A stretch of 64,000 nt of DNA from Halogeometricum pallidum JCM 14848 (GTDB taxonomy: Archaea > Halobacteriota > Halobacteria > Halobacteriales > Haloferacaceae). The number at the start of each line of letters is the position of its first letter. Positions within the stretch are counted from its first letter, which is position 1. Of this stretch, positions 1 through 64,000 are shown in pieces. Location: contig NZ_AOIV01000008.1 in the NCBI RefSeq assembly GCF_000337095.1, positions 124,001-188,000 on the forward strand. Direction: 5' to 3'. The notes under the pieces were generated by a model. The model did not search any database. It saw only the letters and a program-made list of their open reading frames with translations, and was not told the origin of the DNA. A program made the translations under genes and the position numbers.

Positions 1-262
1 GGCCAACTTTTTCAACTAATCCTCCTGCTTGTAATGTATTCAGCCGCCGCGAAACGGTTACACGTGATACATTAGTGTTCTCTGCAATAACCGAGGGGGT
101 GAGAATAAGTCCGGTGTACATTACAAATAGAATGTGTGCGTCTGCCCCAGTGAACCAGTCTGGTGTGTCGCCACTAATTATTGGTTTTGTTTCTCCAGAA
201 AGATTCGGAAGTTGAGATAGCTTTTCCGAGGCTGTTTCCTCCTCGTTGTCGCAGTCGTCCAT
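1..262 (-). CDS. winged-helix DNA-binding protein (partial, cut by window start)
   Basis: The start codon at 262 is in the window but the 3' end lies outside, leaving 87 residues. The N-terminus is acidic and is followed by TPDWFTGADAHILFVMY. A helix-turn-helix then reads PSVIAENTNVSRVTVSRRL and ends in LQAGGLVEKVG, the start of a wing. This is the layout of PhiH1-repressor-like or MarR-like winged-helix proteins common in haloarchaeal proviruses and plasmids (family inference). Codons are AT-rich compared with genes after 1.8 kb. It is divergent from the integrase at 408, so it may repress or control the integrated element. The exact family cannot be fixed without the C-terminus. Confidence 0.75.
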   Translation of the reverse strand, partial: MDDCDNEEETASEKLSQLPNLSGETKPIISGDTPDWFTGADAHILFVMYTGLILTPSVIAENTNVSRVTVSRRLNTLQAGGLVEKVG

Positions 263-407
263 TAAACAGCGTATTGGGTTGAGTACTGAAAACAGTATGG
301 TCTTTTTATATCCACCTTTTAGAGGTAGCCATACATAGGCAACTACTTGTATGATACTAATTAGTAACAACAGTTAAGATACCCCGTACAGAATCGTTCA
401 GATAAGG
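263..407. promoter_or_regulatory. AT-rich divergent intergenic region between regulator and integrase
   Basis: This 145-base gap is among the most AT-rich stretches of the window and separates two divergently transcribed genes. TATA-like stretches are visible around 300-310 (tctttttatatcc) and 350-360. It probably holds both promoters and possibly the regulator's operator. I see no long inverted repeat. Confidence 0.4.
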
Positions 408-1445
408 ATGAGGAGGAATAGAGATCTCGACCCAATCACACCCGACGCGGCGCTTGAATACTATCTCGATGCTCGTCGGTATGATCTCCGTGAGACTACT
501 CTTCGGACGCATAGAGCGCGTCTTAAGTCCTTCACCGATTGGTTGAAAGACCAAAACGTGGAGAATATAAATGATGTAGACCTCCAGCTGGTCCACGCTT
601 ATCGAGTCTACAAGCGCGAAGACAACGGAGATGACTCACCCTGCAACGATGTTACTATGCAGGGCCAGGTATCCACTGTCCGCCGATTCCTCGCTCATCT
701 CGTCGATATTGATGCAGTGAGAGAGGAACTCCCTGAGCGTGTTCGACTTCCGAAGGTCCATGGTGACGATTCCCGTGATACGATGCTTGGTCAGGGTCGT
801 GCGAAGGCAATCCTCGAATATCTCCAAGACTTCCAATACGCTTCATCAGAACACGTTACACTCTTGCTCATGTGGCGAACATCGGCTCGTCGAGGAGGTG
901 TCCGTTCGCTCGATCTCAAGGATTTTGATCGCGATGATCGGGCGCTTTGCTTTCGCCATCGACCGAAGAAAGGAACTCCTCTGAAAAATGGAGAGAGAGG
1001 AGAACGCGATGTTTCACTTGCTCCTCACGTAGCTCACGTCCTGGAGGACTACATCGAGAGTCCAAACCGGTACGACACTACGGACGAGTACAATCGCTCA
1101 CCGCTAATCACGACGAAATACGGGCGGCCATCAGTCGGTACGTACCAAAACTGGATATACCGATTCACTCGACCGTGCGTGATCGGGGAACCGTGTCCAC
1201 ACGACTACGACCCGAGTACCTGCAATTATACAGCTCACGATAGAGCGAGTGGATGTCCTTCGTCTGTATCTCCTCACGCCGTTCGGAAAGGTTCGATTAC
1301 GGCGCTTCGGGATTCTGGGACTCCACGCGAGGTTGTTAGTGATCGGGGTGACGTGAGTGAGAAAATTCTTGAGAAGCACTACGATAAGGCTTCGAAACGC
1401 CAGCGGATGCGGCGTCGGAAAGATCATCTACCGGAGGATTTCTGA
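408..1445 (+). CDS. tyrosine recombinase / phage-type integrase
   Basis: A 345-residue site-specific recombinase. The N-terminal SAM-like core-binding domain (about 10-110) contains TLRTHRARLKSFTDWL. The catalytic domain has Arg I at R161 in TSARRGGVRSLDL, box II HAVR (H290, R293) and the probable nucleophile Tyr325 in LEKHYD, giving the R...HxxR...Y set. Between them is an insertion with four cysteines (C257, C263, C272, C283) and His265, as in many haloarchaeal integrases, which may bind zinc. The C-terminus is very basic (SKRQRMRRRK). Codon use is more AT-rich than in the genes after 1.8 kb. With the adjacent winged-helix gene it marks the end of an integrated element; no tRNA attachment target is visible in the window. 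Confidence 0.9.
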   Translation: MRRNRDLDPITPDAALEYYLDARRYDLRETTLRTHRARLKSFTDWLKDQNVENINDVDLQLVHAYRVYKREDNGDDSPCNDVTMQGQVSTVRRFLAHLVDIDAVREELPERVRLPKVHGDDSRDTMLGQGRAKAILEYLQDFQYASSEHVTLLLMWRTSARRGGVRSLDLKDFDRDDRALCFRHRPKKGTPLKNGERGERDVSLAPHVAHVLEDYIESPNRYDTTDEYNRSPLITTKYGRPSVGTYQNWIYRFTRPCVIGEPCPHDYDPSTCNYTAHDRASGCPSSVSPHAVRKGSITALRDSGTPREVVSDRGDVSEKILEKHYDKASKRQRMRRRKDHLPEDF

Positions 1446-1511
1446 ATGCCTGAATCAATGTTCAGACAGGCAGTTCAATTGTCTTATACCGCGTTGGCCC
1501 ATCCACTGCGC

Positions 1512-1530
1512 GAACGGTCCTTGACCGTTC
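1512..1530. terminator. perfect 8-bp hairpin downstream of integrase
   Basis: GAACGGTC (1512-1519) is separated by three bases from its exact reverse complement GACCGTTC (1523-1530). It lies 67 bases after the integrase stop. It may act in termination or be part of the element end. No T-run follows directly, so the terminator role is only a guess. Confidence 0.4.
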
Positions 1531-1533
1531 CGC

Positions 1534-1565
1534 GTTAGGGGCTGAGAACTCCCCAGCCACCTAAC
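1534..1565. repeat. 11-bp imperfect inverted repeat
   Basis: GTTAGGGGCTG (1534-1544) pairs with CAGCC-a-CCTAAC (1554-1565), leaving one bulged A and a nine-base loop. It sits four bases after the hairpin at 1512-1530, so the two form a double hairpin. Function unknown; possible element end or attachment-site arm. Confidence 0.4.
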
Positions 1566-1792
1566 TTCGTTGCACTTACTCCTCGAGAGGCTTCGGTGTC
1601 TACGCCGAACTGCATCAGTTCAGACCGATATGCATCCCGAGAGCGGCGCATCGCTCCTTTCGGACCGTTGATTGGACTCGTCGACTTCGCGGCGAACGGC
1701 GCTTGTCGTGTCATATATCTTCGAGGAGTCGGACCGACGAGGAGAATCAGAACGCCGTTTCGGCGCACCTCACAACCGAAGCATCTATCACA

Positions 1793-1810
1793 TTTTAGGT
1801 GGGCCTAAAA
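1793..1810. promoter_or_regulatory. DtxR/SirR-type operator palindrome
   Basis: TTTTAGG (1793-1799), a four-base spacer, then CCTAAAA (1804-1810): a perfect 7-bp inverted repeat. The half-site TTAGG/CCTAA is the known signature of DtxR/IdeR-type iron- and manganese-dependent regulators in bacteria and haloarchaea. It lies 46 bases before the start codon of a DtxR-family gene, which points to autoregulation. Confidence 0.7.
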
Positions 1811-1856
1811 TCATGGCGAGAGCAAGCGCGGTTCGGGAGGTGCCGAGGGGTCGCGG

Positions 1857-2236
1857 ATGAGCGAGCGCTCGCTGTACCTCCCCGCGCTGTACATCGTCGA
1901 GCACCGGCAGCAGCCGCCCGTCGCTCCCGGGCGGGTCGCCGAACTCGTCGGTCGCACGCCGGCGACGGCCATCGAGGCGATTCACCGGTTCGACGACGAG
2001 GGACTGGTCGACTACGAACCGTACGAGGGCGTCGAACTCACGCGGCGGGGTCGGGAGGTCGCGGCGGACCTACACGAGACGTACGTGACGCTCTCGTGGT
2101 TCCTCCGCAGCGTCCTCGAACTCGCCGATTGCGAGGGCCGATGCGAATGGCGGGCGTCCTGAGTCCCGACGTCGCCGGGCGACTCGCGTCGACACTCCCG
2201 TACGAGGAGGAGGAAAAGAGAGAGAGGGAGGAGTGA
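1857..2236 (+). pseudogene. DtxR-family metal-dependent transcriptional regulator, frameshifted
   Basis: From ATG 1857 the first frame reads a DtxR-type winged helix: PVAPGRVAELVGRTPATAIE as the helix-turn-helix, DEGLVDYEPYEGVELTRRG as the wing, then the dimerisation helix HETYVTLSWFLRSVLEL. This frame stops at 2162 after 101 residues. The expected continuation, AMRMAGVLSPDVAGRLASTL (family members have closely similar text), lies in another frame from about 2137 to the stop at 2236. A one-base deletion (or two-base insertion) near 2130-2140 explains this. Either the gene is inactivated, it makes a shortened protein lacking the end of the metal/dimer domain, or the sequence has an error. The DtxR-like palindrome at 1793-1810 supports the family call. 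Confidence 0.8.
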
Positions 2237-2420
2237 CCCCGACCCGGGACGGCGACGAGTGATAGGCGCGCCTCGCCCGTCGCCGCCTCGGGGTGGCGTG
2301 TCTCCGAGACCGCCGTCCCCGACGGTGGAGGTAGTTGAGAAACGCGCGTAGAAGTGCGGTCTCGTCCCCTCGAGACGGCCCGTAGACGAGCGACGGGCCG
2401 GTTCGATGTCGTCCTCGCCG

Positions 2421-3416
2421 CTACTTCCCGAAGTGGGTCTGTATCGTCCGACTCATCCTGTAGTAGCTCTCGCTGAGCACGTACTTGCTGGCCTTCAGCG
2501 AGAAAGCGACCGGGTCCTCGCTGAACTGCGTGACGTAGTCGGTGCTCTTGTTGTGGATGCGGTCGACACAGCCAGGCTTCATCAGTTCGTTCGACTCATA
2601 GCAGAGGACGGGCTGCTTCGAGCGCTCGCAGATTACCTCGGCCTGTCGCGGCGAGCTCTCGATGAACAGCTTCGTGTTCGTGTTCTGGTAGACGTTGGCC
2701 TTGTATTCGGCGTGGTTCCCCGCCCGCTGTCGGGCTTCCTTCGAGGGATGGTCCATCATCACCAAGTTCTCGTACTCGACGCCGTGTTCGTTCAGCCACG
2801 CCTCCGTCTCCTCGCGGTACTTCTCTAGCCGGCACGTCACCAGCCACCCGATGGTCTCCGTGGGGACGACGCGCGGTTCGACGGTCTGCAGGAACTCTCG
2901 GTAGCGCGGCCCGTCGTCGTTCTCCTCGCGGGTCGGGTCGCGGCAGAGGATGCCGTCGATGTCGACGCAGGAGAACTGCAGCATCGGGTGGTGCATCACG
3001 TTCCACTCGAAGACGCGCGGTTTGTCGACGACGTCGACCCAGTAGTCGACGAACTGGTGTCCCTTCGAGGAGACGTACACCGCGGCGTACTCGATGTCAA
3101 AATCGAGATTCTCCTTGGCCAACTGCGCTTTCGTCTCTCTCATCTGCCGCCCTGAATCCACCGAGTCGTCGACGACGAGCACCCGCTCTACGTCGTCGAA
3201 CGACGCCTCGCCGTCGTACCGATGACCGGTTTGGAGTATCCGACCCTCGCATAACCCTTCTACGTCGGTCATCGGCACGTCGAGATTCAAACAGAGTAGG
3301 TTCGCGGCGAGCAGACCGCTCCGCGGAATGCCGACCACGAGGTCCACCCCACGTGGAATATCGTACGAGAGTCGGCGCGCCCCTCTGTTCAACTCGGCCA
3401 CACTTCTGTAGTTCAC
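2421..3416 (-). CDS. phosphoribosyltransferase fused to a HAD-like domain
   Basis: A 331-residue protein with two parts. Residues 1-130 form a type I phosphoribosyltransferase fold: VVGIPRSGLLAANLL near the N-terminus and the PRPP-binding loop VLVVDDSVDSGRQM at about 79-92. Residues from about 148 carry a HAD-like motif, CVDIDGILCRDP (D152 and D154 in the DxD position), followed by a region resembling phosphatase cores (WLVTCRLEKYREETEAWL). Similar fusions occur in surface-polysaccharide loci, where a role in making or recycling nucleotide-linked sugars has been suggested; the substrate here is unknown. It is transcribed alone, divergent from the small gene at 3709. Confidence 0.75.
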   Translation of the reverse strand: MNYRSVAELNRGARRLSYDIPRGVDLVVGIPRSGLLAANLLCLNLDVPMTDVEGLCEGRILQTGHRYDGEASFDDVERVLVVDDSVDSGRQMRETKAQLAKENLDFDIEYAAVYVSSKGHQFVDYWVDVVDKPRVFEWNVMHHPMLQFSCVDIDGILCRDPTREENDDGPRYREFLQTVEPRVVPTETIGWLVTCRLEKYREETEAWLNEHGVEYENLVMMDHPSKEARQRAGNHAEYKANVYQNTNTKLFIESSPRQAEVICERSKQPVLCYESNELMKPGCVDRIHNKSTDYVTQFSEDPVAFSLKASKYVLSESYYRMSRTIQTHFGK

Positions 3417-3676
3417 TATACGATATTCAGTGGGTTTGACCGTATTATTCTAACTATGATAACCCCGATTAGGAGCGGTAAAATCTGACATTTTGATGGT
3501 AGTCCCGTGAAACAGAACCACCTCTTGATAAGCCTGATAAACCTACGAGAGCCTACCCGGAGGACTCGCCGACTCATCGTCGTCCGGAAATCGGTCGAAT
3601 CGATCGGTTCTCCGCACGAATGAACGGACGCGGACGAGAAGGACGGTATAATTTACTCTGTTCCGTATCACAGTAG

Positions 3677-3685
3677 TATTATGCG
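3677..3685 (+). promoter_or_regulatory. TATA-like box of the small gene at 3709
   Basis: The sequence gtattatgc lies about 28 bases before ATG 3709, the usual distance for a leaderless haloarchaeal transcript. Confidence 0.4.
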
Positions 3686-3708
3686 TGAGAACGTTGTACA
3701 CAGTCCCG

Positions 3709-3843
3709 ATGCCCGAAATACGCGTCTCCGACAGCCTGTACAGACAACTCGTCTCCGTCTCAGAGGCGGAGGGCGGTGACCTCGACAAGACGATGTGGAA
3801 GATGGTCGCACGCTACGGCCGCGGGAACCACCCCGGCGACTGA
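3709..3843 (+). CDS. small ribbon-helix-helix-like protein
   Basis: A 44-residue open frame. The start MPEIRVSDSLYRQLVS resembles the beta strand and first helix of CopG/antitoxin-type ribbon-helix-helix proteins, and DLDKTMWKMVARYGRGNHP resembles the second helix. Haloarchaeal genomes contain many such 40-60 residue proteins. A TATA-like box sits at leaderless distance. No toxin-like partner is adjacent, so a toxin-antitoxin role is not supported. The next gene on the strand (SUI1) starts 67 bases later. Confidence 0.6.
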   Translation: MPEIRVSDSLYRQLVSVSEAEGGDLDKTMWKMVARYGRGNHPGD

Positions 3844-3910
3844 TCGGCGGTCGTTCGCACCGCGCGCACGGCAGGCCAACGGGTATATCCGCCCGGCGTG
3901 TAGGGAGAAC

Positions 3911-4216
3911 GTGGCAAACAACGACGACCTGTCATCCATCGCCGGACTTCCCGAAGAACTCGGCATCGACCAGGACCTCTCGAAATCCCAACAGCAGCTC
4001 TCGGTTCACGTCGACACTCGCCGCTACGGGAAAGCCGTCACCGTCGTCAGCGGCTTCGACCTCTCGAAGGACGAACTGCGGGACGTGGCCTCGCGATTGA
4101 AGAGCAAACTCGCCTGCGGCGGGACGGTCGAGGACGACTCGGTGGAGCTACAGGGCGACCACACCGGCCGCATCGGCGATATCCTCCGCGACATGGGCTA
4201 CGGCGTGCAGACCTGA
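3911..4216 (+). CDS. SUI1/eIF1-family translation factor
   Basis: Starts at GTG 3911 (101 residues), giving VANNDDLSSIAGLPEELGID as N-terminus; frames further upstream have no family resemblance. The SUI1 fold covers about 25-100: VHVDTRRYGKAVTVVSGFD, then SRLKSKLACGGTVEDDSVEL and GDHTGRIGDILRDMGY. The GG turn after the conserved lysines is the typical eIF1/YciH signature. In archaea aIF1 checks start-codon selection on the small ribosomal subunit. Single-gene unit. Confidence 0.9.
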   Translation: MANNDDLSSIAGLPEELGIDQDLSKSQQQLSVHVDTRRYGKAVTVVSGFDLSKDELRDVASRLKSKLACGGTVEDDSVELQGDHTGRIGDILRDMGYGVQT

Positions 4217-4354
4217 GCGAGTCGCGACGGCCGGCGCAGATAGGCGCGCGATAGAATCACTCCGTTTTCGCTGGTTTCACCGGTTTCACCGCACGAGCCG
4301 TTCGACGCGGGCTTCGAGTCGGCTTTTTCAACGGTAGAGCCGTCGCCGGGCCGC

Positions 4355-5395
4355 CTATCCCACGAACGAGGTGACGCCGAGGCTCTCGGCGATGAGCCAG
4401 ACGATGAACACGCCGTAGAGGGCGACGAGAAAGTACGCCTCTCGGTGGGAGAGGCGCATATCCGTCCGGAGAACGGCGAAGAACGCCACGGACGCGGCGA
4501 CGAGAAAGCCCATCATGGGAACCACGTCCGGGAGCGACACCGTCGCCCGCCCGGCGGCGAAGACGCCGGCGGGGAGGACGACCAACAGCGCGAAGATGTT
4601 GCTCCCGAGGACGTTCGCGAGGCTCACGTCCGCGTTGCCGCGGCGCGCGGCGACGACGCTGACGAACGTGTCCGGCAGACTCGTCCCGGCCGCGACGACG
4701 GTGAGTCCCCACAGGAACGTCGAGGTGCCGAAGGCGTTCCCGAAGCCGACGGCGGCGCGGACGAGCAACTCCGCGGAGACGACGATGATACCGAGCGAGA
4801 CGAGCAGTCGAGCCCACTCGCGTTCGACGTTCACGGCGTCGGGGTCCGCGTTGAAGGGCGACTTCACCCGGTGTTCGAGGGTGTCGGTGTACTGGATGAA
4901 GAGGTACAGACCGTACAGGACGAGGGGGACGGCGCCGAGGGCGGGCGTCAGCGTCCCGGTGAACGGATCGCCGTCCGCCGACCCGTCGTAGAGGACGGCC
5001 AGCGTGAACATCAGAAACACCACCGCGACGGAGAGCAGGTAGAACTGCGTCTCCTTGAACACCAGGTCGCGATTCGACGCGAGCGACCCCTCGCCCGCCA
5101 GTGCGGAGACGGAGGGGATGACGAGGATGTTGAACACCGCCGACCCGACGACGGCGCCGACGCCGATGTCGAACGCGCCGTAGCGGGCGGCGGCGATAAT
5201 CGTGCTCGACAGTTCGGGGAAACTCGACCCGACGGCGGCGACGACGGCTCCCTGCACGACGGCCGGGAGGCGGTAGTACGCGCCGAGGCTGTCGGCCGCC
5301 TCGACCAGCAGTTCGCCGCCGCGGAACGCGAGTCCCGCGCCGACGACGGCCGCACCGAGATACAGCGCCAGCGTGAACGTCGTGGCAGCCACCAT
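4355..5395 (-). CDS. sodium:calcium antiporter (CaCA family, YrbG-like)
   Basis: A 346-residue membrane protein with about ten hydrophobic segments and two inverted alpha-repeats. Repeat 1 carries GAVVAAVGSSFPELSSTIIA and repeat 2 carries GLTVVAAGTSLPDTFVSVVA; the acidic residues in these (E and D after the SFP/SLP turn) coordinate cations in the family. The two halves are joined by an acidic cytoplasmic loop (HRVKSPFNADPDAVNVEREW). It probably exports Ca2+ in exchange for Na+. Its start codon lies directly next to the stop of the Eis-like gene upstream on the same strand (5396), so the two are likely co-transcribed. Confidence 0.9.
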   Translation of the reverse strand: MVAATTFTLALYLGAAVVGAGLAFRGGELLVEAADSLGAYYRLPAVVQGAVVAAVGSSFPELSSTIIAAARYGAFDIGVGAVVGSAVFNILVIPSVSALAGEGSLASNRDLVFKETQFYLLSVAVVFLMFTLAVLYDGSADGDPFTGTLTPALGAVPLVLYGLYLFIQYTDTLEHRVKSPFNADPDAVNVEREWARLLVSLGIIVVSAELLVRAAVGFGNAFGTSTFLWGLTVVAAGTSLPDTFVSVVAARRGNADVSLANVLGSNIFALLVVLPAGVFAAGRATVSLPDVVPMMGFLVAASVAFFAVLRTDMRLSHREAYFLVALYGVFIVWLIAESLGVTSFVG

Positions 5396-6625
5396 TCAGA
5401 ACCCTTCTCTGAAGAACGCTCGCTCGCGCGGGAACAGGGCGTCCAGCGTCGCTCGGATGGACGCGTCCGCGACGGTCAGGTCGCCGGCGCGTTCCAGTTC
5501 GGCGGCGTCGCGCGCGCCGACGGCCAACTGCGAGAGCGCGCCGATGCCGAGTTCGGCGTCCGGGCCTCCGGTCGCGGTCGCACCGTCACCGAGGCGGCTC
5601 ACGTGCGCGCCCGCGGCGTCCACGCGGAGTTCGAACGTTCCGTCGTTCCACGCGCACCGGTCGTCCGAGACGGCGAGCACGACGGACTCGCGCGCGTCGT
5701 ACGACAGCGTCGAGAGCGCCCTCGCCACGTCGACGATGCGGACCATCGGCCCGGGTTTCACCTCCAGCGTCGCCGCCCGCGGGTCGGGTAGTTCGTCGAT
5801 GGGACGCGCCCACTCGGGGAGGGCGAGGAACGTCACCGAGTCCACCTGCGAGTCGTGGTCGCGGCAGAACCGCAGCAGGTGCCCGCGCGCCTCGTGGTCG
5901 ACGGCGGCGCGTTCCCACACGCGCATCTCGCGCCCGTCGCCGTCGTCCTCGTCGACGGTGTACGTGAGATAGCCCCGCAGCGACCCCTCCTCGTCGGACC
6001 AGCCGAAGACGTAGGGGTCCTTCCGCCACCCCCGGAAGACGCGCTCGCGCCACCAGCCCTCGGTCCGGCGGACCGCGAGCGACTCGGTCGCCCACGCCTC
6101 GTGGACCGCGCGCATCGCCGAGAGGTCGTCGTCGGGGGTCAGTCGCCGGAACGTCCCGCTGGCCGCGGGGACGACGTCCGCGAGTTGCTCGGGCGGGAGC
6201 GTCACCTTCGCATGGTTACAGCAGGTGGCCCAGCCCAGTCGGCGGTAGAAGGGGTACTCGAACGGCCACAGCGCCGAGAACGCCGCCCCCTCCTCGCGGT
6301 AGCGCGCGAGGAGGGCGTCGAGCATGGCGCCGACGGTCCCCTGCCGCCGACCCTCCGGCGGGGAGGCGACGGCGGAGACGCCGGGCATCGCGCGCCACTC
6401 GCCGCGCACGCGGGCGGTGAAGTCGTAACTGCCGCAGACGGTGCGGAGGTCCGAGGCGTCGGGGTCGGAGTCGGGGGGCGCATCGTAGAAGCCAAGCGGG
6501 GTGAACAGGTCGGGGTCCTCGCGGTTACGGTCCTCCCAGTCCGGCCCGTCCGTCGGTCGGAAGGCGTAGTTCACCATCTCGCGGAAGGCGTCGCGGTGGT
6601 CCTCCGGTAGCGAACGCAGGTGCAC
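5396..6625 (-). CDS. Eis-like GNAT N-acetyltransferase
   Basis: Start chosen at GTG 6625 (409 residues, VHLRSLPEDHRDAFREMV), because the sequence upstream is low-complexity Arg/Pro with no homology. The N-terminal GNAT domain has the acetyl-CoA motif EGRRQGTVGAMLDALL. A second GNAT-like domain (about 130-290) and a C-terminal SCP2-like domain (about 300-405) complete the three-part Eis architecture. The chain ends in FFREGF; in Eis enzymes the C-terminal carboxylate takes part in catalysis. Substrate unknown: bacterial Eis proteins acetylate amines such as aminoglycosides. Directly upstream of the antiporter gene. Confidence 0.8.
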   Translation of the reverse strand: MHLRSLPEDHRDAFREMVNYAFRPTDGPDWEDRNREDPDLFTPLGFYDAPPDSDPDASDLRTVCGSYDFTARVRGEWRAMPGVSAVASPPEGRRQGTVGAMLDALLARYREEGAAFSALWPFEYPFYRRLGWATCCNHAKVTLPPEQLADVVPAASGTFRRLTPDDDLSAMRAVHEAWATESLAVRRTEGWWRERVFRGWRKDPYVFGWSDEEGSLRGYLTYTVDEDDGDGREMRVWERAAVDHEARGHLLRFCRDHDSQVDSVTFLALPEWARPIDELPDPRAATLEVKPGPMVRIVDVARALSTLSYDARESVVLAVSDDRCAWNDGTFELRVDAAGAHVSRLGDGATATGGPDAELGIGALSQLAVGARDAAELERAGDLTVADASIRATLDALFPRERAFFREGF

Positions 6626-6790
6626 GTCCCCACCGTCTCCGCGGACGGTAAAAAGCGCTCCCCGACCGTGCGAGCGGGGACCACGCCGAACGCGGCGTCG
6701 GCCGTCGAGGACGACCGGACCGAGTGGAGCGGGCGGCGACGGACGGCGCGGAACCGAGCGATTCAGGGTCGTGTGGTCCCGAGCGGGTGT

Positions 6791-7048
6791 ATGGGTCAAG
6801 ACGAGGCTCCCGTTCGGGACGACGGGGAGTCGTCGAGCATGTTCGAACTCACGCGCGATAAGGTGCTCCTGTTGACGGTGCTGTTCGTCGGCATCGCCGG
6901 CACGGGGCTCCTCCGACGGTTCCTCGGCGAACTCGGCTACAACGGCATCGGCCGTATCGTGTTCGTGCTCGGCTACGGGGGGATGGTGTTCATCATCTGG
7001 TACGGATGGATCCGCCCGATGGATATCACCGGTCCCGGCGGGGGGTAG
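6791..7048 (+). CDS. small membrane protein, conserved in haloarchaea
   Basis: 85 residues from ATG 6791. An acidic N-terminus (GQDEAPVRDDGESSSMFEL) is followed by two hydrophobic helices, VLLLTVLFVGIAGTGLL and IVFVLGYGGMVFIIWYGWI, and a short Gly-rich tail. No catalytic motif. Function unknown. It precedes another small membrane protein on the same strand. Confidence 0.6.
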   Translation: MGQDEAPVRDDGESSSMFELTRDKVLLLTVLFVGIAGTGLLRRFLGELGYNGIGRIVFVLGYGGMVFIIWYGWIRPMDITGPGGG

Positions 7049-7117
7049 CGCGGGCGTCCGGTCCGCCGGAGAGAACGGAACTTTAATACTCGATTCGCGC
7101 CGAATCTCGCGGTAAGG

Positions 7118-7369
7118 ATGCTCCCCATACAGCTCATCGACAGCTTCCTGCTGGAGTACAACGTCGGGCAGGCGCTGTTGCTCGTTTTCATCTTGGCGAC
7201 GCTGGGCGCGCTACCGCTGAAATCCGCGAAGGTAGTCGCCCTCAACACCATGGCGTTCGGCGTCATCTTCCTCTTGACGCCCCAGTCGCTCGTCCCGCTT
7301 CACTACCTGTTCCTCGGTATCGCGCTGGTCATCATCGGTCCACTGCTGTGGACCACCTCGCGGGACTGA
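7118..7369 (+). CDS. small membrane protein, conserved in haloarchaea
   Basis: 83 residues with three hydrophobic stretches: ALLLVFILATLGALPL, VVALNTMAFGVIFLL and YLFLGIALVIIGPLLW. A TATA-like ctttaata lies about 34 bases before the ATG. No recognisable motif; function unknown. Confidence 0.65.
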   Translation: MLPIQLIDSFLLEYNVGQALLLVFILATLGALPLKSAKVVALNTMAFGVIFLLTPQSLVPLHYLFLGIALVIIGPLLWTTSRD

Positions 7370-7466
7370 CCGCGGACCCGAGGCGCCGGCCGCATCCTTT
7401 CCCGTCCGGGCGGCGAACGCGGACGCGAACGCGACGTTTAACCCACCGCGACGACAACGACGGCAC

Positions 7467-8000
7467 ATGGCACAACCGCGCGTCCCCGGCGGCCGTGGTG
7501 AGGACCTCGAACTCCCGTGCGGGGAGACGAAATCGGTCCGGAGCCTCGATCTCGGCCTCCGAGAGTTCGACTGTCCGTGCGGCGACACGCACGCCGTGGT
7601 GATGGACGTGCACCCGCCGGAGCGATTTCTCCCCGACTTCCTCGTCGAAGTCCTGCAAGGGGCCGTCGAGACGACGAGCGAGGAGATGCCGGAGTTCGGC
7701 ACGGCGCACCTGATGGGCATCGTCCTCGAAGAGTTCCCCCGAAAGGTCGTCTCCGCCGACGTGAGCGACGACGGCGACGTGGGCGCGGGCATCGTCTGGG
7801 TGACGGACTTCGACTCGCGCCGCCTCCACGAGATAATCGTCGAACTGGTCGTCGAACTGATGGAACACGCCGTCTCCCACGCCGAAGACGACTCGGCCAT
7901 CTCCGACTTCGAGACGAAGATGCTGGATTTCGATGTGGGTGAGTTCGTCGAGCAGTACCGCGCGCAACGCGACCTGTCCGAGGACGACGTGTACGCGTAG
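7467..8000 (+). CDS. conserved haloarchaeal protein (DUF5815-like)
   Basis: 177 residues, soluble and acidic. A pair of short cysteine motifs, LPCGETKSV and FDCPCGDTHAVVMDVHPPE, suggests a small metal-binding or redox-sensitive N-terminal part. The rest is helical, with EIIVELVVELMEHAVSHAE. A TATA-like gtttaa at about 7436-7441 places the transcript start at the ATG. I believe this is the haloarchaeal family named DUF5815, but that is from memory; no function can be assigned. Confidence 0.6.
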   Translation: MAQPRVPGGRGEDLELPCGETKSVRSLDLGLREFDCPCGDTHAVVMDVHPPERFLPDFLVEVLQGAVETTSEEMPEFGTAHLMGIVLEEFPRKVVSADVSDDGDVGAGIVWVTDFDSRRLHEIIVELVVELMEHAVSHAEDDSAISDFETKMLDFDVGEFVEQYRAQRDLSEDDVYA

Positions 8001-8121
8001 GGCCGTCGACGGGACGCGCGGATACGAACGTGGTTCTCCCCACCTTGACTCTCCCACTCACACCATCCAGCGACGCGTCTCGAAAGCCGAGACAGCCGAT
8101 TCGACCGCGTCGCGGCCCCTC

Positions 8122-8154
8122 TACGATATTCGAAACTCTGTTTCGTATCTCGTA
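8122..8154. promoter_or_regulatory. long palindrome upstream of carB
   Basis: Arms TACGATATTCGAAAC (8122-8136) and GTTTCGTATCTCGTA (8140-8154) are inverted repeats matching at 13 of 15 positions with a three-base centre. It ends 13 bases before the TATA-like box of carB, the place where haloarchaeal activators or repressors usually bind. A likely operator for pyrimidine- or arginine-dependent control; the regulator is unknown. Confidence 0.6.
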
Positions 8155-8167
8155 GTAATTCGCCGGG

Positions 8168-8174
8168 CTTATTA
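8168..8174 (+). promoter_or_regulatory. TATA-like box of carB
   Basis: CTTATTA is centred about 28 bases before ATG 8199, so the carB transcript is probably leaderless. Confidence 0.5.
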
Positions 8175-8198
8175 CGATGTGCTGGTTTCGTTCCCACG

Positions 8199-11100
8199 AT
8201 GACCGACGAGGACACCTCGACTGGCTCTCCCGAAGAGGGCGAGAACAGGACCATTCTGCTCATCGGAAGCGGTCCCATTCAGATCGGACAGGCGGCCGAG
8301 TTCGACTACTCCGGCGCGCAGGCGTGCCGAGCGCTTCAGGAGGAAGGGGCGCGAGTCGTCCTCGTCAACTCGAACCCGGCGACGATTATGACCGACCCCG
8401 AGATGGCCGACAAGGTGTACATCGAACCCATCACCACGGAGGCCATCTCCGAGGTCATCCGCAAGGAAACCCCCGACGGCGTCATCGCCGGCCTCGGGGG
8501 ACAGACGGGGCTGAACGTCACCGCCGAACTCGCCGAGGAGGGAATCCTCGAGGAGTTCGACGTGGAGATAATGGGGACGCCGCTCGACACCATCTACGCG
8601 ACGGAGGACCGCGACCTGTTCCGCCGGCGCATGGAGGACCTCGGTCAACCCGTCCCCGCCTCGACGACCATCTCGCTCGATGAGGACGAGTCCGTCTCCG
8701 CGGTCACGGAGGAGGACCTCTCGGACCGCGTCGAGTCCGCGGTGGACGCCGTCGGCGGCCTCCCCGTCATCTCGCGGACGACCTACACCCTCGGCGGATC
8801 GGGGTCGGGCGTCGTCGACGACATGGAGGAACTGAAACAGCGCGTGCGCAAGGGCCTCCGCCTCTCGCGCAACAGCGAGGTGCTCATCACCGAGTCCATC
8901 TCGGGGTGGGTCGAACTGGAGTACGAGGTGATGCGCGACGCCGACGACTCGTGTATCATCATCTGCAACATGGAGAACATCGACCCGATGGGTATCCACA
9001 CCGGCGAGTCGATGGTCGTCACGCCCTCGCAGGTGATTCCGGACGAGGGCCACCAGGAGATGCGCGACGCCGCTCTCGAGGTCATCCGCGACCTCGGGAT
9101 TCAGGGCGGGTGTAACATCCAGTTCGCGTGGCACGACGACGGCACCCCCGGCGGCGAATATCGCGTCGTCGAGGTGAACCCGCGCGTCTCCCGTTCCTCG
9201 GCGCTGGCCTCGAAGGCCACCGGCTACCCCATCGCCCGCGTGACGGCCAAAGTCGCCCTCGGCAAGCGCCTCCACGAGATAGACAACGAGATTACGGGCG
9301 AGACCACCGCCGCCTTCGAACCGGCCATCGACTACGTGGTGACGAAGATTCCGCGGTGGCCCAAAGACAAGTTCGACGACGTGGACTTCACGCTCTCGAC
9401 GGCGATGAAGTCGACGGGCGAGGCGATGTCCATCGGACGGACGTTCGAGGAGTCGATGCTGAAGGCGCTCCGCTCCACCGAGTACGACCCGGTGGCCGAG
9501 TGGTCCGAGGTATCCGACGAGGAACTCGAAGCGGAGTACCTCGAACGGCCGACGCCGGACCGCCCGTACGCCATATTCGAGGCGTTCGAGCGCGGTTACA
9601 CCGTCGAAGACGTGGTGGAACTGACCGACATGAAGACGTGGTACGTCGAGCGGTTCAAGCGCATCACCGACTCCGTCGCCGCCGCGCAGGAGGGTGATTT
9701 CACCGCCGCGGCCACCGCCGGTCACACGAACGCCGAGATAGCCGCCGCGACGGGCAGCGAGGTGGGCACCGTCGAGACGCAGGTGCCCGGCCGGACCTAC
9801 AAACAGGTCGACACCTGCGCCGGCGAGTTCGCCGCGCAGACGCCGTACTACTACTCCTCGCGCAAACCGGAGTTCTTCTCCGGACCGTACGAGGGCAACG
9901 CCGCGGCGGGCGAACTCCGCGTCGACCGCGACGTGGAGAGCGTCGTCGTCGTCGGCGGCGGTCCCATTCGCATCGGACAGGGCGTCGAGTTCGACTACTG
10001 TTCGGTCCACGCCGTGCGCGCCCTGCGCGAGATGGGCATCGACGCGCACGTCGTGAACAACAACCCCGAGACGGTCTCGACGGACTACGACACCTCTGAC
10101 GGCCTGTTCTTCGAGCCGATAACGGCCGAGGAGGTCGCGGACGTGATCGAGGCCGCCGACGCGGACGGCGTGATGGTCCAGTTCGGCGGACAGACCTCCG
10201 TCAACATCGGCGAGAAACTGGAGGACGAACTGGCCCGCCGCGGCGTCGACTGCGAGATTCTCGGGACGACGGTGGACGCGATGGACCTCGCGGAGGACCG
10301 CGACCGGTTCAACGTTCTGATGGACGAGTTGGAGATTCTCCAGCCCGAAGGCGGGTCCGCGCGGAGCAGAGAGGAGGCGCTCGAACTCGCGCGCGAGATC
10401 GGCTACCCCGTCCTCGTTCGCCCGTCGTACGTCCTCGGCGGCCGCGCGATGGACGTCGTCCACTCCGACGAGGAGTTGGAGACGTACATCGAGGAGGCCG
10501 TTCGCGTCTCGCCGGACAAACCCATCCTCGTCGACGAGTTCCTCGCGGACGCCGTCGAACTCGACGTGGACGCCGTCAGCGACGGTCGTCGCACCCTCAT
10601 CGGCGGCGTGATGGAACACGTCGAGAGCGCGGGCGTCCACTCGGGCGACTCCGCCTGCATGATTCCGCCGCGCGCCCTGGACGAGGAGACGATGACGCGC
10701 GTCCGCGAGGTGACGGAGGAGATAGCCACCGCCCTCGATACGGTGGGTCTGCTGAACGTCCAACTCGCGGTCAAAGACGGCGAGGTGTACGTGCTCGAAG
10801 CCAACCCGCGCTCCTCGCGGACGGTGCCGTTCGTCTCGAAGGCGACGGGCGTCCCCATCGCCAAACTCGCGGCGAAGGTGATGGCCGGCGAGACGCTTGC
10901 GTCCCTCGACGTGCAGGAGCAGATTCCCGAGCACACCTCGGTGAAGGAGGTCGTCCTGCCGTTCGACCGCCTGCCGAACTCCGACCCGCGCCTCGGCCCC
11001 GAGATGAAGTCGACGGGCGAGGTGATGGGCACCGCGCGGTCGTTCGCCAAGGCGTACGACAAGGCGCAGGACGCGACCAGCAAGCCGGTGCCGACCGGCG

Positions 11101-11435
11101 GCACCGCCATCGTCGACCTCTCGGCCGACGAGTTCCCGGACCTCGACAGCGAGGCGGGGGAGACCCTCCGTGAAGGCTTCGCGGAGTACTTCGACCTCGT
11201 CTCCTTCGAGGACGAGGAGGAACGCGACGCCGCCATCCGCGAGGGGAAGATAGACCTCGTGGTGTCGCGGAATCGCGACATGCTCGAACTCTGCGTCGAA
11301 GAGGAGATAACGTACTTCTCGACGCACGCCTCCGCGTCGGCGGCGCTCGAAGCCATCGGCGCGGCGGACGACCCCCTCGACGTGCTGGCCGTCTCCGACC
11401 GTCCGAAGCGGACGGCCGAGTGGGGCGGCGAGTAG
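8199..11435 (+). CDS. carB: carbamoyl-phosphate synthase large subunit
   Basis: 1078 residues, the usual length. It makes carbamoyl phosphate from bicarbonate, two ATP and ammonia delivered by CarA, feeding arginine and pyrimidine synthesis. The internal duplication is clear: GSGPIQIGQAAEFDYSG near residue 23 and GGGPIRIGQGVEFDYCS in the second half each open a pre-ATP-grasp/ATP-grasp unit. Further signatures are EVNPRVSRSSALASKATGYP and the matching EANPRSSRTVPFVSKATGVP. The last 130 residues form the MGS-like allosteric domain. No carA is adjacent, so the subunit genes are separated unless it lies outside the window. The palindrome at 8122-8154 suggests specific regulation. Confidence 0.97.
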   Translation: MTDEDTSTGSPEEGENRTILLIGSGPIQIGQAAEFDYSGAQACRALQEEGARVVLVNSNPATIMTDPEMADKVYIEPITTEAISEVIRKETPDGVIAGLGGQTGLNVTAELAEEGILEEFDVEIMGTPLDTIYATEDRDLFRRRMEDLGQPVPASTTISLDEDESVSAVTEEDLSDRVESAVDAVGGLPVISRTTYTLGGSGSGVVDDMEELKQRVRKGLRLSRNSEVLITESISGWVELEYEVMRDADDSCIIICNMENIDPMGIHTGESMVVTPSQVIPDEGHQEMRDAALEVIRDLGIQGGCNIQFAWHDDGTPGGEYRVVEVNPRVSRSSALASKATGYPIARVTAKVALGKRLHEIDNEITGETTAAFEPAIDYVVTKIPRWPKDKFDDVDFTLSTAMKSTGEAMSIGRTFEESMLKALRSTEYDPVAEWSEVSDEELEAEYLERPTPDRPYAIFEAFERGYTVEDVVELTDMKTWYVERFKRITDSVAAAQEGDFTAAATAGHTNAEIAAATGSEVGTVETQVPGRTYKQVDTCAGEFAAQTPYYYSSRKPEFFSGPYEGNAAAGELRVDRDVESVVVVGGGPIRIGQGVEFDYCSVHAVRALREMGIDAHVVNNNPETVSTDYDTSDGLFFEPITAEEVADVIEAADADGVMVQFGGQTSVNIGEKLEDELARRGVDCEILGTTVDAMDLAEDRDRFNVLMDELEILQPEGGSARSREEALELAREIGYPVLVRPSYVLGGRAMDVVHSDEELETYIEEAVRVSPDKPILVDEFLADAVELDVDAVSDGRRTLIGGVMEHVESAGVHSGDSACMIPPRALDEETMTRVREVTEEIATALDTVGLLNVQLAVKDGEVYVLEANPRSSRTVPFVSKATGVPIAKLAAKVMAGETLASLDVQEQIPEHTSVKEVVLPFDRLPNSDPRLGPEMKSTGEVMGTARSFAKAYDKAQDATSKPVPTGGTAIVDLSADEFPDLDSEAGETLREGFAEYFDLVSFEDEEERDAAIREGKIDLVVSRNRDMLELCVEEEITYFSTHASASAALEAIGAADDPLDVLAVSDRPKRTAEWGGE

Positions 11436-11720
11436 CGTAGCGAGACGACACACGACAAGCCAAGACGGGAGGCGAGGCGGTCGACGGCGCGTCGCGGTCC
11501 TCGTCTCTTCTTGTCTCTTCTCGACCGTCTGCGTTTCTTCCGCCCCACGGGTCGTCGCTTCGCGATACTTACTCTCAGGGGGGTGCCGTCCGTGTCGAAA
11601 CGGCAAACCCGTCACCGCTGGGTACGCCGCGGGTGCCCGCCCACGCCCCGCGCTCTCGGGAGAACGCAGATTTTGCCCGCCGAACGAACCGTTATGTACG
11701 CTCGAGAGCCACGATATCGT

Positions 11721-12536
11721 ATGTCATTTTCCAGCGGCCGGGTGCTGGTCGCCGGCGCGACGGGCGGGACGGGTCGGCGCGTGCTCGACACGCTCCGGTC
11801 GCTCGACGCCGACGTGACCGTCCGCGCATTGACGCGGTCCGCGGACGAGGAGTCGGCGCTCCGAGAACGGGGCGCCGACGAGGTGGTCATCGGCGACGTT
11901 CTCTCCGCCGAGGACGCTGCCCGCGCCGTCGAGGGCTGTGATGCCGTCGTCTGCACGCTCGGGTCCTCGCCCGGACTCGGCTCCCTCACCGGCGACTACG
12001 CCGACGGACAGGGGGTGGAGAACCTCGTCGACGCCGCCCGCGACGCCGGCGTCACGCGGTTCGTCCTCGTCTCCTCCATCGGCGTCGGCGACTCCAAGTC
12101 GGGGATGGCGCTCGGCCTCCGTCTTCTCCTCCGCGGCCTCGGTATCCTCCGGGCGAAGGCCCGCGCCGAGGCGCACCTCCGCGCGTCGGGTCTCACGTAC
12201 ACGGTTCTCCGACCCGGCGGGCTGACGAACGCCGACGCGACGGGCGACGTGGTCGTCGGCGAGGGCGGCGACACCGTCTCGGGGTCGGTCCCGCGCGCCG
12301 ACGTGGCGGGACTCTGCGTCGCCTCGCTGTTCACGCCGGCGGCGGAGAACAGGACGTTCGAGGTAGTCGCCCGGCGGGGTCTCCGCGGCAACCCAGAGGG
12401 CGTCGTCGAGGTCGACTGGCGGATGGGTCCCTCGCCCGGCGGCGGCGCCTCGGCGGCCGATACCGCCAAGCGGCGGTCCGCGTCCGGTCGCGCGTCGGAC
12501 GACGCTACGGTCGAGGAGAGCGAGTCGGCGGACTGA
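11721..12536 (+). CDS. NAD(P)-binding SDR/NmrA-like protein
   Basis: 271 residues from ATG 11721, chosen over an in-frame ATG at 11694 because a TATA-like ccgttatg lies about 27 bases before 11721. An N-terminal Rossmann fold begins VLVAGATGGTGRRVLD (GxxGxxG). The region RFVLVSSIGVGDSKSG matches the central strand of atypical short-chain dehydrogenases, while the classical YxxxK is not obvious; KARAEAHLRASGLTYTVLRPG follows the family pattern. Substrate unknown. It ends one base before the stop of the convergent NAD kinase gene. Confidence 0.8.
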   Translation: MSFSSGRVLVAGATGGTGRRVLDTLRSLDADVTVRALTRSADEESALRERGADEVVIGDVLSAEDAARAVEGCDAVVCTLGSSPGLGSLTGDYADGQGVENLVDAARDAGVTRFVLVSSIGVGDSKSGMALGLRLLLRGLGILRAKARAEAHLRASGLTYTVLRPGGLTNADATGDVVVGEGGDTVSGSVPRADVAGLCVASLFTPAAENRTFEVVARRGLRGNPEGVVEVDWRMGPSPGGGASAADTAKRRSASGRASDDATVEESESAD

Positions 12537-13361
12537 CTAATCGAGCTTTCCGAGCGCCTCGAAGAAATCGGAGGGCGACCCCGCGAGGCGGACGGGGGCG
12601 TTCGCGGACGCGACGGTCACCTCGGCCGGCGGCGTCAGGTATTTCCGCCGTCTGCCGTCGGTGACGACGACGGCCTCTTCGGCGCCGGCCACCGAGATTG
12701 TCACCTCCGCGTCGGGCGAGACGACCAGCGGCGGCATCCCGTCCTCTGCGACCATCTCGTTGACGACGAGGCCGCCGACGCTCGGGTGGACGAGCGGGCC
12801 GCGTTCGCTGAGGTTGTACGCCGTGCTCCCGGTGGGCGTCGCCACGAGGACGCCGTCGACGTGCCCGCCGCTGTACAGCGAACCGTCGACGCGCACCTCG
12901 ACGTCCACGCCGCCGCCGTGACCGCGCCGGGGACCCTGCACGACCACCTCGTTCATCGCGGGCCGCTCGGTCCACCCGTCGCCGCCGGCGGCGATGCGCG
13001 GCACCTTCCGGACCGCCAGCGACTTTCCCTGCCGGAAGTGCTCGACCTCTCTCATCACGGCCTCGACGGCCTCGTCGGGACCGACGGCGTTCAGAAACCC
13101 GACTTCGCCGAGGTTGACGCCGAGGATGGGCGTCCCGCCCGCGCCCCGCGCGGCGAACAGGAACGTGCCGTCGCCCCCGATGCTCACCGCGAGGTCCGCC
13201 GATTCGAACGTCTCGACGTCGTGGCCCGAGACGCCGAGCGTCTCCGCCGTGTCCGCGTCGACGCGCACGTCGACGCCCGCCTCGCCGAGTCGCTCCCGGA
13301 GGTCCTCGGCCAACCGCGCGGCCCGGTCGTTCCCCCGTTGTGCGACGATGACCACCTGCAT
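12537..13361 (-). CDS. nadK: NAD kinase
   Basis: 274 residues; phosphorylates NAD to NADP. The family motifs are present: GGDGTFLF (62-69), [15 protein letters not shown] at 137-138 in AMNEVVVQG, and the substrate loop [19 protein letters not shown] (176-194). Convergent with the SDR gene with no spacer. Confidence 0.95.
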
Positions 13362-13507
13362 GCTCGTCTCTCGGGTTCGCCCTCGCCCGGCAAAAGCCCA
13401 CCGTCACCCGATTCGTCTCCGATACGACCTCCCCCCCGTCGGCGCGCGCAAACCAGTCGGTACGGGTAACATTCATACAGTTTGGCGACTATCTACTCAC
13501 GACTGCG

Positions 13508-13570
13508 ATGGAATCGACCGCTTCGCGTTCGCGCGCGACACGACACGGCGACCGGGGGGACGACGCGTGA
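13508..13570 (+). CDS. possible 20-residue leader ORF coupled to the KaiC-like gene
   Basis: ATG 13508 opens a 20-codon frame (MESTASRSRATRHGDRGDDA). Its TGA overlaps the GTG of the next gene as GTGA. A TATA-like attcatac at about 13471-13478 would place the transcript start near this ATG, so translation may begin here and pass to the main gene. Chance is a real alternative in GC-rich DNA. Confidence 0.3.
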   Translation: MESTASRSRATRHGDRGDDA

Positions 13571-14829
13571 GCGACGACGACGACTGGTTCGAACGCGCGT
13601 TCGCGGACTCCGACGACGACTCGGAGGCCGCGACGGCCGACGGCGAGACGGAGGCGGGCCGGGACGACACCGCGCGACCGGACGCGGGTACCGACACCGA
13701 GGAGACGGCGGCGGACGACGGGTCCGACGGTGCGACTGACGGCTTCGAACGCGCCTTCGGGGCCGACCCCGACGACGACGCGTTCGGCTTCGACGTCGGC
13801 GCACCGTCGGACGACGCGGAATCGACCGCCGACCAACCCGACGTCGGTCAAACCGACCCCGGCCAAGCCGACGCCACCGACCCGTTCGGCGGCGTCCGCG
13901 ATAGGCGGGCGGACGAGCGAAGAGGAACCGACGCCGGGGCGGACTCCGACGGACACGACCCGTTCCCCGACGACTTCGCGGCGGCGATGGAAAGCGCACC
14001 GGAGTTCGGCGGCCCGAGCGACGACTTCGCGGCGGCGATGGAGAGCGCACCGGGGTTGGACGGTCCGGACGCCGGGTTCGGCGGGATGGGCGGCGATGCG
14101 GAGACGTTCGACGACGAGGCGTTCGAGTCCGACATCGAACGCCTCGACATCGGCATCGACGGACTGGACGAGATGATTCTGGGCGGCGTCCCCACCCGGT
14201 CGCTCATGGTCGCCATCGGGTCGGCCGGGACGGGCAAGACCACGTTCGGCCTCCAGTTTCTCAACCGGGCGCTCGAAGACGGCGAGAAGGCCGTCTACAT
14301 CACGCTGGAGGAGAGCCGACAGCGCATCTTCGATACCGCCGAGGAGAAGGGCTGGGCGTTCCGCGAGTACGCCGAGGAAGACCGACTCGCCGTCATCGAC
14401 CTCGACCCCGTCGAGATGGCCAACAGCCTCGCCAGCATCCAGAACGACCTCCCGCGTCTCGTCTCGGAGTTCGGCGCCCAACGCCTCGTCCTCGACTCCG
14501 TCTCACTCTTGGAGATGATGTACGACCGCCCGTCCGAACGCCGGAGTCAGGTGTTCGACTTCGCCCGCGCGCTGAAGGACGCCGGCGTGACGACGCTTCT
14601 CACCTCCGAGGCGAAGGAGAACAACCCCTACTCCTCCCGGCACGGACTCGTGGAGTACCTCGCCGACGCCGTGTTCGTCCTCCAGTACGTCCGTCCGAGC
14701 GACTTCCGCGAGACGAGACTCGCCATCGAAATCCAGAAGGTTCGGGACGCGAACCACTCGCGCGAGACGAAACCGTACGAACTCACGAACGACGGCATCA
14801 GCGTCTACCGACAGGCGAACATCTTCTGA
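13567..14829 (+). CDS. KaiC-like RecA-fold ATPase with long acidic N-terminal region
   Basis: 420 residues from GTG 13567. The first 190 residues are acidic and low-complexity, with two duplicated short motifs: FERAF (8-12 and 60-64) and DDFAAAMESAP (135-145 and 152-162). The C-terminal 230 residues form a single KaiC/RadA-like domain: LDIGIDGLDEMILGGVPTRS, Walker A GSAGTGKT (218-225), ITLEES, and Walker B RLVLDSVSLLEMM. Haloarchaea carry many such proteins (circadian-like, motor-associated ArlH-like or regulatory); nothing here fixes the role. The repeated motifs may be docking sites for partners. Confidence 0.85.
   Translation: MSDDDDWFERAFADSDDDSEAATADGETEAGRDDTARPDAGTDTEETAADDGSDGATDGFERAFGADPDDDAFGFDVGAPSDDAESTADQPDVGQTDPGQADATDPFGGVRDRRADERRGTDAGADSDGHDPFPDDFAAAMESAPEFGGPSDDFAAAMESAPGLDGPDAGFGGMGGDAETFDDEAFESDIERLDIGIDGLDEMILGGVPTRSLMVAIGSAGTGKTTFGLQFLNRALEDGEKAVYITLEESRQRIFDTAEEKGWAFREYAEEDRLAVIDLDPVEMANSLASIQNDLPRLVSEFGAQRLVLDSVSLLEMMYDRPSERRSQVFDFARALKDAGVTTLLTSEAKENNPYSSRHGLVEYLADAVFVLQYVRPSDFRETRLAIEIQKVRDANHSRETKPYELTNDGISVYRQANIF
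13968..14053 (+). repeat. 51-bp tandem duplication within the KaiC-like gene
   Basis: Two near-identical 35-base copies, 13968-14002 and 14019-14053 (one mismatch seen), start 51 bases apart. They encode two copies of DDFAAAMESAP and keep the reading frame. The DNA-level identity suggests a recent duplication. Confidence 0.7.
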
Positions 14830-15004
14830 CGCCGTCGCGGCGGCCGAACTCGGTCGTTACGTGGGAGCGACTCGAAGGGCCGGAATCGAACTCGCGGCTA
14901 AAAACGACTCGGGGCCGCCGGCGGGCCCTCTCCGCTCGGATTATTCGCTCGGCCGGAGGCCGTCGCCTCGGCGTCCGAATACGTTCGGTTCGCCGCGGGC
15001 CTCT

Positions 15005-16339
15005 CTACTCGTCGCGTCGCAGTGCGAGCAAGCAGACGAGCAGGCTCATCGCCGCGAGCGAGGCGACGAAGCCGAATCCGGGCGTGGAGCCGTCGGTTCC
15101 CGTGCCGCCGGATTCGGTGTTGCTCTCCGACGCGGCAGCCGTCTCCTCCTCCGTCGCCGGAGCCGACGTGTCGGTCGGCGTGGCCGTCGACTCCGGCGTC
15201 GCGGTGGCCGTCGACTCGTTCGCCGCGACGGTCACGTTGCCGGCGGAGACGGAGTTGACGCCGAGGGCGTACGTTCCGGGTTCGTCGAAGCTGATGGAGA
15301 AGTTCACCCTGCGGCTCTCCCCTTCGTCTATCTCGACCGACCGACTGTACTCCGTCTCGTTCCCGTCGACGTACAGGCGCGCGTCGAACTCGCCGTCGGC
15401 GTCGCCGGAGTTCTCGACGAGTGCCGAGACGAGCACCGGGTCCCCGACGCTCCCGTTCGTCGCGTTGAGTTCGACCGATTCGACGGAGAACTCCGGTTCG
15501 TCCGACGAGTAGTCGCCGCCTCCGCCGCCGCTGCTACGGCTGCTGTCGTCGTCGTCATCGTCGCTACTGTCGTCGTTGCTGCTGTCCTCTTGCGCCGGGA
15601 CTGCCGTCTCCGTCTCGGTCTCTGTCGCGGTTTCCGTCTCCGTCTCGGTTTCGTTCTCTGTGACGGTCTCGGTTTCTGTCGCCGTCTCCGTGGCGGTTTC
15701 AGTCTCGTTCTCTGTGACGGTTTCCGTTTCTGTGCCCGTCTCGGTCTCTGTCGCAGTCTCAGTTTCCGTCTCCGTCTCTGTCTCCGTTGCAGTCTCGGTT
15801 TCGGTCGCCGTCGGCGTCGGCGTCTCGGCTGCCTCGACGTTCACGGTCACGTCGTTGAGCGTCTCCGGGGCGAACGTCTCGCCATCCGCGGAGGCGAACT
15901 TCGTCTCGGACTCCTCGAACGAGAGTGCGGTGCTCTCGTTCGCCTCGCCGGTCACTTCCAGCGTTATCTCGGCCAGCACGGGACCGTCCGCCTCAGAGGA
16001 GCGGATCTGGTTGAACGCGACGGTGCCGGCCTCGTTGTCGACGTTCGCGACCGGGTCGTCGAAGTCCTCGCTCCCCGAGACCGCTGTCACTTGGACGACG
16101 GCGGGGTCGAACGCGAGCGCCGTCTGATAGCCGCTCACGCCCGTGGCGTCCGTCCACACGCTCACCGTGACGGTCTCGCCCGGTTCCGCGGTCAGGGTCC
16201 CGTCCGGCGACGACGTGACCTCGTCCCCGACGCTGATCCCGGGGGCCGTCTGCGCCGCGACCGACGTCACGCCAGCCGGGAGGCCGACGAGCAGTACGAG
16301 GACGCAGCCGAGGACCAACGCCCTGTTCGCACCGCTCAT
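15005..16339 (-). CDS. cohesin-domain surface protein with PGF-CTERM anchor
   Basis: 444 residues. A Sec signal peptide (1-29, ending SVAAQ) is followed by a cohesin-type beta sandwich (about 34-168): GETVTVSVWTDATGVSGYQT, then LAFDPAVVQVTAVSG, GTVAFNQIRS and LAEITLEVTG. Next come a Thr/Glu-rich repeat (about 173-246), a poly-Asp/Ser linker, and a CARDB-like domain (about 284-370: DPVLVSALVENSGDADGEF). A Thr/Ser-rich stalk leads to the C-terminal sorting signal STPGFGF (PGF at 420-422), a hydrophobic helix and RRDE. PGF-CTERM proteins are cut and lipid-anchored by archaeosortase A (known for the family). It overlaps the upstream dockerin-bearing phosphoesterase gene by ATGA, so the two are translationally coupled and the domains are natural partners. 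Confidence 0.88.
   Translation of the reverse strand: MSGANRALVLGCVLVLLVGLPAGVTSVAAQTAPGISVGDEVTSSPDGTLTAEPGETVTVSVWTDATGVSGYQTALAFDPAVVQVTAVSGSEDFDDPVANVDNEAGTVAFNQIRSSEADGPVLAEITLEVTGEANESTALSFEESETKFASADGETFAPETLNDVTVNVEAAETPTPTATETETATETETETETETATETETGTETETVTENETETATETATETETVTENETETETETATETETETAVPAQEDSSNDDSSDDDDDDSSRSSGGGGGDYSSDEPEFSVESVELNATNGSVGDPVLVSALVENSGDADGEFDARLYVDGNETEYSRSVEIDEGESRRVNFSISFDEPGTYALGVNSVSAGNVTVAANESTATATPESTATPTDTSAPATEEETAAASESNTESGGTGTDGSTPGFGFVASLAAMSLLVCLLALRRDE
15601..15832 (-). repeat. low-complexity Thr/Glu-encoding repeat
   Basis: Degenerate 6-base units (gtctcg/gtttcc variants on the + strand) encode a (TE)n stretch in the cohesin protein, interrupted twice by TVTENETET. 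It probably forms an extended, possibly glycosylated spacer and could vary in copy number. Confidence 0.7.
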
Positions 16340-17568
16340 TGTCCTTCCTCGCTGATGTTGCGCGCGCGAATCGCATCGCCGATGTCCACGTCGCCGTCGT
16401 CGTCGACGTCCGCGGCCTCCGTGTTGATGTCGACATCCTCGCCGGCTATCGAGCGCTGGATGGCGTCGACGTCGTCGCTATCTACGTCGCCGTCGCCGTC
16501 GGCGTCCCCCGCGAGGGGGCCGTCCGAGGCGGATCCGAAGCGGGCGTCGAAGTCGAGGTCGAAGCCGAACTCGCTGTCCGCGTCCTCGAGGAACTCGTCG
16601 GTGCTCGGCGAGTACGTGTAGACCTGAATGCGGTCGGGGTCGTCCTCGCTCCCGCCTTCGCCCGGTTGGAATTGGACCTGTCGAAGGAGTCCGTACCCGC
16701 CGTTAGAGCGGTTCTGGAAGTCCGACAGCAGTTCGTACACCTCCTCGCCGTCGTCGTTCGACGAGACCTGATGCGCCTCGCCGTCGTCCCTGTGCCAGTG
16801 GCCGCAAAGCACCATGAACACCTGCGAGTTCGGCGCGATGAGCTTCTCCCACACCGTTTGACCCTCGGTTCCGATGCCGTTGTCCTCCTGTACCTGCAGG
16901 GTCCGACGCTGCGGATAATCCCGGAGATACGAGTGCGTGGTGACGATGGTCGGTCGGTCGGGGTACTGCTCGAGGACGCTCTGGGCCCATCCCAACGCCG
17001 TCGACGGGTCGTCTATCTCGCCCGGAACCTCCCACTCTAAGGCCAAGTGGAGGAAGTCGTAGCCGCCCGCGGAGAACAGTTGATAGGTGTTGAGGTCGTC
17101 GGGGCCCGCGCCGCCGAAGTAGCCCTCCCCTTCGTGCCGCGACGGCCCGAAGTACTGCTGGTAGTTCTCGATGGACGAAGTGCGGTCGCCTAACGACGCC
17201 CAGTCGTGGTTGCCCGGAAGCGTCGAGTAGGGAACGGTTCCGTCGAGCGGTGCGAGCGAATCGCTCATGTGCTCCCACTCCGCCTCGTCGTCGCCGTGTT
17301 CGACCACGTCGCCGAGGTGGCTCACGTAGGCGATGTTCTCCTCGTCACGCGCCGCGGCGATCCATTCGGCCTGGTCCCGCGGATACGACGTCTTGTCTTC
17401 GGCGTAGAACTGCGTGTCCGGGAGAGCGACGACGGTCCACGGTTCCGCGCTCTGGGCCGAACTCCCCGCCGCGCCGACTCCCGCCAGCGTCGCGCCGGCG
17501 CCCAGCGCTCGTAGGATCGTCCGTCTCGTTGGGCCCGACCATCCCGTCGCCTCGGAGTCGGCCGTCAT
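16336..17568 (-). CDS. Tat-exported calcineurin-like phosphoesterase with C-terminal dockerin
   Basis: 410 residues. Tat signal TRRTILRALGAGATL (14-28). Metallophosphoesterase core: PDTQFY (50-55), HLGDVVEHG (84-92), GNHDW (119-123), TTHSYL and CGHWHRDD, the full set of metal ligands for a two-metal site. The last 57 residues (354-410) form a type I dockerin: two EF-hand-like loops, DADGDGDVDSDDV and DVDDDGDVDIGDA, each followed by a helix (AIQRSIAG and AIRARNIS). Dockerins bind cohesins in a Ca2+-dependent way. The stop overlaps the ATG of the cohesin gene (ATGA). Substrate unknown; phosphomonoesters or phosphodiesters at the cell surface are plausible. Confidence 0.9.
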   Translation of the reverse strand: MTADSEATGWSGPTRRTILRALGAGATLAGVGAAGSSAQSAEPWTVVALPDTQFYAEDKTSYPRDQAEWIAAARDEENIAYVSHLGDVVEHGDDEAEWEHMSDSLAPLDGTVPYSTLPGNHDWASLGDRTSSIENYQQYFGPSRHEGEGYFGGAGPDDLNTYQLFSAGGYDFLHLALEWEVPGEIDDPSTALGWAQSVLEQYPDRPTIVTTHSYLRDYPQRRTLQVQEDNGIGTEGQTVWEKLIAPNSQVFMVLCGHWHRDDGEAHQVSSNDDGEEVYELLSDFQNRSNGGYGLLRQVQFQPGEGGSEDDPDRIQVYTYSPSTDEFLEDADSEFGFDLDFDARFGSASDGPLAGDADGDGDVDSDDVDAIQRSIAGEDVDINTEAADVDDDGDVDIGDAIRARNISEEGQ

Positions 17569-17981
17569 GCTACCACGCGCTCAGGCCGTGGTTCGGTCCG
17601 ATAAGCTGTGGTCCGTGTTTCGATATGCCGGCGCGCCGTGCGGAGTCGCTCCTGTGGTGTCGACTGTACGCCATAACCACTGTGGGGACTCCCTGGTGTT
17701 CGACTCATAGGCGGTTCTTACCTCGAATGTAATTCCTCGTTGACGGATAGTTATATATGAGTTAAATAAGCGTCTCCAAATCGGTATCCCAGTTAATCGG
17801 CGCTCTGTCGGGCGGCCCTCGGAGACACCGCGAAAATTGGTCTCCCTAATTGACATTTTGGGTCCCATCTGACCGGTTTCCGATACATCGATGCGGACGT
17901 GCCCGCCGGTGGAACCGGAGGTTGCCACTGGCTCCCGTCTTTCGGCCGCGGCCTCGACCCACCATCTCGCGGTCCGCTCGG
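17569..17981. other. gene-free stretch upstream of the phosphoesterase-cohesin unit
   Basis: About 410 bases. A TATA-like cttatcgg on the minus strand (about 17600-17608) could serve the phosphoesterase. The middle (17730-17870) is AT-rich (agttatatatgagttaaataag) and could hold a further promoter or a remnant of mobile DNA. A 115-codon minus-strand frame at 17581-17928 has no recognisable motif and was not called. Confidence 0.35.
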
Positions 17982-19118
17982 TCAGTCGGACGCCTCGACG
18001 GTTCTCCGCGGTTCGAGCGACTCTATCATCTCAACGACCTCCGTGTCGAGTCCGTGTTCGGTCCAGTCGCGCTCCCGCGGGATTCGGGCGCGGTGCGTCC
18101 CGACGTCCTCGAACAGTTCCTCGAACACCTCACGTTCGCGCTGGATAACCTCGTCCAGCGAGTCGACCATGGTGCCGTCGCTGACCAGGGAGTCGTAGGC
18201 GTGGAAGTACTCTCTGAGCCGGCCGTCCCACTCGAAGTTGCAGATGGAGGTGATTCCCTTCATCGCCTCCTCCGTCGAGATGGGTTCGCTGGTGATGTGG
18301 TCGTTGTTGGGCGCCGCCTGCAGGAACACGATGTTGTCGACCGAGGAGTGCTCGACGTACTCCGCGGTGGAGTACAGCGAGCCGACGTCCGTGAAGTCGC
18401 GGCCGTCGTCGGAGAGGAACTTCCCGTTCAGGTAGAGAAGCGCCGTCGCCGGCAGTTGGTTCGCGCCGCCGAACCGGTCGTTGACGTACTCGTGGACCTC
18501 GTGGCGCAGTCGGTCTTTCAGCGAGTCGTGCGTGAGTTCCACCTCGGAGAACGACTCGATGTTGTAGGGCTGGAGGTTCACGCCCAGCGGGTAGCCGGAC
18601 GCCTCGCCGTCCGCACCGACCCAGAGCCGGTCGTCCGAGAGGAAGTTCGCGCCCTCGCGGAGCAGCGAGAGGAGCGTGTTCGTCTTGCCGGCTCCGCGCC
18701 AGGCCGGGAACAGCGTCGTCTGCCCGTTCAACTGGACGCCGGAAGCGTGTACGAGCGCCTTGCCCTGTTCGACCATCCGCTTGCGTATCTCGAACTCCAT
18801 CGGGTAGATGGCGTAGAACGGCTCGAATCCCGGCGTGACCTGGATATGGTTCCATCCGGGCGTGACCGCCATGAACGAGGAGCCGTTCCGGATCACGAAC
18901 TGCTCGCCCGTCCAGCCGTAGTAGTCGTTCGGGTCGCCGAGCACGACGTCGGGGTCGACGTCCTTCGTGGTCTCCTCGATGACCATATCGGGCTCGCGCG
19001 TCGGCGAGGTCACCCGGAAGTGGCCGTACATCTTCTGGAACTGCTCGTCCGTCCGTCCGCCGGAGCCGCTCACTTCGACCAACAGCCCGTTGAAGAACTC
19101 GTAGTAATGTTTACTCAT
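17982..19118 (-). CDS. HPr-kinase-like P-loop protein
   Basis: 378 residues, soluble. Walker A AWRGAGKT (139-146) follows LVHASGVQLNGQTTLFP, which matches the strand-loop before the P-loop in HprK-type kinases (they act on a 'stored' protein or small-molecule substrate, not on DNA). NFLSDDRLWVG (159-168) is the likely Asp-containing motif after the P-loop. The N-terminal 130 residues resemble the regulatory part of HprK-related proteins in exopolysaccharide loci. No HPr/PTS gene is near. It opens the polysaccharide region. Substrate unknown; phosphorylation of a sugar or protein is inferred only. Confidence 0.65.
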   Translation of the reverse strand: MSKHYYEFFNGLLVEVSGSGGRTDEQFQKMYGHFRVTSPTREPDMVIEETTKDVDPDVVLGDPNDYYGWTGEQFVIRNGSSFMAVTPGWNHIQVTPGFEPFYAIYPMEFEIRKRMVEQGKALVHASGVQLNGQTTLFPAWRGAGKTNTLLSLLREGANFLSDDRLWVGADGEASGYPLGVNLQPYNIESFSEVELTHDSLKDRLRHEVHEYVNDRFGGANQLPATALLYLNGKFLSDDGRDFTDVGSLYSTAEYVEHSSVDNIVFLQAAPNNDHITSEPISTEEAMKGITSICNFEWDGRLREYFHAYDSLVSDGTMVDSLDEVIQREREVFEELFEDVGTHRARIPRERDWTEHGLDTEVVEMIESLEPRRTVEASD

Positions 19119-19530
19119 GTCTGGGTACTATAGATTTTCTGCTGGAAGGCGGTCCGTGAGTTCGGAAACCTCATACTAGGACACATGTGGAGAGTCTATA
19201 TTGTTATACAACTCAAAAGATGCCGGCCCGGATTAAAGTCGGATTAGTACCACGTTTCTCACCGAGTCTACCGGTGACATACCGTCTCACGGAATATCTC
19301 CAACGACTCGCTTCGGACTCGGACTCCGTCGAACGAGTGAGTACTTCGGCGGTCCCGTCCCGTTTACTGGGCACGAACGGGTATCTCACATCGGATGCCG
19401 GACTGCCCGAGGGTCCGCACGGCGTTCGGCAGCGTCGATTATCGACGGCTGCCGACGGTGGAGACGACCGTTCGACCGGGAAACTACAGCGAAAACGAGA
19501 CGGACGACAGCGATGAGAACGACGCCGCGG
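19119..19530. other. gene-free stretch
   Basis: About 410 bases between two minus-strand genes. A 109-codon plus-strand frame at 19187-19516 starts at a plausible ATG but has no recognisable domain, and its C-terminal third is low-complexity, so I do not call it. The left part (19120-19240) is AT-rich and probably holds the promoter of the HPr-kinase-like gene. Confidence 0.35.
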
Positions 19531-19896
19531 TCAGGGCAGGAGCACGGGCAACTGTCGGAGGACCAGGTAGCCGAAGACGACGAACCCGGCTCGCACGACC
19601 CAGTTGAGGCGGTTCCACCAGGTCGGGACTCGGTCGGTCGGGGCGAGGATAGTTCGGACGACGAGGAGTCCTAAGAACGAGACGACGAAGTACAGCTCCG
19701 GCGTCCACATCTCCAGGGCGACCAGGGCCAGTCCCAGTAAAACCATCGCCGCCGCCTGCACGACGGCGAAGATGCGGAACCGCTCTCCGCCGTCGGACCA
19801 CTGTTGTCGCTGCGGCGTCGCCGCGCGATAGCTTCCAGACCCGTCGGAAGCGATTCGTTCCGCCTCCTCTCCGTCAGACGTGGTGTTCTCGTGCAT
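19531..19896 (-). CDS. small membrane protein
   Basis: 121 residues. A polar N-terminus (about 40 residues) is followed by three hydrophobic helices: VVQAAAMVLLGLALVALEMW, LYFVVSFLGLLVVRTIL and AGFVVFGYLVLRQL. No known motif. It lies downstream of the flippase on the same strand and may belong to that transcript. Function unknown. Confidence 0.6.
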   Translation of the reverse strand: MHENTTSDGEEAERIASDGSGSYRAATPQRQQWSDGGERFRIFAVVQAAAMVLLGLALVALEMWTPELYFVVSFLGLLVVRTILAPTDRVPTWWNRLNWVVRAGFVVFGYLVLRQLPVLLP

Positions 19897-19991
19897 TGTG
19901 TCTCTGCGTCATCGGTCTTCGTTCGTACGGATGTTCGAATCGATCGGTGTTCAATATTTCGGCTGTCATGAATTTGTGTCGAAAGGGGGTT

Positions 19992-21512
19992 TCAGATCAT
20001 GTCGCGGATGTCTTTGATGTCGTGGAGGATGTTCCAGTTAATCCGCGAATCGAGGGCCACGACGGCCACGGCGTACGTCACCACACCGACGAGGACGAGG
20101 ATGATCAACTCGACGAACGCCGGAACCGACGACACGGTGTGTCTGGTCCAGTAGACGGCGGCACCCATGAACGCCGCCGCGGGTAGGGGGTAGACGAACT
20201 CGAGCAGCAGCCGTTTGAAGTCCGCCTCGACGGATTTCGCCGCCAGGTAGGTGTCGAGTGGGAACATGATTACCGCGTAAACCGCGGTGATGACGAACGC
20301 AGTGCCGGTGAGGCCGTACTCGACCGTGGCCGGGTAGATGGGGATGGCCATGAAGACGATGGCGACGAGTTGGAGTTTCACCAAGTAGTCGGGGTGGCCG
20401 GTGGCCTGCCAGACCGATCCGTACGCGGAGACGAACCCCCGTATCATCCCGTAGACGGCGAGAATCTGCATCGGGACGACCATCGGCATCCACTGTTCGC
20501 CGAGGACGGCCCTGACGAACGTCGGCGCGACCATAGCGATACCGATGGCCATCGGTGCGGCCAGGAACGAGGAGATGCGCACCGTCTTGTAGAACGCCGG
20601 TCTGAGCCGGTCCAGATCGCCCTGTATCTCCGAGTAGGCCGGGAAGGAGACCGACGAGATGACGTGCGTCACCTCCGTTGCGGGCGCGTTCGAGAGGCGG
20701 TACGCCATCTGGTAGAACCCGAGCGAACTCGCCGCGAGGAGCCACCCGACGAAGTGGTCGTCCCCCTCGTTTCGGATGTAGTTGGTGATGCTCGCGCCCG
20801 TGATCCACTTGCCGTAGTCGAACATCTCCCGGGCGCGTTCCACGTCGAATCGCGGCCCCGGGCGGTAGCCGTGGAGGACGTAGGACAGCAGCGTCCGGAT
20901 CACGTTCCGAGCGAGGTACCCCATGACGAGCGCCCACGCCGTCGGACTCCAGAGGGCGTACGCGAACGCGGCGACGAAGTACGCCGCCTCGCCGCCCACG
21001 TCGTAGACGAACTCCTTGTGGAAGACCAGGTCCTTCCGGAAGTAGAGTATCGCCGGGTTTCGAAGCCCGAGGATGAGCGGCCCGAGCGCCATCACCGGGA
21101 GGATTTCAACAACGATCGACTCGTTGTAGAAACGGGCGATGAAGGGGGCACTGAAGTAGAGAAGCGCCGCGAGGATGAGTCCGCGAACCGCGTTCATTAT
21201 CCACGCGGTGTCGAGGTACGGGTCGACGTTCGACTCCTGATTGTAGATGAGCGCTTCGTCGAGTCCGAGCTTCGAGAAGCGTTCGAGCCCGATGATGACC
21301 AACATCCCGATGGCGACGATACCGAACGCTTCCGGCGTGAGGAGCCGCGCGAGGAGAATCGCCGTCAGAAGCTGGAAAATCCGTCCTGAAACGTTGAGCG
21401 CCGTCGCCCAGATTCCGCCGGTGACGGCTCGCTCCATGAGCGTCCCGTCGGGGGTGAGCACCTGCTTGAGTCGGGCGAACGCGTTCCGGAGCCGGTCGAT
21501 GATGTTCGGCAT
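19992..21512 (-). CDS. polysaccharide flippase (Wzx/AglR-like, MATE superfamily)
   Basis: 506 residues with about fourteen transmembrane helices. The N-terminal stretch GGIWATALNVSGRIFQLLTA and ARLLTPEAFGIVAIGMLVII is the typical start of polysaccharide-synthesis flippases (Polysacc_synt family), in which LLTPEAFG is a conserved turn. SLGFYQMAYRLSNAP and YGSVWQATGHPDYL are further family-like stretches. It probably moves lipid-linked oligosaccharide from the cytoplasmic to the outer face of the membrane, for S-layer N-glycan or exopolysaccharide assembly. Confidence 0.88.
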   Translation of the reverse strand: MPNIIDRLRNAFARLKQVLTPDGTLMERAVTGGIWATALNVSGRIFQLLTAILLARLLTPEAFGIVAIGMLVIIGLERFSKLGLDEALIYNQESNVDPYLDTAWIMNAVRGLILAALLYFSAPFIARFYNESIVVEILPVMALGPLILGLRNPAILYFRKDLVFHKEFVYDVGGEAAYFVAAFAYALWSPTAWALVMGYLARNVIRTLLSYVLHGYRPGPRFDVERAREMFDYGKWITGASITNYIRNEGDDHFVGWLLAASSLGFYQMAYRLSNAPATEVTHVISSVSFPAYSEIQGDLDRLRPAFYKTVRISSFLAAPMAIGIAMVAPTFVRAVLGEQWMPMVVPMQILAVYGMIRGFVSAYGSVWQATGHPDYLVKLQLVAIVFMAIPIYPATVEYGLTGTAFVITAVYAVIMFPLDTYLAAKSVEADFKRLLLEFVYPLPAAAFMGAAVYWTRHTVSSVPAFVELIILVLVGVVTYAVAVVALDSRINWNILHDIKDIRDMI

Positions 21513-21911
21513 CTACTCGGACACTCTATTCTGTCTGTCGGTTTCGGTTCGACCACCGTCTCCGCTCGGCCGACCGCGGACGCTTCGGTCCCGCCCGTCG
21601 CGCTCCCGCGAGCCGTCTCCATCGGCACGAAGACGACGCACAGGCAATTCCGACGCGCGACCGACTCGGACTGTCTCATTCATGTTTTCCGTCAGTTGCG
21701 ACTTTAGCCAGTTAGTTAATTAGTGTAAACCCAAACTGAACGACTCGTAAAACCGGGGAATCGGGTCCGTAACGGTCGTACCTGCCGATGGTGGAAGAAT
21801 GTGCCAACTACTCTCGGACGCCGGCTAACGGTCACCTATCCCGCTAACGGTTGGGCAAATTACATAGTAGGAGCGAATTAACAAACCCGAATCATATCGC
21901 ATAATTCGTTC
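21513..21911. other. divergent intergenic region between flippase and glycosyltransferase
   Basis: About 400 bases. AT-rich near 21700-21730 (agttagttaattagtg), likely the flippase promoter on the minus strand, and near 21870-21905 (gcgaattaacaaac, tcatatcgcataa), likely the plus-strand promoter. No gene seen. Confidence 0.4.
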
Positions 21912-22025
21912 ATGGACCGAGAACTCTCCCGAGACACGGGGAGGCCGCTATCGCACTACGTACGCGATGGTATCGCACAGTACCGCACTGACGGGTGCGG
22001 GACGGAGACGTTCGACGATGGGTGA
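21912..22025 (+). CDS. possible 37-residue leader ORF overlapping the glycosyltransferase start
   Basis: ATG 21912 opens MDRELSRDTGRPLSHYVRDG and continues to a TGA at 22023-22025, inside the first codons of the GT4 gene at 22018. A TATA-like gaattaaca at about 21875-21883 would start the transcript near this ATG. No homology is recognised. It may couple translation or be chance. Confidence 0.3.
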   Translation: MDRELSRDTGRPLSHYVRDGIAQYRTDGCGTETFDDG

Positions 22026-23343
22026 CTCGCGCGACCGGATCGCGGTCGTCTCCCAACAGTTCCCGCCGGACACGAGCGGTCACGCCTCGCGGATGCGGGA
22101 CATGACCACGAACCTCCAGCGCATGGGGTGGGACGTCGACGTCCTCTGCCCCCCGCCGAGCTTCCCGCACGGGGAGTTCGAACAGCGATGGACGCGGAGC
22201 GAGACGGAAGAGATGGACGGGGTGACCGTCCGTCGGCTGTGGAGTTGGCAGCCGACCGAGTCCGACCCGCACGCCCTCTCGCGGCTGGCGCACTACATTA
22301 CGTTCGCGCTTCACGCGACGCTGTGGATGTTATTCAATCTCCGCCGGTACGACGTGGTTCTCACGACCACGCCGCCTATCTTTACCGGGATCGCCGGATT
22401 CGTGCCCTCGCTCACCGGCACCCGGTGGGTCGTCGACGTTCGGGACCTGTGGATAGACGCCTCCGTCTCGCTCGGATTCATCGAGGAGGGCGGAATCTTG
22501 GAGCGGGCGAGCCGAGCGTTCCAGCGACGGGTGCTCGGCCGCGGTGACCGCATCGCAGTGACGACGGAGATGCTCGGCGAAGAACTGTGCGAGCAGTACG
22601 GCGAGGAGCTGGCGGAGAAGATTCTCGTCGTCCCCAACGGCGTCGACATGTCTCGGTTCGGTGTCGAAATCGGCGCGAAGAGCGCGTCGGAGGCCATCTC
22701 CGTCCCGGCCGGCGGCTCGGACTCGACGGCGTCGTCGTCGAACGAGCGCCCGGTCATCGTCTACGTCGGGAACATCGGCCACGCGCAGGACCTCCCCGCG
22801 TGCATCCGAGCGATGAACCGCGTCGATAACGACGCGGAGCTCCGTCTCATCGGCGGCGGCGACACCGTCTCGGAACTGCGACGGCTCGTCGAGGAGGAGT
22901 CCCTCGAAGACCTAGTGACGTTCGTCGACCCCGTCCCCCGCGAGGATGTTCCGAAACTCCTCTCGGAGGCGGACATCGGAATCGCACCGCTCGTCAGAGA
23001 CGAGGAGCTCGCCTACGCGATGCCGACGAAGGTGTACGAGTACTTCGGCTGCGGGCTCCCCATCGTCGTCACCGGCTGCGGCGAGCTCCGGCGGTTCGTC
23101 GAGGAGTCCGGCGGCGGCATCCACGTCGACAACGACCCGGATCAGATCGCCGCCGCGTTCGATAGACTGCTCGAAGACGAGACGTTGCGCACCGAGATGG
23201 GCGCCCGTGGGCACGAGTTCGTGCGAACGCGGTACGACCGCCGCCGGATCGCAGAGCGGTTGGACGACAGCGTCAAGCAACTCATCGGGAGACGCGAGCA
23301 GGCGGACGGGTCCGCGCCGGCGACGAGCCGTGATCTGTCGTGA
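22018..23343 (+). CDS. glycosyltransferase family 4 (GT-B fold, WbuB-like)
   Basis: 441 residues from ATG 22018. The N-terminal Rossmann part has VVSQQFPPDTSGHASRMRDM (substrate loop of GT4 enzymes) and WVVDVRDLWIDASVSLGF. The C-terminal nucleotide-sugar part has VVPNGVDMSRF, IVYVGNIGHAQDL and EADIGIAPLVRDEELAYAMPTKVYEYFGCGLPIV split by the ExxxxxxxE-type motif around TKVYEYFGCGLP. It adds one sugar to a lipid-linked or polymer acceptor at the cytoplasmic face. Its stop overlaps the GTG of the heparinase-like gene (GTGA). Confidence 0.9.
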   Translation: MGDSRDRIAVVSQQFPPDTSGHASRMRDMTTNLQRMGWDVDVLCPPPSFPHGEFEQRWTRSETEEMDGVTVRRLWSWQPTESDPHALSRLAHYITFALHATLWMLFNLRRYDVVLTTTPPIFTGIAGFVPSLTGTRWVVDVRDLWIDASVSLGFIEEGGILERASRAFQRRVLGRGDRIAVTTEMLGEELCEQYGEELAEKILVVPNGVDMSRFGVEIGAKSASEAISVPAGGSDSTASSSNERPVIVYVGNIGHAQDLPACIRAMNRVDNDAELRLIGGGDTVSELRRLVEEESLEDLVTFVDPVPREDVPKLLSEADIGIAPLVRDEELAYAMPTKVYEYFGCGLPIVVTGCGELRRFVEESGGGIHVDNDPDQIAAAFDRLLEDETLRTEMGARGHEFVRTRYDRRRIAERLDDSVKQLIGRREQADGSAPATSRDLS

Positions 23344-25253
23344 GCGGCGGGAGCGCCTCTTCGAGCCGGTTCGCGGACGTGCGGACGCTGTCACTGCTGT
23401 TTCGGACGGTGAGCAACATGGAACCCAGACAGCTCGCCGGCGTCGCCGAACGGAAGCTCAGACACGCCGTCATCCCGACGCTCCCGGTCGATTTCGACGC
23501 CCGATACGACCGGTGCATCCCCGACGACATCACGTGCACGCCGGGCCCCCTTCGGGCCAACACGACGGTGCTGCGCCGGAGCCTCTCGGGTGAAGACCGC
23601 TCGGCGCTCCGCGCCCGCGCGGCCGAGGCGACCGACGGCGAGGTCACCTTCCTCGACCGCACGATTCGCGTCGAGGGCCCCGATGGGGTCGGCTGGCACG
23701 ACGAGGCGGTGTACGGACCGCCGGCGCTCTGGGCGCTGAAGTTCCACGGGTTCGAGTTCCTCCGGGGGGCGTACCTCGGCCACGACGACCCGACCGACTG
23801 CCCGGCCGCCACCGAGACGTTCCCCCGTTGGATCGCCGACTGGCAGGCCGACGCGGGCACGAATATCGGGACCGAGGCGTACCTCCGACGCGCGTGGACG
23901 CCCCACTCGGTCTCGTTCCGACTCCTGAACGCGGCTCGGTACTACGCGTGGCTCGGGGCCGACGAGCGGTATCCGGACCTCGCCGAGCGGTTGCACCGCC
24001 TCCTGTACCGGAACGCCTCGTTTCTCTCGAACCACGTCGAACACGACATCGGCGGGAACCACCTCATCGAGAACGGCATCGCGCTCGTAGTCGCGGGGCT
24101 GTTGGTGGACGACGCCGGCGACCCGTGGGTCGATGCGGGCGTCGAGGTGCTGACCGACGCCGCCGACCAGTTCCTGGCCGACGGCGGCCACTTCGAGCTG
24201 AGTCCGATGTACCACGCGCTCACGCTCACGCGGTATCTGACCGCGCTCGACCTCCTCCAGCGGTACGGGCGAACCCCGCCGCCGGAGATTCGAGACGCCG
24301 CCGAGCGGGGGACCGCGTTCCTGCGGGCCATCGCCCCGCCGGACGGGAGGCTGCCGCTCCTCAACGACTCCGTCCACGGGGAGTCGCTGTCGCTCCGGGC
24401 GTGCCTCCGCTACGCGAGTGCGGTCGGCGTCGACCCGGGACCGTCGACGACGACGGCGATGGAGGACTCCGGGTACTACTGGCTCGGGCGGGGCGACGAC
24501 TCGCTCCTCGTCGACGCCGGTGGAATCGGTCCCCCGCACCTCCCGGCGCACTCGCACAACGACCAGTTCTCCGTTCTGCTGTGGGTCGACGGGCGGTCGG
24601 TCCTGACGGACACCGGGACGTACGAGTACGCGCCGACGGACAGGCGACAGCGCACGCGGAGCGTCGCCGCCCACAACACGGTCCAGTACGGCGACGTCGA
24701 ACCGATAGACATCGCGGGGAGCTACCTGATGGGTCGGCGCTTCGACCCGACGGTGCGGTACGGCGTCGTCGACGGCGTGACCGCGTTCGACGGCGCCTAC
24801 CGACGGGCCGGCGGGAGCGACGCCTACGCCCACCGTCGCCGGATCTACGCCGACGACGATTGGTGGCTCGTCTGGGACCGCGTCGCCGCCGACGAGGCCC
24901 GACCGATCCGCAGTCGACTCCACGTCGACCCCGACGTCGCCGTCGACGGCGCGGTGTCCACCGGCGCGGCCGGTCTCGGGTTCCGAACCGACGACGACGC
25001 GGACCCGCTGGCCTATCTGTACCCGCTCGAGGCGGCGGAGACGACCGTCGGGACCAGCCCCTACTTCCCGTCGTTCCTGACCGAGGTCGAGCGACCGTCG
25101 GTCACGCTCCGCTCGTCCGGCGCGGACGTCTCGTTCGGCTTCCTGCTGTCGAAGCGGCCCTACGAGACCGTCGCGCTCGAACGCGATGGCGACGACCCCC
25201 GTGTGCTGTCGCTCGACGGGACGGACCGCTCGCTCCCGGACCGACTCTCCTGA
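23340..25253 (+). CDS. heparinase II/III family protein
   Basis: 637 residues from GTG 23340. The N-terminal (alpha/alpha) barrel region (about 90-380) contains GYxxxA-type helices and WTPHSVSFRLLNAARYYAWL and ENGIALVVAGLLV. The C-terminal beta-sheet domain carries the heparinase II/III signature PAHSHNDQFSVLLWVDGRSV, then DTGTYEYAPTDRR. No signal peptide is visible, so it may act on lipid-linked glycans inside the cell or be exported by another route. Family members are polysaccharide lyases for uronic-acid polymers; lyase activity here is inferred. Translationally coupled to the GT4 gene. Confidence 0.85.
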   Translation: MSGGSASSSRFADVRTLSLLFRTVSNMEPRQLAGVAERKLRHAVIPTLPVDFDARYDRCIPDDITCTPGPLRANTTVLRRSLSGEDRSALRARAAEATDGEVTFLDRTIRVEGPDGVGWHDEAVYGPPALWALKFHGFEFLRGAYLGHDDPTDCPAATETFPRWIADWQADAGTNIGTEAYLRRAWTPHSVSFRLLNAARYYAWLGADERYPDLAERLHRLLYRNASFLSNHVEHDIGGNHLIENGIALVVAGLLVDDAGDPWVDAGVEVLTDAADQFLADGGHFELSPMYHALTLTRYLTALDLLQRYGRTPPPEIRDAAERGTAFLRAIAPPDGRLPLLNDSVHGESLSLRACLRYASAVGVDPGPSTTTAMEDSGYYWLGRGDDSLLVDAGGIGPPHLPAHSHNDQFSVLLWVDGRSVLTDTGTYEYAPTDRRQRTRSVAAHNTVQYGDVEPIDIAGSYLMGRRFDPTVRYGVVDGVTAFDGAYRRAGGSDAYAHRRRIYADDDWWLVWDRVAADEARPIRSRLHVDPDVAVDGAVSTGAAGLGFRTDDDADPLAYLYPLEAAETTVGTSPYFPSFLTEVERPSVTLRSSGADVSFGFLLSKRPYETVALERDGDDPRVLSLDGTDRSLPDRLS

Positions 25254-25417
25254 CCCGCGCTCGTCCGGTCGACGGCCCCGAGACGGTTCGGGACGCCCGT
25301 CTGCGGACGTATGCCGTTCATAACAATGCCCCGTCTGTGTCTCCCTACGACCAGAACCCGGCCGCGACGCGGCGTCGCGGCCACGCACGGCGATTCGTCG
25401 TGCCGAGGGAGACAGAC

Positions 25418-26188
25418 ATGGTAGATATCTCAATCATCATCCCGACGCTCGAAACCGACCCGACGTTCGGGTGGGAAGAACAGCTCGAAGCCGCGTCCGT
25501 CGAGGGGGAGATCATCCTCCGCGGCGACGCGACGGCATCGGCGGCCAGAAACGAGGGTATCAAGCGGGCGAACTCGGATAAACTCGTGTTCCTCGACGAC
25601 GACTCCGACCCCCAACCGGGCTACTTCGACCGGGTGTCCGCGCTCTTAGACGAGCATCCGGCGGTGACCGGTCGAATCATCGACACCGGCGCGGAGATAA
25701 CCCGCGGGCTCTCTTCGCAGTACGACCAGGGCGAGGAGGGACACGTCACCGAAACCGTCGTCGGTTGCAACATGGCCGTCCGGCGCTCGGTGCTGGAGGA
25801 CGTGGGCGGATTCGACGAACGACTCCCGTACGGCCACGAGGAGACCGAACTCGCGAACCGCATCTCCGAAAAGTACGAGTTCTGGTACGACCCGGACCTC
25901 GTCGTCGCCCACCCGTTCGCGGACTCGCTGTGGGACTACTACGGCAAGGCGTACCGGCACGGTCGAGAGGCCGTTCCGTACTACTTGATCCGGGGCGAAA
26001 ACGTCCGCTGGCGACTCCTCACGCAGGTGCTCATCCCGACGAACTACCTCGGCGACTCGCCGCGCGAGACGCTGTTCGAGGCGACCAGTCAGGTCGCCCG
26101 ATCGGTGGGACTCGTCCACGGCTACCTGAAGTACGCGCGGGACGGCCGGGGGGCGTACGCCGGACAACGACGGACGATAGAAGAGTGA
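25418..26188 (+). CDS. glycosyltransferase family 2
   Basis: 256 residues from ATG 25418. GT-A fold: VDISIIIPTLETDP at the N-terminus, ATASAARNEGIKRANSDKLV, then FLDDDSDPQPGYFD, which holds the metal-binding DxD. GCNMAVRRSVLEDVGGFDER and YGHEETELANRI are the acceptor-side motif. The C-terminal part (about 200-256) may be membrane-associated but has no clear transmembrane helix. It lies 164 bases after the heparinase-like gene on the same strand. Confidence 0.88.
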   Translation: MVDISIIIPTLETDPTFGWEEQLEAASVEGEIILRGDATASAARNEGIKRANSDKLVFLDDDSDPQPGYFDRVSALLDEHPAVTGRIIDTGAEITRGLSSQYDQGEEGHVTETVVGCNMAVRRSVLEDVGGFDERLPYGHEETELANRISEKYEFWYDPDLVVAHPFADSLWDYYGKAYRHGREAVPYYLIRGENVRWRLLTQVLIPTNYLGDSPRETLFEATSQVARSVGLVHGYLKYARDGRGAYAGQRRTIEE

Positions 26189-26300
26189 GCGACCCCTCGC
26201 CCGCATCGCTCGTGCCCGTCCCCGTGAACCCCGTTTCTGCGGGAGTTATCCCCTTCCTACCGAGCGATGCTTTTAGACCGAGCGCGTCCATTCCGCAGCC

Positions 26301-27290
26301 ATGGTAAGTCGCTCCCTCGGAGAGCAGGCGCCGGAGGCAAGCGCCGCGGCGGCGTTCCTCGACCTCGCGGTCGCCGCCGTTCTCGCCGTCGTCGGCCTCG
26401 GTCTCGGGGTGGCGGTGGGCCCCTCCGCGCTCCTCGCTCCGATCACGGTCGTCTTCGGCGCACTGTACGTACTCGTGCTTCCCGGCTACGCACTCACCGC
26501 CGCGCTCTTCCCCGCGCGGTCACCCTCCCCGGAGACCCTTCGCGTGAACCACCCGACCGTCTCCGCGGCTGAACGTGCGGTGCTCGCGGTCGGACTGAGT
26601 CTGATGGCCACCCCGCTGGTCGTGCTCGGTCTGAACTTCACCGAGTTCGGAATCACGCGGGTGTCCGTGCTCGTCGGACTCTTCGCCGTCGTCGCCGTCG
26701 GCCTCGTCGCCGCGGCCGTCCGACGCGCGAGAGTTCCGCCCCGCGAGCGATTCCGACTCCCCCTCGATCGCCTCTCGGGCGGAGTCGGGTCCCTCCCGAA
26801 AACGCATCTACTGATCGCCGTATTCCTCCTCGCGTCGGCCGGGTTCGCCGGTGCGACGCTCGCGGAACCGCAGAACGGAGAGCGCTACACCGAACTCTAC
26901 CTCCTGACCGACAACGGCGAGAACGGCACCCTCGTCGCCGACCAGTTCCCGTCGCAACTCAGCCCGACCGAACCCCGGTCCATCTACGTCGGTATCGGGA
27001 ACCAGGAGGAGCGAACCGTCGAATACTCCGTCGTCACGGAACTGCAGCGGATCGAAACGGTCGACGGCGAGCGCCGCGTCGCCGCGGAGAGCGAACTCGA
27101 GCGGTTCTCCACGACGCTGCAAGCGGGCCAGACGTTCCGCGGGCAGCGTAAACTCACGTCCCGTTCGTCGGTGACCGGCGAGCGCCTCCGACTCATCTTC
27201 CTCCTGTACCGGGGCTCGCCACCGGAGAATCCGACGGAGGAGAACGCGTACCGTTCGACCCACATCTGGGTGAACGCGACCGCCCCCTGA
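26301..27290 (+). CDS. DUF1616 family membrane protein
   Basis: 329 residues. Four hydrophobic segments lie in the first 150 residues: AVLAVVGLGLGVAVG, VVFGALYVLVLPGYALTAALF, AVGLSLMATPLVVLGL and VLVGLFAVVAVGLVAA. A fifth follows around LIAVFLLASAGFAGATLA, then an extracellular part (about 190-329) with LYLLTDNGENGTLVADQFP and RSIYVGIGNQEERTVEYSVV, the DUF1616 C-terminal beta domain. DUF1616 genes are frequent in archaeal glycan clusters; the function is not known. Confidence 0.8.
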   Translation: MVSRSLGEQAPEASAAAAFLDLAVAAVLAVVGLGLGVAVGPSALLAPITVVFGALYVLVLPGYALTAALFPARSPSPETLRVNHPTVSAAERAVLAVGLSLMATPLVVLGLNFTEFGITRVSVLVGLFAVVAVGLVAAAVRRARVPPRERFRLPLDRLSGGVGSLPKTHLLIAVFLLASAGFAGATLAEPQNGERYTELYLLTDNGENGTLVADQFPSQLSPTEPRSIYVGIGNQEERTVEYSVVTELQRIETVDGERRVAAESELERFSTTLQAGQTFRGQRKLTSRSSVTGERLRLIFLLYRGSPPENPTEENAYRSTHIWVNATAP

Positions 27291-27301
27291 ACTCACGAAC
27301 C

Positions 27302-27376
27302 ATGAACGACAACGTTACCACCCGACCGAATCGCCTGCCGACCGACGACCCGACCAGCGGAGGGGACGGGCAATGA
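27302..27376 (+). CDS. possible 24-residue ORF coupled to the next gene
   Basis: ATG 27302 opens a 24-codon frame (MNDNVTTRPNRLPTDDPTSG...). Its TGA overlaps the ATG of the following membrane-protein gene as ATGA. It starts 12 bases after the DUF1616 stop, so it may carry ribosomes from one gene to the next. No homology recognised. Confidence 0.3.
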   Translation: MNDNVTTRPNRLPTDDPTSGGDGQ

Positions 27377-29196
27377 GCAGGTCCTCGATCCGCAGACCGG
27401 TTACGAGATGGCTCGTGACCGCCGGGTTCGCGCTCGTCGTCGCGCTGACGTACATCCTGTTCTCGACGCCGTCGGCGAGCGCCTACGAGATGTCCATCTA
27501 CGAGGCGTACCCGTGGTACTTCTGGGCGCTGGCTGTGCTCGCGCTTCTCATCGGCCACTACGCCGTCCTCGAACGCGCCTTCGGCGGGGAGTCCGAACGC
27601 GGGGCGTGGCGACTCGGCCTGCTGTTGATACTGGTGGTCGAGGCGCTCCTGCTGTTGCTTCCGTACTTCAGGGGCTATCCGGTGTTCGGGCGCGGCGACG
27701 TGCTGACCCACGTCGGTCAGATCGTCACCATCCAGGCCACCGGCATCGCCGGTCAGCAGGACATCTACCCGAACCTGCACTTCCTCGTGCTGAGCTTCTC
27801 GTACGCGAGCGGCGTTAAGCCGTTACACCTCATCAACTCCGTCGCGGTCGTCATCTCGCTGTTCTCGCTCGCGGCGTCGTTCGCCCTGATTTCGACGGTG
27901 TACGACAGGACGCGAGCGCTCCTGTCGCTGCCGTTCGTGACCCTGCTCATCGGCGGAACGGCGCACGTGAACCCCTCGCCCTACCCGCAGAGCGTCCTGC
28001 TGATCCCGTTCGTCCTCTATCTGTTCTTCAAAGAGCAGCGGACCCGGTCGACTGCGGTCCGAGTCGCCCTCGTCGTCACCGCCGCGGCGATGGTCGTCTA
28101 CCATCCGCTGACGACGCTGTTCCTCCTGTTCATCTTCGGCGTCTACACCGCCGCGAAGTTCGTCCACGACCAGGGGATACTGACTGGGGAGTCCGTCGAG
28201 TGGCGCAGCGCGGTCGGCGCGACTCCCGTCGCCCACCTCGCGCTGGGGATGTTCGCCGCGTGGTACCTCGATTTCTCGCAGGTGACCGGGAAGATACAGA
28301 CGGTCGTGCAGACGTTCGCCGCCTCCGAGGGCGGCACGTCCACGCTCGAGTCCTACGGTTCGACCGTCTCGCAGGCGAGTCCGGCGCTGACCGACCTCGT
28401 CCGCATCGGACTCGTCAAATACGGGATGTCCGTCATCCTGCTCTCGCTCGCGGGTCTCTACGCGCTCTGGACCCTCTCGTCGCCGGACCGCCGCCGCGAC
28501 CTCGGCATCTATCGGACGACGTTCCTCGGCGGGTTCGCGCTGTTCGCCGGCCTCGCGGTCCCGTTCTTGGTCATGGACCTCGTGGTCGGGTTCGGCCGAC
28601 CGCTCATGCTCGCTCGCATCTTCGCCGCGCTGCTCGCCGGGTCGCTGTTCTACGTGCTCTACCGTTCGGCCGACGCGAACGGGAAGCGCGTCGTCCAGGT
28701 CGGCTGCTATCTCGTGTTGGCCTGTCTCGTCGTCATCAGCACGTTCGGACTCTACTACTCGCCGTACGCCATCGAGCGGAACCACCAGGTGACGAGCGCC
28801 GAACTCGACGGGGCCGACTGGACGCTGGAGTTCCGAGAGCCCGACAACCCGACGATACAGTACGGAATCAACCTCCGTCGGTTCCGCGACGCGCTGTACG
28901 GGACGGCGGGCTACACGGAGGACGAGGTCATTCCGGCCAGCACCACCGTCGGACCGCCGCCACACTTCAACTACACCGAACACGACACGCTCGGTGCCAG
29001 CTACGAGGAGGACCGGTACATGATCATCACCCGGAGCGGGCGCATCTTCTACGAGGAGATGTACCCCGACTACCGGGAGTTCTGGCAGTTCAACGACGGG
29101 GACTACGAGCGCCTCGAACGCGACGGGACGGTGTCGCACGTCTACGCCAACGGCGGCTACGACACCTACCTCGTCAACAGCACTCTGGCCGGATGA
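27373..29196 (+). CDS. polytopic membrane protein, possible GT-C glycosyltransferase
   Basis: 607 residues with about twelve transmembrane helices and a soluble C-terminal part (about 470-607). The first large loop contains YPVFGRGDVLTHVGQIVT, with an acidic pair in the position where GT-C enzymes bind a dolichol-phosphate sugar donor (inference). The C-terminal part has HFNYTEHDTLGASYEEDRY and LVNSTLAG. It follows the DUF1616 gene, probably in one transcript. It could be a polymerase, ligase or sugar transferase. Not recognised more precisely. Confidence 0.6.
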   Translation: MSRSSIRRPVTRWLVTAGFALVVALTYILFSTPSASAYEMSIYEAYPWYFWALAVLALLIGHYAVLERAFGGESERGAWRLGLLLILVVEALLLLLPYFRGYPVFGRGDVLTHVGQIVTIQATGIAGQQDIYPNLHFLVLSFSYASGVKPLHLINSVAVVISLFSLAASFALISTVYDRTRALLSLPFVTLLIGGTAHVNPSPYPQSVLLIPFVLYLFFKEQRTRSTAVRVALVVTAAAMVVYHPLTTLFLLFIFGVYTAAKFVHDQGILTGESVEWRSAVGATPVAHLALGMFAAWYLDFSQVTGKIQTVVQTFAASEGGTSTLESYGSTVSQASPALTDLVRIGLVKYGMSVILLSLAGLYALWTLSSPDRRRDLGIYRTTFLGGFALFAGLAVPFLVMDLVVGFGRPLMLARIFAALLAGSLFYVLYRSADANGKRVVQVGCYLVLACLVVISTFGLYYSPYAIERNHQVTSAELDGADWTLEFREPDNPTIQYGINLRRFRDALYGTAGYTEDEVIPASTTVGPPPHFNYTEHDTLGASYEEDRYMIITRSGRIFYEEMYPDYREFWQFNDGDYERLERDGTVSHVYANGGYDTYLVNSTLAG

Positions 29197-29366
29197 CAGT
29201 ACCCTGACCGGGTGCTCAACCGCGGCGACTCCCCCGTCGCCGCCTCGACTGACGCTGTTCTTCGGTAATCGAACGCTCGCCGCGCCACCACGCCTCGCCT
29301 CCGACGACCGATACGTTTCTCTCCGGACCGCGTTCGCCGCGACGCCGCGACAGCACGGCGCGGTAT

Positions 29367-29386
29367 CCGCGGTTGCGGAACCGCGG
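29367..29386. repeat. perfect 8-bp hairpin
   Basis: CCGCGGTT (29367-29374), loop GCGG, then AACCGCGG (29379-29386). It lies between convergent genes and could act as a structure in either transcript. No T-run follows. Confidence 0.45.
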
Positions 29387-29558
29387 CAACGTACTTTGTG
29401 GCGACGCACCCCGAGACGACGCACTCCCGGGGAGGCGGTACCGTCTCGCGTTCTCTCGTCGCTCGATACCGACTTCGAGTAGAGCGACCGCGTTCCGAGC
29501 GCGCTCTGCGAGAACCGTCCGTGTCGGGGGGCGCTCCGAGCCTCGACAGTCACGCCCT

Positions 29559-29615
29559 CCGTGCTACGGGAGTTGCCCGTGTGTTACAGGAGGCGCTCCC
29601 GTGTTACCGGAGACG
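29559..29615. repeat. three degenerate tandem units
   Basis: Units beginning CCGTGCTACGGGAG, CCGTGTGTTACAGGAG and CCCGTGTTACCGGAG follow one another at roughly 20-base spacing. The first is close to self-complementary. Function unknown; weak signal. Confidence 0.35.
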
Positions 29616-29773
29616 CGTCGGAAGTCGGACGCCGCCGTCTCTCGGCGCCCGTCTCGGTCCTTCGATCCCGGACGCGACCGCACGACGGCCGTGTGACTCC
29701 TCGAACTATCGGTCCGTCGAACCGCGGGTAAAAGAAAGGCGAGTCGGGGGTCGCCGCGCGTCGGACTCGGAGG

Positions 29774-30877
29774 CTACCGACCGCCGACGATGGCGTCGAT
29801 GGCGGCGACGAGTTGGTGGCCGATGGCCTCGGGGTCGTTCTCCGTTCGGACCCGCATCCGCGCGTTCTCACCGAGGCGGGCGCGCCCGTCGTCATCCAGC
29901 AGTCGCGTCACCTGCGCCGCGACCTGTTCCGCCGTCGCCTCCTCGAGGACGACCCCGGTCTCGCCGTCCTCGACCTGTTCGACCATCCCGTGGGCGGCGT
30001 TGACCATCGCCGGGAGCGCGGACTGCTGGGCCTCGAGAACCGACCGCGGGTAGCCGTCGATGTGCGAGACGTAGACGAAGGCGTCCGCCAACGCGTAGAG
30101 GTCCGCGACGTTCTCCACGAAGCCGAGGGCGTAGATGCGGTCCCGGACGGCCGGGTCGGCGATGGCGTCGACCGCCGCCCGCACGTCTTCGAGGTAGGAA
30201 CCGCCGCCCGCGACGACGTAGGCCACGTCGTCGTGCGAGGCGAGCACCGACTCCATCCCCTCGACGATGGTGCGGACGCCGTCGTACTTGCCGCGGTACT
30301 TGAGGTTCGTCACCGTCAGGAGCACCGTCTCCTCCTCGATTCCGAACCGCTCTCTGGCCGCCCGCGCCGACCCGTCCTCACGGTCGGGGACGAGCGGAAC
30401 GTGGACGACGTGTACCTGCTCCGGCCGACAGCCCGTGCGCTCGACGACGACCTCTTTCAGTTCCGCGGAGACGACGACGTAGCCGCGGGCAGACCGGTAG
30501 ATGGCCTCGTCAAGGGCGTACGTGAGGTAGTACCGGAGCTTCGTTCCGAGTCCGTCGTCCTTCCCCGTCCGGTATATCTCCTCTAACCCCTGCCAGTGGT
30601 TGCCCTTGAAGCGGAAGACGAACGGGACGCCCCGGAGGACGCAGATGGCCGCGATCAGGAAGCCGAGCAGTCCGAGGCAGTCAGACAATACGGCGTCCGG
30701 CTTGGGGTCGCTGGTCAGTTCGAGCAGGCGGACGACCGTGTTGAGGTTCCGTTCGAGGAAGCCGTCGGAGGCGTCGATGTCGACGAGTTCGACCGTACCG
30801 TCGGCCAACGACAGCGGTTCGGCCACCTCGTGAGAGCGGTGTGCGGTCACCGCCGCGATTCGGAGCCCGTCGGTCAT
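29774..30877 (-). CDS. glycosyltransferase family 4
   Basis: 367 residues; ATG 30877 overlaps the stop of the upstream gene as ATGA. GT-B fold: an N-terminal half with PDAVLSDCLGLLGFLIAAI and VPFVFRFKGNHWQG, and a C-terminal half with LLTVTNLKYRGKYDGV, VVAGGGSYLEDVRA, LGFVENVADLYALADAFVYVSHIDGYP and the donor-site stretch SVLEAQQSALPAMVNAAHG. The order VxLTVTNLKYRGK...YPRSVLEA is that of GT4 enzymes. Cotranscribed with the next GT4. Confidence 0.88.
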   Translation of the reverse strand: MTDGLRIAAVTAHRSHEVAEPLSLADGTVELVDIDASDGFLERNLNTVVRLLELTSDPKPDAVLSDCLGLLGFLIAAICVLRGVPFVFRFKGNHWQGLEEIYRTGKDDGLGTKLRYYLTYALDEAIYRSARGYVVVSAELKEVVVERTGCRPEQVHVVHVPLVPDREDGSARAARERFGIEEETVLLTVTNLKYRGKYDGVRTIVEGMESVLASHDDVAYVVAGGGSYLEDVRAAVDAIADPAVRDRIYALGFVENVADLYALADAFVYVSHIDGYPRSVLEAQQSALPAMVNAAHGMVEQVEDGETGVVLEEATAEQVAAQVTRLLDDDGRARLGENARMRVRTENDPEAIGHQLVAAIDAIVGGR

Positions 30878-32058
30878 TCCAGCGCCTCGCGGTGGAGTTG
30901 GTATACTCGCTCCGCGTGGTCGTCCCACGTCCACCCCTGTTCGACGAGTCGCTCGCGCCCCTTCCGACCCATCTCCAGCAGTCGCTCCCGGTCGCCGGCG
31001 AGCGCCGTGAGCGCTTCGCGGAGCCTGTCGGTGTCGCCCGGCGGTATCAGCACGCCCGTCTCGCCGTCCTCGACCTGTTCGGGGACGCCGCCGACGGTCG
31101 TCGACAGCACGGCCGTCTCGGCCGCCATCGCCTCGTAGATGACGGTCGGCCGCCCCTCCGCGTGGCTGGGAAGGACGAGCACGTCCGCGACGGCCAGCCA
31201 CCGGCGCAGCGCCATCGAGGTGATTCCCGTGTACACGTGACGGGCGGAGAACCGACTCGACGCGAGGGCGCGCCGGAGCGTCCACTCCTCGTCGCCGCCG
31301 TGGCCGACGAACACGAACTCCGTGTTCGGGAGGTCGAGGTCCGGGAGGACCTCGGCCAGTTCGGGGATTCCCTTCCGCTCGCAGAACTCCCCGACGAACA
31401 GCGCCACCGTCGCCTCCGGGTCGACGCCGAGTTCCTCCCGGAGCGCCGCCTTCCGTTCGACGGGGTACCGCGACGGCGTCGCCCCGATAGGGACCACCTC
31501 CACCTTCGAGCGGGGGACGCGCTCTGCGGCCTTCTCCGCGAGGGCGTCGCTGACGCACAGCACCTTCTCCGCGGCGCCGAGCGTCTCGTCCACCTTCTCG
31601 CGGACGCCGTCGGCCAACTCCTCGTACTCGTTCATGAAGTGTCCGTGCGAGACGACGAACAGGGGGACGTTGTGCTTCTCGCAGTAGTCGACCATGCCGT
31701 AGCCGTCGAGGTAGATGTGGCAGGCGTGGATCACGTCGGGGACGTCGAACGTCCGCTCGACGTACCGCGGGATACGCTTCGCGAAGGAGTCGCCGGCCCT
31801 CCCGTAGAACAACCGCTTCGGCAGCAGGTAGAAAAAGCGGGGGTGGTGGACGCTGTAGCCGTCCCACTCTTCGACGGTCGGGAGCATCGAGTACTCCGAG
31901 TGGGGACCGACGGGCGGCGCGAACGGCCGCGGCGAGACGACGTCGACGTCCATCCCATGCCGCATGAACGACTGGACGATCCGCTGGTTGAACAGTCCGA
32001 TGTACGGATTGATGGCGTCCGGATGGTTGACTGCGCTCGCCAGAACGCTGTGAGTCAT
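30874..32058 (-). CDS. glycosyltransferase family 4
   Basis: 394 residues. GT-B fold: NPYIGLFNQRIVQSFMRHGMDVDVV at the N-terminus and DVIHACHIYLDGYGM; C-terminal half with FVGEFCERKGIPELAEVLP and VLVLPSHAEGRPTVIYEAMA, containing the ExxxxxxxE donor motif, then VGGVPEQVEDGETGVLIP. First gene of a two-gene unit with the GT4 at 29774; a TATA-like ttatatcac on its promoter side is at about 32089. Confidence 0.9.
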   Translation of the reverse strand: MTHSVLASAVNHPDAINPYIGLFNQRIVQSFMRHGMDVDVVSPRPFAPPVGPHSEYSMLPTVEEWDGYSVHHPRFFYLLPKRLFYGRAGDSFAKRIPRYVERTFDVPDVIHACHIYLDGYGMVDYCEKHNVPLFVVSHGHFMNEYEELADGVREKVDETLGAAEKVLCVSDALAEKAAERVPRSKVEVVPIGATPSRYPVERKAALREELGVDPEATVALFVGEFCERKGIPELAEVLPDLDLPNTEFVFVGHGGDEEWTLRRALASSRFSARHVYTGITSMALRRWLAVADVLVLPSHAEGRPTVIYEAMAAETAVLSTTVGGVPEQVEDGETGVLIPPGDTDRLREALTALAGDRERLLEMGRKGRERLVEQGWTWDDHAERVYQLHREALE

Positions 32059-32298
32059 TACGGTACCGTGGGTAGAATCCGGCCTAAGTTATATCACACC
32101 TACTGAACGAACGCCGGGGGCGGCGCTTCGCGCGGCGGGTTCTCTCGGTTCCGCTGACCCGTCCGAAAGCGGGCGACGGCGTCCGAGACGCGAGACGCAG
32201 TTACCGACGTGACCGCCGGTTCGTTCCCCCGCGATTCGGACGCGACGGGCGGATAGCCGGTAAGTAACTATTTGAATAAGATAACTGAAGTATGCCAT

Positions 32299-34059
32299 AT
32301 GTCAGGATTGGTTGGAAGCCCCTCGCTCGCGGACTGCGAAGACGCGGCCGAAGAAACCCCCGTGCACGGCGTCTCCGAAGAGACGGAGGACCGAACCGAG
32401 CGGGAGACCACCTCCATCTACGCCCGACTCCCCGTCTCGGACGCGAAAGGCGTCCGGACGCTCGTGGACGGCGACCGGACGTTGTTCGTCTACGGCGCGG
32501 TCACCGCGCGCGAGTGGCGCGAGACGGACGACGACGAACTCGTCGAGGCGTTCTTCGAGGACCCCGTGGCCGCCGCGGAGCGGACCGATGGGACGTTCCT
32601 CCTCGTGGGCGTCGACGACGACGCGGACCGCCTCCTCGTCGCGACGGACAAACTGGGAGCGCGTTCGTGCTTTCTCGTCGACGACCGGCCGGTGTTCTCG
32701 ACGTCCGTCGCGGCGTGTCTTCCGTTCGTGGAGGAACCCGCGATAGACGAGCAGGCCGTCTCGGACTTCCTGTTGATGGGCCTGCTCTGGGGCACCCGGA
32801 CGCTCGTCTCGGAGGTATCGATGGCCCGCCCCGCGACGGTGTACGAGTTCGAAGACGGTGAGTGGCGCGGCGAGCGCTACTGGAAACCGGAGTACGACGA
32901 GGCCGAACCCAGCGGCGAGTACCTCGACGAACTCGCCTCCCGATTCACGACGGCCGTCGACCGGACCGCCTCGACGCTCCCCGAGGAGGCGAGCATCTGG
33001 CTGTCCGGCGGACTGGACAGCCGAAACACGAGTTCCGCGCTTTGCAAGGCGGCAGCCTCCGGGGACCACGAGTTCGAGACGCTGTCGGCGTACACGTACG
33101 ACGCGAACCCGCCGACGGGGGACAACATCGAAATCGCCCGGGAGGTGGCTGACCGCCTCGGCATGGAACTGACCGAGTTGGACCTGCTGCCGTCGCCCGA
33201 GCGCATCGAGCGACTCGTCGACGTCTGCGGCGGGATGGTCGCCTGGCACATCACGAAGAACCTCTCGGGGTCCTACGATATCGACGATTCCAGCGTGTTC
33301 ATGGAGGGCGTCGAGGGGTCGTTGTTGGGCGACCACCTCCTCCAGTCGCATTTTACCCGGTACGACTCGGCGGTCGAATCGCAGATAGCCAGCGAGGCCG
33401 CCCTCGACATCGACCTCGTCGAGGACTGCCTCGCCGTCAGCGTCGACCCCGTCAAGACGTTCCGGGAGGAGTCCGACAAGAGCGAGGAGAACACGTTCCA
33501 CAACAAGGTGTTGGACATCCACTTCAAGAACTACTACAACCGGTGTGCGATGGCCTCCAACGCCATCATCCGCGACGTCGGCGGCGACCGGGTCGTCTAC
33601 ACCGACGGCGATTTCCTCGAGTGGTGCGCGCGCCTCCCGACCAAGTACCGCAAGGGGACGTTCCCGTTCACCACGTCGATTCCGATGGGCACCTCGCGGG
33701 CGAAACTCGGGATGACGAAGCGCGTCGCCCCGGAACTCGCGGACATCACCTACGAACGCACGAAACTGCCGCCGAAGTATCCCTACCCGGCGCACGTCCT
33801 CGGCTTCGTCGCCAACGTGGGTCTCGGTCGACTCCGGTCGGAGCCGACGTACGGAAACGGACAGCTCTCCGACATCTGGCTCCGGATGGACACCGAGTTG
33901 GCCGACTGGGCCGAGACGCACCTGCGGAAGGCGGCCGAGCGCGACGTGTTCTCCGACGACCTCTCCGACCTCTGGACCCGCCACCAGCGGGGCGAGAATC
34001 TCTCGCCGGTCATCGCCCACATCACGTCGCTCGAATACTGGTTCGACACGTACCTGTGA
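32299..34059 (+). CDS. asparagine synthase-like protein lacking catalytic Cys2
   Basis: 586 residues from ATG 32299. Residues 1-190 form a class II glutamine amidotransferase-like domain beginning MSGLVG, where true enzymes have MCG: the N-terminal nucleophile Cys2 is Ser2 (codon TCA). The C-terminal asparagine-synthetase domain has the PP-loop SGGLDS (236-241). An in-frame ATG at 32272 would add MNKITEVCH but would still not place Cys at the mature N-terminus. The protein may use ammonia, or adenylate and amidate a sugar carboxylate; such proteins occur in polysaccharide loci. Glutaminase loss is inferred from the missing residue. Confidence 0.8.
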   Translation: MSGLVGSPSLADCEDAAEETPVHGVSEETEDRTERETTSIYARLPVSDAKGVRTLVDGDRTLFVYGAVTAREWRETDDDELVEAFFEDPVAAAERTDGTFLLVGVDDDADRLLVATDKLGARSCFLVDDRPVFSTSVAACLPFVEEPAIDEQAVSDFLLMGLLWGTRTLVSEVSMARPATVYEFEDGEWRGERYWKPEYDEAEPSGEYLDELASRFTTAVDRTASTLPEEASIWLSGGLDSRNTSSALCKAAASGDHEFETLSAYTYDANPPTGDNIEIAREVADRLGMELTELDLLPSPERIERLVDVCGGMVAWHITKNLSGSYDIDDSSVFMEGVEGSLLGDHLLQSHFTRYDSAVESQIASEAALDIDLVEDCLAVSVDPVKTFREESDKSEENTFHNKVLDIHFKNYYNRCAMASNAIIRDVGGDRVVYTDGDFLEWCARLPTKYRKGTFPFTTSIPMGTSRAKLGMTKRVAPELADITYERTKLPPKYPYPAHVLGFVANVGLGRLRSEPTYGNGQLSDIWLRMDTELADWAETHLRKAAERDVFSDDLSDLWTRHQRGENLSPVIAHITSLEYWFDTYL

Positions 34060-34232
34060 GCCGTCCGCCCGACCCGTCGCACCCAGAGACCATCCACCCG
34101 CTCCGCTCCCTTCGACCGTATCGGAACCGTTCGGAGACGCTCTCTGAACGGAGTTAGGAGGGGGCTTCGATTTACGAACTCGCTTATGCACTACAAAAAT
34201 AAAGCCACCGAACGCATCGACACGGTAGACCA

Positions 34233-35657
34233 ATGACCGACACTCGCCCAAACATCGTCTGGCTGAACCTGGACAGCATCCGGGCGGACCGGACCTCGAT
34301 GGCGGGATACCACCGCGATACGACGCCGAACATGCGGCGTATCGCCGACGGACCCACCAGCAGAGCGCTCACCAACTGCGTCTCGCACGCGATGTGGTCG
34401 CTGCCCTCCGATTCGTCCATCCTCACGGGGACGTACCCCTCCCACCACGGCACCGGACTCTGGAACGACGTGCTCCCCGAGGGCATCACGACGATTCCGG
34501 AGCGGTTCGCCGAGTTGGGCTACCGGACGGTCGGCCTCTCGCAGAACGCCTACTGCAGCGAGTCGACCGGACTCGACCGGGGCTTTCAGGACTTCACCTG
34601 GATGGACAAATCGAACCTCCTGCAGACGGCCGGTCCGAAGATACTGCTGAAGTACCTCCTCGGACTGCGGAAGCACTCCGCGGGGTTCACGACGGACGCC
34701 AGCCGACACCGACCCGAGTTCATCGCCACCGAGTTGGCGAAGCGCCGGATCAGCGACTACGGCGGGTCGGACGAACCGTTCTTCATGTTCGTTCACACGC
34801 AGGGTGCACACCTGCCCTACATCCCGCCGCTGCCGTACCGCGACGCCTTCACCGACGACATCGAGATGTCCACCGAGGAGGCCGCCGACGTCGCGTTCGA
34901 CCGGAGCATGAACTACTATCGCGAGATAGCGAACGGCTGTGAGTTCTCGTCCGAGGTGAAAGAGGCCATCGACGCGATGTACGACGGCGTCCTCGCCTAC
35001 GCCGACCACCAGGTGGGCGACCTCTTCGACCACATCCAGTCGCTCGATATGGGACCGACCGTCTTCGTTGTCACCGGCGACCACGGCGACCTGTTGGGCG
35101 AGCACGGGGTGATCGGCCACCAGTTCTCGCTGCACGACGGGCTGGTCAACGTGCCCACCGTCGTCCACGGCCTCCCGTCCGTCACGGACCTCCCCGAGGA
35201 CGCTCTCGTCCAGCACATCGACGTGATGCAGATGCTCCTCGACGAGGCCGGGGCGTCCGACGAGACGCTGTCGGAACTCCAGGGCATCGACCCGAGAGAG
35301 GAGACGCGGACGTACGCGCTCAGCCAACGCGGCAACGAGACGTACGAGACGGCCGTCGAGCAGGTCAGAAAGCACAACCCGGACGCGGACCTCGACCGCT
35401 TCCAGTCGGGACTGGTCCACGCCGTCCGCAGCGACGAGTACAAGTGGCTCCGCGGGGACCGCGGCGACGAACTGTACCGCCTCGACGACGAGGACACCGA
35501 CGTGTCGGCCGACCACCCGGAAGTCGCGGACGAACACCGCGAGTTCTTCGAGACGTTCTCCGAGCGACTCGGTCGCGGCGAACGGAACGCCGAGCAACGG
35601 GAGATGTCGGACGCGATGAAAAAACAGCTCTCCGACCTCGGCTACGTGATGGACTGA
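34233..35657 (+). CDS. sulfatase-like / alkaline phosphatase superfamily protein
   Basis: 474 residues. Metal and active-site region: NIVWLNLDSIRADRTSMAGY (the D of LDS is a metal ligand), then MWSLPSDSSILTGTYPSHHG. This matches the sulfatase block C/S-x-P-S-R-xxLLTGxYPxxHG, but Ser replaces the Cys that becomes formylglycine and Asp replaces Arg. TGDHGDLLGEHG carries the second metal-ligand pair. No signal peptide, so a cytoplasmic phosphotransferase or hydrolase role on glycan precursors is possible. Sulfate removal is not certain. Confidence 0.8.
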   Translation: MTDTRPNIVWLNLDSIRADRTSMAGYHRDTTPNMRRIADGPTSRALTNCVSHAMWSLPSDSSILTGTYPSHHGTGLWNDVLPEGITTIPERFAELGYRTVGLSQNAYCSESTGLDRGFQDFTWMDKSNLLQTAGPKILLKYLLGLRKHSAGFTTDASRHRPEFIATELAKRRISDYGGSDEPFFMFVHTQGAHLPYIPPLPYRDAFTDDIEMSTEEAADVAFDRSMNYYREIANGCEFSSEVKEAIDAMYDGVLAYADHQVGDLFDHIQSLDMGPTVFVVTGDHGDLLGEHGVIGHQFSLHDGLVNVPTVVHGLPSVTDLPEDALVQHIDVMQMLLDEAGASDETLSELQGIDPREETRTYALSQRGNETYETAVEQVRKHNPDADLDRFQSGLVHAVRSDEYKWLRGDRGDELYRLDDEDTDVSADHPEVADEHREFFETFSERLGRGERNAEQREMSDAMKKQLSDLGYVMD

Positions 35658-35863
35658 ATCGCCGGTCGCCAATCGGCCTCTCGCGCCGCGAGTTCGTCAT
35701 CGTGCCGTCGTATCGTCGGCCGACGCTTTCCGCTCGCTGACCGTCGTACAGATAGCAGACGGCGCTGAGGGGTCGCAGATGGCGCCGGGTGCGGACGGGA
35801 GAGTGGGCTCCGTGGTGTTCGCGGGGACGAGAAGGAGGGCGATTCGGCGCGGCGGCGGGTCGA

Positions 35864-36856
35864 CTATAGGTAGCCGAGTTTCTCCAGTCGCTCTTGGACG
35901 TCGTAGTCTGCGTCGGTCTGTCTGGCCACGTCCACGTCGGGCACCTCCTCGCCGGTATCGGTGCCGGTGGCGAGGGCCCATGGGACCCGCTTCAGGTCGG
36001 GGTGGACGAACCCCTCGGGGTGGCCGTAGCCGCCCATCTCGCCGAACAGGTCGCCGTGGTCGGCCGTGATGACGACCCGCTTGGCGTCGATATTCTGTAG
36101 GAGCCTTTCGATGTCGTCGAGAACGAAGCGCAGGTTGTCCATGTACAGTTCCCACGCTTCCTCCTTGGTCGCCCGTCCCTGCATCATCTCCCGCCACGGG
36201 TCGTCTTCTAACGGCGTCAGCGTCCGCTTCTCGCGGTGCGCGTCGGCGATGTACGGCGTGTGCGGTTGGAAGTAGTGCAGCACCATCCGCTCTGTGGGGT
36301 CCTCGCGAGCCATCTGGATGGCGTAATCGGTGACCACCTCCGGCGGCGGCGCGGTGAAGTACTCGTCGTAGTCGTGTCGGTGTATCTGGAGGAGGTTCCC
36401 GAACGCGGACTTCTCGACCACGTCCCAGTCCGCCCACATCAGGGGGACGGCGTACGACTTCGGCGGGAACACGCGGTCGTCGAACGTCTGCGGGACGAAC
36501 GGGTTCGTCGTGACGAGCGACGTCTTCTCTATCTCCGAGCGGTACTCGTTGGTGAACGTCTTGCAGATCCACTCGTGGGAGGCGCTCCCGACCGACCAGA
36601 TGGAGCTGACGAGTTCGAGGTAGTCGTACTCGGGGGCGACCGCGCGGAGGGCGTCGAGTCGGCAGGCGTCGAGAACGATGAGGAGGTCCCACTCCCGTTC
36701 GTAGATGTTGGTTCCGAGGGGATATCGAGTCGTTAGCGAGAAGTAGGGGCCGTTGAACGCGCCGCGGAGGGACTTCAACAGGGCTTGCTTCGGACTACTC
36801 CCGCTTCTGACTTCCGAGGGGAACTCTCTGAGCCACGCTCGGATGTCGGTGTGCAT
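35864..36856 (-). CDS. alkaline phosphatase superfamily protein (sulfatase-like)
   Basis: 330 residues, shorter than classical sulfatases. LLIVLDACRLDALRAVAPEY gives the first metal-ligand/nucleophile region (DACR) and VVITADHGDLFGEMGGYGHP the second. LHYFQPHTPYIADAHREK is the usual HxxP-type block. No signal peptide seen. It shares this layout with the gene at 37180, so the two are probably distant paralogues. Substrate unknown. Confidence 0.75.
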   Translation of the reverse strand: MHTDIRAWLREFPSEVRSGSSPKQALLKSLRGAFNGPYFSLTTRYPLGTNIYEREWDLLIVLDACRLDALRAVAPEYDYLELVSSIWSVGSASHEWICKTFTNEYRSEIEKTSLVTTNPFVPQTFDDRVFPPKSYAVPLMWADWDVVEKSAFGNLLQIHRHDYDEYFTAPPPEVVTDYAIQMAREDPTERMVLHYFQPHTPYIADAHREKRTLTPLEDDPWREMMQGRATKEEAWELYMDNLRFVLDDIERLLQNIDAKRVVITADHGDLFGEMGGYGHPEGFVHPDLKRVPWALATGTDTGEEVPDVDVARQTDADYDVQERLEKLGYL

Positions 36857-37030
36857 GTGGCTACAGGGTACAGCGGATAGCGGATATAGTTATGGAGCGT
36901 ACAATCCCGAATACGACCCCATCCGACCGTGAAACTGTCGTTCTCCAAAGACATCTGCGGCGCCGTCGGTGACGGGAGCGGACCGGTGATAGGCTCTATA
37001 TTTTTAGGGACCGAGCGGGTTCACCGTACC
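36857..37030. other. divergent intergenic region
   Basis: Between the two sulfatase-like genes at 35864 and 37180. CTATATTTTTA at 36996-37006 is a strong TATA-like box facing the plus strand, centred 30 bases before ATG 37031. The minus-strand promoter lies near 36880-36900 (ggatatagttatgg). Confidence 0.5.
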
Positions 37031-37183
37031 ATGACGCTCTCCACTCCCCGTGGAAACTCGCCCGTCGGCGCTCCCGACGCGATTCGACGACGAGGACCAG
37101 CGGTCGCGACCACGACCGCGACCGTTCGAGAGCCGACAGCATCGACCGAGACCCGACTCGCGACCGACGGGGGCCGCCGATGA
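37031..37183 (+). CDS. possible 50-residue leader ORF coupled to the sulfatase-like gene
   Basis: ATG 37031 begins right where a leaderless transcript from the TATA box at 36996-37006 would start. The 50-codon frame (MTLSTPRGNSPVGAPDAIRR...) ends in TGA overlapping the ATG of the next gene as ATGA. The product is Thr/Arg/Ala-rich with no recognised domain. Promoter position and overlap favour translation; the lack of any motif does not exclude chance. Confidence 0.4.
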   Translation: MTLSTPRGNSPVGAPDAIRRRGPAVATTTATVREPTASTETRLATDGGRR

Positions 37184-38091
37184 TACTCTGGGATCGAATC
37201 CGGGAGAACCCGGAGCTACTCACTCGGGCCCTCCGAGACCCCGGTCTGGTCGGACTCGGACTCAACCGGGCGTACTACGACCGAATGAGCAACAGCCAGT
37301 ACAACACGATGGGGACGGACGTCTTCGAAGACGAGGACTGGGACAACCTCATCCTCCTGGACGCCTGCCGGGCGGACGTCTACGCCGAGATGACGCCGTT
37401 CGCAGGCGCCCCTGAAACCCGGCAGTCCCGAGGAAGCGCGAGCAAGCAGTTCGTCCGCGGAAACTTCCAGAACAAGCGGCTCCACGACGTGGTGTACATC
37501 TCCGGGAACCGCTGGTATCTCCAGCTACAGGAGGAACTGAACTGCGAACTCCACGCGTACCACGACGTCGAACGGGACGTCGCGGACGGCTTCGTCCCCA
37601 GTCCCGAGGCGGTCACCCAGGCCGTCTTGGACCTCAAGGACGAGTACCCGAACAAGCGGCTCCTCATCCACTACATGCAGCCGCACTACCCGTACCTCGA
37701 CACCGACAACGACGCGTTCGACCTCGACAGGACTGGCCTCCGGGAGACGGTCCGCGGGAGCGACGTGACCTACGAGGACGTCCGAGAGGCGTACCGGTCG
37801 AACCTCCGATACGTCCTCGAACACGTTCAGACGCTCATCGAGGAACTCGACGGCAAGACCGTCATCAGCTCGGACCACGGCGAGATGCTTGGGGACCGAC
37901 TCACGCCGTTCCCGGTCCGTTGGGTCGGCCACCCGCCGGGCATCTTCACCGACAAGCTGGTGACGGTCCCCTGGCACGTCGTCGCCGACGGCCCGCGCCG
38001 GACCGTCACCGCGGACCCGCCGGTCTCGTCGGACGCCGTCGACATGGCTGAAGTCGAACAGAACCTCAAAGACCTCGGCTACAAGGTGTAA
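37180..38091 (+). CDS. alkaline phosphatase superfamily protein (sulfatase-like)
   Basis: 303 residues. DNLILLDACRADVYAEMTPF (metal/nucleophile region with DACR), LIHYMQPHYPYLDTDND, and TVISSDHGEMLGDRL (second metal site) parallel the gene at 35864. The N-terminus ILWDRIRENPELLTRALR is helical, with no signal peptide. Coupled by ATGA to a short upstream frame. Substrate unknown. Confidence 0.75.
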   Translation: MILWDRIRENPELLTRALRDPGLVGLGLNRAYYDRMSNSQYNTMGTDVFEDEDWDNLILLDACRADVYAEMTPFAGAPETRQSRGSASKQFVRGNFQNKRLHDVVYISGNRWYLQLQEELNCELHAYHDVERDVADGFVPSPEAVTQAVLDLKDEYPNKRLLIHYMQPHYPYLDTDNDAFDLDRTGLRETVRGSDVTYEDVREAYRSNLRYVLEHVQTLIEELDGKTVISSDHGEMLGDRLTPFPVRWVGHPPGIFTDKLVTVPWHVVADGPRRTVTADPPVSSDAVDMAEVEQNLKDLGYKV

Positions 38092-38198
38092 CTCGCCGTT
38101 TCGGACGCGACTCGACCGGGGTCTCCGCACACACTGAGCCGCCGCCGGTGTGCGCCGAGACGCCGGAAAATGCCAGAAAGAGAGTCGGGCCGTTCAGC

Positions 38199-39524
38199 TC
38201 AGTGCTGCGCTTCGAGCTGCTGAATCCGCGCGAGGAGTTCGAGCACGTCGTCTTCGATCTTGGCGAAGTTCTCGTTCAGGGGAACGTGCCAGTCGACGGT
38301 GCCCGGTTCGGGACTCTTGTAACCGCCGTACGTTTCGGGGTCGGTCGGTGTCGGCGTCGAGGTGTCCTGGTCCGCGCCGTCGCTCGCTCCGGGACCCACG
38401 TCGGATTCGCTCGGAACGGACGGTTCGAGCGCGCTACCGACGGCCGTGGAGCCGACGATACCGCGATCCCGGCCGAGCGAGACGCTCGACCCGTGGATAA
38501 TTTCGTCGATAGACCCGCTCGCGCTGTCGGTGAAGTTGACCATCGTGTCGGTGCCGTGGATGGAGATGCGGCCGCCCACGACCTCCATCTGGTCGGTGTA
38601 GATGCCCGCTCCGTCGCGGTGTCCCCCCTGCCCGACGTTCTTGATAGCCACCTCGTTCAGTTCGAGGCGACCGGGCACGGGGAAGTCGATGCCGGGGAAC
38701 TTCCCGCCGTCGATGATGCAGTTTTCGAGGGCGACCGTTCCGATAGACGCGTTGGAGGGGTTCGCCTTCACGGGGATTTCGGTGTCCGAGTTCCCCTTCA
38801 TGATGGTGTTTCGGATGGTCGTCTTCGCGTTCTCCTGCGTCATCTTGAGGCTCCCGCGGTAGGAGTCTCGCATCACGCAGTTCTCGATGAGGACCGTCTG
38901 CCAGTCCTGCGTCTTCGCGTGTCCCACGTCGACGTCCGCGCCCTCCTGACCGGAGAACAGACACTTCCGGATGGTCGTCGTCGTCTTCGCGGTCTGGTTG
39001 GGGGAGATGCCGTGGCCGCCGTTCCAGACGTAGCCGGCGTTCTGGAAGTGAGAGTAGGTGATCTCCGAGTCCATGTGCCCGGAGTGTTTGAGGTTCGCGT
39101 TCTGCGCGTTCTTGAGCCGGCAGTTGTGCATCTTGAACAGTCCCTCGGCCTCCGTGAGGACGCACAGCCCGACGCTGTCGTTCGACTGCTGGTCTTTGTT
39201 CCCGTCGACGGTGAGTCCGTCGAACGTCACGTCCCGCGGCGACTGCGAGCCCTTCACTAAGAAGACGAAGTGGGCCTTCGTCTGGCCGCCGGCCATCTTG
39301 ATGGTGACCTCGTCCGCGCCGGCGCCCGCCCACGTCAGGTTGTCCCAACTTCCGTCGCCCGGGTACGCGAAGGGGACGCGGCTGTTGGAGCCGACGAGGT
39401 AGGTTCCGGGGGGGAAGTAGACCGTTCCGCCGGGACCCGCGGCGTTCGCGGCGTCCCGTATGGCTTCCGTGTCGTCGCGCGATCCGTCACCGGCCGCACC
39501 GAAGTCTGTAACTTTCTTTGGCAT
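38199..39524 (-). CDS. right-handed beta-helix protein (pectate-lyase superfamily)
   Basis: 441 residues from ATG 39524 (MPKKVTDFGAAGDGSRDDTEAI), the usual opening of the pectate-lyase superfamily; longer upstream frames lack it. The beta-helix spans about 10-340: GGTVYFPPGTYLVGSNSRV, FDGLTVDGNKDQQSND, then repeated coils such as HGISPNQTAKTTTTIRKC. No signal peptide is visible, unlike its paralogue at 39802. The tail is a Pro/Thr linker, GTVDWHVPLNENFAKIEDDV and a short coiled coil ELLARIQQLEAQH. Shared text with the paralogue makes a common origin clear. Role in polysaccharide cleavage or surface binding is inferred. Confidence 0.8.
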   Translation of the reverse strand: MPKKVTDFGAAGDGSRDDTEAIRDAANAAGPGGTVYFPPGTYLVGSNSRVPFAYPGDGSWDNLTWAGAGADEVTIKMAGGQTKAHFVFLVKGSQSPRDVTFDGLTVDGNKDQQSNDSVGLCVLTEAEGLFKMHNCRLKNAQNANLKHSGHMDSEITYSHFQNAGYVWNGGHGISPNQTAKTTTTIRKCLFSGQEGADVDVGHAKTQDWQTVLIENCVMRDSYRGSLKMTQENAKTTIRNTIMKGNSDTEIPVKANPSNASIGTVALENCIIDGGKFPGIDFPVPGRLELNEVAIKNVGQGGHRDGAGIYTDQMEVVGGRISIHGTDTMVNFTDSASGSIDEIIHGSSVSLGRDRGIVGSTAVGSALEPSVPSESDVGPGASDGADQDTSTPTPTDPETYGGYKSPEPGTVDWHVPLNENFAKIEDDVLELLARIQQLEAQH

Positions 39525-39801
39525 GATGACGGGTCTCAGTTGGTTCGTTCCTCGGTCGAAGGGGAGGTTTCGCGTCGGTCGTCCGCTCTCTTTTGGAGGC
39601 ACCCGATGGCGCCGCGTTCTGCGTCCATACCTCCGCATACACTCATCCGTGAATAACTCTTCTTTCCATATATCCTCCCGAACGTGCCCGCTGCTGGCAA
39701 GTTATAGCCGGGTACTCGCGGTTTACTTACCGCGTCGATACCAACCCGGTGCCGACCGCGTTCGCGCGCACCGGCCGCGAGCGGTCGGGTCCGGGGAGCG
39801 G

Positions 39802-41232
39802 TCACGACGAGGGTCGCGGTCCGACGTTCCCCCGGGCGACGACGTTCGGTTGCAGCGGTTCGCCGCGGGTGGTCTTCTGCACGTTGACCCCCTGGCTCTT
39901 GCCCATGCCGGCGACGTTGCCGTAGACGATTTCCGCTATCGAACCTGCTCCGTCCTCGATGTTGAGGGCGATGCTCTCGTTGTTCTGACCGACGTTGTGG
40001 ATGGAGATACGACCGGAGTCGCGGAAGTCGATGTCGCGGGTGAATATTCCTCCCCGGTCCTGTCCGCGCTGTTTGTTGTTCTGGTCGACGTTCATGATGG
40101 CGACGTTGTCGAGTCGCAAGCGGCCGGGGCACGGCAGGTCGATGGCCGGCCACCCCCCGCCGTCGATGAGCACGTCTTCGAGGATCAGGTCGTCGATACT
40201 GATGTCCGTCGGATTCACTTTGACCGGAATCGTCGTCGCGTCGCCGCCGAGCATCTGCGTCCGGCGAACGGTCGTCAACTTGTTCTGCGTCGATAGCTTC
40301 AACGACGCGAGGCTGTTCTCGAGGATGCACTCGTCGATGAGGACGGTCTGCAGTTGCGTGTCCTCCGTCTGCCCCACGTCGACGGATGCCCCGCCCGAGT
40401 TGTGACAGTGGCACCGCCTGATGACCGTCTCCGTCTGACGCCGGTCTTGGTTTGGAGAGACGTCGTGGCCGCCGTTCGACCGCAGTCCGTTGTTGCTGAA
40501 CTCGCAGTACTGAATGTCGGCGTCCATCCCGCCGGACAGTTTCACGCCCGCGTTCAGCCAGGAGGTGACGTGGCAATCGCGCATAACTAGCGTGCCTTCG
40601 GCCTCCGTGCGGACGCCCAAGCCGGGGTTGGGCCCTTGGTTCCGCTTGTTCCCGACGATGGTGAGCCGTTCGAGTCGGACGGTCCCGACGCTGTTCCCCG
40701 GGTCCGTACCGATGTACACTGCGCTGTGGACACCGTTGTGACCGGGGGCTAAGACCAATCTCGTCTTCCCCGACTCCGGGCCGGCCCCCCGGAGCGTGAC
40801 GTTCTTGTTCGAGGCGTTGAGTCGGATGGCCTTGGAGTCGGTGTTCCGCCCGTCGAGGAGGATGTTCCCCGCGGGTAGGTTCACGACGCCGCCCGGGGAG
40901 GCCGCCCGCAACGCCCGCATGATCGCCGGGGCATCGTTGGTCTTGCCGTCTATCTTCGCGCCGTAGTCTCGAATGTCCTCCCCTTCGGGCGCCTGTTCGT
41001 CGACCTCGGTCGGGGTCGGAGACATCGGGGTCGGCACCTCCGACTCTGGGTCGTCGTCCCCGTCCGAGAAGAGATACGAGAGCGCGAGCGTCCCGGTGCC
41101 GACGACTCCGGCGACGGCCGCCACGATACTTTCCCGGCGCGTTATCGTCTCTTCCTCCGCGGTCTCCTCCCCATCCTCGCCGGCCTCCCGCCCGTTCTCT
41201 GCCTCCGCTCGGCGGTCCGCGTCTTCACTCAT
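39802..41232 (-). CDS. right-handed beta-helix protein with N-terminal export/anchor signal
   Basis: 476 residues. An acidic N-terminus precedes TITRRESIVAAVAGVVGTG, a twin-arginine motif with a hydrophobic segment (about 30-53), so it is probably Tat-exported or membrane-anchored. A Pro/Thr linker follows, then IRDYGAKIDGKTNDAPAIMR and GGVVNLPAGNILLDGRN open the beta-helix, with coils such as GHDVSPNQDRRQTETVIRRC and VLIDGGGWPAIDLPCPGRLR that correspond to coils of the gene at 38199. It lacks the C-terminal WHVPLN tail. Likely extracellular glycan-active or -binding protein; catalytic residues not assigned. Confidence 0.8.
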   Translation of the reverse strand: MSEDADRRAEAENGREAGEDGEETAEEETITRRESIVAAVAGVVGTGTLALSYLFSDGDDDPESEVPTPMSPTPTEVDEQAPEGEDIRDYGAKIDGKTNDAPAIMRALRAASPGGVVNLPAGNILLDGRNTDSKAIRLNASNKNVTLRGAGPESGKTRLVLAPGHNGVHSAVYIGTDPGNSVGTVRLERLTIVGNKRNQGPNPGLGVRTEAEGTLVMRDCHVTSWLNAGVKLSGGMDADIQYCEFSNNGLRSNGGHDVSPNQDRRQTETVIRRCHCHNSGGASVDVGQTEDTQLQTVLIDECILENSLASLKLSTQNKLTTVRRTQMLGGDATTIPVKVNPTDISIDDLILEDVLIDGGGWPAIDLPCPGRLRLDNVAIMNVDQNNKQRGQDRGGIFTRDIDFRDSGRISIHNVGQNNESIALNIEDGAGSIAEIVYGNVAGMGKSQGVNVQKTTRGEPLQPNVVARGNVGPRPSS

Positions 41233-41685
41233 CGCTCGTCCGCTCCCCTCGCTGTACCGCCCCTGTTCGCCCGACCGGCGCGTTCTCCTGTCCGTCGAAC
41301 GCTGCCAGGTGTCTCGTGTCTGTGTTCATGGTTTTGGCGTCGACGGGTCCGCCGACTGCGGGATCCGTTTGCTATCCGAAGGTCTCTGGCGGTTAAAGGT
41401 ATACGCTCTGTAGATGACCGACTGCGGCGATGTACGCCCGGAACTGTCCCTATCCGACGAATTCGTCGCTGCCGCCACTCCTGTCCGCAGATTAGTAGCA
41501 ATGTAACTAATTTCCCGGCTCAAGCATAAAATGGTTGTCTACTCTTTCGCGCCGCTTGGCGGCCCCGTTCGCCCCGTAATAACACGCATAACAGTATGCG
41601 CACGCCGGGAGGAGACGGACGAGAAAGATGTCCGGATCGAACGCCACGCAACCGCGCCCGCGACGCCCGCCCGTCCGGTGACCCG
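41233..41685. other. divergent intergenic region between beta-helix gene and glycosyltransferase
   Basis: About 450 bases without a called gene. The GT2 frame remains open back to ATG 41596 (30 extra codons, Arg/Pro-rich, no homology), which is an alternative start. AT-rich stretches near 41490-41520 (agtagcaatgtaactaattt) and 41575-41595 (taataacacgcataac) may be promoters. Confidence 0.4.
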
Positions 41686-42651
41686 ATGAGCCGAACCGAC
41701 TCTCAGACGGACGACCCCGTGGTCACGGTGATCATCACGACGTACGACCGCCCGACGTACCTGCGGACGGCGGTGGACACCGTATCCGAACAGGAGTACG
41801 CGCCCATCGAACTCGTCGTCGTCGACGATTGTTCGGAGGTGCCGGCGAGCGAGGTTCTCGACGGCGTCTCCCCAGACGTGCACTCCTTCCAGATACGTCG
41901 CCACTCGGAGAACCGCGGCGCCAACGCCGCCCGCAACACGGGCGTCGAGGCGGCGACGGGCGAGTACATCGCGTTCTTGGACGACGACGACCGGTGGGAC
42001 CCCGAAAAGCTCTCGAAACAGGTCGCGCGCTTCCGGACCGCCGGCGACGACGTCGGCCTCGTCTACGTCGGTCGAAAGGGCGAGATGAACGGCAGCGTCC
42101 AGGACGTCGTCGTCCCCGAACCGGTCGGCGGCGACATCACGAAGGCGGTGCTCTGCCGGAACGTCGTCGGCACGCAGTCGGCGGTGATGGTTCGGTCAGA
42201 TCTGGCCAAGGCGACGCCGTTCGACGAGCGGTTCAAACGGTGGGCCGACTTGGAGTGGTACGTCTCGCTCTCGACGAAGTGCGAGTTCGAACCCATCGGA
42301 GAAGCGCTCGTCACCTACGAGTACGACGCGCACAACCGCATCTCCGACGACTACGACACCCTCTTGGAGAGTTACGCGCTGTTCATCGAGAAGTACCGCG
42401 ATTTGGCGGCCGAGTACGGCCCCCTCTTCGAGCGCAAGATGCTCGGCTGGACGGCCTACCGGGTCGGGTCGGCGTCGATAAACGATAGAAATTACGAGGT
42501 GGCCCGCCGGTTCTTCCTGAAGGCGGTCCAACACTACCCCCTCGAACCGACGTTCCTCCTGTACGCCGGCGTGACGCTCGGCGGGCGGACGACCCACCGA
42601 CTCGCGCAGGTCGCGAACCGTCTCGTCGCCGGGTCGTCGGTCCCCGAGTAA
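41686..42651 (+). CDS. glycosyltransferase family 2
   Basis: 321 residues from ATG 41686. GT-A fold: VVTVIITTYDRPTYLRTAVD, ELVVVDDCSEVPASEVL, ENRGANAARNTGVEAATGEY and the DxD block FLDDDDRWDPEKL. GTQSAVMVRSDLAKATPFDERF is the acceptor-side motif. C-terminal region soluble. Ends two bases before the stop of the convergent lipoprotein gene. Confidence 0.9.
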   Translation: MSRTDSQTDDPVVTVIITTYDRPTYLRTAVDTVSEQEYAPIELVVVDDCSEVPASEVLDGVSPDVHSFQIRRHSENRGANAARNTGVEAATGEYIAFLDDDDRWDPEKLSKQVARFRTAGDDVGLVYVGRKGEMNGSVQDVVVPEPVGGDITKAVLCRNVVGTQSAVMVRSDLAKATPFDERFKRWADLEWYVSLSTKCEFEPIGEALVTYEYDAHNRISDDYDTLLESYALFIEKYRDLAAEYGPLFERKMLGWTAYRVGSASINDRNYEVARRFFLKAVQHYPLEPTFLLYAGVTLGGRTTHRLAQVANRLVAGSSVPE

Positions 42652-42653
42652 CC

Positions 42654-44024
42654 TCAGTTCGATTTCTCGACGCCGCCGTATCCCATCTCGCCGTAGCCCT
42701 GTATTCCGTAGTTGTCGTTGACCACGGGCGTCGGGGTGGGAGTCGGGGTCGGAGTGGGGGTGGGCGTCGGCGTCGCGGTCGGAGTCGGCGTGGGAGTCGG
42801 CGTCACCGCCGGTTGGTTACTCGTGAACTCGATCCAGTTGAGGTTCACGTCCCCGTCGACGACTTCGACCCGCAGGACCTGCCCTTCCCCTTCGGACAGG
42901 ACGACGTCCTCTATCGTCACCGTCTCCCAGGACTGCCAGCTTCCGGTGTTCGGCACCTCGACGACGCCGAGTTCCTCCCGGTCGAGCAGCACGCGGAACC
43001 GCTTGCCGTCGACGGGCGAGGCGACCCGGAGTTTGACGTCGTACGTCGCGGCCGTCACGTCGACGGTGTACTCCAGCCACTCGCCCTCCTGCATCCACCC
43101 AACGTTGTACGTGCCGGAGTCGTCCTGCGTGCTCTCGATGTCCACCAGTTCGTCCGTCCGGTACGCGCCGCCCTTCGCCTCGCTCGTGGTGTCGAAGTAC
43201 GCGACGCCGGCGCCGCCCGCGTCGAAGTGCTCGGCCTCGATCTGGCCCGGAAGCGTCCTGACCTGCCCGCCGAAGGGCGCCTGCCCGTCCGTCGGAGTGG
43301 GTGTCGGGGTCGGCGTTGGCGTCGGAGTGGGGGTCGGCGTCGGTGTCGGCGTTGGCGTCTCCGCCCCGCCCGCCGAGACGGCCAGCGTGTAGTCTCCGCT
43401 GCCGTCCTCGACGTCGATGACCTGCACGTAGTGCGTCCCGGACTCCTCGACGGCGCTCCGGACCGTCACCGGGCCCGAAGTGCCCAGATATCGGAGGTCG
43501 CTCCACTGACCGCCGTTGTCGTAGACGACGACTGCGACCACGCCGGTGTCGGTGGCTCGCTCGAAGTCGACGGCGAGTTCCTGCCCCTGCGTCGCGTCCA
43601 CGGCGTACCAGTCGACCTCCGAGGACGTCAGCCGACCCGACACCGTGGCGCCGAGGTCGACGGCCATCGCCGTCGCCCGACTGTCGTTCGACTCGGACTC
43701 GCTCACGCTGAGGTCGAGCGAGGAGGCCTGCTGGAGGACGGCCGCCCCACCGTAGCCGAACGCCGACACCGGTTGGACGCTGGCGACGCCGCCCGACGCT
43801 CCGGTGCATCCCGCGACAGAGGCCGTCGCCGCGGCGACGCCGACCATCTTCAGATACGAACGCCGGCCGATTTCGACTTGGTCAGACGCTCCCACCTCCG
43901 CGTCGGATTCGGACGCGGATTCGGTTCGCGGTCGCGAACGGGGCCCTCCTGAGACCCAACTCCTGATTGCCCCCCCGAGCCCGCGCCGTTCGATTCGATT
44001 TTCGTCGGAAAGCTTTCTACTCAT
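42654..44024 (-). CDS. Tat lipoprotein with PPC-like and CBM6-type carbohydrate-binding domains
   Basis: 456 residues. Tat-lipoprotein signal: GRRSYLKMVGVAAATASVAG with lipobox Cys right after. PPC-like domain (about 105-220): SESESNDSRATAMAVDLG, SSEVDWYAVDATQGQELAVD, HYVQVIDVEDGSGDYTLAV. A (TP)n linker leads to a CBM6/carbohydrate-binding beta-sandwich (about 255-405): GQIEAEHFDAGGAGVAYFD, VGWMQEGEWLEYTVDV, LRVEVVDGDVNLNWIEFTS. A second (TP)n linker and a short tail GIQGYGEMGYGGVE close the chain. A surface-bound glycan-binding protein is likely. Confidence 0.85.
   Translation of the reverse strand: MSRKLSDENRIERRGLGGAIRSWVSGGPRSRPRTESASESDAEVGASDQVEIGRRSYLKMVGVAAATASVAGCTGASGGVASVQPVSAFGYGGAAVLQQASSLDLSVSESESNDSRATAMAVDLGATVSGRLTSSEVDWYAVDATQGQELAVDFERATDTGVVAVVVYDNGGQWSDLRYLGTSGPVTVRSAVEESGTHYVQVIDVEDGSGDYTLAVSAGGAETPTPTPTPTPTPTPTPTPTPTPTDGQAPFGGQVRTLPGQIEAEHFDAGGAGVAYFDTTSEAKGGAYRTDELVDIESTQDDSGTYNVGWMQEGEWLEYTVDVTAATYDVKLRVASPVDGKRFRVLLDREELGVVEVPNTGSWQSWETVTIEDVVLSEGEGQVLRVEVVDGDVNLNWIEFTSNQPAVTPTPTPTPTATPTPTPTPTPTPTPTPVVNDNYGIQGYGEMGYGGVEKSN
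42727..42804 (-). repeat. (Thr-Pro)n-encoding microsatellite 1
   Basis: About thirteen 6-base units (gtcggg/gtgggc-like on the + strand) encode the C-terminal TP linker of the CBM6 lipoprotein. Confidence 0.75.
43291..43358 (-). repeat. (Thr-Pro)n-encoding microsatellite 2
   Basis: About eleven 6-base units encode the TP linker between the PPC-like and CBM6 domains. Confidence 0.75.
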
Positions 44025-44242
44025 CCTGAGAAGAAATACAGGAATATCTTAATTATCGCTTTTGCATACTTAACAGCGGACGGTAGATAAATCCTATCCA
44101 GATAGCGACATTCAGTTACCAGATAGTGACAAAAAGAGCCGCATGAAGGGGCAGCGGGTGTCGGCGGCCGCGCGGTAGACTGGGTGTTCGACCGCGAGGC
44201 GACGAGTTCGTCGTTCCGCCTCCGACGCTCGAAGCGACGCGG

Positions 44243-45391
44243 TTACGCGTCGCCGGAGGCGAGCAGTTCGTTCGACTCGACCATCTCTTCGAGCGCGTTC
44301 CCGTCGGCGTCCAGCGGGAAAATCACCCGCTCTCGCCGCCGCGCGGACTCCCAGGCGCCGAAGATGAGCTCCGTGGACTGGAGGGCGTTCTCGGCCGAGA
44401 GTTCGGAGGGGCGGTCTTCGACTAGCGTGGTCACGACTTCCTCGATGGCGCGTTCGATGTACGTCGGCGTCCGGAACCGGTCCTCGGAGACGAACGGAAG
44501 CCGCGCGGCGACCTTCCGGGCGGCGACCTGCGGGAGCGAGTCGGTCGGTCCGTGGGTGCCGTCCCGGCCGGTGTCGACCGTCTTCCATCCGCTCGTCGAA
44601 CCGCTCCGGTACCGAAGCGGCGGCCCGTCCTCGGTGCAGATGTCGATGAGGCCGTCGTCGCCGACCAGGCACATCTGCGCGGGGACGACGCCGTAGTCGC
44701 CGGTCGAGGCGATGCCGACGACGCCGTTCTCGTGCCCCCACTGGGCTATCGCGTTGTTCTCGTTGTGCGCGCCGAACTGGACGTTCTCCTCGCCGTAGTC
44801 GACGCCGCAGAGAACCCACTCGGGCGGGGACTGGTCCGTGTAGTAGCCGCAGAGGTCGAACAGGTGAGTTCCGAAGTCGTAGAGGTTCGGTCCGCCTATC
44901 TCGACCCGTTCGAGCGAACCGATAGCGCCGTCGTCGAGCAGCCGCTTGGCCTCCCGGAACGGGCGACCGAACCGCCGTTGGTGGTTGAACGTGAGTCGGA
45001 CGCCCGCCTCCTCGCAGGCCGCGACCATCCGCTTCGCGTCGTCCCACGTCTTCGCCATCGGCTTCTCGCAGTGAATCGCTTCCACCGAGTCGCTCTCGGC
45101 GCACTGGAGGACCACGTCGGCGTGGACCGACGGCGGCACCGTGACGCTCACGACGTCCGGTCGCACCTCCTTGAGCATCTGCCCAACGTCCTCGTAGACG
45201 GCGTTCTCGCCGAGATCCCACGCCTCCGCGAACGCTTCCGCGTTCGGCCGGACGATGTCCACGCAGGCGGCGAGTCGACAGTCGTCGAGTCGGTCGTAGG
45301 CGGATGCGTGTCGATACCCCATCGCGAAGCCGTCGGTGTCCGGGTCGTCGGGGTCCGGACCGGTGCCGACGATTGCCACGTCGTACGTCAT
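44243..45391 (-). CDS. Gfo/Idh/MocA-family oxidoreductase
   Basis: 382 residues. N-terminal Rossmann fold DVAIVGTGPDPDDPDTDG with an acidic insertion after the GxGxxxP-type turn, then RPDVVSVTVPPSVHADVVLQ and the family hallmark IHCEKPMAKTWDDA (EKP). C-terminal alpha/beta domain begins after RLTFNHQRRFGRPF; H-x-x-R in this stretch lies near the active site. It probably oxidises or reduces a sugar or sugar nucleotide used in the glycan. The FG-GAP gene upstream is on the same strand. Confidence 0.88.
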   Translation of the reverse strand: MTYDVAIVGTGPDPDDPDTDGFAMGYRHASAYDRLDDCRLAACVDIVRPNAEAFAEAWDLGENAVYEDVGQMLKEVRPDVVSVTVPPSVHADVVLQCAESDSVEAIHCEKPMAKTWDDAKRMVAACEEAGVRLTFNHQRRFGRPFREAKRLLDDGAIGSLERVEIGGPNLYDFGTHLFDLCGYYTDQSPPEWVLCGVDYGEENVQFGAHNENNAIAQWGHENGVVGIASTGDYGVVPAQMCLVGDDGLIDICTEDGPPLRYRSGSTSGWKTVDTGRDGTHGPTDSLPQVAARKVAARLPFVSEDRFRTPTYIERAIEEVVTTLVEDRPSELSAENALQSTELIFGAWESARRRERVIFPLDADGNALEEMVESNELLASGDA

Positions 45392-45528
45392 GTCACGGAC
45401 GTGGCGTCCTCGACATATCAGTAGTAGCGATATAACCGCCTCCGTTTCGAAGGACGGCGACCCCTACTCGGCGGTTTCGGAGAATCAGTCTCGGTCGGTC
45501 GGGCCGGGTTCGGTTCCGCGGCGCGCGA

Positions 45529-46746
45529 TCAGGACTCGTTGTACCAGATGTCGACGTGCGCGTCCGGTTCGTAGGACTTCCCCACGATGTCGAGTCGTCC
45601 GTCGCCCGTCATATCGACGGCCTTCGCCTCGTGCGTCTCGACGCCGGTGGCGATGACGTGCTCCTCGAACGTCCCGTCGCCGAGGTTCTCGAAGATGAGG
45701 TGCTGAGGGTCGTCGTTCACGCCGAGACCCATCTCGGAGACGTAGATGTCGGGCAGTCCGTTCCCGGTGAAGTCCTCTATCTGGAGGGAGTGGGGGCAGT
45801 ACATGTCGTCTCTGAGGGTGTGCTGCTCCCAGTTCGGCGGATCGAACCACGCGACGCGACCGGGGTGGTTGCCGAGGAGTGGCGAGTCGCCCTCCGTGAA
45901 CACGACCTCCAGTTCGCCGTCGCCGTCGAGGTCAGCGACGGCCACGCGGGTCCAGTCCCACCCGGAGACGACGGTCTCGCGTTCCCAGTCGTCCCCTTCC
46001 TGCCGGTAGACGTGCGTGCCGGCGATGAGTTCGTTCTGCCCGTCGCCGTCTAGGTCGACGATACAGAGGCCTTCGAGGTTGACTCCCGACTCGATGACGT
46101 GCTTGGTCTCCTCGGGCCACGGCGTCCGCCGCGGGTCGTCGGGAACGTCGTAGTAGAACAGCGTCTCGCTCTCCTGGGAGACGCCGACCAGTTCCGGTTC
46201 GCCGTCGTTGTCGACGTCGCCGAACGCGAGGTCGTGGTACTTCTCGAAGTCGCTCCGGAGGAGGTGTTTCGTCCACGTCTCCCGCGGGTTCGCGGGCCGT
46301 TCGAACCAGTAGATGTCCCCGAAGCCGAGACCCTGCCCGACGACGACGTCCTCCGACCCGTCGCCGTCGAAGTCGACCAGCGTGCTCCCCAGCAGTCGGA
46401 GTTCGCTCTCGTCGGTCATCTCGTGGCGCTCCCACCCCGAGTTCTCGTACCAGAACAGGTCCGTCTCGAACCGCTTGAAGAAGTAGCCCGGGATGGACGA
46501 GCGCTCGACCGTTAGCCCCGGAACGAACGTGTCGACGTCCGTCGAGCCCATGCCGCCGACGATGAGGTCGGGCCGGCCGTCCCCCGTCAGATCCGTCGGG
46601 TGGCAGATGAACAGGCGACCGCTCGGCGGGTTCGCGTCGATGATCTCGTGTCGGAACCGGAACTCCGTGTCGCTCGTCCCCGGTTCGGCGAGTTCGCCCG
46701 TCGACGCCCCGCGACCGTCTGCGGTCCGGGAAGCCTCGTCGCTCAT
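45529..46746 (-). CDS. FG-GAP/VCBS repeat beta-propeller protein
   Basis: 405 residues from ATG 46746 (MSDEASRTADGRGASTG); longer upstream frames have no homology. Seven calcium-loop repeats are readable: DLTGDGRPDLIVG, DFDGDGSEDVVVG, DVDNDGEPELVGV, DLDGDGQNELIAG, DLDGDGELEVVFT, DFTGNGLPDIYVS and DMTGDGRLDIVG, consistent with a seven-bladed propeller. No Sec or Tat signal is visible, although the fold is usually extracellular. Binding to glycans or proteins is the likely role. Possibly one transcript with the oxidoreductase downstream (137-base gap). Confidence 0.85.
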   Translation of the reverse strand: MSDEASRTADGRGASTGELAEPGTSDTEFRFRHEIIDANPPSGRLFICHPTDLTGDGRPDLIVGGMGSTDVDTFVPGLTVERSSIPGYFFKRFETDLFWYENSGWERHEMTDESELRLLGSTLVDFDGDGSEDVVVGQGLGFGDIYWFERPANPRETWTKHLLRSDFEKYHDLAFGDVDNDGEPELVGVSQESETLFYYDVPDDPRRTPWPEETKHVIESGVNLEGLCIVDLDGDGQNELIAGTHVYRQEGDDWERETVVSGWDWTRVAVADLDGDGELEVVFTEGDSPLLGNHPGRVAWFDPPNWEQHTLRDDMYCPHSLQIEDFTGNGLPDIYVSEMGLGVNDDPQHLIFENLGDGTFEEHVIATGVETHEAKAVDMTGDGRLDIVGKSYEPDAHVDIWYNES

Positions 46747-47246
46747 CTCCCCGCCTCCGTCCGGTCCGTCGGGTCGTTCTCTGTCTGTCGGGTCGACGCG
46801 GCCGCACGGGTTCGGTCCATTGGTCGCTAGTCGTCCAATTGGTGCTTTGTTATCCGCCGCGGAACGCGCGCGAAACCGCGGCTTCAACCCTACCCTTTCC
46901 CTGCAGCCCGTCGTTCGAGCGCTCGCCGTCGCCCGATATCGAGTCTGTACCATCGACATCTGTTTGAGGGTGTTCGCTCGACTCGGGCGAACGCGACCGA
47001 GAGTGAGCCTCCCAAGTCCCGAGGAGACCCTTCCGGCCGAACGTCTCTCCGGAAGGGGGGCTCTCCTCATCGTCCACTCTGAATCTCTCCCCAGAACCGA
47101 GGTGGCGAACGGGGTCAAATCGGCGGTTAATGGACTATTAACGGGGTTGGAACGGTCGGGTCGTCGTCGAAGCCACCCTGTGGCCCCGTCACTTCCGCTC
47201 GGACAGATGTCGAGTCTCACCGCCAAAAAAGCCGATTCCCGGCGGG
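46747..47246. other. 500-base gene-free stretch
   Basis: No gene seen. A short palindrome GTTAAT-GGACT-ATTAAC is at 47126-47142. The left part would hold the FG-GAP promoter; the right part lies downstream of the winged-helix gene. Confidence 0.4.
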
Positions 47247-47531
47247 TTACACGAGGTCCTTCGCGTCGAGCGTCTCCCACACCGACCGCCCCTCGTCCGT
47301 GATACCGTAGACGCGACCCTTCTTTCGCTCCTCGGACACCAGCAGCGTCACGTGCGACTGCTCGCGGAGTTGCTGTAGCGCCCGCGAGACGTGCGTGATG
47401 GAACTCCCCGAGTCCGACGCAATGAGCGACGGCGTCGCCGGTCCCTCGATGAGTCGCTTGAGAACGAGCACTCTATACCGAGAGCTGATGACGTAGCCGA
47501 CGTCGTCCCACCTGCTCTTGCCGATGCTCAT
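47247..47531 (-). CDS. winged-helix transcriptional regulator
   Basis: 94 residues from ATG 47531 (MSIGKSRWDDVGYVISSRYR); an in-frame ATG at 47639 adds 36 residues without homology. The helix-turn-helix is ATPSLIASDSGSSITHVSRA with recognition helix ITHVSRALQQL, then a wing SEERKKGRVYGITDEGRSVW. Small ArsR/PadR-like regulators of this type are common in haloarchaea. The palindrome at 47721-47742 lies in its upstream region and may be its operator. Confidence 0.75.
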   Translation of the reverse strand: MSIGKSRWDDVGYVISSRYRVLVLKRLIEGPATPSLIASDSGSSITHVSRALQQLREQSHVTLLVSEERKKGRVYGITDEGRSVWETLDAKDLV

Positions 47532-47882
47532 CGGGTCGTCCTCCCCCCGATAGCAAGCGCGTTCGCTCCCTCGTCTCTCTCCGATTCGCACTGTCCCACG
47601 GTGCGACCCGAAAACAGGTTGTTCGCCCCCCGGCGACACCCGACTGCTCCCCCTATTCTATTCTCCGCGGTTTCTGGCATTACTCTACGTTTAGTGTACC
47701 CTTAAATAAGATTTTCGGAGACATTCAAAAAATATTGAATGTTCTGTATTTGTGAGATTAATTTCTTTATATATTTAACTATCAGATACCTTTTGGTCCT
47801 TTCGCCCGGGCGGATGAGTTGGCATCGGGACCGTCCGGTCGGCGGGTTGGGGGAGAAGAAACGAAGACGAGGCCGGCGCCGC
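47532..47882. other. AT-rich gene-free stretch upstream of the winged-helix gene
   Basis: The part 47690-47810 is the most AT-rich segment of the right half (ttctttatatatttaact). It contains the palindrome at 47721-47742. No gene seen. Confidence 0.4.
47721..47742. promoter_or_regulatory. 8-bp palindrome, possible operator
   Basis: ACATTCAA (47721-47728), six A/T bases, then TTGAATGT (47735-47742): a perfect inverted repeat in AT-rich DNA, between the nitroreductase end and the winged-helix gene start. Centre-to-centre spacing of 14 bases suits a dimeric winged-helix protein. Confidence 0.45.
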
Positions 47883-48575
47883 TCAGTCGTCGGACGAGGC
47901 GGGCGTCTCAGCGGCCGCGGGGGATTCGGTCGACGCGGCGGGGTCGAACTCGTCGAAATGGACGATTTCGTCCACCGAGCGGCGGTACTTGCGCTCTCGG
48001 TCCACGTCGGCCGCCTCGTCGGCGGGGTAGCCCATCGTGACGAGCATCACGGGTTCGTACTGACTCCCGTCGATGTCGAACGCCTCGACGACGGCTTCGG
48101 GGTCGAACCCGCCTATCGGACAGGTGGCGACGCCCTGATCCCAGGCGGCGTTCATCAGTTCCGTGGCGGCGATGGTCGTCGAACGGACGGTCCAGACACG
48201 CCGCTCCTCCGCCGGCAGTTCCGACATCGCCGCGACGTTCTCCATGACGGCGTCGCGGGCGTCGTTGTTCGGCAGGTATCCCTTCGCCACCCAGTCGTCG
48301 AAGACGGCCTCGGCGTGCGCCGCGGGGTCTTTGTTCCCGAGGACGACGACGGCGACGGGGGCGTCGGTGACGTGTTCCTGCCCGTTGGCGGCCTCCCGAA
48401 GCGCCGCCCGGTTCTCGCCCTCGGTGAGCACGAGGAACTCCCAGGGCTGAAGGTTGTAGCTCGACGGAGCGTACCGGACGCGTTCGAATATCGATTCGAC
48501 GACTTCGGCGGGCAGGTCCTCGTCGGCGTACTGGTGGACGGACCGTCGGGACGTGACGACTTCTGAGTACTCCAT
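47883..48575 (-). CDS. nitroreductase-family flavoprotein
   Basis: 230 residues. FMN-binding N-terminus TSRRSVHQYADEDLPAEVV and YAPSSYNLQPWEFLVLTE; CPIGGFDPEAVVEAFDI near the C-terminal half is the second family block. The last 30 residues are an acidic Ala/Ser-rich tail. Uses NAD(P)H to reduce nitro compounds, quinones or flavin substrates; the physiological substrate is unknown. Confidence 0.9.
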   Translation of the reverse strand: MEYSEVVTSRRSVHQYADEDLPAEVVESIFERVRYAPSSYNLQPWEFLVLTEGENRAALREAANGQEHVTDAPVAVVVLGNKDPAAHAEAVFDDWVAKGYLPNNDARDAVMENVAAMSELPAEERRVWTVRSTTIAATELMNAAWDQGVATCPIGGFDPEAVVEAFDIDGSQYEPVMLVTMGYPADEAADVDRERKYRRSVDEIVHFDEFDPAASTESPAAAETPASSDD

Positions 48576-48677
48576 ACCGAGTACTCGCTTCGCGGGAGGA
48601 AAAGAGCGGGCGACACCGGCGGAGCCCTCCGGGACCGACCCCGTGCTCGCACCCCTCGTGGACGGGACGTAACCCGG

Positions 48678-49133
48678 TTACGCCGATGACACTCCGTCGC
48701 CGGCGTCCATCTCCTTGCGAGCGATGGTCACGGGTACGGGCGAGCGCCGAACGACCGCCTCGGCGACGCTCCCGAGGACGATGCGCGGGATTCCCTCGCG
48801 GCCGTGGCTCCCGAGGACGACGTGGTCCACCTCGCCCTCGCTCGCGACGTCGATGATGGTCGCCGCGGGGCGACCGACTTCGGTTCGCGTCTCCACCGTC
48901 GCGTCGGGCGGGAGAATCTCGCGCGCGTCGGCGAACAGTTCCTTCGCCCGTTCACGGGAGGCGTCGTACCACTCTTCGGACCCCATCGGGACCGCACTGG
49001 CGCGCGACCCGTTCACCGGGTCGATGACGTGGAGGAGGGGGATGCGGGCGTCCCCCCACTCGGAGGCGGCGAACCGGAGCGCTTCGACGGACTGGGGCGA
49101 GCCGTCGACGGGGAGAAGCACATGTCGAACCAT
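48678..49133 (-). CDS. universal stress protein (UspA family)
   Basis: 151 residues. HVLLPVDGSPQSVEALRFA at the N-terminus and GSHGREGIPRIVLGSVAEAVV at the C-terminus; the G-2x-G-9x-G(S/T) pattern is complete except for small deviations, so it probably binds ATP. Single gene. Confidence 0.92.
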   Translation of the reverse strand: MVRHVLLPVDGSPQSVEALRFAASEWGDARIPLLHVIDPVNGSRASAVPMGSEEWYDASRERAKELFADAREILPPDATVETRTEVGRPAATIIDVASEGEVDHVVLGSHGREGIPRIVLGSVAEAVVRRSPVPVTIARKEMDAGDGVSSA

Positions 49134-49181
49134 ACGTCTAGTATGTTGTCAATTACCAAAAATACTGGCACTGAGTTCGGT

Positions 49182-51098
49182 TCACTCGCCGTGTCTCGTC
49201 ACGCACGTCGAGAGGCCGACGAGTTCGACGGGTTCGGAGTTGTCGGGCGAGTAGACCACCATCTGTCCCTTCTCCATGTACGGCACCTTGTCTTCGAGGT
49301 TCGGCGGGATGTTGACGCTCTTGATGGCGTCCTCGTCGCCGAGGTTGAGGACGAGTTTCGTGTTCACCTGTTTGAACACCGGTTCGGCCACGTCCTGCGG
49401 GTCCTGCGTGATGAGAAAGAGGCCGAGTCGCTCCTTTCGACCCTGCTTGGCCGCCTCGGTGAACTTCGAGACGACCTTTCGAGCCTGCACGTTGTCGGCG
49501 TCCGCGAGGAAGTTGTGCGCCTCGTCCATCCCGAGAACGAGGGGCGTCTCCTTGATGCGGTCCGACCGCGGGGCGTTCGACAGTTTGTCGTCGATGAGCA
49601 TGCTCGACACCGCGAGGACGAACATCTCCTTGGCGCGACTCGTCGAGAGGTGGTACGTCGGAATCACGGTCAGACCGCCCGGGCGGACGAGTTGGTGGTC
49701 CAACTCCGTGATGGGGCGGGCCGACTGGTCGAACACGCCGTCCGGGACGCCGCGGACGCGACGCTTCACGGCGTCGTACGTCGCCTCGTGGACCCGCCCG
49801 GACTCGTGCAGTTCCTCTTTCAGTGCCGGGTCGTCGAGGAACGTCAGGAACTGTTCGTACGTCCCCTCGTTGCCGTACTCCCGGAAGAAGCGGCGCAGGA
49901 GCTCTTTCAGCGCCGGGAACTGGTTCTCGTTGAGGCTGCTGCCCGCGACCAGCCACGGTCGGTCGCGCGCCATCGAGAACGGGACGGTGAACTCCAGGCG
50001 TTCAGCGCGGTGGTTGTCCCCGCCGTACGGTACGCCGTCCTCCTTCGGAACGAGACAGAGCGTGTCGTCGTGACCGCCGTGTGCGACGCCCTCTCGTTCG
50101 TACCGCCGAGCGACCGAACCGGTCATCTCGGGGTTGTCGTCGTGCATCTGCGCGTACTCGTCCTGGGGGTCGAACTGCACGACGGCCATCCGAGCGTCGC
50201 GCCCGTCGTCCATCTCGTAGGTCCGGTCCGAATCGAGGAGTTGTCGCAGGAGATTCTTCGAGGCGTGCGTCTTCCCGGACCCGGTGCCCCCGGCGACGAG
50301 CGTGTGCCGGAAGACGAGGGGGTCGCCGTCGGCGTAGTCGTCCTTCAGGCGGTAGTCGATGGTCGGCGGTTGCGCCGCCGTCCGCACCTTCTCGCCGCCG
50401 ACCGAGAGGTGCCCGAGGAAAACCCCCTCCGCGGGAATCTTCAGCCCGGTCTTTATCTGCTCGGGGTCGGTCGCCTCGGCGACGACGGCGCCCGGTTTCG
50501 GCACGCGGTCGACCATTCGGCGCTTGAGTTCGCCGTCGTCGCCGGACTCCGTCCGGCCTTCCGAGGCGTCTCGCGTCTCGTTCTGCTCGAAAAGGACCGC
50601 CACGGGGTCCAGCGACGCCACGAACTTGTAATCGCGCTCTTCGAACTCCTGTCGGCGCATCGCGCGCCGGGCGTGAATCTCCGTCGCGTCGTCGGTCCGG
50701 AACTCCTGTGCGTACTCCAGAGCGGTGATGCGGCAGAACAGCAGTTCGTCATCGGGGTAGGGGACCAAGAGATACTTACCGAGGCGCACGTCGTCGCGGT
50801 TGCCCGTCGTAACGAACGCGCGGAGGGCGGTGTCGTCGCCGTCCTCGGCGACGCGGAGTCCCTGGGAGACGGAGACGGCGCCGATGCCGCGGTCCTCTCC
50901 TTCAGGCGCCACGTCGAACCGCTCGAAGGCGACCGCTTCGTCCGCCGCGTCGGACTCGGCGGCTGCGTCCGCGGCGGCCGCGCCGTCGGACGCTTCGCCG
51001 CGTTCTCCCCTCTCGGCGCCGGACGCGTCGGCCGTCTGTGACGACGAGTCTCGGTCGGACCCGGACTCGAAGTCGGTGAAATCACCGAGGTCGGACAT
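49182..51098 (-). CDS. herA: HerA-like DNA helicase/translocase ATPase
   Basis: 638 residues. An acidic N-terminal extension (1-55) precedes the HAS-barrel (about 58-135: GIGAVSVSQGLRVAEDGDDT). Walker A GGTGSGKT (270-277) and Walker B LVLGMDEAHNFL, then LGLFLITQDPQDVAEPVF (sensor) and NTKLVLNLGDEDAIKSV. HerA hexamers work with the NurA nuclease to resect DNA ends for Mre11-Rad50 repair (known for archaea). The nurA gene is 0.5 kb away on the same strand, with a small divergent gene between them. Confidence 0.9.
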   Translation of the reverse strand: MSDLGDFTDFESGSDRDSSSQTADASGAERGERGEASDGAAAADAAAESDAADEAVAFERFDVAPEGEDRGIGAVSVSQGLRVAEDGDDTALRAFVTTGNRDDVRLGKYLLVPYPDDELLFCRITALEYAQEFRTDDATEIHARRAMRRQEFEERDYKFVASLDPVAVLFEQNETRDASEGRTESGDDGELKRRMVDRVPKPGAVVAEATDPEQIKTGLKIPAEGVFLGHLSVGGEKVRTAAQPPTIDYRLKDDYADGDPLVFRHTLVAGGTGSGKTHASKNLLRQLLDSDRTYEMDDGRDARMAVVQFDPQDEYAQMHDDNPEMTGSVARRYEREGVAHGGHDDTLCLVPKEDGVPYGGDNHRAERLEFTVPFSMARDRPWLVAGSSLNENQFPALKELLRRFFREYGNEGTYEQFLTFLDDPALKEELHESGRVHEATYDAVKRRVRGVPDGVFDQSARPITELDHQLVRPGGLTVIPTYHLSTSRAKEMFVLAVSSMLIDDKLSNAPRSDRIKETPLVLGMDEAHNFLADADNVQARKVVSKFTEAAKQGRKERLGLFLITQDPQDVAEPVFKQVNTKLVLNLGDEDAIKSVNIPPNLEDKVPYMEKGQMVVYSPDNSEPVELVGLSTCVTRHGE

Positions 51099-51188
51099 GT
51101 TCTCCGAAACGGTAGGCTGTCGTTAAAAAGACCCATGGCTTCGAAGTTCCCGCGCGTCTTTTTACGCCCGAGGCCGTATCGCAAGGAT

Positions 51189-51530
51189 ATGCTTCTAGTT
51201 CGCGGTCACGGCGGCGGCACGACCCTCACGGGTACGATATTCGAACGCGGCGAGGAGGCGCCGTCGTACAAGGGGGCACCCGACGAGGACGCGCCGTACG
51301 TCTGGGTCTGCGACGAGTTCTACGAGGTGGAGAGCGGCGGGTCGGAGACGACGATAGACGGACGAACTATCAACGTCGCGTTCGATTCGCCGATGCCCCG
51401 CGGGTTCGACACGCGGGACCAGGCCCTCGCGGCGGCCAAAGAGCACGTCAGGACGCAGTTCGCCCGCGTCGGGGTCGGCGCCGACGACGTGCGCATCGAA
51501 GTCATCAAGAGCGAACCCGGCGCGGTCTGA
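51189..51530 (+). CDS. conserved haloarchaeal protein (DUF7113-like)
   Basis: 113 residues from ATG 51189 (MLLVRGHGGGTTLTGTIFER). A TATA-like tttttacg lies about 27 bases before it. The middle VWVCDEFYEVESGGSET and the C-terminal QALAAAKEHVRTQFARVGV are conserved-looking. I recall it as DUF7113, without certainty. It sits between herA and nurA on the opposite strand; a link to DNA repair is only suggested by position. Confidence 0.6.
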   Translation: MLLVRGHGGGTTLTGTIFERGEEAPSYKGAPDEDAPYVWVCDEFYEVESGGSETTIDGRTINVAFDSPMPRGFDTRDQALAAAKEHVRTQFARVGVGADDVRIEVIKSEPGAV

Positions 51531-51576
51531 CCCGCTCTGTGACTCGCCCGGACCGCTCTCTGCTCCCCGCTCCGTC

Positions 51577-52833
51577 TCACTCGCCGGGCGCCCACCGCAG
51601 GTCGTCGTACTGCCGCACCGCGTCGGAGTCGAGGTTCTCCTCCAGTTTCCGTCTGAGCGCCACTTTCTCCTGCGCGCTGATCCGCGCCAGTTCGTCCGCC
51701 TTGGCGACGGCGTCCGGCGGCCCGCGGTTCGCGGCGACGCCGCTCAGCATCTGCGTCGTGAGGCGGCGGCGCACGTCGTCGTCGCGAGCGAACGCGAGGG
51801 GGGCCTCGACGCGATAGAGCACGTCCGTCCGCGGGTCGTAGACGACGAAGAACGCCACCTCGTACAGGTCGGCGTCGAGCCGTCGCTCCAGTCCGAACGC
51901 GTCGCCGCCGGCGGCGAACGTGCGGTCGCACCCGCCGCGGGAGACGAACCAGTTGGTGAACGTCAGTTCGCCCGTCTCCCGCCCGTCGGTGCCCCGCTTG
52001 CCGACGGCGCGGCGTTCGAGCAGTCGGGTGAAGAAGGCGGTGTCGTCGGTCCACGGCGCCTCCATTCCCCGGTCGCGGACGGCGTTCACGAGATGCTTTG
52101 ACGCGGGGTTCTTCACGAACCCGCAGAGCGGCACGTCGCGTTCGACGAAGCGTTCGACGAGGCGGACGTAGTTCTCGACCACCTCCTTCGGTTTCGCCTC
52201 CCGCGAGAGGTCGCTGAGTTCGCCGTCTCGGTCACGCCAGTTCAGCAGTTCCTTTGGGTAGAGTGGTCCGTCGAGAACGAGGAGGTCCTCGACTTCGTCG
52301 GCGTGTTCGAGGGCGTGCGTGCTCTCGGCGAGGTACAGCGAAAGAGCGTGGACGACGCCCTCCGCGAAGCGACTCACCCGCGGCGCGTGGATGACGCGCC
52401 AGCGACAGTAGCCCTCGTCGCGCTCTCGCCACGGTTGGTCGAGCGCGAGCGTCGCGTCGTTCGCGTGCGTCGTCGCCACGATGCTCCGGTGTCGGTGTAA
52501 ATCGAGGTCGGAGGGAACCGCCGCCATCGCGGCCTGCGCCACGTCGAGGACGATGCCGTTCTTGAACGTCGTCGGGTTGATGGTCCCCGAGTCGAGGCCG
52601 TGGACCGTCTCGAACGGTGACTCGGCGAGGGCGACGTCGTCGACGTCGGCTGCGCGGAGGCGTTTCCGCCCGAGTGGTTCGAGCACCGCGTTCCCGTCGG
52701 AGCCGTAGAGGGGGTCCAGATACTCCTCCCAGACGGTGCGCGCGAGGTCGACGTGCTCGCCGTCGTCGACGTTCCGTGCGAGATAGGTCGCGAGGTCCGC
52801 GATTCCGCCCACGTGGACGGGGTCGAGCGTCAT
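51577..52833 (-). CDS. nurA: NurA-domain 5'-3' nuclease
   Basis: 418 residues from ATG 52833 (MTLDPVHVGGIADLATYLAR). First metal-binding block VHGLDSGTINPTTFKNGIVL (D81), then HALEHADEVEDLLVLDGPL (second acidic position) and CGFVKNPASKHLVNAV; C-terminal YEVAFFVVYDPRTDVLYRVEAP. The order fits the NurA RNase H-like nuclease fold, and HerA is encoded close by. Resects 5' ends at double-strand breaks. Confidence 0.82.
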   Translation of the reverse strand: MTLDPVHVGGIADLATYLARNVDDGEHVDLARTVWEEYLDPLYGSDGNAVLEPLGRKRLRAADVDDVALAESPFETVHGLDSGTINPTTFKNGIVLDVAQAAMAAVPSDLDLHRHRSIVATTHANDATLALDQPWRERDEGYCRWRVIHAPRVSRFAEGVVHALSLYLAESTHALEHADEVEDLLVLDGPLYPKELLNWRDRDGELSDLSREAKPKEVVENYVRLVERFVERDVPLCGFVKNPASKHLVNAVRDRGMEAPWTDDTAFFTRLLERRAVGKRGTDGRETGELTFTNWFVSRGGCDRTFAAGGDAFGLERRLDADLYEVAFFVVYDPRTDVLYRVEAPLAFARDDDVRRRLTTQMLSGVAANRGPPDAVAKADELARISAQEKVALRRKLEENLDSDAVRQYDDLRWAPGE

Positions 52834-52927
52834 GGACCACCCGTCGGCGCGCGCGAAGAAAAACCCCCCACGTCGTCGGTTGGTCCCGGGTACCGGCGTC
52901 GTTACGCAAACCCGAACACGAACGGTC

Positions 52928-53614
52928 ATGGTGCTCGACGCCGTACGGACGAGCGTGACTATCCGGGCGGTCGGGTTCGACCTCGACTACACCCTCGCGG
53001 TACCGACGCGAGACCGAGAGACGATTCTACGCGACGCCGCAACCGCCGCGGGTGCGCCGCCGCTCTCCAGGGACGCCTACCTCGACGCCCACCAAGAACA
53101 CCTGACGGGTGAGACGCGGGCGCCCATCTTCGAGACGCTGCTCGACGCGCGCAACTCGGACGCCGACCCCGACGCCGTCGCCACGTCCTACCGCGAGCAC
53201 ATCGCCGACGCCCTCGTCCCCGTCGACGGCGCGGCGGCGTTCCTCGCGGACCTGCGCGAGCGCTACCCGGTCGGACTGCTCACCAACGGCCCGCGCGTCG
53301 CGCAACGGGACAAACTGGCCACCCTCGGGTGGGAGGAGGCCTTCGACGTGGCCCTCGTGACCGGCGAACTCACCGCCGGCAAGCCGAACGCGGCCGCGTT
53401 CGAGGCGCTGTTGGACGCGCTGGGAAGCGAGGCGGGCGAGACGGCCTACGTCGGCGACGACGTGAACGCCGACATCGGCGGGGCGGGCGACGCCGGCCTC
53501 GTCCCGATTCAGGTCGTCTTCGAGGGCGGTCCCGACCCCGACCCCCGCGCGGCCGCACACGTCGAACGGACCGAACTGATCGACCGACTGCCGGCGATTC
53601 TCGACGGTCTCTGA
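52928..53614 (+). CDS. HAD-superfamily hydrolase
   Basis: 228 residues from ATG 52928. Motif I GFDLDYTLAVPT (DxDxT), motif II VGLLTNGPR, motif III Lys in GKPNAAAFEALL and motif IV AYVGDDVNADIGGA. A small cap domain lies between motif I and II, so it is of the type I HAD class (phosphoglycolate-phosphatase-like). Substrate unknown. Confidence 0.9.
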   Translation: MVLDAVRTSVTIRAVGFDLDYTLAVPTRDRETILRDAATAAGAPPLSRDAYLDAHQEHLTGETRAPIFETLLDARNSDADPDAVATSYREHIADALVPVDGAAAFLADLRERYPVGLLTNGPRVAQRDKLATLGWEEAFDVALVTGELTAGKPNAAAFEALLDALGSEAGETAYVGDDVNADIGGAGDAGLVPIQVVFEGGPDPDPRAAAHVERTELIDRLPAILDGL

Positions 53615-53694
53615 ACTCGGCGCGGACGCAGGACCGCGTATTGCTCCGACCCCGTTCGCGTTCTCAAAAAGGGACGAGACGCGTGTCTCGAACG

Positions 53695-54120
53695 CTACGC
53701 ACGGAACGCTCTCGCGACGCCGCGGCGGGCTACGCTGATGAGGAACAGCCCGAACACTGCCACGGCCAGCCACCGGCCCGTCTGCGAACTGAGCGCCTCG
53801 GCGAACAGTCCGAGCAGGTCGAGGCCGACGGCCTGTCCGAGGGCGAACAGGAACAGAACGAATCCGGCGATACCGATTCCCCAGCGCAGCGCGGCGCCGG
53901 CGAAGACTGCTCCCAGTCCGGAATCGGAGCGCTCGGCGTTCCCCTGCTCCCCGGCAGGTCGCTCGTTCACGACCTGCTGGGTCGGCTGGGGTCGGTCTCC
54001 GGTCTGTCCCTGCGGTCGCCCGCGGGACTGCTGCCGAGACCGTTCGTTCGGCTCCTGCGGATTCGCGTCGTTTGCACGCTGTGCGCGCCGTGAGTCCGCA
54101 TCTTCGCCTTTGTGGGGCAT
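53695..54120 (-). CDS. membrane protein with Gln/Arg-rich N-terminus
   Basis: 141 residues. The first 70 are Gln/Arg/Pro-rich and disordered (RSRQQSRGRPQGQ). Two hydrophobic helices follow: ALRWGIGIAGFVLFLFALGQ and WLAVAVFGLFLISVARRG. Function unknown. Confidence 0.55.
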   Translation of the reverse strand: MPHKGEDADSRRAQRANDANPQEPNERSRQQSRGRPQGQTGDRPQPTQQVVNERPAGEQGNAERSDSGLGAVFAGAALRWGIGIAGFVLFLFALGQAVGLDLLGLFAEALSSQTGRWLAVAVFGLFLISVARRGVARAFRA

Positions 54121-54206
54121 AGTGAGACCCCGCTAGGAGGTGGCGCCGGCGCCATTTGGTTACGAAGTCGATAGAATCCGGTTAATCTGACATTCCTCGG
54201 ATGGGT

Positions 54207-54578
54207 TCAGTTCTCTACGACGGCGCGGAGCGCCGGCAGGAGTCGCTTCACCTGCGCGCCGTCCTCGACGAACACGAGCGTCCGCGGCGGCCGGACCGCC
54301 TTCGGGCGGACGCGGAGGCCCGCTCCCTCGGCCGTTTCGGCGACGGCCTCGGGGGCGGCGAGAAATTCGACGCGCGCGCGGTCCGGGTGGAGGTACACCT
54401 CGGCGACGCGTTCGCCGTCGCGTTCGACGGCGTAGGCGAACGCCCCGTCAGCCGTCGGTTCCGCGTCCCGTTCGGAGTCCGCGATAGACAGCGACGCGAG
54501 CGACCGCTCGTGGCCCGTCACCTCGCTGGCGAGGAGTTGGGCGATTCGTTTCCCGTCGGTGAGTCGGTCCTCGACCAT
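54207..54578 (-). CDS. conserved haloarchaeal hypothetical protein
   Basis: 123 residues, soluble, acidic. RLTDGKRIAQLLASEVTGHE at the N-terminus and VRPPRTLVFVEDGAQVKRLL at the C-terminus. No known motif. It lies 60 bases after the DUF2240 gene on the same strand, probably in one transcript. Confidence 0.65.
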   Translation of the reverse strand: MVEDRLTDGKRIAQLLASEVTGHERSLASLSIADSERDAEPTADGAFAYAVERDGERVAEVYLHPDRARVEFLAAPEAVAETAEGAGLRVRPKAVRPPRTLVFVEDGAQVKRLLPALRAVVEN

Positions 54579-54638
54579 GCCCGACTTTGCCCGTCCCCGG
54601 GTTTAGGCCGAGCGGTTCGGGGACGGACCCCTCTCGGG

Positions 54639-55079
54639 TTACAGTTCCTCGCGGGCCTTCCGCGCGGCGTCGCCTGCGTCGACGCCGCGGCGCTTCGCGT
54701 AGAGGGCGGCGGCCGCCTCCACGCTGACGCCGAGTCGTCGCTGGAGGTCGTTGACGCCCGCGACGGCCTCCCGTTTGTCGTGGCCGGCGGCGACGAGGGC
54801 GTCGAGTATTCGCTCGAACGCCGACTGCTCGCGCAGGAGGGACTGGTCGGGTTCGTAGTCCTCGGGGACGGCGACGCCCGCGGGGTCGAACGCGGCGACG
54901 ACCTGTCCGTCCTCGCGCGTGACCAGACCGCGGCCGGCGGCGACGTCGATGAGGCGCTTCGCCTGGTCGGGGGAGAACCAATCGCGGTCCAAAGAGAGTG
55001 CGACGACGAACTCCCCCTCGCCCAGGCTGTCGGTCCCGCGCTGTTTGAACGGTACCGCCACCGCCACCTCGAGGCTCAT
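54639..55079 (-). CDS. DUF2240 family protein
   Basis: 146 residues from ATG 55079 (MSLEVAVAVPFKQRGTDSLG). The stretch LDRDWFSPDQAKRLIDVAAG and the C-terminal helical DLQRRLGVSVEAAAALYAKR match the DUF2240 layout: N-terminal HTH-like part and a C-terminal helical part. Function unknown; widely conserved in haloarchaea. Divergent from the S8e gene. Confidence 0.75.
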   Translation of the reverse strand: MSLEVAVAVPFKQRGTDSLGEGEFVVALSLDRDWFSPDQAKRLIDVAAGRGLVTREDGQVVAAFDPAGVAVPEDYEPDQSLLREQSAFERILDALVAAGHDKREAVAGVNDLQRRLGVSVEAAAALYAKRRGVDAGDAARKAREEL

Positions 55080-55242
55080 ACCCTCCCCTCGGAACGCCGC
55101 GGCACAAGGAGTTCTCGGTTCGGCCTCGCCCGCATCTCCGTTCGGCCTCAGCGCACGGCCGGACGCCGCGGCGAGCGCTGCGCACGCACACCTCGCGGGC
55201 CGATTCGAGCGATTCAAGTAGCTACCGGGATTTTCCTCCCCT

Positions 55243-55620
55243 ATGAAGGACCAAGGACGCTCCAAGCGGAAGCGCACCGGCGGGCGACTCCGACCCTCGC
55301 ACAAGAAGAAGCGACACCAACTCGGCCGCCAGCCGACCGAGACCACCGTCGGCGAACCGCGGTTCCGCGTCGTCGACTCCCGCGGCAGCAAAAAGAAGGT
55401 CCGCGCGCTCTCGACGAACGTCGCGCAGGTCGCCGACGGCGGCGAGGTCAACGAGGCCGACATCGAGAACGTGGTCGACAATCCCTCGAACGTCAACTAC
55501 ATCCGCCGGAACATCATCACGAAGGGCGCCATCATCGACACCAGCGAAGGTCGCGCCCGCGTCACCTCCCGTCCCGGTCAGGACGGACAGGTCAACGCCG
55601 TCCTCGTCGACGAGGAGTAA
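55243..55620 (+). CDS. rps8e: 30S ribosomal protein S8e
   Basis: 125 residues. Basic N-terminus MKDQGRSKRKRTGGRLRPSH followed by KKKRHQLGRQPTETTVG and the S8e core RVVDSRGSKKKVRALSTNVA, NPSNVNYIRRNIITKGAII. Size and motifs are standard for archaeal S8e in the small ribosomal subunit. Confidence 0.97.
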   Translation: MKDQGRSKRKRTGGRLRPSHKKKRHQLGRQPTETTVGEPRFRVVDSRGSKKKVRALSTNVAQVADGGEVNEADIENVVDNPSNVNYIRRNIITKGAIIDTSEGRARVTSRPGQDGQVNAVLVDEE

Positions 55621-55700
55621 CGACGCGTCTTCTCCCGTTCTCTCCGCCGCCGAGCGACGGCGTCGCCCTCCGTCGGACGCCGTGCGGTGCCGGCGGACGC

Positions 55701-56702
55701 TCAGGGCGTCGGAGCCGCCTTCTGCAGGGCCGTCTCGGCGATGTTGCCGCCGTAGTCGGCGCTCCGGGAGACGGAGTCGACGATGAGACCGAGCAGTTGC
55801 GCGCGCGCGGGGTCGAGGTCGCGAAGCAGTTCGTCTATCTTCCGCGCGCTCTCGTCGATCTCCTGGACCGCCTCGCGGGCCTCGTTCGCCAACCGGGAGG
55901 CCTCGTCGGGGTCGTCGGTGAACAGGGCGTCCATGCCGTCGTCGACGACCTTCCGCGCGTCGACGTACAGTTCTTGGAGGGCGGCGACGACTTCCTCGGG
56001 GACGGGCGCCTCGAAGTTCAGCGTCAGGTGGGCTATCTTCGTCGCGTGGTCGCCGATGCGTTCGAGTTGGCGGGCGGCCGACTGGTAGTCGAAGCACACC
56101 TCGCGCGGGAGGCCCAACTCCTCGGCGGCCTTCGGCGTTCGGAGCGTCGCTCGGAAGATGCGCGAGACGACCATCCAGAGGCGGTCGACGTCGTCGTCCC
56201 GTTGGATTACGTCCCGGGCCATGTCGTCGTCGAGTTCGGCGATGGCGGCGATGGCGTCTTCGAGCATCGACATCGCGATGAGTCGCATCCGCGTGACGGC
56301 GTTGTGAATGGAGAGTTCCGAGGAGTCCAGGAGGTCGCGGATGACGACCCGGTCGCGGGTCTCCTCGAGCACTTCGAGACCGACGAGACTCTGGGTCGCC
56401 TCGCGGATCGTCCGACGCTGCTCGGTGGTGATGCGTCCGCTCTCCAGGGCGATGATGTCGAAGCCGCTGACGTACATCGTCATCACCGCGCGCATGAGTT
56501 CGTCGCCGTCGAGGTTGGTGATATCGAGCGTCCCCTCCGTCCGTTCGTCCTCCGAACGCGGCGTCAAGAACAGCGAGTCGCCCTCCGGATAGAACTCCAC
56601 CTCGGTTCCCGCGGAGACGCTGTTCTCGGTCGCCCAGTCCTTCGGAATCGAAACGGTGTACGTCGACCCCCCCGTCACCTGCACCTTTCGCGTCTCGACC
56701 AT
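55701..56702 (-). CDS. AbrB-PhoU phosphate uptake regulator
   Basis: 333 residues. The first 50 form an AbrB/SpoVT-type DNA-binding swapped-hairpin domain (VQVTGGSTYTVSIPKDWATE). The rest are PhoU helical bundles: SAARQLERIGDHATKIAHLT carries the ExxxD metal motif, and SVSRSADYGGNIAETALQ is the second. It probably senses Pst activity and controls phosphate genes. It is divergent from pstS1, and its promoter holds an ATTCGTA palindrome and a TATATAGA element. Confidence 0.9.
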   Translation of the reverse strand: MVETRKVQVTGGSTYTVSIPKDWATENSVSAGTEVEFYPEGDSLFLTPRSEDERTEGTLDITNLDGDELMRAVMTMYVSGFDIIALESGRITTEQRRTIREATQSLVGLEVLEETRDRVVIRDLLDSSELSIHNAVTRMRLIAMSMLEDAIAAIAELDDDMARDVIQRDDDVDRLWMVVSRIFRATLRTPKAAEELGLPREVCFDYQSAARQLERIGDHATKIAHLTLNFEAPVPEEVVAALQELYVDARKVVDDGMDALFTDDPDEASRLANEAREAVQEIDESARKIDELLRDLDPARAQLLGLIVDSVSRSADYGGNIAETALQKAAPTP

Positions 56703-57017
56703 ATCCGAAGATATGGAACGAACCCCATAAATCTATTCGTATCTATATACTTCTACGAATCGGGCCGAAACATCTCACGGAACCGTGGTCGATAGCGCTC
56801 TGTTGGTTCCGAGAGGGCGCTTCGGGAACTCTCTCGGTCGAGCGTCGGTTCGACCGTCGAGCGGGGGATAGAGCCCCGAAACGCCGGCATATCCGGACGT
56901 AGAGGTCACGAGCAGTTGCGAGGGCTCCCTTCGGATAGTGTGACAACAACAGACACAGAGCCGGAGATATACACCTCATAGCAGATTACATAGTTGAGAG
57001 GAGGTTTCCATCGAGTG
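56703..57017. promoter_or_regulatory. divergent phosphate-regulon promoter region
   Basis: 315 bases between the AbrB-PhoU gene and pstS1. Minus strand: TATA-like ATTTATG (56726-56732) centred 27 bases before ATG 56702. Just upstream is the palindrome ATTCGTA (56735-56741)/TACGAAT (56754-56760), which encloses TATATAGA (56742-56749 on the minus strand). Plus strand: GATTACATAG (56984-56993), centred about 29 bases before ATG 57018, preceded by GATATA (56966-56971) and TCATAG (56976-56981), both also found before pstS2. Confidence 0.6.
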
Positions 57018-58166
57018 ATGACGCGGAACCCATCGAAAGCGTCGAACGGTGTGTCGAGGCGGAAGTTCGTAGTCGCCGCCGGGGCGGCGGGGCTCGCCGG
57101 ACTCGCGGGGTGCAGCGGCGGTACAGGCGGCGAGCAGGCGTCGTCCACGGGGGGCGAGGGGACCGAACAGTCGATGCAGCAGTCCACGCAGTCGTCCAGC
57201 GGAAGCGGGGGCGACGCGTCGACGCCGCTGACGGCCGACGGGTCCTCGACGGTGTACCCGGTGACGAACCTCGCGGGATCGTACTGGAACTCGAACCCCC
57301 CGGCGGACGACAAGGAGTACTGGGGGCCGGGCCAGTACGACATCGACACCGACCAGAACCTCGCGGACTACTGGGCCGGCCTGTACGGCTTCGAGGCGAG
57401 CGGGGAGGGGTCGCCGCCGTTCCGGACCAGCATCGGTCTCAGCCACAGCGGGGTCGGTCTGGAGAAACTCAAGCAGGGACAGGTCGACATCGGCGACTCC
57501 AGCGCACCCGTCAGCGCCGAGTTCCCGGAGGCCTCCAAGGAGGAACTGAAGCCGTTCACCGACCACGTCGTCGCCGTCGACGCCCAACCCGTCGTCGTCA
57601 GCAAGCCGATATACGACGCGGGCGTGACGAAACTCACCATCGAGCAACTCCGCGCCATCTACAAAGGAGAGATAACCAACTGGTCGGAGATAGACAGTTA
57701 CAACGGACCCAAACGGGAGATTCAGGCCGTCGGCCGCGCCGAGGGGTCGGGCACCGACACCGCGTTCCGATTGAACGTTCTCGGCGACCCCGAGGCGTCC
57801 ATGAGCGGCGTCGACATCCGGAAGGGGCAGAACCAGCAGGTCAAGACGCTGGTCTCGAAGTCGAACAACGCCATCGCGTACCTCGCGCTCGCGTTCGTCG
57901 ACGAGCAGTCGGTCCCGCCGGTCGCACTGGAGATCGACGGTACGACCTACACCTACGGCGAGAACCTCGGGGCGAAGGACTATCCCCTCTCCCGCGACCT
58001 CCATGCCTACACCTGGGAGGGTACCTCGAAGAAAGAGGCCGCGTTCCTCCGGATGATCCTCTCGGAGTTCGGTCAGAAGACGTTCGTGGAATCGAACAAC
58101 TATGTGACGCTGACCGACGAGCGGTTGTCGAAACAGCAGAAGAATCTCCCGCAAACGGAACAGTAA
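57018..58166 (+). CDS. pstS: phosphate ABC transporter substrate-binding protein PstS (copy 1)
   Basis: 382 residues from ATG 57018. Tat-lipoprotein signal SRRKFVVAAGAAGLAGLAGC, so it is anchored on the outer membrane face by the lipidated Cys. PstS blocks: LTADGSSTVYPVTNLAGSYW, IGLSHSGVGLEKLKQGQVDI, VGRAEGSGTDTAFRLNVLG (phosphate-binding GSGT). Binds phosphate and delivers it to PstCA. Followed by a closely related second copy. Confidence 0.95.
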   Translation: MTRNPSKASNGVSRRKFVVAAGAAGLAGLAGCSGGTGGEQASSTGGEGTEQSMQQSTQSSSGSGGDASTPLTADGSSTVYPVTNLAGSYWNSNPPADDKEYWGPGQYDIDTDQNLADYWAGLYGFEASGEGSPPFRTSIGLSHSGVGLEKLKQGQVDIGDSSAPVSAEFPEASKEELKPFTDHVVAVDAQPVVVSKPIYDAGVTKLTIEQLRAIYKGEITNWSEIDSYNGPKREIQAVGRAEGSGTDTAFRLNVLGDPEASMSGVDIRKGQNQQVKTLVSKSNNAIAYLALAFVDEQSVPPVALEIDGTTYTYGENLGAKDYPLSRDLHAYTWEGTSKKEAAFLRMILSEFGQKTFVESNNYVTLTDERLSKQQKNLPQTEQ

Positions 58167-58313
58167 GATAACTGAGAGTATATACACCCCGTCGACTCGC
58201 TATAGTCGCGGCGGTCGTCGTCGACCACCCTACATCTCGCGGCGCCGCGTCGCCCGCGCGTCTCCACGAGCTGACGTTTCGAGCCCTCTACGCCGCCACC
58301 GCTTTTCGGGGCG

Positions 58314-58354
58314 TTCGTACGTATGGATATATAGAAATCATAGTAGGGTATTTA
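58314..58354 (+). promoter_or_regulatory. pstS copy-2 promoter with shared Pho element
   Basis: TTCGTA (58314-58319), TATATAGA (58328-58335) and TCATAG (58338-58343) precede a TATA-like TATTTA (58349-58354) centred 28 bases before ATG 58380. TATATAGA is also in front of the AbrB-PhoU and phoU genes. Confidence 0.5.
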
Positions 58355-58379
58355 CTACCGAATCGGAAATCTACGGTCG

Positions 58380-59477
58380 ATGTCTGAGTATCCTGTCCAG
58401 CGACGCTCGTTCTTGGCCGGTGGCGCCGGACTCGTGGCTTCCGTGGTGACGGCGGGATGCGTGAGCACGAGTGCGACGCCGCCGGGACGGGGCGAGGGGT
58501 CAGATGGGAGCGACGACGGTGGCTCTTCCGGGTCGACGAAACTGCTGAAGGCGGGCGGTTCCTCGACCGTGTACCCGATTGCCAACAAGGCGGGGTCGTA
58601 CTGGAACTCGAATCCCCCGGCGAGCGACGGGGAGTACTGGGGGCCGCAGCAGTACGGTATCGACACCGACCAGAACCTCGCGGACTACTGGGCGGGCAAG
58701 TACGGCTTCGACTCCGACTCGGGGTCGTCGGTCCCGTTCACGGTCAGCGTCGGTCTGAGTCACTCCGGGACCGGACTGGAGAAACTGAAGAACGGCCAAC
58801 TGGACATCGGGAACGCCAGCGCGCCGGTCAGCGCCGAACTTCCCGAGGCGTCGAAGGAGGAACTGGACAAGTTCGTCAACCACGTGGTCGGCGTCGACGC
58901 CCAGCCCATCGTCGTCAGCAAGGAAATATACAACGCGGGCGTGAAGCAACTGACCGCCGAACAGGTCCGCGCCATCTACAAAGGAGAGATAACGAACTGG
59001 TCGCAGATAGACGGCTACAACGGACCCAAGCGGGAGATCCAGGCCATCGGCCGGTCGGTCGGGTCGGGGACGGACACCGCGTTCCGCTCGAACCTCCTCG
59101 GCGACCCCGAGGCGTCGATGCCCGGCGTCGACGTGCGCAAGGGGCAGAATCAGCAGGTGAAGACGACGGTGTCGAAATCGAACAACGCCATCGCGTACAT
59201 GGCGCTGGCGTTCGTCGACGACTCCGTTCCGGCCGTCGCCCTCAAAGTCAAGGGGAAGGTGTACGAGCAGGGAAAGAACCTCTCCGAACCGGGGTACCCG
59301 CTCGCGCGTGACCTCCACTGCTACACGTACGGGGGCACCTCGAAGATGGAGGCCGCGTTCCTCCGGATGGTCATCTCCGACTACGGCCAGAAGACGTTCG
59401 TCGAACCGGTCGGGTACGCGAAGCTCACGGAGAAACGGCGTCAGAACCAACTAGAGAAGCTTCCGGAGACGTCCTGA
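58380..59477 (+). CDS. pstS: phosphate ABC transporter substrate-binding protein PstS (copy 2)
   Basis: 365 residues from ATG 58380. Tat-lipoprotein signal QRRSFLAGGAGLVASVVTAGC. Same blocks as copy 1 (KAGGSSTVYPIANKAGSYW, VGLSHSGTGLEKLKNGQLDI, IGRSVGSGTDTAFRSNLLG), about two thirds identical by eye. Has its own promoter. The stop TGA shares its A with the pstC start (TGATG), so it is coupled to pstC. Confidence 0.95.
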   Translation: MSEYPVQRRSFLAGGAGLVASVVTAGCVSTSATPPGRGEGSDGSDDGGSSGSTKLLKAGGSSTVYPIANKAGSYWNSNPPASDGEYWGPQQYGIDTDQNLADYWAGKYGFDSDSGSSVPFTVSVGLSHSGTGLEKLKNGQLDIGNASAPVSAELPEASKEELDKFVNHVVGVDAQPIVVSKEIYNAGVKQLTAEQVRAIYKGEITNWSQIDGYNGPKREIQAIGRSVGSGTDTAFRSNLLGDPEASMPGVDVRKGQNQQVKTTVSKSNNAIAYMALAFVDDSVPAVALKVKGKVYEQGKNLSEPGYPLARDLHCYTYGGTSKMEAAFLRMVISDYGQKTFVEPVGYAKLTEKRRQNQLEKLPETS

Positions 59478-60532
59478 TGTCGACCGGGAACCGATTCGAC
59501 GCGCTCGGCGAGATAGACCGGGAGACGCAACTCGTCGGCGCGACCAGCGGGCTGGCGCTGTTGGCCGTCCTCGTCGCCTTCCTCGTGGCGGCCCAGTACG
59601 CCGTCTACCCGCTCGTCGCCTTCGTCGCCGTCGTCGCTTACGGCTGGTACGCCCACCAGGAGAACACGGCCGCGGTCCTGATGTTCTTCACCACGGCGTC
59701 GACCATCGTCGTCCTCGGATTGATCACCGTCTACCTCTTCGTGAAGTCGATTCCCGCGTTCGAGACGATGGGTCTCGACATCCTCCTGAAGACGAACCAG
59801 CCGCTCTGGGAGCGGGCCTCGAACACCTACTCGCTGGCGCCCATGATCTGGGGGACGCTCCTGACGACGGCCATCGCCATGGCCATCGCGGCCCCCCTCG
59901 GCGTCGCGGGCGCGCTGTTCATCAGCGAAATCGCCCCCCGGTGGGCGCGCGAGATAATCAAGCCGGCCGTCGAGATGCTGGCCGGCATCCCCTCCATCGT
60001 CTACGGGTTCCTCGGCTGGGTCGTCGTGACCGAGTACTTCTACCGCGAACTCCAGCTCTCGAACTTCAGCAGCCTCATGGTCGCCGGCATCATGATCGGC
60101 GTCATGGCGCTGCCGACGGTCGTCTCCGTCGCCGAGGACGCGATAGCGAGCGTCCCCGGCGCGATGAAGGACGGGTCGCTCGCCCTCGGCGCGAGCGACT
60201 GGCAGACGATAAAGAGCGTCACCTTCCCCGCCGCCTTCTCCGGCATCTCCGCGGCGGTCATCCTCGGCGTCGGCCGCGCCGTCGGCGAGACGATGGCGGC
60301 GACGGTCATTCTCGGTCACCAGCAGGCGTTCCCCGACCCCCTGTACGACGTGTGGGAGGGGACCGAGACGCTGACCAGCCTCATCGCCAGCCAGTACGGC
60401 ATCGCGACGGGGACGCAGCTCAGCGCCCTGTTCGCCGCCGGCGTCGTGCTGTTCGTCACCGTGCTGGCGCTCAGCATCGGTTCGCAGTTCGTCGAGGCGC
60501 GGATGCGCCGCCGCCTCGGAGGTGAGCAATGA
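59477..60532 (+). CDS. pstC: phosphate ABC transporter permease PstC
   Basis: 351 residues, about seven transmembrane helices. The EAA loop is DGSLALGASDWQTIKSVTFP (EAA-like ...GA...QT), typical of ABC permeases; LLTTAIAMAIAAPLGVAGAL marks the start of the permease core. Overlaps pstA by four bases (ATGA). Confidence 0.95.
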   Translation: MSTGNRFDALGEIDRETQLVGATSGLALLAVLVAFLVAAQYAVYPLVAFVAVVAYGWYAHQENTAAVLMFFTTASTIVVLGLITVYLFVKSIPAFETMGLDILLKTNQPLWERASNTYSLAPMIWGTLLTTAIAMAIAAPLGVAGALFISEIAPRWAREIIKPAVEMLAGIPSIVYGFLGWVVVTEYFYRELQLSNFSSLMVAGIMIGVMALPTVVSVAEDAIASVPGAMKDGSLALGASDWQTIKSVTFPAAFSGISAAVILGVGRAVGETMAATVILGHQQAFPDPLYDVWEGTETLTSLIASQYGIATGTQLSALFAAGVVLFVTVLALSIGSQFVEARMRRRLGGEQ

Positions 60533-62169
60533 GCCTGGATACCCGAACCGCCGACACGCTCGTCGACGACGACTCCTCGGCGCTGGGGTACGTCGCCGGC
60601 GCCGCCACGGTGGTTTCGCTGCTCCTCGCCGTCGCCGGCGTCCTGACCCTCTTCGGCGTCGTCGGGCTCACGAGCACCGTCGCCGGGTTCTCGGTGTTCG
60701 AGCTGTTCGGCGTCGGGTTCGCCGCCGTCGGCGTCACGCTCCTCGGCGTCGGCGTCGCCTCGCGGGCCGGCGTCGTCGAGACGAAGCCCGACGTGACGGC
60801 GGGGGCGCTCCCGATGGTCGTCTTCGGGCTCGTCGGACTCGTCGTCGCCGGTCTCGTCTCCTCGCAGACGCTCGGGTTCTCGACGCTGTGGCCGCTGTTC
60901 GCCCTCCTGGGCGGCGTCGGCGTCGCGGCCGCGACGGTTCTCCCCCCCGAGGACGTCGGCGTGACGCTCCCCGCGGGCGGCCTCGCGCTGCTCGCCGGCG
61001 CGACGTTCCTCGCCGGCCTCATCACCCCCTCGTGGACCTGGGAACCCGTCGCCGGGTCCGCGACGTACACCGGCACGTTCGCCGTCCCGATTCTCGCGCT
61101 GTTCGTCGGTATCCTCGTCGCGTGGGTCGGCGCCGAGGCCTACGGCGGGTTCGGCACGCGGGGACGGCAGTTGGGGGCGTACCTCCTCGTCGGCGCCAAC
61201 GCCGTCGGCATGCTCTCGCTCCTGGTCGTCCTCGTCGCGTACGTCGTCAGCAGGGGGTTCGCCCCGATGACCCGCGGCATCCAGTTCGGCCTGTTCTGGG
61301 AGCCGCTGACGTGGTTCTACTTCCCGCCCATCGAGGAGTACGTCGTCATAAACGGACCGCTCGTGTGGTTCTACTGGCCGTTCGTGATGGAGGGCGTCGC
61401 GCTGATGAACGACGTCAACGGCATCTTCCCGGCCATCGTCGGCACCGTCTGGGTCGTCGCCGGCGCCGTCACCTTCGCCATCCCGCTGGGCGTCGGCGCG
61501 GCCGTCTTCCTGACCGAGTACGCCGAACGCGGCCGGTTCACCCAGCTCGTCGAGATATCGACGAACGGGCTGTGGAGCACGCCCAGCATCGTCTACGGGC
61601 TGTTCGGGCTGGCCTTCCTCGTCCCGCGGCTCGGAAACACCACCTCGCTGCTCTCGGGTATGCTGGTGCTCGGTATCATGATGCTCCCGCTGGTGGTCAT
61701 CACGAGTCGGGAGGCGCTCAAGAGCGTCCCCGACGACTACCGCGACGCCAGCGCCGCACTCGGCGTCGGCAAGTGGGAGACGATAAAGAGCGTCGTCCTG
61801 CCGGCGGCGATGCCGGGCGTCATCACCGGCGTCATCCTCGGCATCGGCCGCATCGCGGGCGAGACGGCGCCCATCCTGCTCGTGATGGTGAGCGACCCGT
61901 TCCCATCGCGGGCGACTGACGTGCTCGCGCCGGAGTTCTCTTTCATCTCGAATTTCCCCTTCGTCCACGCGCAGTTGCTAGATACGAGCGCGCTGTTGCA
62001 ACCGACGAGCGCGCTCCCCTACCAACTGTACGCGATAATCACCGCTGGGGTCGGGCAGCGCGAGTCGTTCGCGTGGGGGACGGCGCTCGTCCTCCTCCTC
62101 GTCGTCCTGTCCTTCTACGCGGTCGGTATCGGCTCGCGGATGTACTTCCGACGGAAACTAGACCAATGA
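60529..62169 (+). CDS. pstA: phosphate ABC transporter permease PstA with N-terminal extension
   Basis: 546 residues, about twice the usual PstA length. The first 240 residues hold about six extra hydrophobic helices (for example [20 protein letters not shown] and [19 protein letters not shown]). The core permease follows, with [20 protein letters not shown] and the EAA-like block [20 protein letters not shown]. The extension's role is unknown. Overlaps pstB by four bases (ATGA). Confidence 0.93.
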
Positions 62170-63080
62170 GCAACACGACACAGACGGATCCGAACGCCGA
62201 AGCAGCGAACGGGAACGAACAGACGACGGTCGTCGGTGAGACGAACGAGGAACTCAAAGCGGAGTGGGTCGACTACCGCTTCGACGGCGAACCGAAGTTC
62301 ACCGTCGAGGACCTCAACGTCTGGTACGGCGACGACCACGCGCTCCACGACATCTCGATGGACATCCCCGAGAAGAGCGTCACGGCGCTCATCGGCCCGT
62401 CGGGTTGCGGGAAGTCCACGTTCCTGCGGTGTCTCAACCGGATGAACGACCGTATCAAGGTCGCCCGAGTCGACGGCTCCGTGCGGCTCGACGGCCGGGA
62501 GATCTACCAGGACGGCGTCGACCTCGTCGAACTGCGAAAGCGCGTCGGGCAGGTGTTCCAGTCGCCGAACCCGTTCCCGAAGTCCATCCGCAGGAACATC
62601 TCCTACGGACCCCGGAAACACGGCGACGTCAACACCGGCCTCCTCGCTCGCCTCACCGGTCGCGACGACAGCGAAAAGGAGGAGAAACTGGTCGAGCGGT
62701 CGCTCAAGCAGGCCGCGCTGTGGGACGAGGTGAAAGGCCGCCTCGACGACAACGCCATCGGCCTCTCCGGCGGGCAGCAACAGCGCCTCTGCATCGCGCG
62801 CGCGCTGGCGACCGACCCCGAGGTCATCCTGATGGACGAACCCGCCTCGGCGCTGGACCCCGTCGCAACCTCGAAGATAGAGGACCTCATCGTCGAACTC
62901 TCCGAGGACTACACCGTCGTCGTCGTCACCCACAACATGCAGCAGGCCGCCCGCATCTCCGACCAGACGGCCGTCTTCCTCACCGGCGGCTACCTCGTCG
63001 AGTACGACGACACGGACAAGATATTCGAGAACCCCGAGAGCCAACGCGTGGAAGACTACATCACGGGTAAGTTCGGGTAG
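62166..63080 (+). CDS. pstB: phosphate ABC transporter ATPase PstB
   Basis: 304 residues from ATG 62166. Walker [11 protein letters not shown]-loop [14 protein letters not shown], signature LSGGQQQRL and Walker [13 protein letters not shown] (A where PstB proteins usually have T). An N-terminal extension of about 40 residues is acidic. Energises uptake through PstC and PstA. Confidence 0.97.
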
Positions 63081-63132
63081 TTCTCCGTTCTGCTCCCCTC
63101 CGCGACCGCCGACTCGGGTCGGTAGCCAAATC

Positions 63133-63164
63133 TATATAGACTATTGTGACGACAATACTTATGG
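63133..63164 (+). promoter_or_regulatory. phoU promoter with TATATAGA element and short palindrome
   Basis: TATATAGA (63133-63140), then the palindrome TATTGT-GACG-ACAATA (63142-63157). A TATA-like stretch, atacttatgg (63155-63164), is centred about 29 bases before ATG 63188. phoU thus has its own promoter after pstB. Confidence 0.5.
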
Positions 63165-63187
63165 CACCCCGCGTCGTTGATTGTTTC

Positions 63188-63865
63188 ATGCCCCGACAAG
63201 AGTATCAGAACTCCCTAGAGTCGCTCCGCGACGACGTGCTCTACATGAGCGAACTCGTCGCAGAACGGCTCCGCATGGGTCTCGACGCGCTCGAACAGAA
63301 GGACGGAGAACTCGCACAGCAGGTCATCGAGGGTGACGGCGAAATCAACCGGATGTACCTCGAGCTCGAACAGGAGTGCATCAACCTCATCGCCCTCCAG
63401 CAACCGGTCGCCTCCGACCTCCGCTTCATCGCGGCGTCGTTCAAGCTGACGACCGACCTCGAACGCATCGGCGACCTCGCGACGAACCTCGCGGGCTACG
63501 CCACGGAGGCCGACCGCGACGTGTTCCCGGAGGTCGACATCCAACAAATCGGCGACGAGACGCTCGACATGCTGGAAACCGCTATGAGGGCGTATGCCCA
63601 GGAGGACGCCGACCTCTGCCGCTCGGTCGCGGACCGCGACGACGAGGTCGACGCGATGTGCGAGGCGGCCAGCGAGATGGTCGTCCGCGACCTCATCGAG
63701 GCCGACCCCTTCGGCGAGGAGGACCTCGACGCCGAAGCGTACATGACCGACATCTCTCGCCTTCTCCTGACGATTCGCGACCTCGAACGCGTCGGCGACC
63801 ACGCGGTCAACATCGCCGCCCGGTCGCTCTATATGACCGAGGACGACGACGAACTTCTCTACTAA
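63188..63865 (+). CDS. phoU: phosphate signalling protein PhoU
   Basis: 225 residues from ATG 63188 (MPRQEYQNSLESLRDDVLYM); a longer frame from 63146 adds 14 residues across the promoter. Two three-helix bundles carry TTDLERIGDLATNLAG and IRDLERVGDHAVNIAA, the metal-binding ExxxD motifs. Links Pst transport to phosphate gene control. Follows pstB after 107 bases. Confidence 0.95.
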   Translation: MPRQEYQNSLESLRDDVLYMSELVAERLRMGLDALEQKDGELAQQVIEGDGEINRMYLELEQECINLIALQQPVASDLRFIAASFKLTTDLERIGDLATNLAGYATEADRDVFPEVDIQQIGDETLDMLETAMRAYAQEDADLCRSVADRDDEVDAMCEAASEMVVRDLIEADPFGEEDLDAEAYMTDISRLLLTIRDLERVGDHAVNIAARSLYMTEDDDELLY

Positions 63866-63868
63866 CCC

Positions 63869-63878
63869 ACCTTTTTCC
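63869..63878 (+). terminator. T-rich tract after phoU
   Basis: acctttttcc follows the phoU stop by a few bases. U-rich tracts are the usual archaeal termination signal. Confidence 0.5.
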
Positions 63879-63884
63879 TAACTC

Positions 63885-63924
63885 GGGTTTCCTCGCGTCG
63901 CCTTCGGCGACGCTGCGGGAACCC
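63885..63924. repeat. strong two-part hairpin downstream of phoU
   Basis: GGGTTTCC (63885-63892) pairs with GGGAACCC (63917-63924), one G-T wobble. Inside, GCGTCGCC (63895-63902) pairs perfectly with GGCGACGC (63906-63913) around a TTC loop. The whole forms a 16-bp stem with a small internal loop. It may stabilise or terminate the pst-phoU transcript, or be one copy of a dispersed palindromic element. Confidence 0.55.
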
Positions 63925-64000
63925 TCGTTGGAAAAAGCTGGACCAAAAAAGATTCCGCGACTCGCCCACTTCGTTCGCTCGTCGCGGCACAACCGATTGA

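Follow-up and report, generated by a model that had tools for sequence, protein, structure and literature searches.

A cohesin-dockerin gene pair from Halogeometricum pallidum probably forms a surface tether for one enzyme, in which a dockerin-bearing metallophosphoesterase (MPE) is held by an anchored cohesin. Together with a third gene, which encodes an HprK-like protein, the pair makes up a larger conserved cassette. Domains, signals, catalytic residues, folds and a conserved gene coupling are established for the pair. The initial annotation of this locus correctly described a matched cohesin and dockerin; the CARDB domain of the cohesin protein and the HprK-like gene had been overlooked. 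The features are listed below by their positions in the window, i.e. the whole stretch of 64,000 nucleotides that was analysed.

15005..16339, minus strand: gene for the Sec-exported cohesin-CARDB-PGF-CTERM anchor, 444 aa (ORF list, profiles)
15014..15097, minus strand: PGF-CTERM archaeosortase sorting signal (TIGR04126)
15233..15496, minus strand: CARDB (Ig-like) domain (PF07705)
15485..15829, minus strand: Thr/Glu-rich low-complexity linker, T 30%, E 25% (composition)
15836..16198, minus strand: cohesin domain (PF00963, AF2 model, structural matches)
16253..16339, minus strand: Sec-type signal peptide, anchor residues 1-29 (sequence reading)
16336..17568, minus strand: gene for the Tat-exported MPE-dockerin, 410 aa (ORF list, PF00149, AF2 fold)
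16372..16512, minus strand: type I dockerin with two Ca loops, MPE residues 353-399 (PF00404, invariant loop positions)
16789..17382, minus strand: Metallophos catalytic core, MPE residues 63-260 (PF00149 and metal motifs)
17452..17568, minus strand: twin-arginine (Tat) signal sequence, TRRTILRALG (sequence reading)
17569..17981, minus strand: intergenic region of 413 bp from the HprK-like gene to the MPE gene (sequence reading)
17982..19118, minus strand: HprK-like P-loop protein, 378 aa, third gene of the cassette (synteny and weak profile match)

The upstream gene of the pair had been read as a Tat-exported phosphoesterase ending in a type I dockerin with two loops, and both profiles and both Ca loops bear this out. 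Metallophos PF00149 scores 46.8 bits in hmmscan of the whole protein (cut-off 21.5 bits). All five metal motifs are present, i.e. PDTQ(50), GD(86), GNHD(119), H(212) and GHWH(256), and the binuclear-metal ligand set is complete (D/Q/D/N/H/D/H/H/H). The AF2 model (pLDDT 87.7) has among its nearest folds (Z 19.5-21.4) Lmo2642 (Z 21.4), purple acid phosphatase (20.6) and GpdQ (19.6), a class that has the same binuclear ligand set at a sequence identity of 13-18%. The first motif is D-x-Q across the whole MPE family, whereas that of GpdQ is D-x-H. The cargo is a phosphoesterase rather than a glycosidase, as had been proposed. An RR motif is located N-terminal to the catalytic domain in 14/14 dockerin-bearing homologues, all of which have a Tat motif, and their cohesin partners carry Sec-type leaders.

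Dockerin_1 (PF00404) passes its cut-off of 22.9 bits both on the isolated domain (25.2) and in the genome search (24.0), but not in the whole-protein scan (20.1). Both Ca loops are complete and comprise 12 residues each, loop 1 at residues 355-366 (DADGDGDVDSDD) and loop 2 at residues 387-398 (DVDDDGDVDIGD). Positions 1, 5, 6 and 12 are invariant in 21 aligned dockerins, Asp occupies positions 1, 5 and 12 in both loops, and the dockerin profile retrieves cellulosomal dockerins from the PDB. At positions 10-11, repeat 1 has Ser-Asp and repeat 2 has Ile-Gly, so there is no sequence symmetry between the repeats. Two-fold symmetric recognition residues, which allow a dual binding mode, are common among type I dockerins but not universal. 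As accepted dockerins without this symmetry exist, the asymmetry does not bar membership of type I.

The downstream gene shares the four bases ATGA with the MPE gene, in agreement with the coupling reported earlier, and encodes the Sec-exported, PGF-CTERM-bearing cohesin partner that had been predicted. Cohesin PF00963 scores 39.0-39.3 bits in the genome search and with the domain scanned alone (cut-off 24.1 bits). It is not listed by hmmscan of the whole anchor protein, probably owing to how HMMER handles the composition bias of the Thr/Glu-rich linker; in the Pfam check suggested for the two binding domains, each lies above its cut-off when scanned alone. The AF2 model of the domain (pLDDT 92.6, pTM 0.87) has 4uyp as its best structural match (Z 16.9), and each of the top 31 Foldseek matches, the Archaeoglobus fulgidus cohesin among them, is a cohesin or a cohesin-like module. 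The result named beforehand as overturning the assignment, namely that some other beta-sandwich family fits the domain better, is not seen and is ruled out by profile and fold; the profile and the predicted structure identify the domain as a true cohesin. CARDB PF07705 scores 35 bits (cut-off 22.7). PGF-CTERM TIGR04126 scores 26.1 bits in the genome search and 22.0 in the whole-protein scan (cut-off 24.5), and the C-terminus consists of a PGF motif, a hydrophobic helix and a basic tail (PGFGFVASLAAMSLLVCLLALRRDE). ArtA is encoded in the same genome (TIGR04125, 349 bits, contig C42).

Profile search of the 4.38 Mb host genome, which included the recommended check for other dockerin proteins, found only 2 cohesins and 3 dockerins. 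Both cohesins are encoded no more than about 180 bp from a dockerin, and the estimated chance that both would fall <500 bp from one is about 5e-7. The pair on contig C21 is paralogous to the window pair, with 75% identity between the two cohesins and 80% between the dockerins. Of the three dockerins, two belong to metallophosphoesterases and the third to an FG-GAP repeat protein. A cellulosome was considered and rejected: the host has single-cohesin proteins only, with no multi-cohesin scaffoldin, and its genome holds no plant-cell-wall-degrading cargo. The first description of the anchor as a scaffold is likewise not supported, as its single cohesin leaves room for one enzyme.

The HprK-like gene adjoins 13 of the 14 MPE-dockerin/cohesin pairs. 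Its position varies: at most loci it lies upstream of the pair, at locus L107 it follows downstream in the same orientation, and at L112 it is convergent. The P-loop GKTNT and a downstream Asp pair, DDR.W, are invariant in 11 homologues. HprK_rel_B (TIGR04355) matches the protein with E 8e-8 and 31.7 bits, far under the cut-off of 200 bits; no Pfam family is found even at E 10, unrelated weak matches aside, and a PDB search gave no relative, so the protein is named “HprK-like” only. Its sequence has no apparent export signal. The spacer between this gene and the MPE gene contains a TATA-like stretch (TTATTTAACTCATATATAACT) and is a possible candidate promoter of the pair.

In the route that we infer for docking, surface location, substrate and the role of the HprK-like protein, the MPE would fold with its metals in the cytoplasm before Tat export. 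The cohesin protein would pass through Sec unfolded, followed by ArtA cleavage and lipid anchoring at PGF-CTERM. Enzyme and anchor, exported by Tat and by Sec/ArtA respectively, would come together only after leaving the cell, and this would account for the use of a separate anchor protein. A Thr/Glu-rich, probably glycosylated stalk with the CARDB domain would keep the cohesin off the membrane, and the dockerin, folded around two Ca2+, would dock on it and retain the enzyme at the cell surface. There, the binuclear MPE would strip phosphate outside the cell.

The substrate may, tentatively, be a phosphorylated surface polysaccharide or glycan. This choice is favoured by CBM96, found in 11/14 dockerin-bearing MPEs (Pfam-checked for L094), and by the setting of three divergent loci (L107, L112 and that of the window), which lie within or close to clusters of polysaccharide genes; the Haloarcula cassette adjoins housekeeping genes and no polysaccharide cluster. 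Unlike most relatives, the window MPE has no CBM96, and in the paralogous MPE on contig C21 the last metal-binding His is replaced by Tyr, so not every copy need be active or directed to carbohydrate. Less certainly, environmental organophosphates could be the substrate. A tethered phosphatase for nutrient scavenging would act on nucleotides or organophosphates outside the cell and release phosphate to be taken up; the tether would hold this product close by, and the HprK-like gene would be no more than a genetic neighbour. Tat export, the complete binuclear site and the fold class, many members of which use small organophosphates, are consistent with scavenging. However, CBM96 in most relatives, the polysaccharide-cluster surroundings of the three loci and the persistence of the HprK-like partner beside the pair suit a glycan or another dedicated substrate better. 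Pfam examination of neighbouring genes in the window found neither a transporter for phosphate nor a gene of Pho type, and scavenging is a rather unlikely explanation. Under the favoured tether, the HprK-like protein probably works inside the cell in the same pathway. A doubtful extension is phosphate editing across the membrane: a cytoplasmic HprK-like kinase would phosphorylate a lipid, a protein or the precursor of a glycan, and once this is exported the tethered MPE would remove or trim the phosphate at the surface.

Comparison across haloarchaea links the dockerin to the cohesin. A cohesin gene lies directly downstream of all 14 dockerin-bearing MPE genes found (Haloarcula, Halorubrum and relatives) and of none of the 8 dockerin-less haloarchaeal homologues (Fisher test, p = 1/C(22,8), about 3e-6, for loci that are not independent, as most of the 14 are in one clade and seven in one genus). 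In 12/14 pairs the start and stop codons overlap by 4 bases (ATGA or GTGA). The cohesin search has no row for any of the five genomes with the dockerin-less MPE only (G099, G106, G108, G225 and G268). Presence of dockerin and cohesin on the MPE tree needs about 3 gains or losses; L104 has neither but retains its HprK-like neighbour, whereas its sister L103 has both, with an anchor that has no PGF motif and only a hydrophobic tail at the end. In a mirror-tree test with the MPE domain as control, cohesin-dockerin coevolution beyond that domain is weak (partial r 0.26, p 0.10). The dockerin could instead serve Ca-dependent folding, self-association or substrate binding while the cohesin binds something else. 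Many orphan haloarchaeal dockerins occur in genomes with no detected cohesin, and haloarchaeal dockerins have been ascribed to substrate binding (PMC10963439; PMC13260240). Such a role is improbable here, since a self-sufficient dockerin would not be expected to be gained and lost jointly with the cohesin gene, as the 14/14 and 0/8 loci indicate. Mere inherited synteny, i.e. functionally unrelated genes kept together from one ancestral locus that gene transfer has spread, fits the concentration of loci in one clade but is less probable still, because the HprK-like gene shifts position yet remains beside the pair, the flanking genes differ from genus to genus, and L104 keeps this neighbour in the absence of both dockerin and cohesin.

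The assumption that archaeal examples are few has to be revised. Of 293 genomes of the host's order, 96 have cohesins and 121 have dockerins, and ANME archaea are rich in both (PMC9012536; PMC5244752). None of the papers covered by the literature search links Haloarcula with both cohesin and dockerin, or mentions a “cohesin domain” together with “halophilic archaea”. One haloarchaeal genus has anchored 8- and 14-cohesin scaffoldins together with numerous subtilases that bear dockerins, which may be a larger find.

The A. fulgidus proteins AF2375/AF2376, encoded by neighbouring ORFs, bind each other specifically (PMC9705933). Like the window pair, they are non-cellulosomal and comprise one cohesin and one dockerin from adjacent ORFs, and the window cohesin model matches 2xdh from A. 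fulgidus (Z 15.7, rmsd 1.9 over 124 residues) at about 19% identity. Unlike them, the window pair is haloarchaeal, has a Tat-exported metallophosphoesterase as cargo, a partner with CARDB and PGF-CTERM, and a conserved HprK-like gene. Surface anchoring in bacterial cellulosomes (OlpA/OlpC) also uses a type I dockerin and an anchored cohesin for one enzyme, and the model is near the cohesins of OlpA (3ul4, Z 14.9) and OlpC (4dh2, Z 14.5). The bacterial anchor is of S-layer type whereas the window protein uses ArtA/PGF-CTERM, its cargo is not a glycoside hydrolase, and the host genome has no scaffoldin. ANME proteins are similarly archaeal surface cohesin/dockerin proteins with non-cellulase cargo, but ABC-transporter binding proteins are common among their cargoes and multi-cohesin proteins occur, whereas the window holds a dedicated enzyme-anchor pair (PMC9012536).

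The function of cohesin and dockerin modules outside cellulosomes is not established (PMC5244752), and the implications of archaeal cohesin and dockerin proteins have been called unclear (PMC9012536). The cassette provides a simple case in cultured members of Haloarcula, H. japonica for example, and of Halorubrum, with one dockerin enzyme and one anchored cohesin that are co-encoded and co-lost, and adds a conserved kinase-like partner to the pair. It is also relevant to Ca2+ docking in molar salt. It suggests a general reason for splitting enzyme and anchor, i.e. that a Tat-folded enzyme can be joined outside the cell to a Sec/ArtA-anchored stalk. If phosphate is edited across the membrane, the cassette would point to regulated maturation of haloarchaeal surface polysaccharide.

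The phosphoesterase and its predicted anchor are encoded by two coupled genes, as the initial annotation had proposed, and the open reading frames confirm the four-base ATGA overlap between them. Together with an HprK-like neighbour they form a three-gene cassette beside a polysaccharide cluster:

16336-17568, minus strand: binuclear metallophosphoesterase (MPE) with a dockerin, 410 aa
15005-16339, minus strand: cohesin-CARDB-PGF-CTERM anchor, 444 aa
17982-19118: HprK-like gene, a recurring neighbour found by comparison across loci
18000-45400: polysaccharide biosynthesis and modification cluster adjoining the cassette

The upstream protein, of the Tat type, combines a phosphoesterase domain of the calcineurin-like kind (PF00149, 46.8 bits) with a dockerin at its C-terminus. 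PF00404 matches this dockerin at 25.2 bits when the domain is scanned alone (cut-off 22.9), and both Ca loops are intact. In the anchor, a Sec-type leader is followed by a cohesin (PF00963, 39.3 bits against a cut-off of 24.1), a linker in which 30% of residues are Thr and 25% Glu, a CARDB domain scoring 35 bits, and a PGF-CTERM signal at 26.1 bits (cut-off 24.5). Apart from the CARDB domain and the linker, which the initial annotation did not mention, both architectures agree with those first read from the sequence. The haloarchaeal host assembly (4.38 Mb), in which the window lies on contig C8, also encodes the archaeosortase ArtA (349 bits).

A better match to another beta-sandwich family would have spoken against a cohesin. 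All of the top 31 Foldseek matches to the AlphaFold2 model (pLDDT 92.6, pTM 0.87) are cohesins or cohesin-like modules, and every solved structure matched by a profile built from 52 haloarchaeal cohesins is a cohesin (best E 5e-16), so the initial assignment holds. The model superposes on 4uyp with Z 16.9 and on the archaeal 2xdh with Z 15.7. The dockerin profile likewise retrieves cellulosomal dockerins such as CelS (2mte, E 6e-13), and across 21 sequences neither repeat varies at positions 1, 5, 6 and 12 of its loop. In its fold, the phosphoesterase model (pLDDT 87.7) resembles Lmo2642 (Z 21.4), purple acid phosphatases (Z 20.6) and GpdQ (Z 19.6), and the metal ligands D, Q, D, N, H, H, H are present.

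The MPE domain was searched in 293 genomes of the order, and the fetched loci were scanned with cohesin, dockerin, MPE, CBM96 and CARDB models. A cohesin gene lies directly downstream of every dockerin-bearing MPE gene (14/14: two from the window genome, seven from Haloarcula, one from Halorubrum sp. CSM-61 and four from further members of the window's family), with a four-base overlap in 12 pairs. No cohesin occurs in the fetched flanks of eight dockerin-less haloarchaeal MPE genes or of their bacterial counterparts, and none of the five genomes with only dockerin-less MPEs is among those with cohesins. About three changes of the dockerin label are required on the MPE tree; at L104, whose sister gene bears a dockerin, both dockerin and cohesin are absent and a second CBM96 is found instead. 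The dockerin-cohesin association across MPE loci is strong, with the counts not representing independent events because the loci are related.

The whole genome encodes two cohesins and three dockerins. A check for further dockerin proteins, suggested in the initial annotation, thus yields one in a paralogous pair and one orphan:

Contig C21, 194000-208000 (L094): MPE-CBM96-dockerin gene, then cohesin-CARDB-PGF-CTERM gene
Contig C21, 112227-113849 (L121:4228-5850): protein with seven FG-GAP repeats and a terminal dockerin; no adjoining cohesin

The C21 pair has the same gene order and overlap as the window pair, and the two may cross-bind, since their cohesins are 75% and their dockerins 80% identical. 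In the C21 MPE, Tyr replaces the last metal His. A third MPE-CBM96 protein of this genome (L095) has no dockerin. Dockerins beginning YEDVNGDG or similar recur across haloarchaea.

The HprK-like gene adjoins 13 of the 14 pairs, the exception being the C21 paralogue, beside which none was seen when neighbours were compared. It is mostly upstream on the same strand; at L107 it shares the strand but lies downstream, and at L112 it is convergent. Strong homologues (E < 1e-80) occur in 14 genomes of the order, namely the 12 searched genomes having the pair plus G268 and G204. The G268 homologue adjoins an MPE without dockerin, so the link between HprK-like gene and MPE seems to persist without that between cohesin and dockerin; in G204 the MPE search found none. 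No Pfam family matches the protein. The stretch from its P-loop to the Asp-Asp pair resembles HprK-related kinase B (E 8e-8, well under the family cut-off), GKTNT and DDR.W are invariant among homologues, and on this sequence likeness the gene is classed as HprK-like and no further.

Tat passengers are exported folded, and a Sec/ArtA anchor is threaded unfolded and then processed at its C-terminus. The enzyme would take the first route and the anchor the second, with the two joined after export by a Ca-dependent clasp. PGF-CTERM proteins are processed by ArtA and attached to lipid (summarized in PMC8875312). The anchor was initially read as a scaffold, but its single cohesin has room for one enzyme; the pair would therefore be a tether and not a scaffold.

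A surface glycan is favoured as the putative substrate, because CBM96 is frequent and the surroundings point to polysaccharide. The window cluster (18-45 kb) includes a flippase, three glycosyltransferases, heparinase II/III, a sulfatase, pectate-lyase-like proteins, CBM6/35 and a GFO/IDH/MocA oxidoreductase; for several ORFs (27373-29196, 35864-36856 and 37180-38091), Pfam gives nothing at E 0.001. Neighbours at L107 and L112 resemble glycosyltransferases or the flippase. The Haloarcula loci lie outside any such cluster.

Specific binding is known for the A. fulgidus pair AF2375/AF2376 (PMC9705933), and proteins with cohesins and dockerins are numerous in ANME archaea (PMC9012536). Haloarchaeal dockerins on glycan-degrading enzymes have been explained as substrate binding in two papers in which the word "cohesin" is absent (PMC10963439; PMC13260240). 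None of the papers searched was found to describe the cassette. Archaeal pairs had been regarded as rare, yet cohesins occur in 96 and dockerins in 121 of the 293 genomes. Other haloarchaeal arrangements are as follows:

L019, L020, L023, L024, L027, L030, L032, L033, L124, L125: distinct, widespread class of single-cohesin proteins with a GHGGEG-like motif; neither a dockerin nor an MPE gene lies nearby at L124 and L125, the two loci for which an extended region was scanned
L118, L119, L120, L122, L127 (G273, G281, G113, G251, G112): protein of ~1100 aa with C-terminal cohesin and dockerin, then a small cohesin protein with hydrophobic C-terminus, as in many other haloarchaea; the large protein is a subtilase where checked (L118: with CarboxypepD_reg, Pfam)
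L116:9165-15431 and L117 (G264, contig C1); L115:2560-6339 and L114 (G087, contig C1): clusters in one genus of S8 subtilases ending in cohesin-dockerin or dockerin, with scaffoldin-like proteins that have PGF-type tails and 14, 8 and 3 cohesins

The last clusters represent a putative protease "cellulosome" in archaea. Large scaffoldins are absent from archaea according to Peer et al. (2009), as cited in PMC9012536, a paper that itself reports at most five cohesins in any one ANME protein. An archaeal scaffoldin with 14 cohesins and protease cargo therefore merits separate study.
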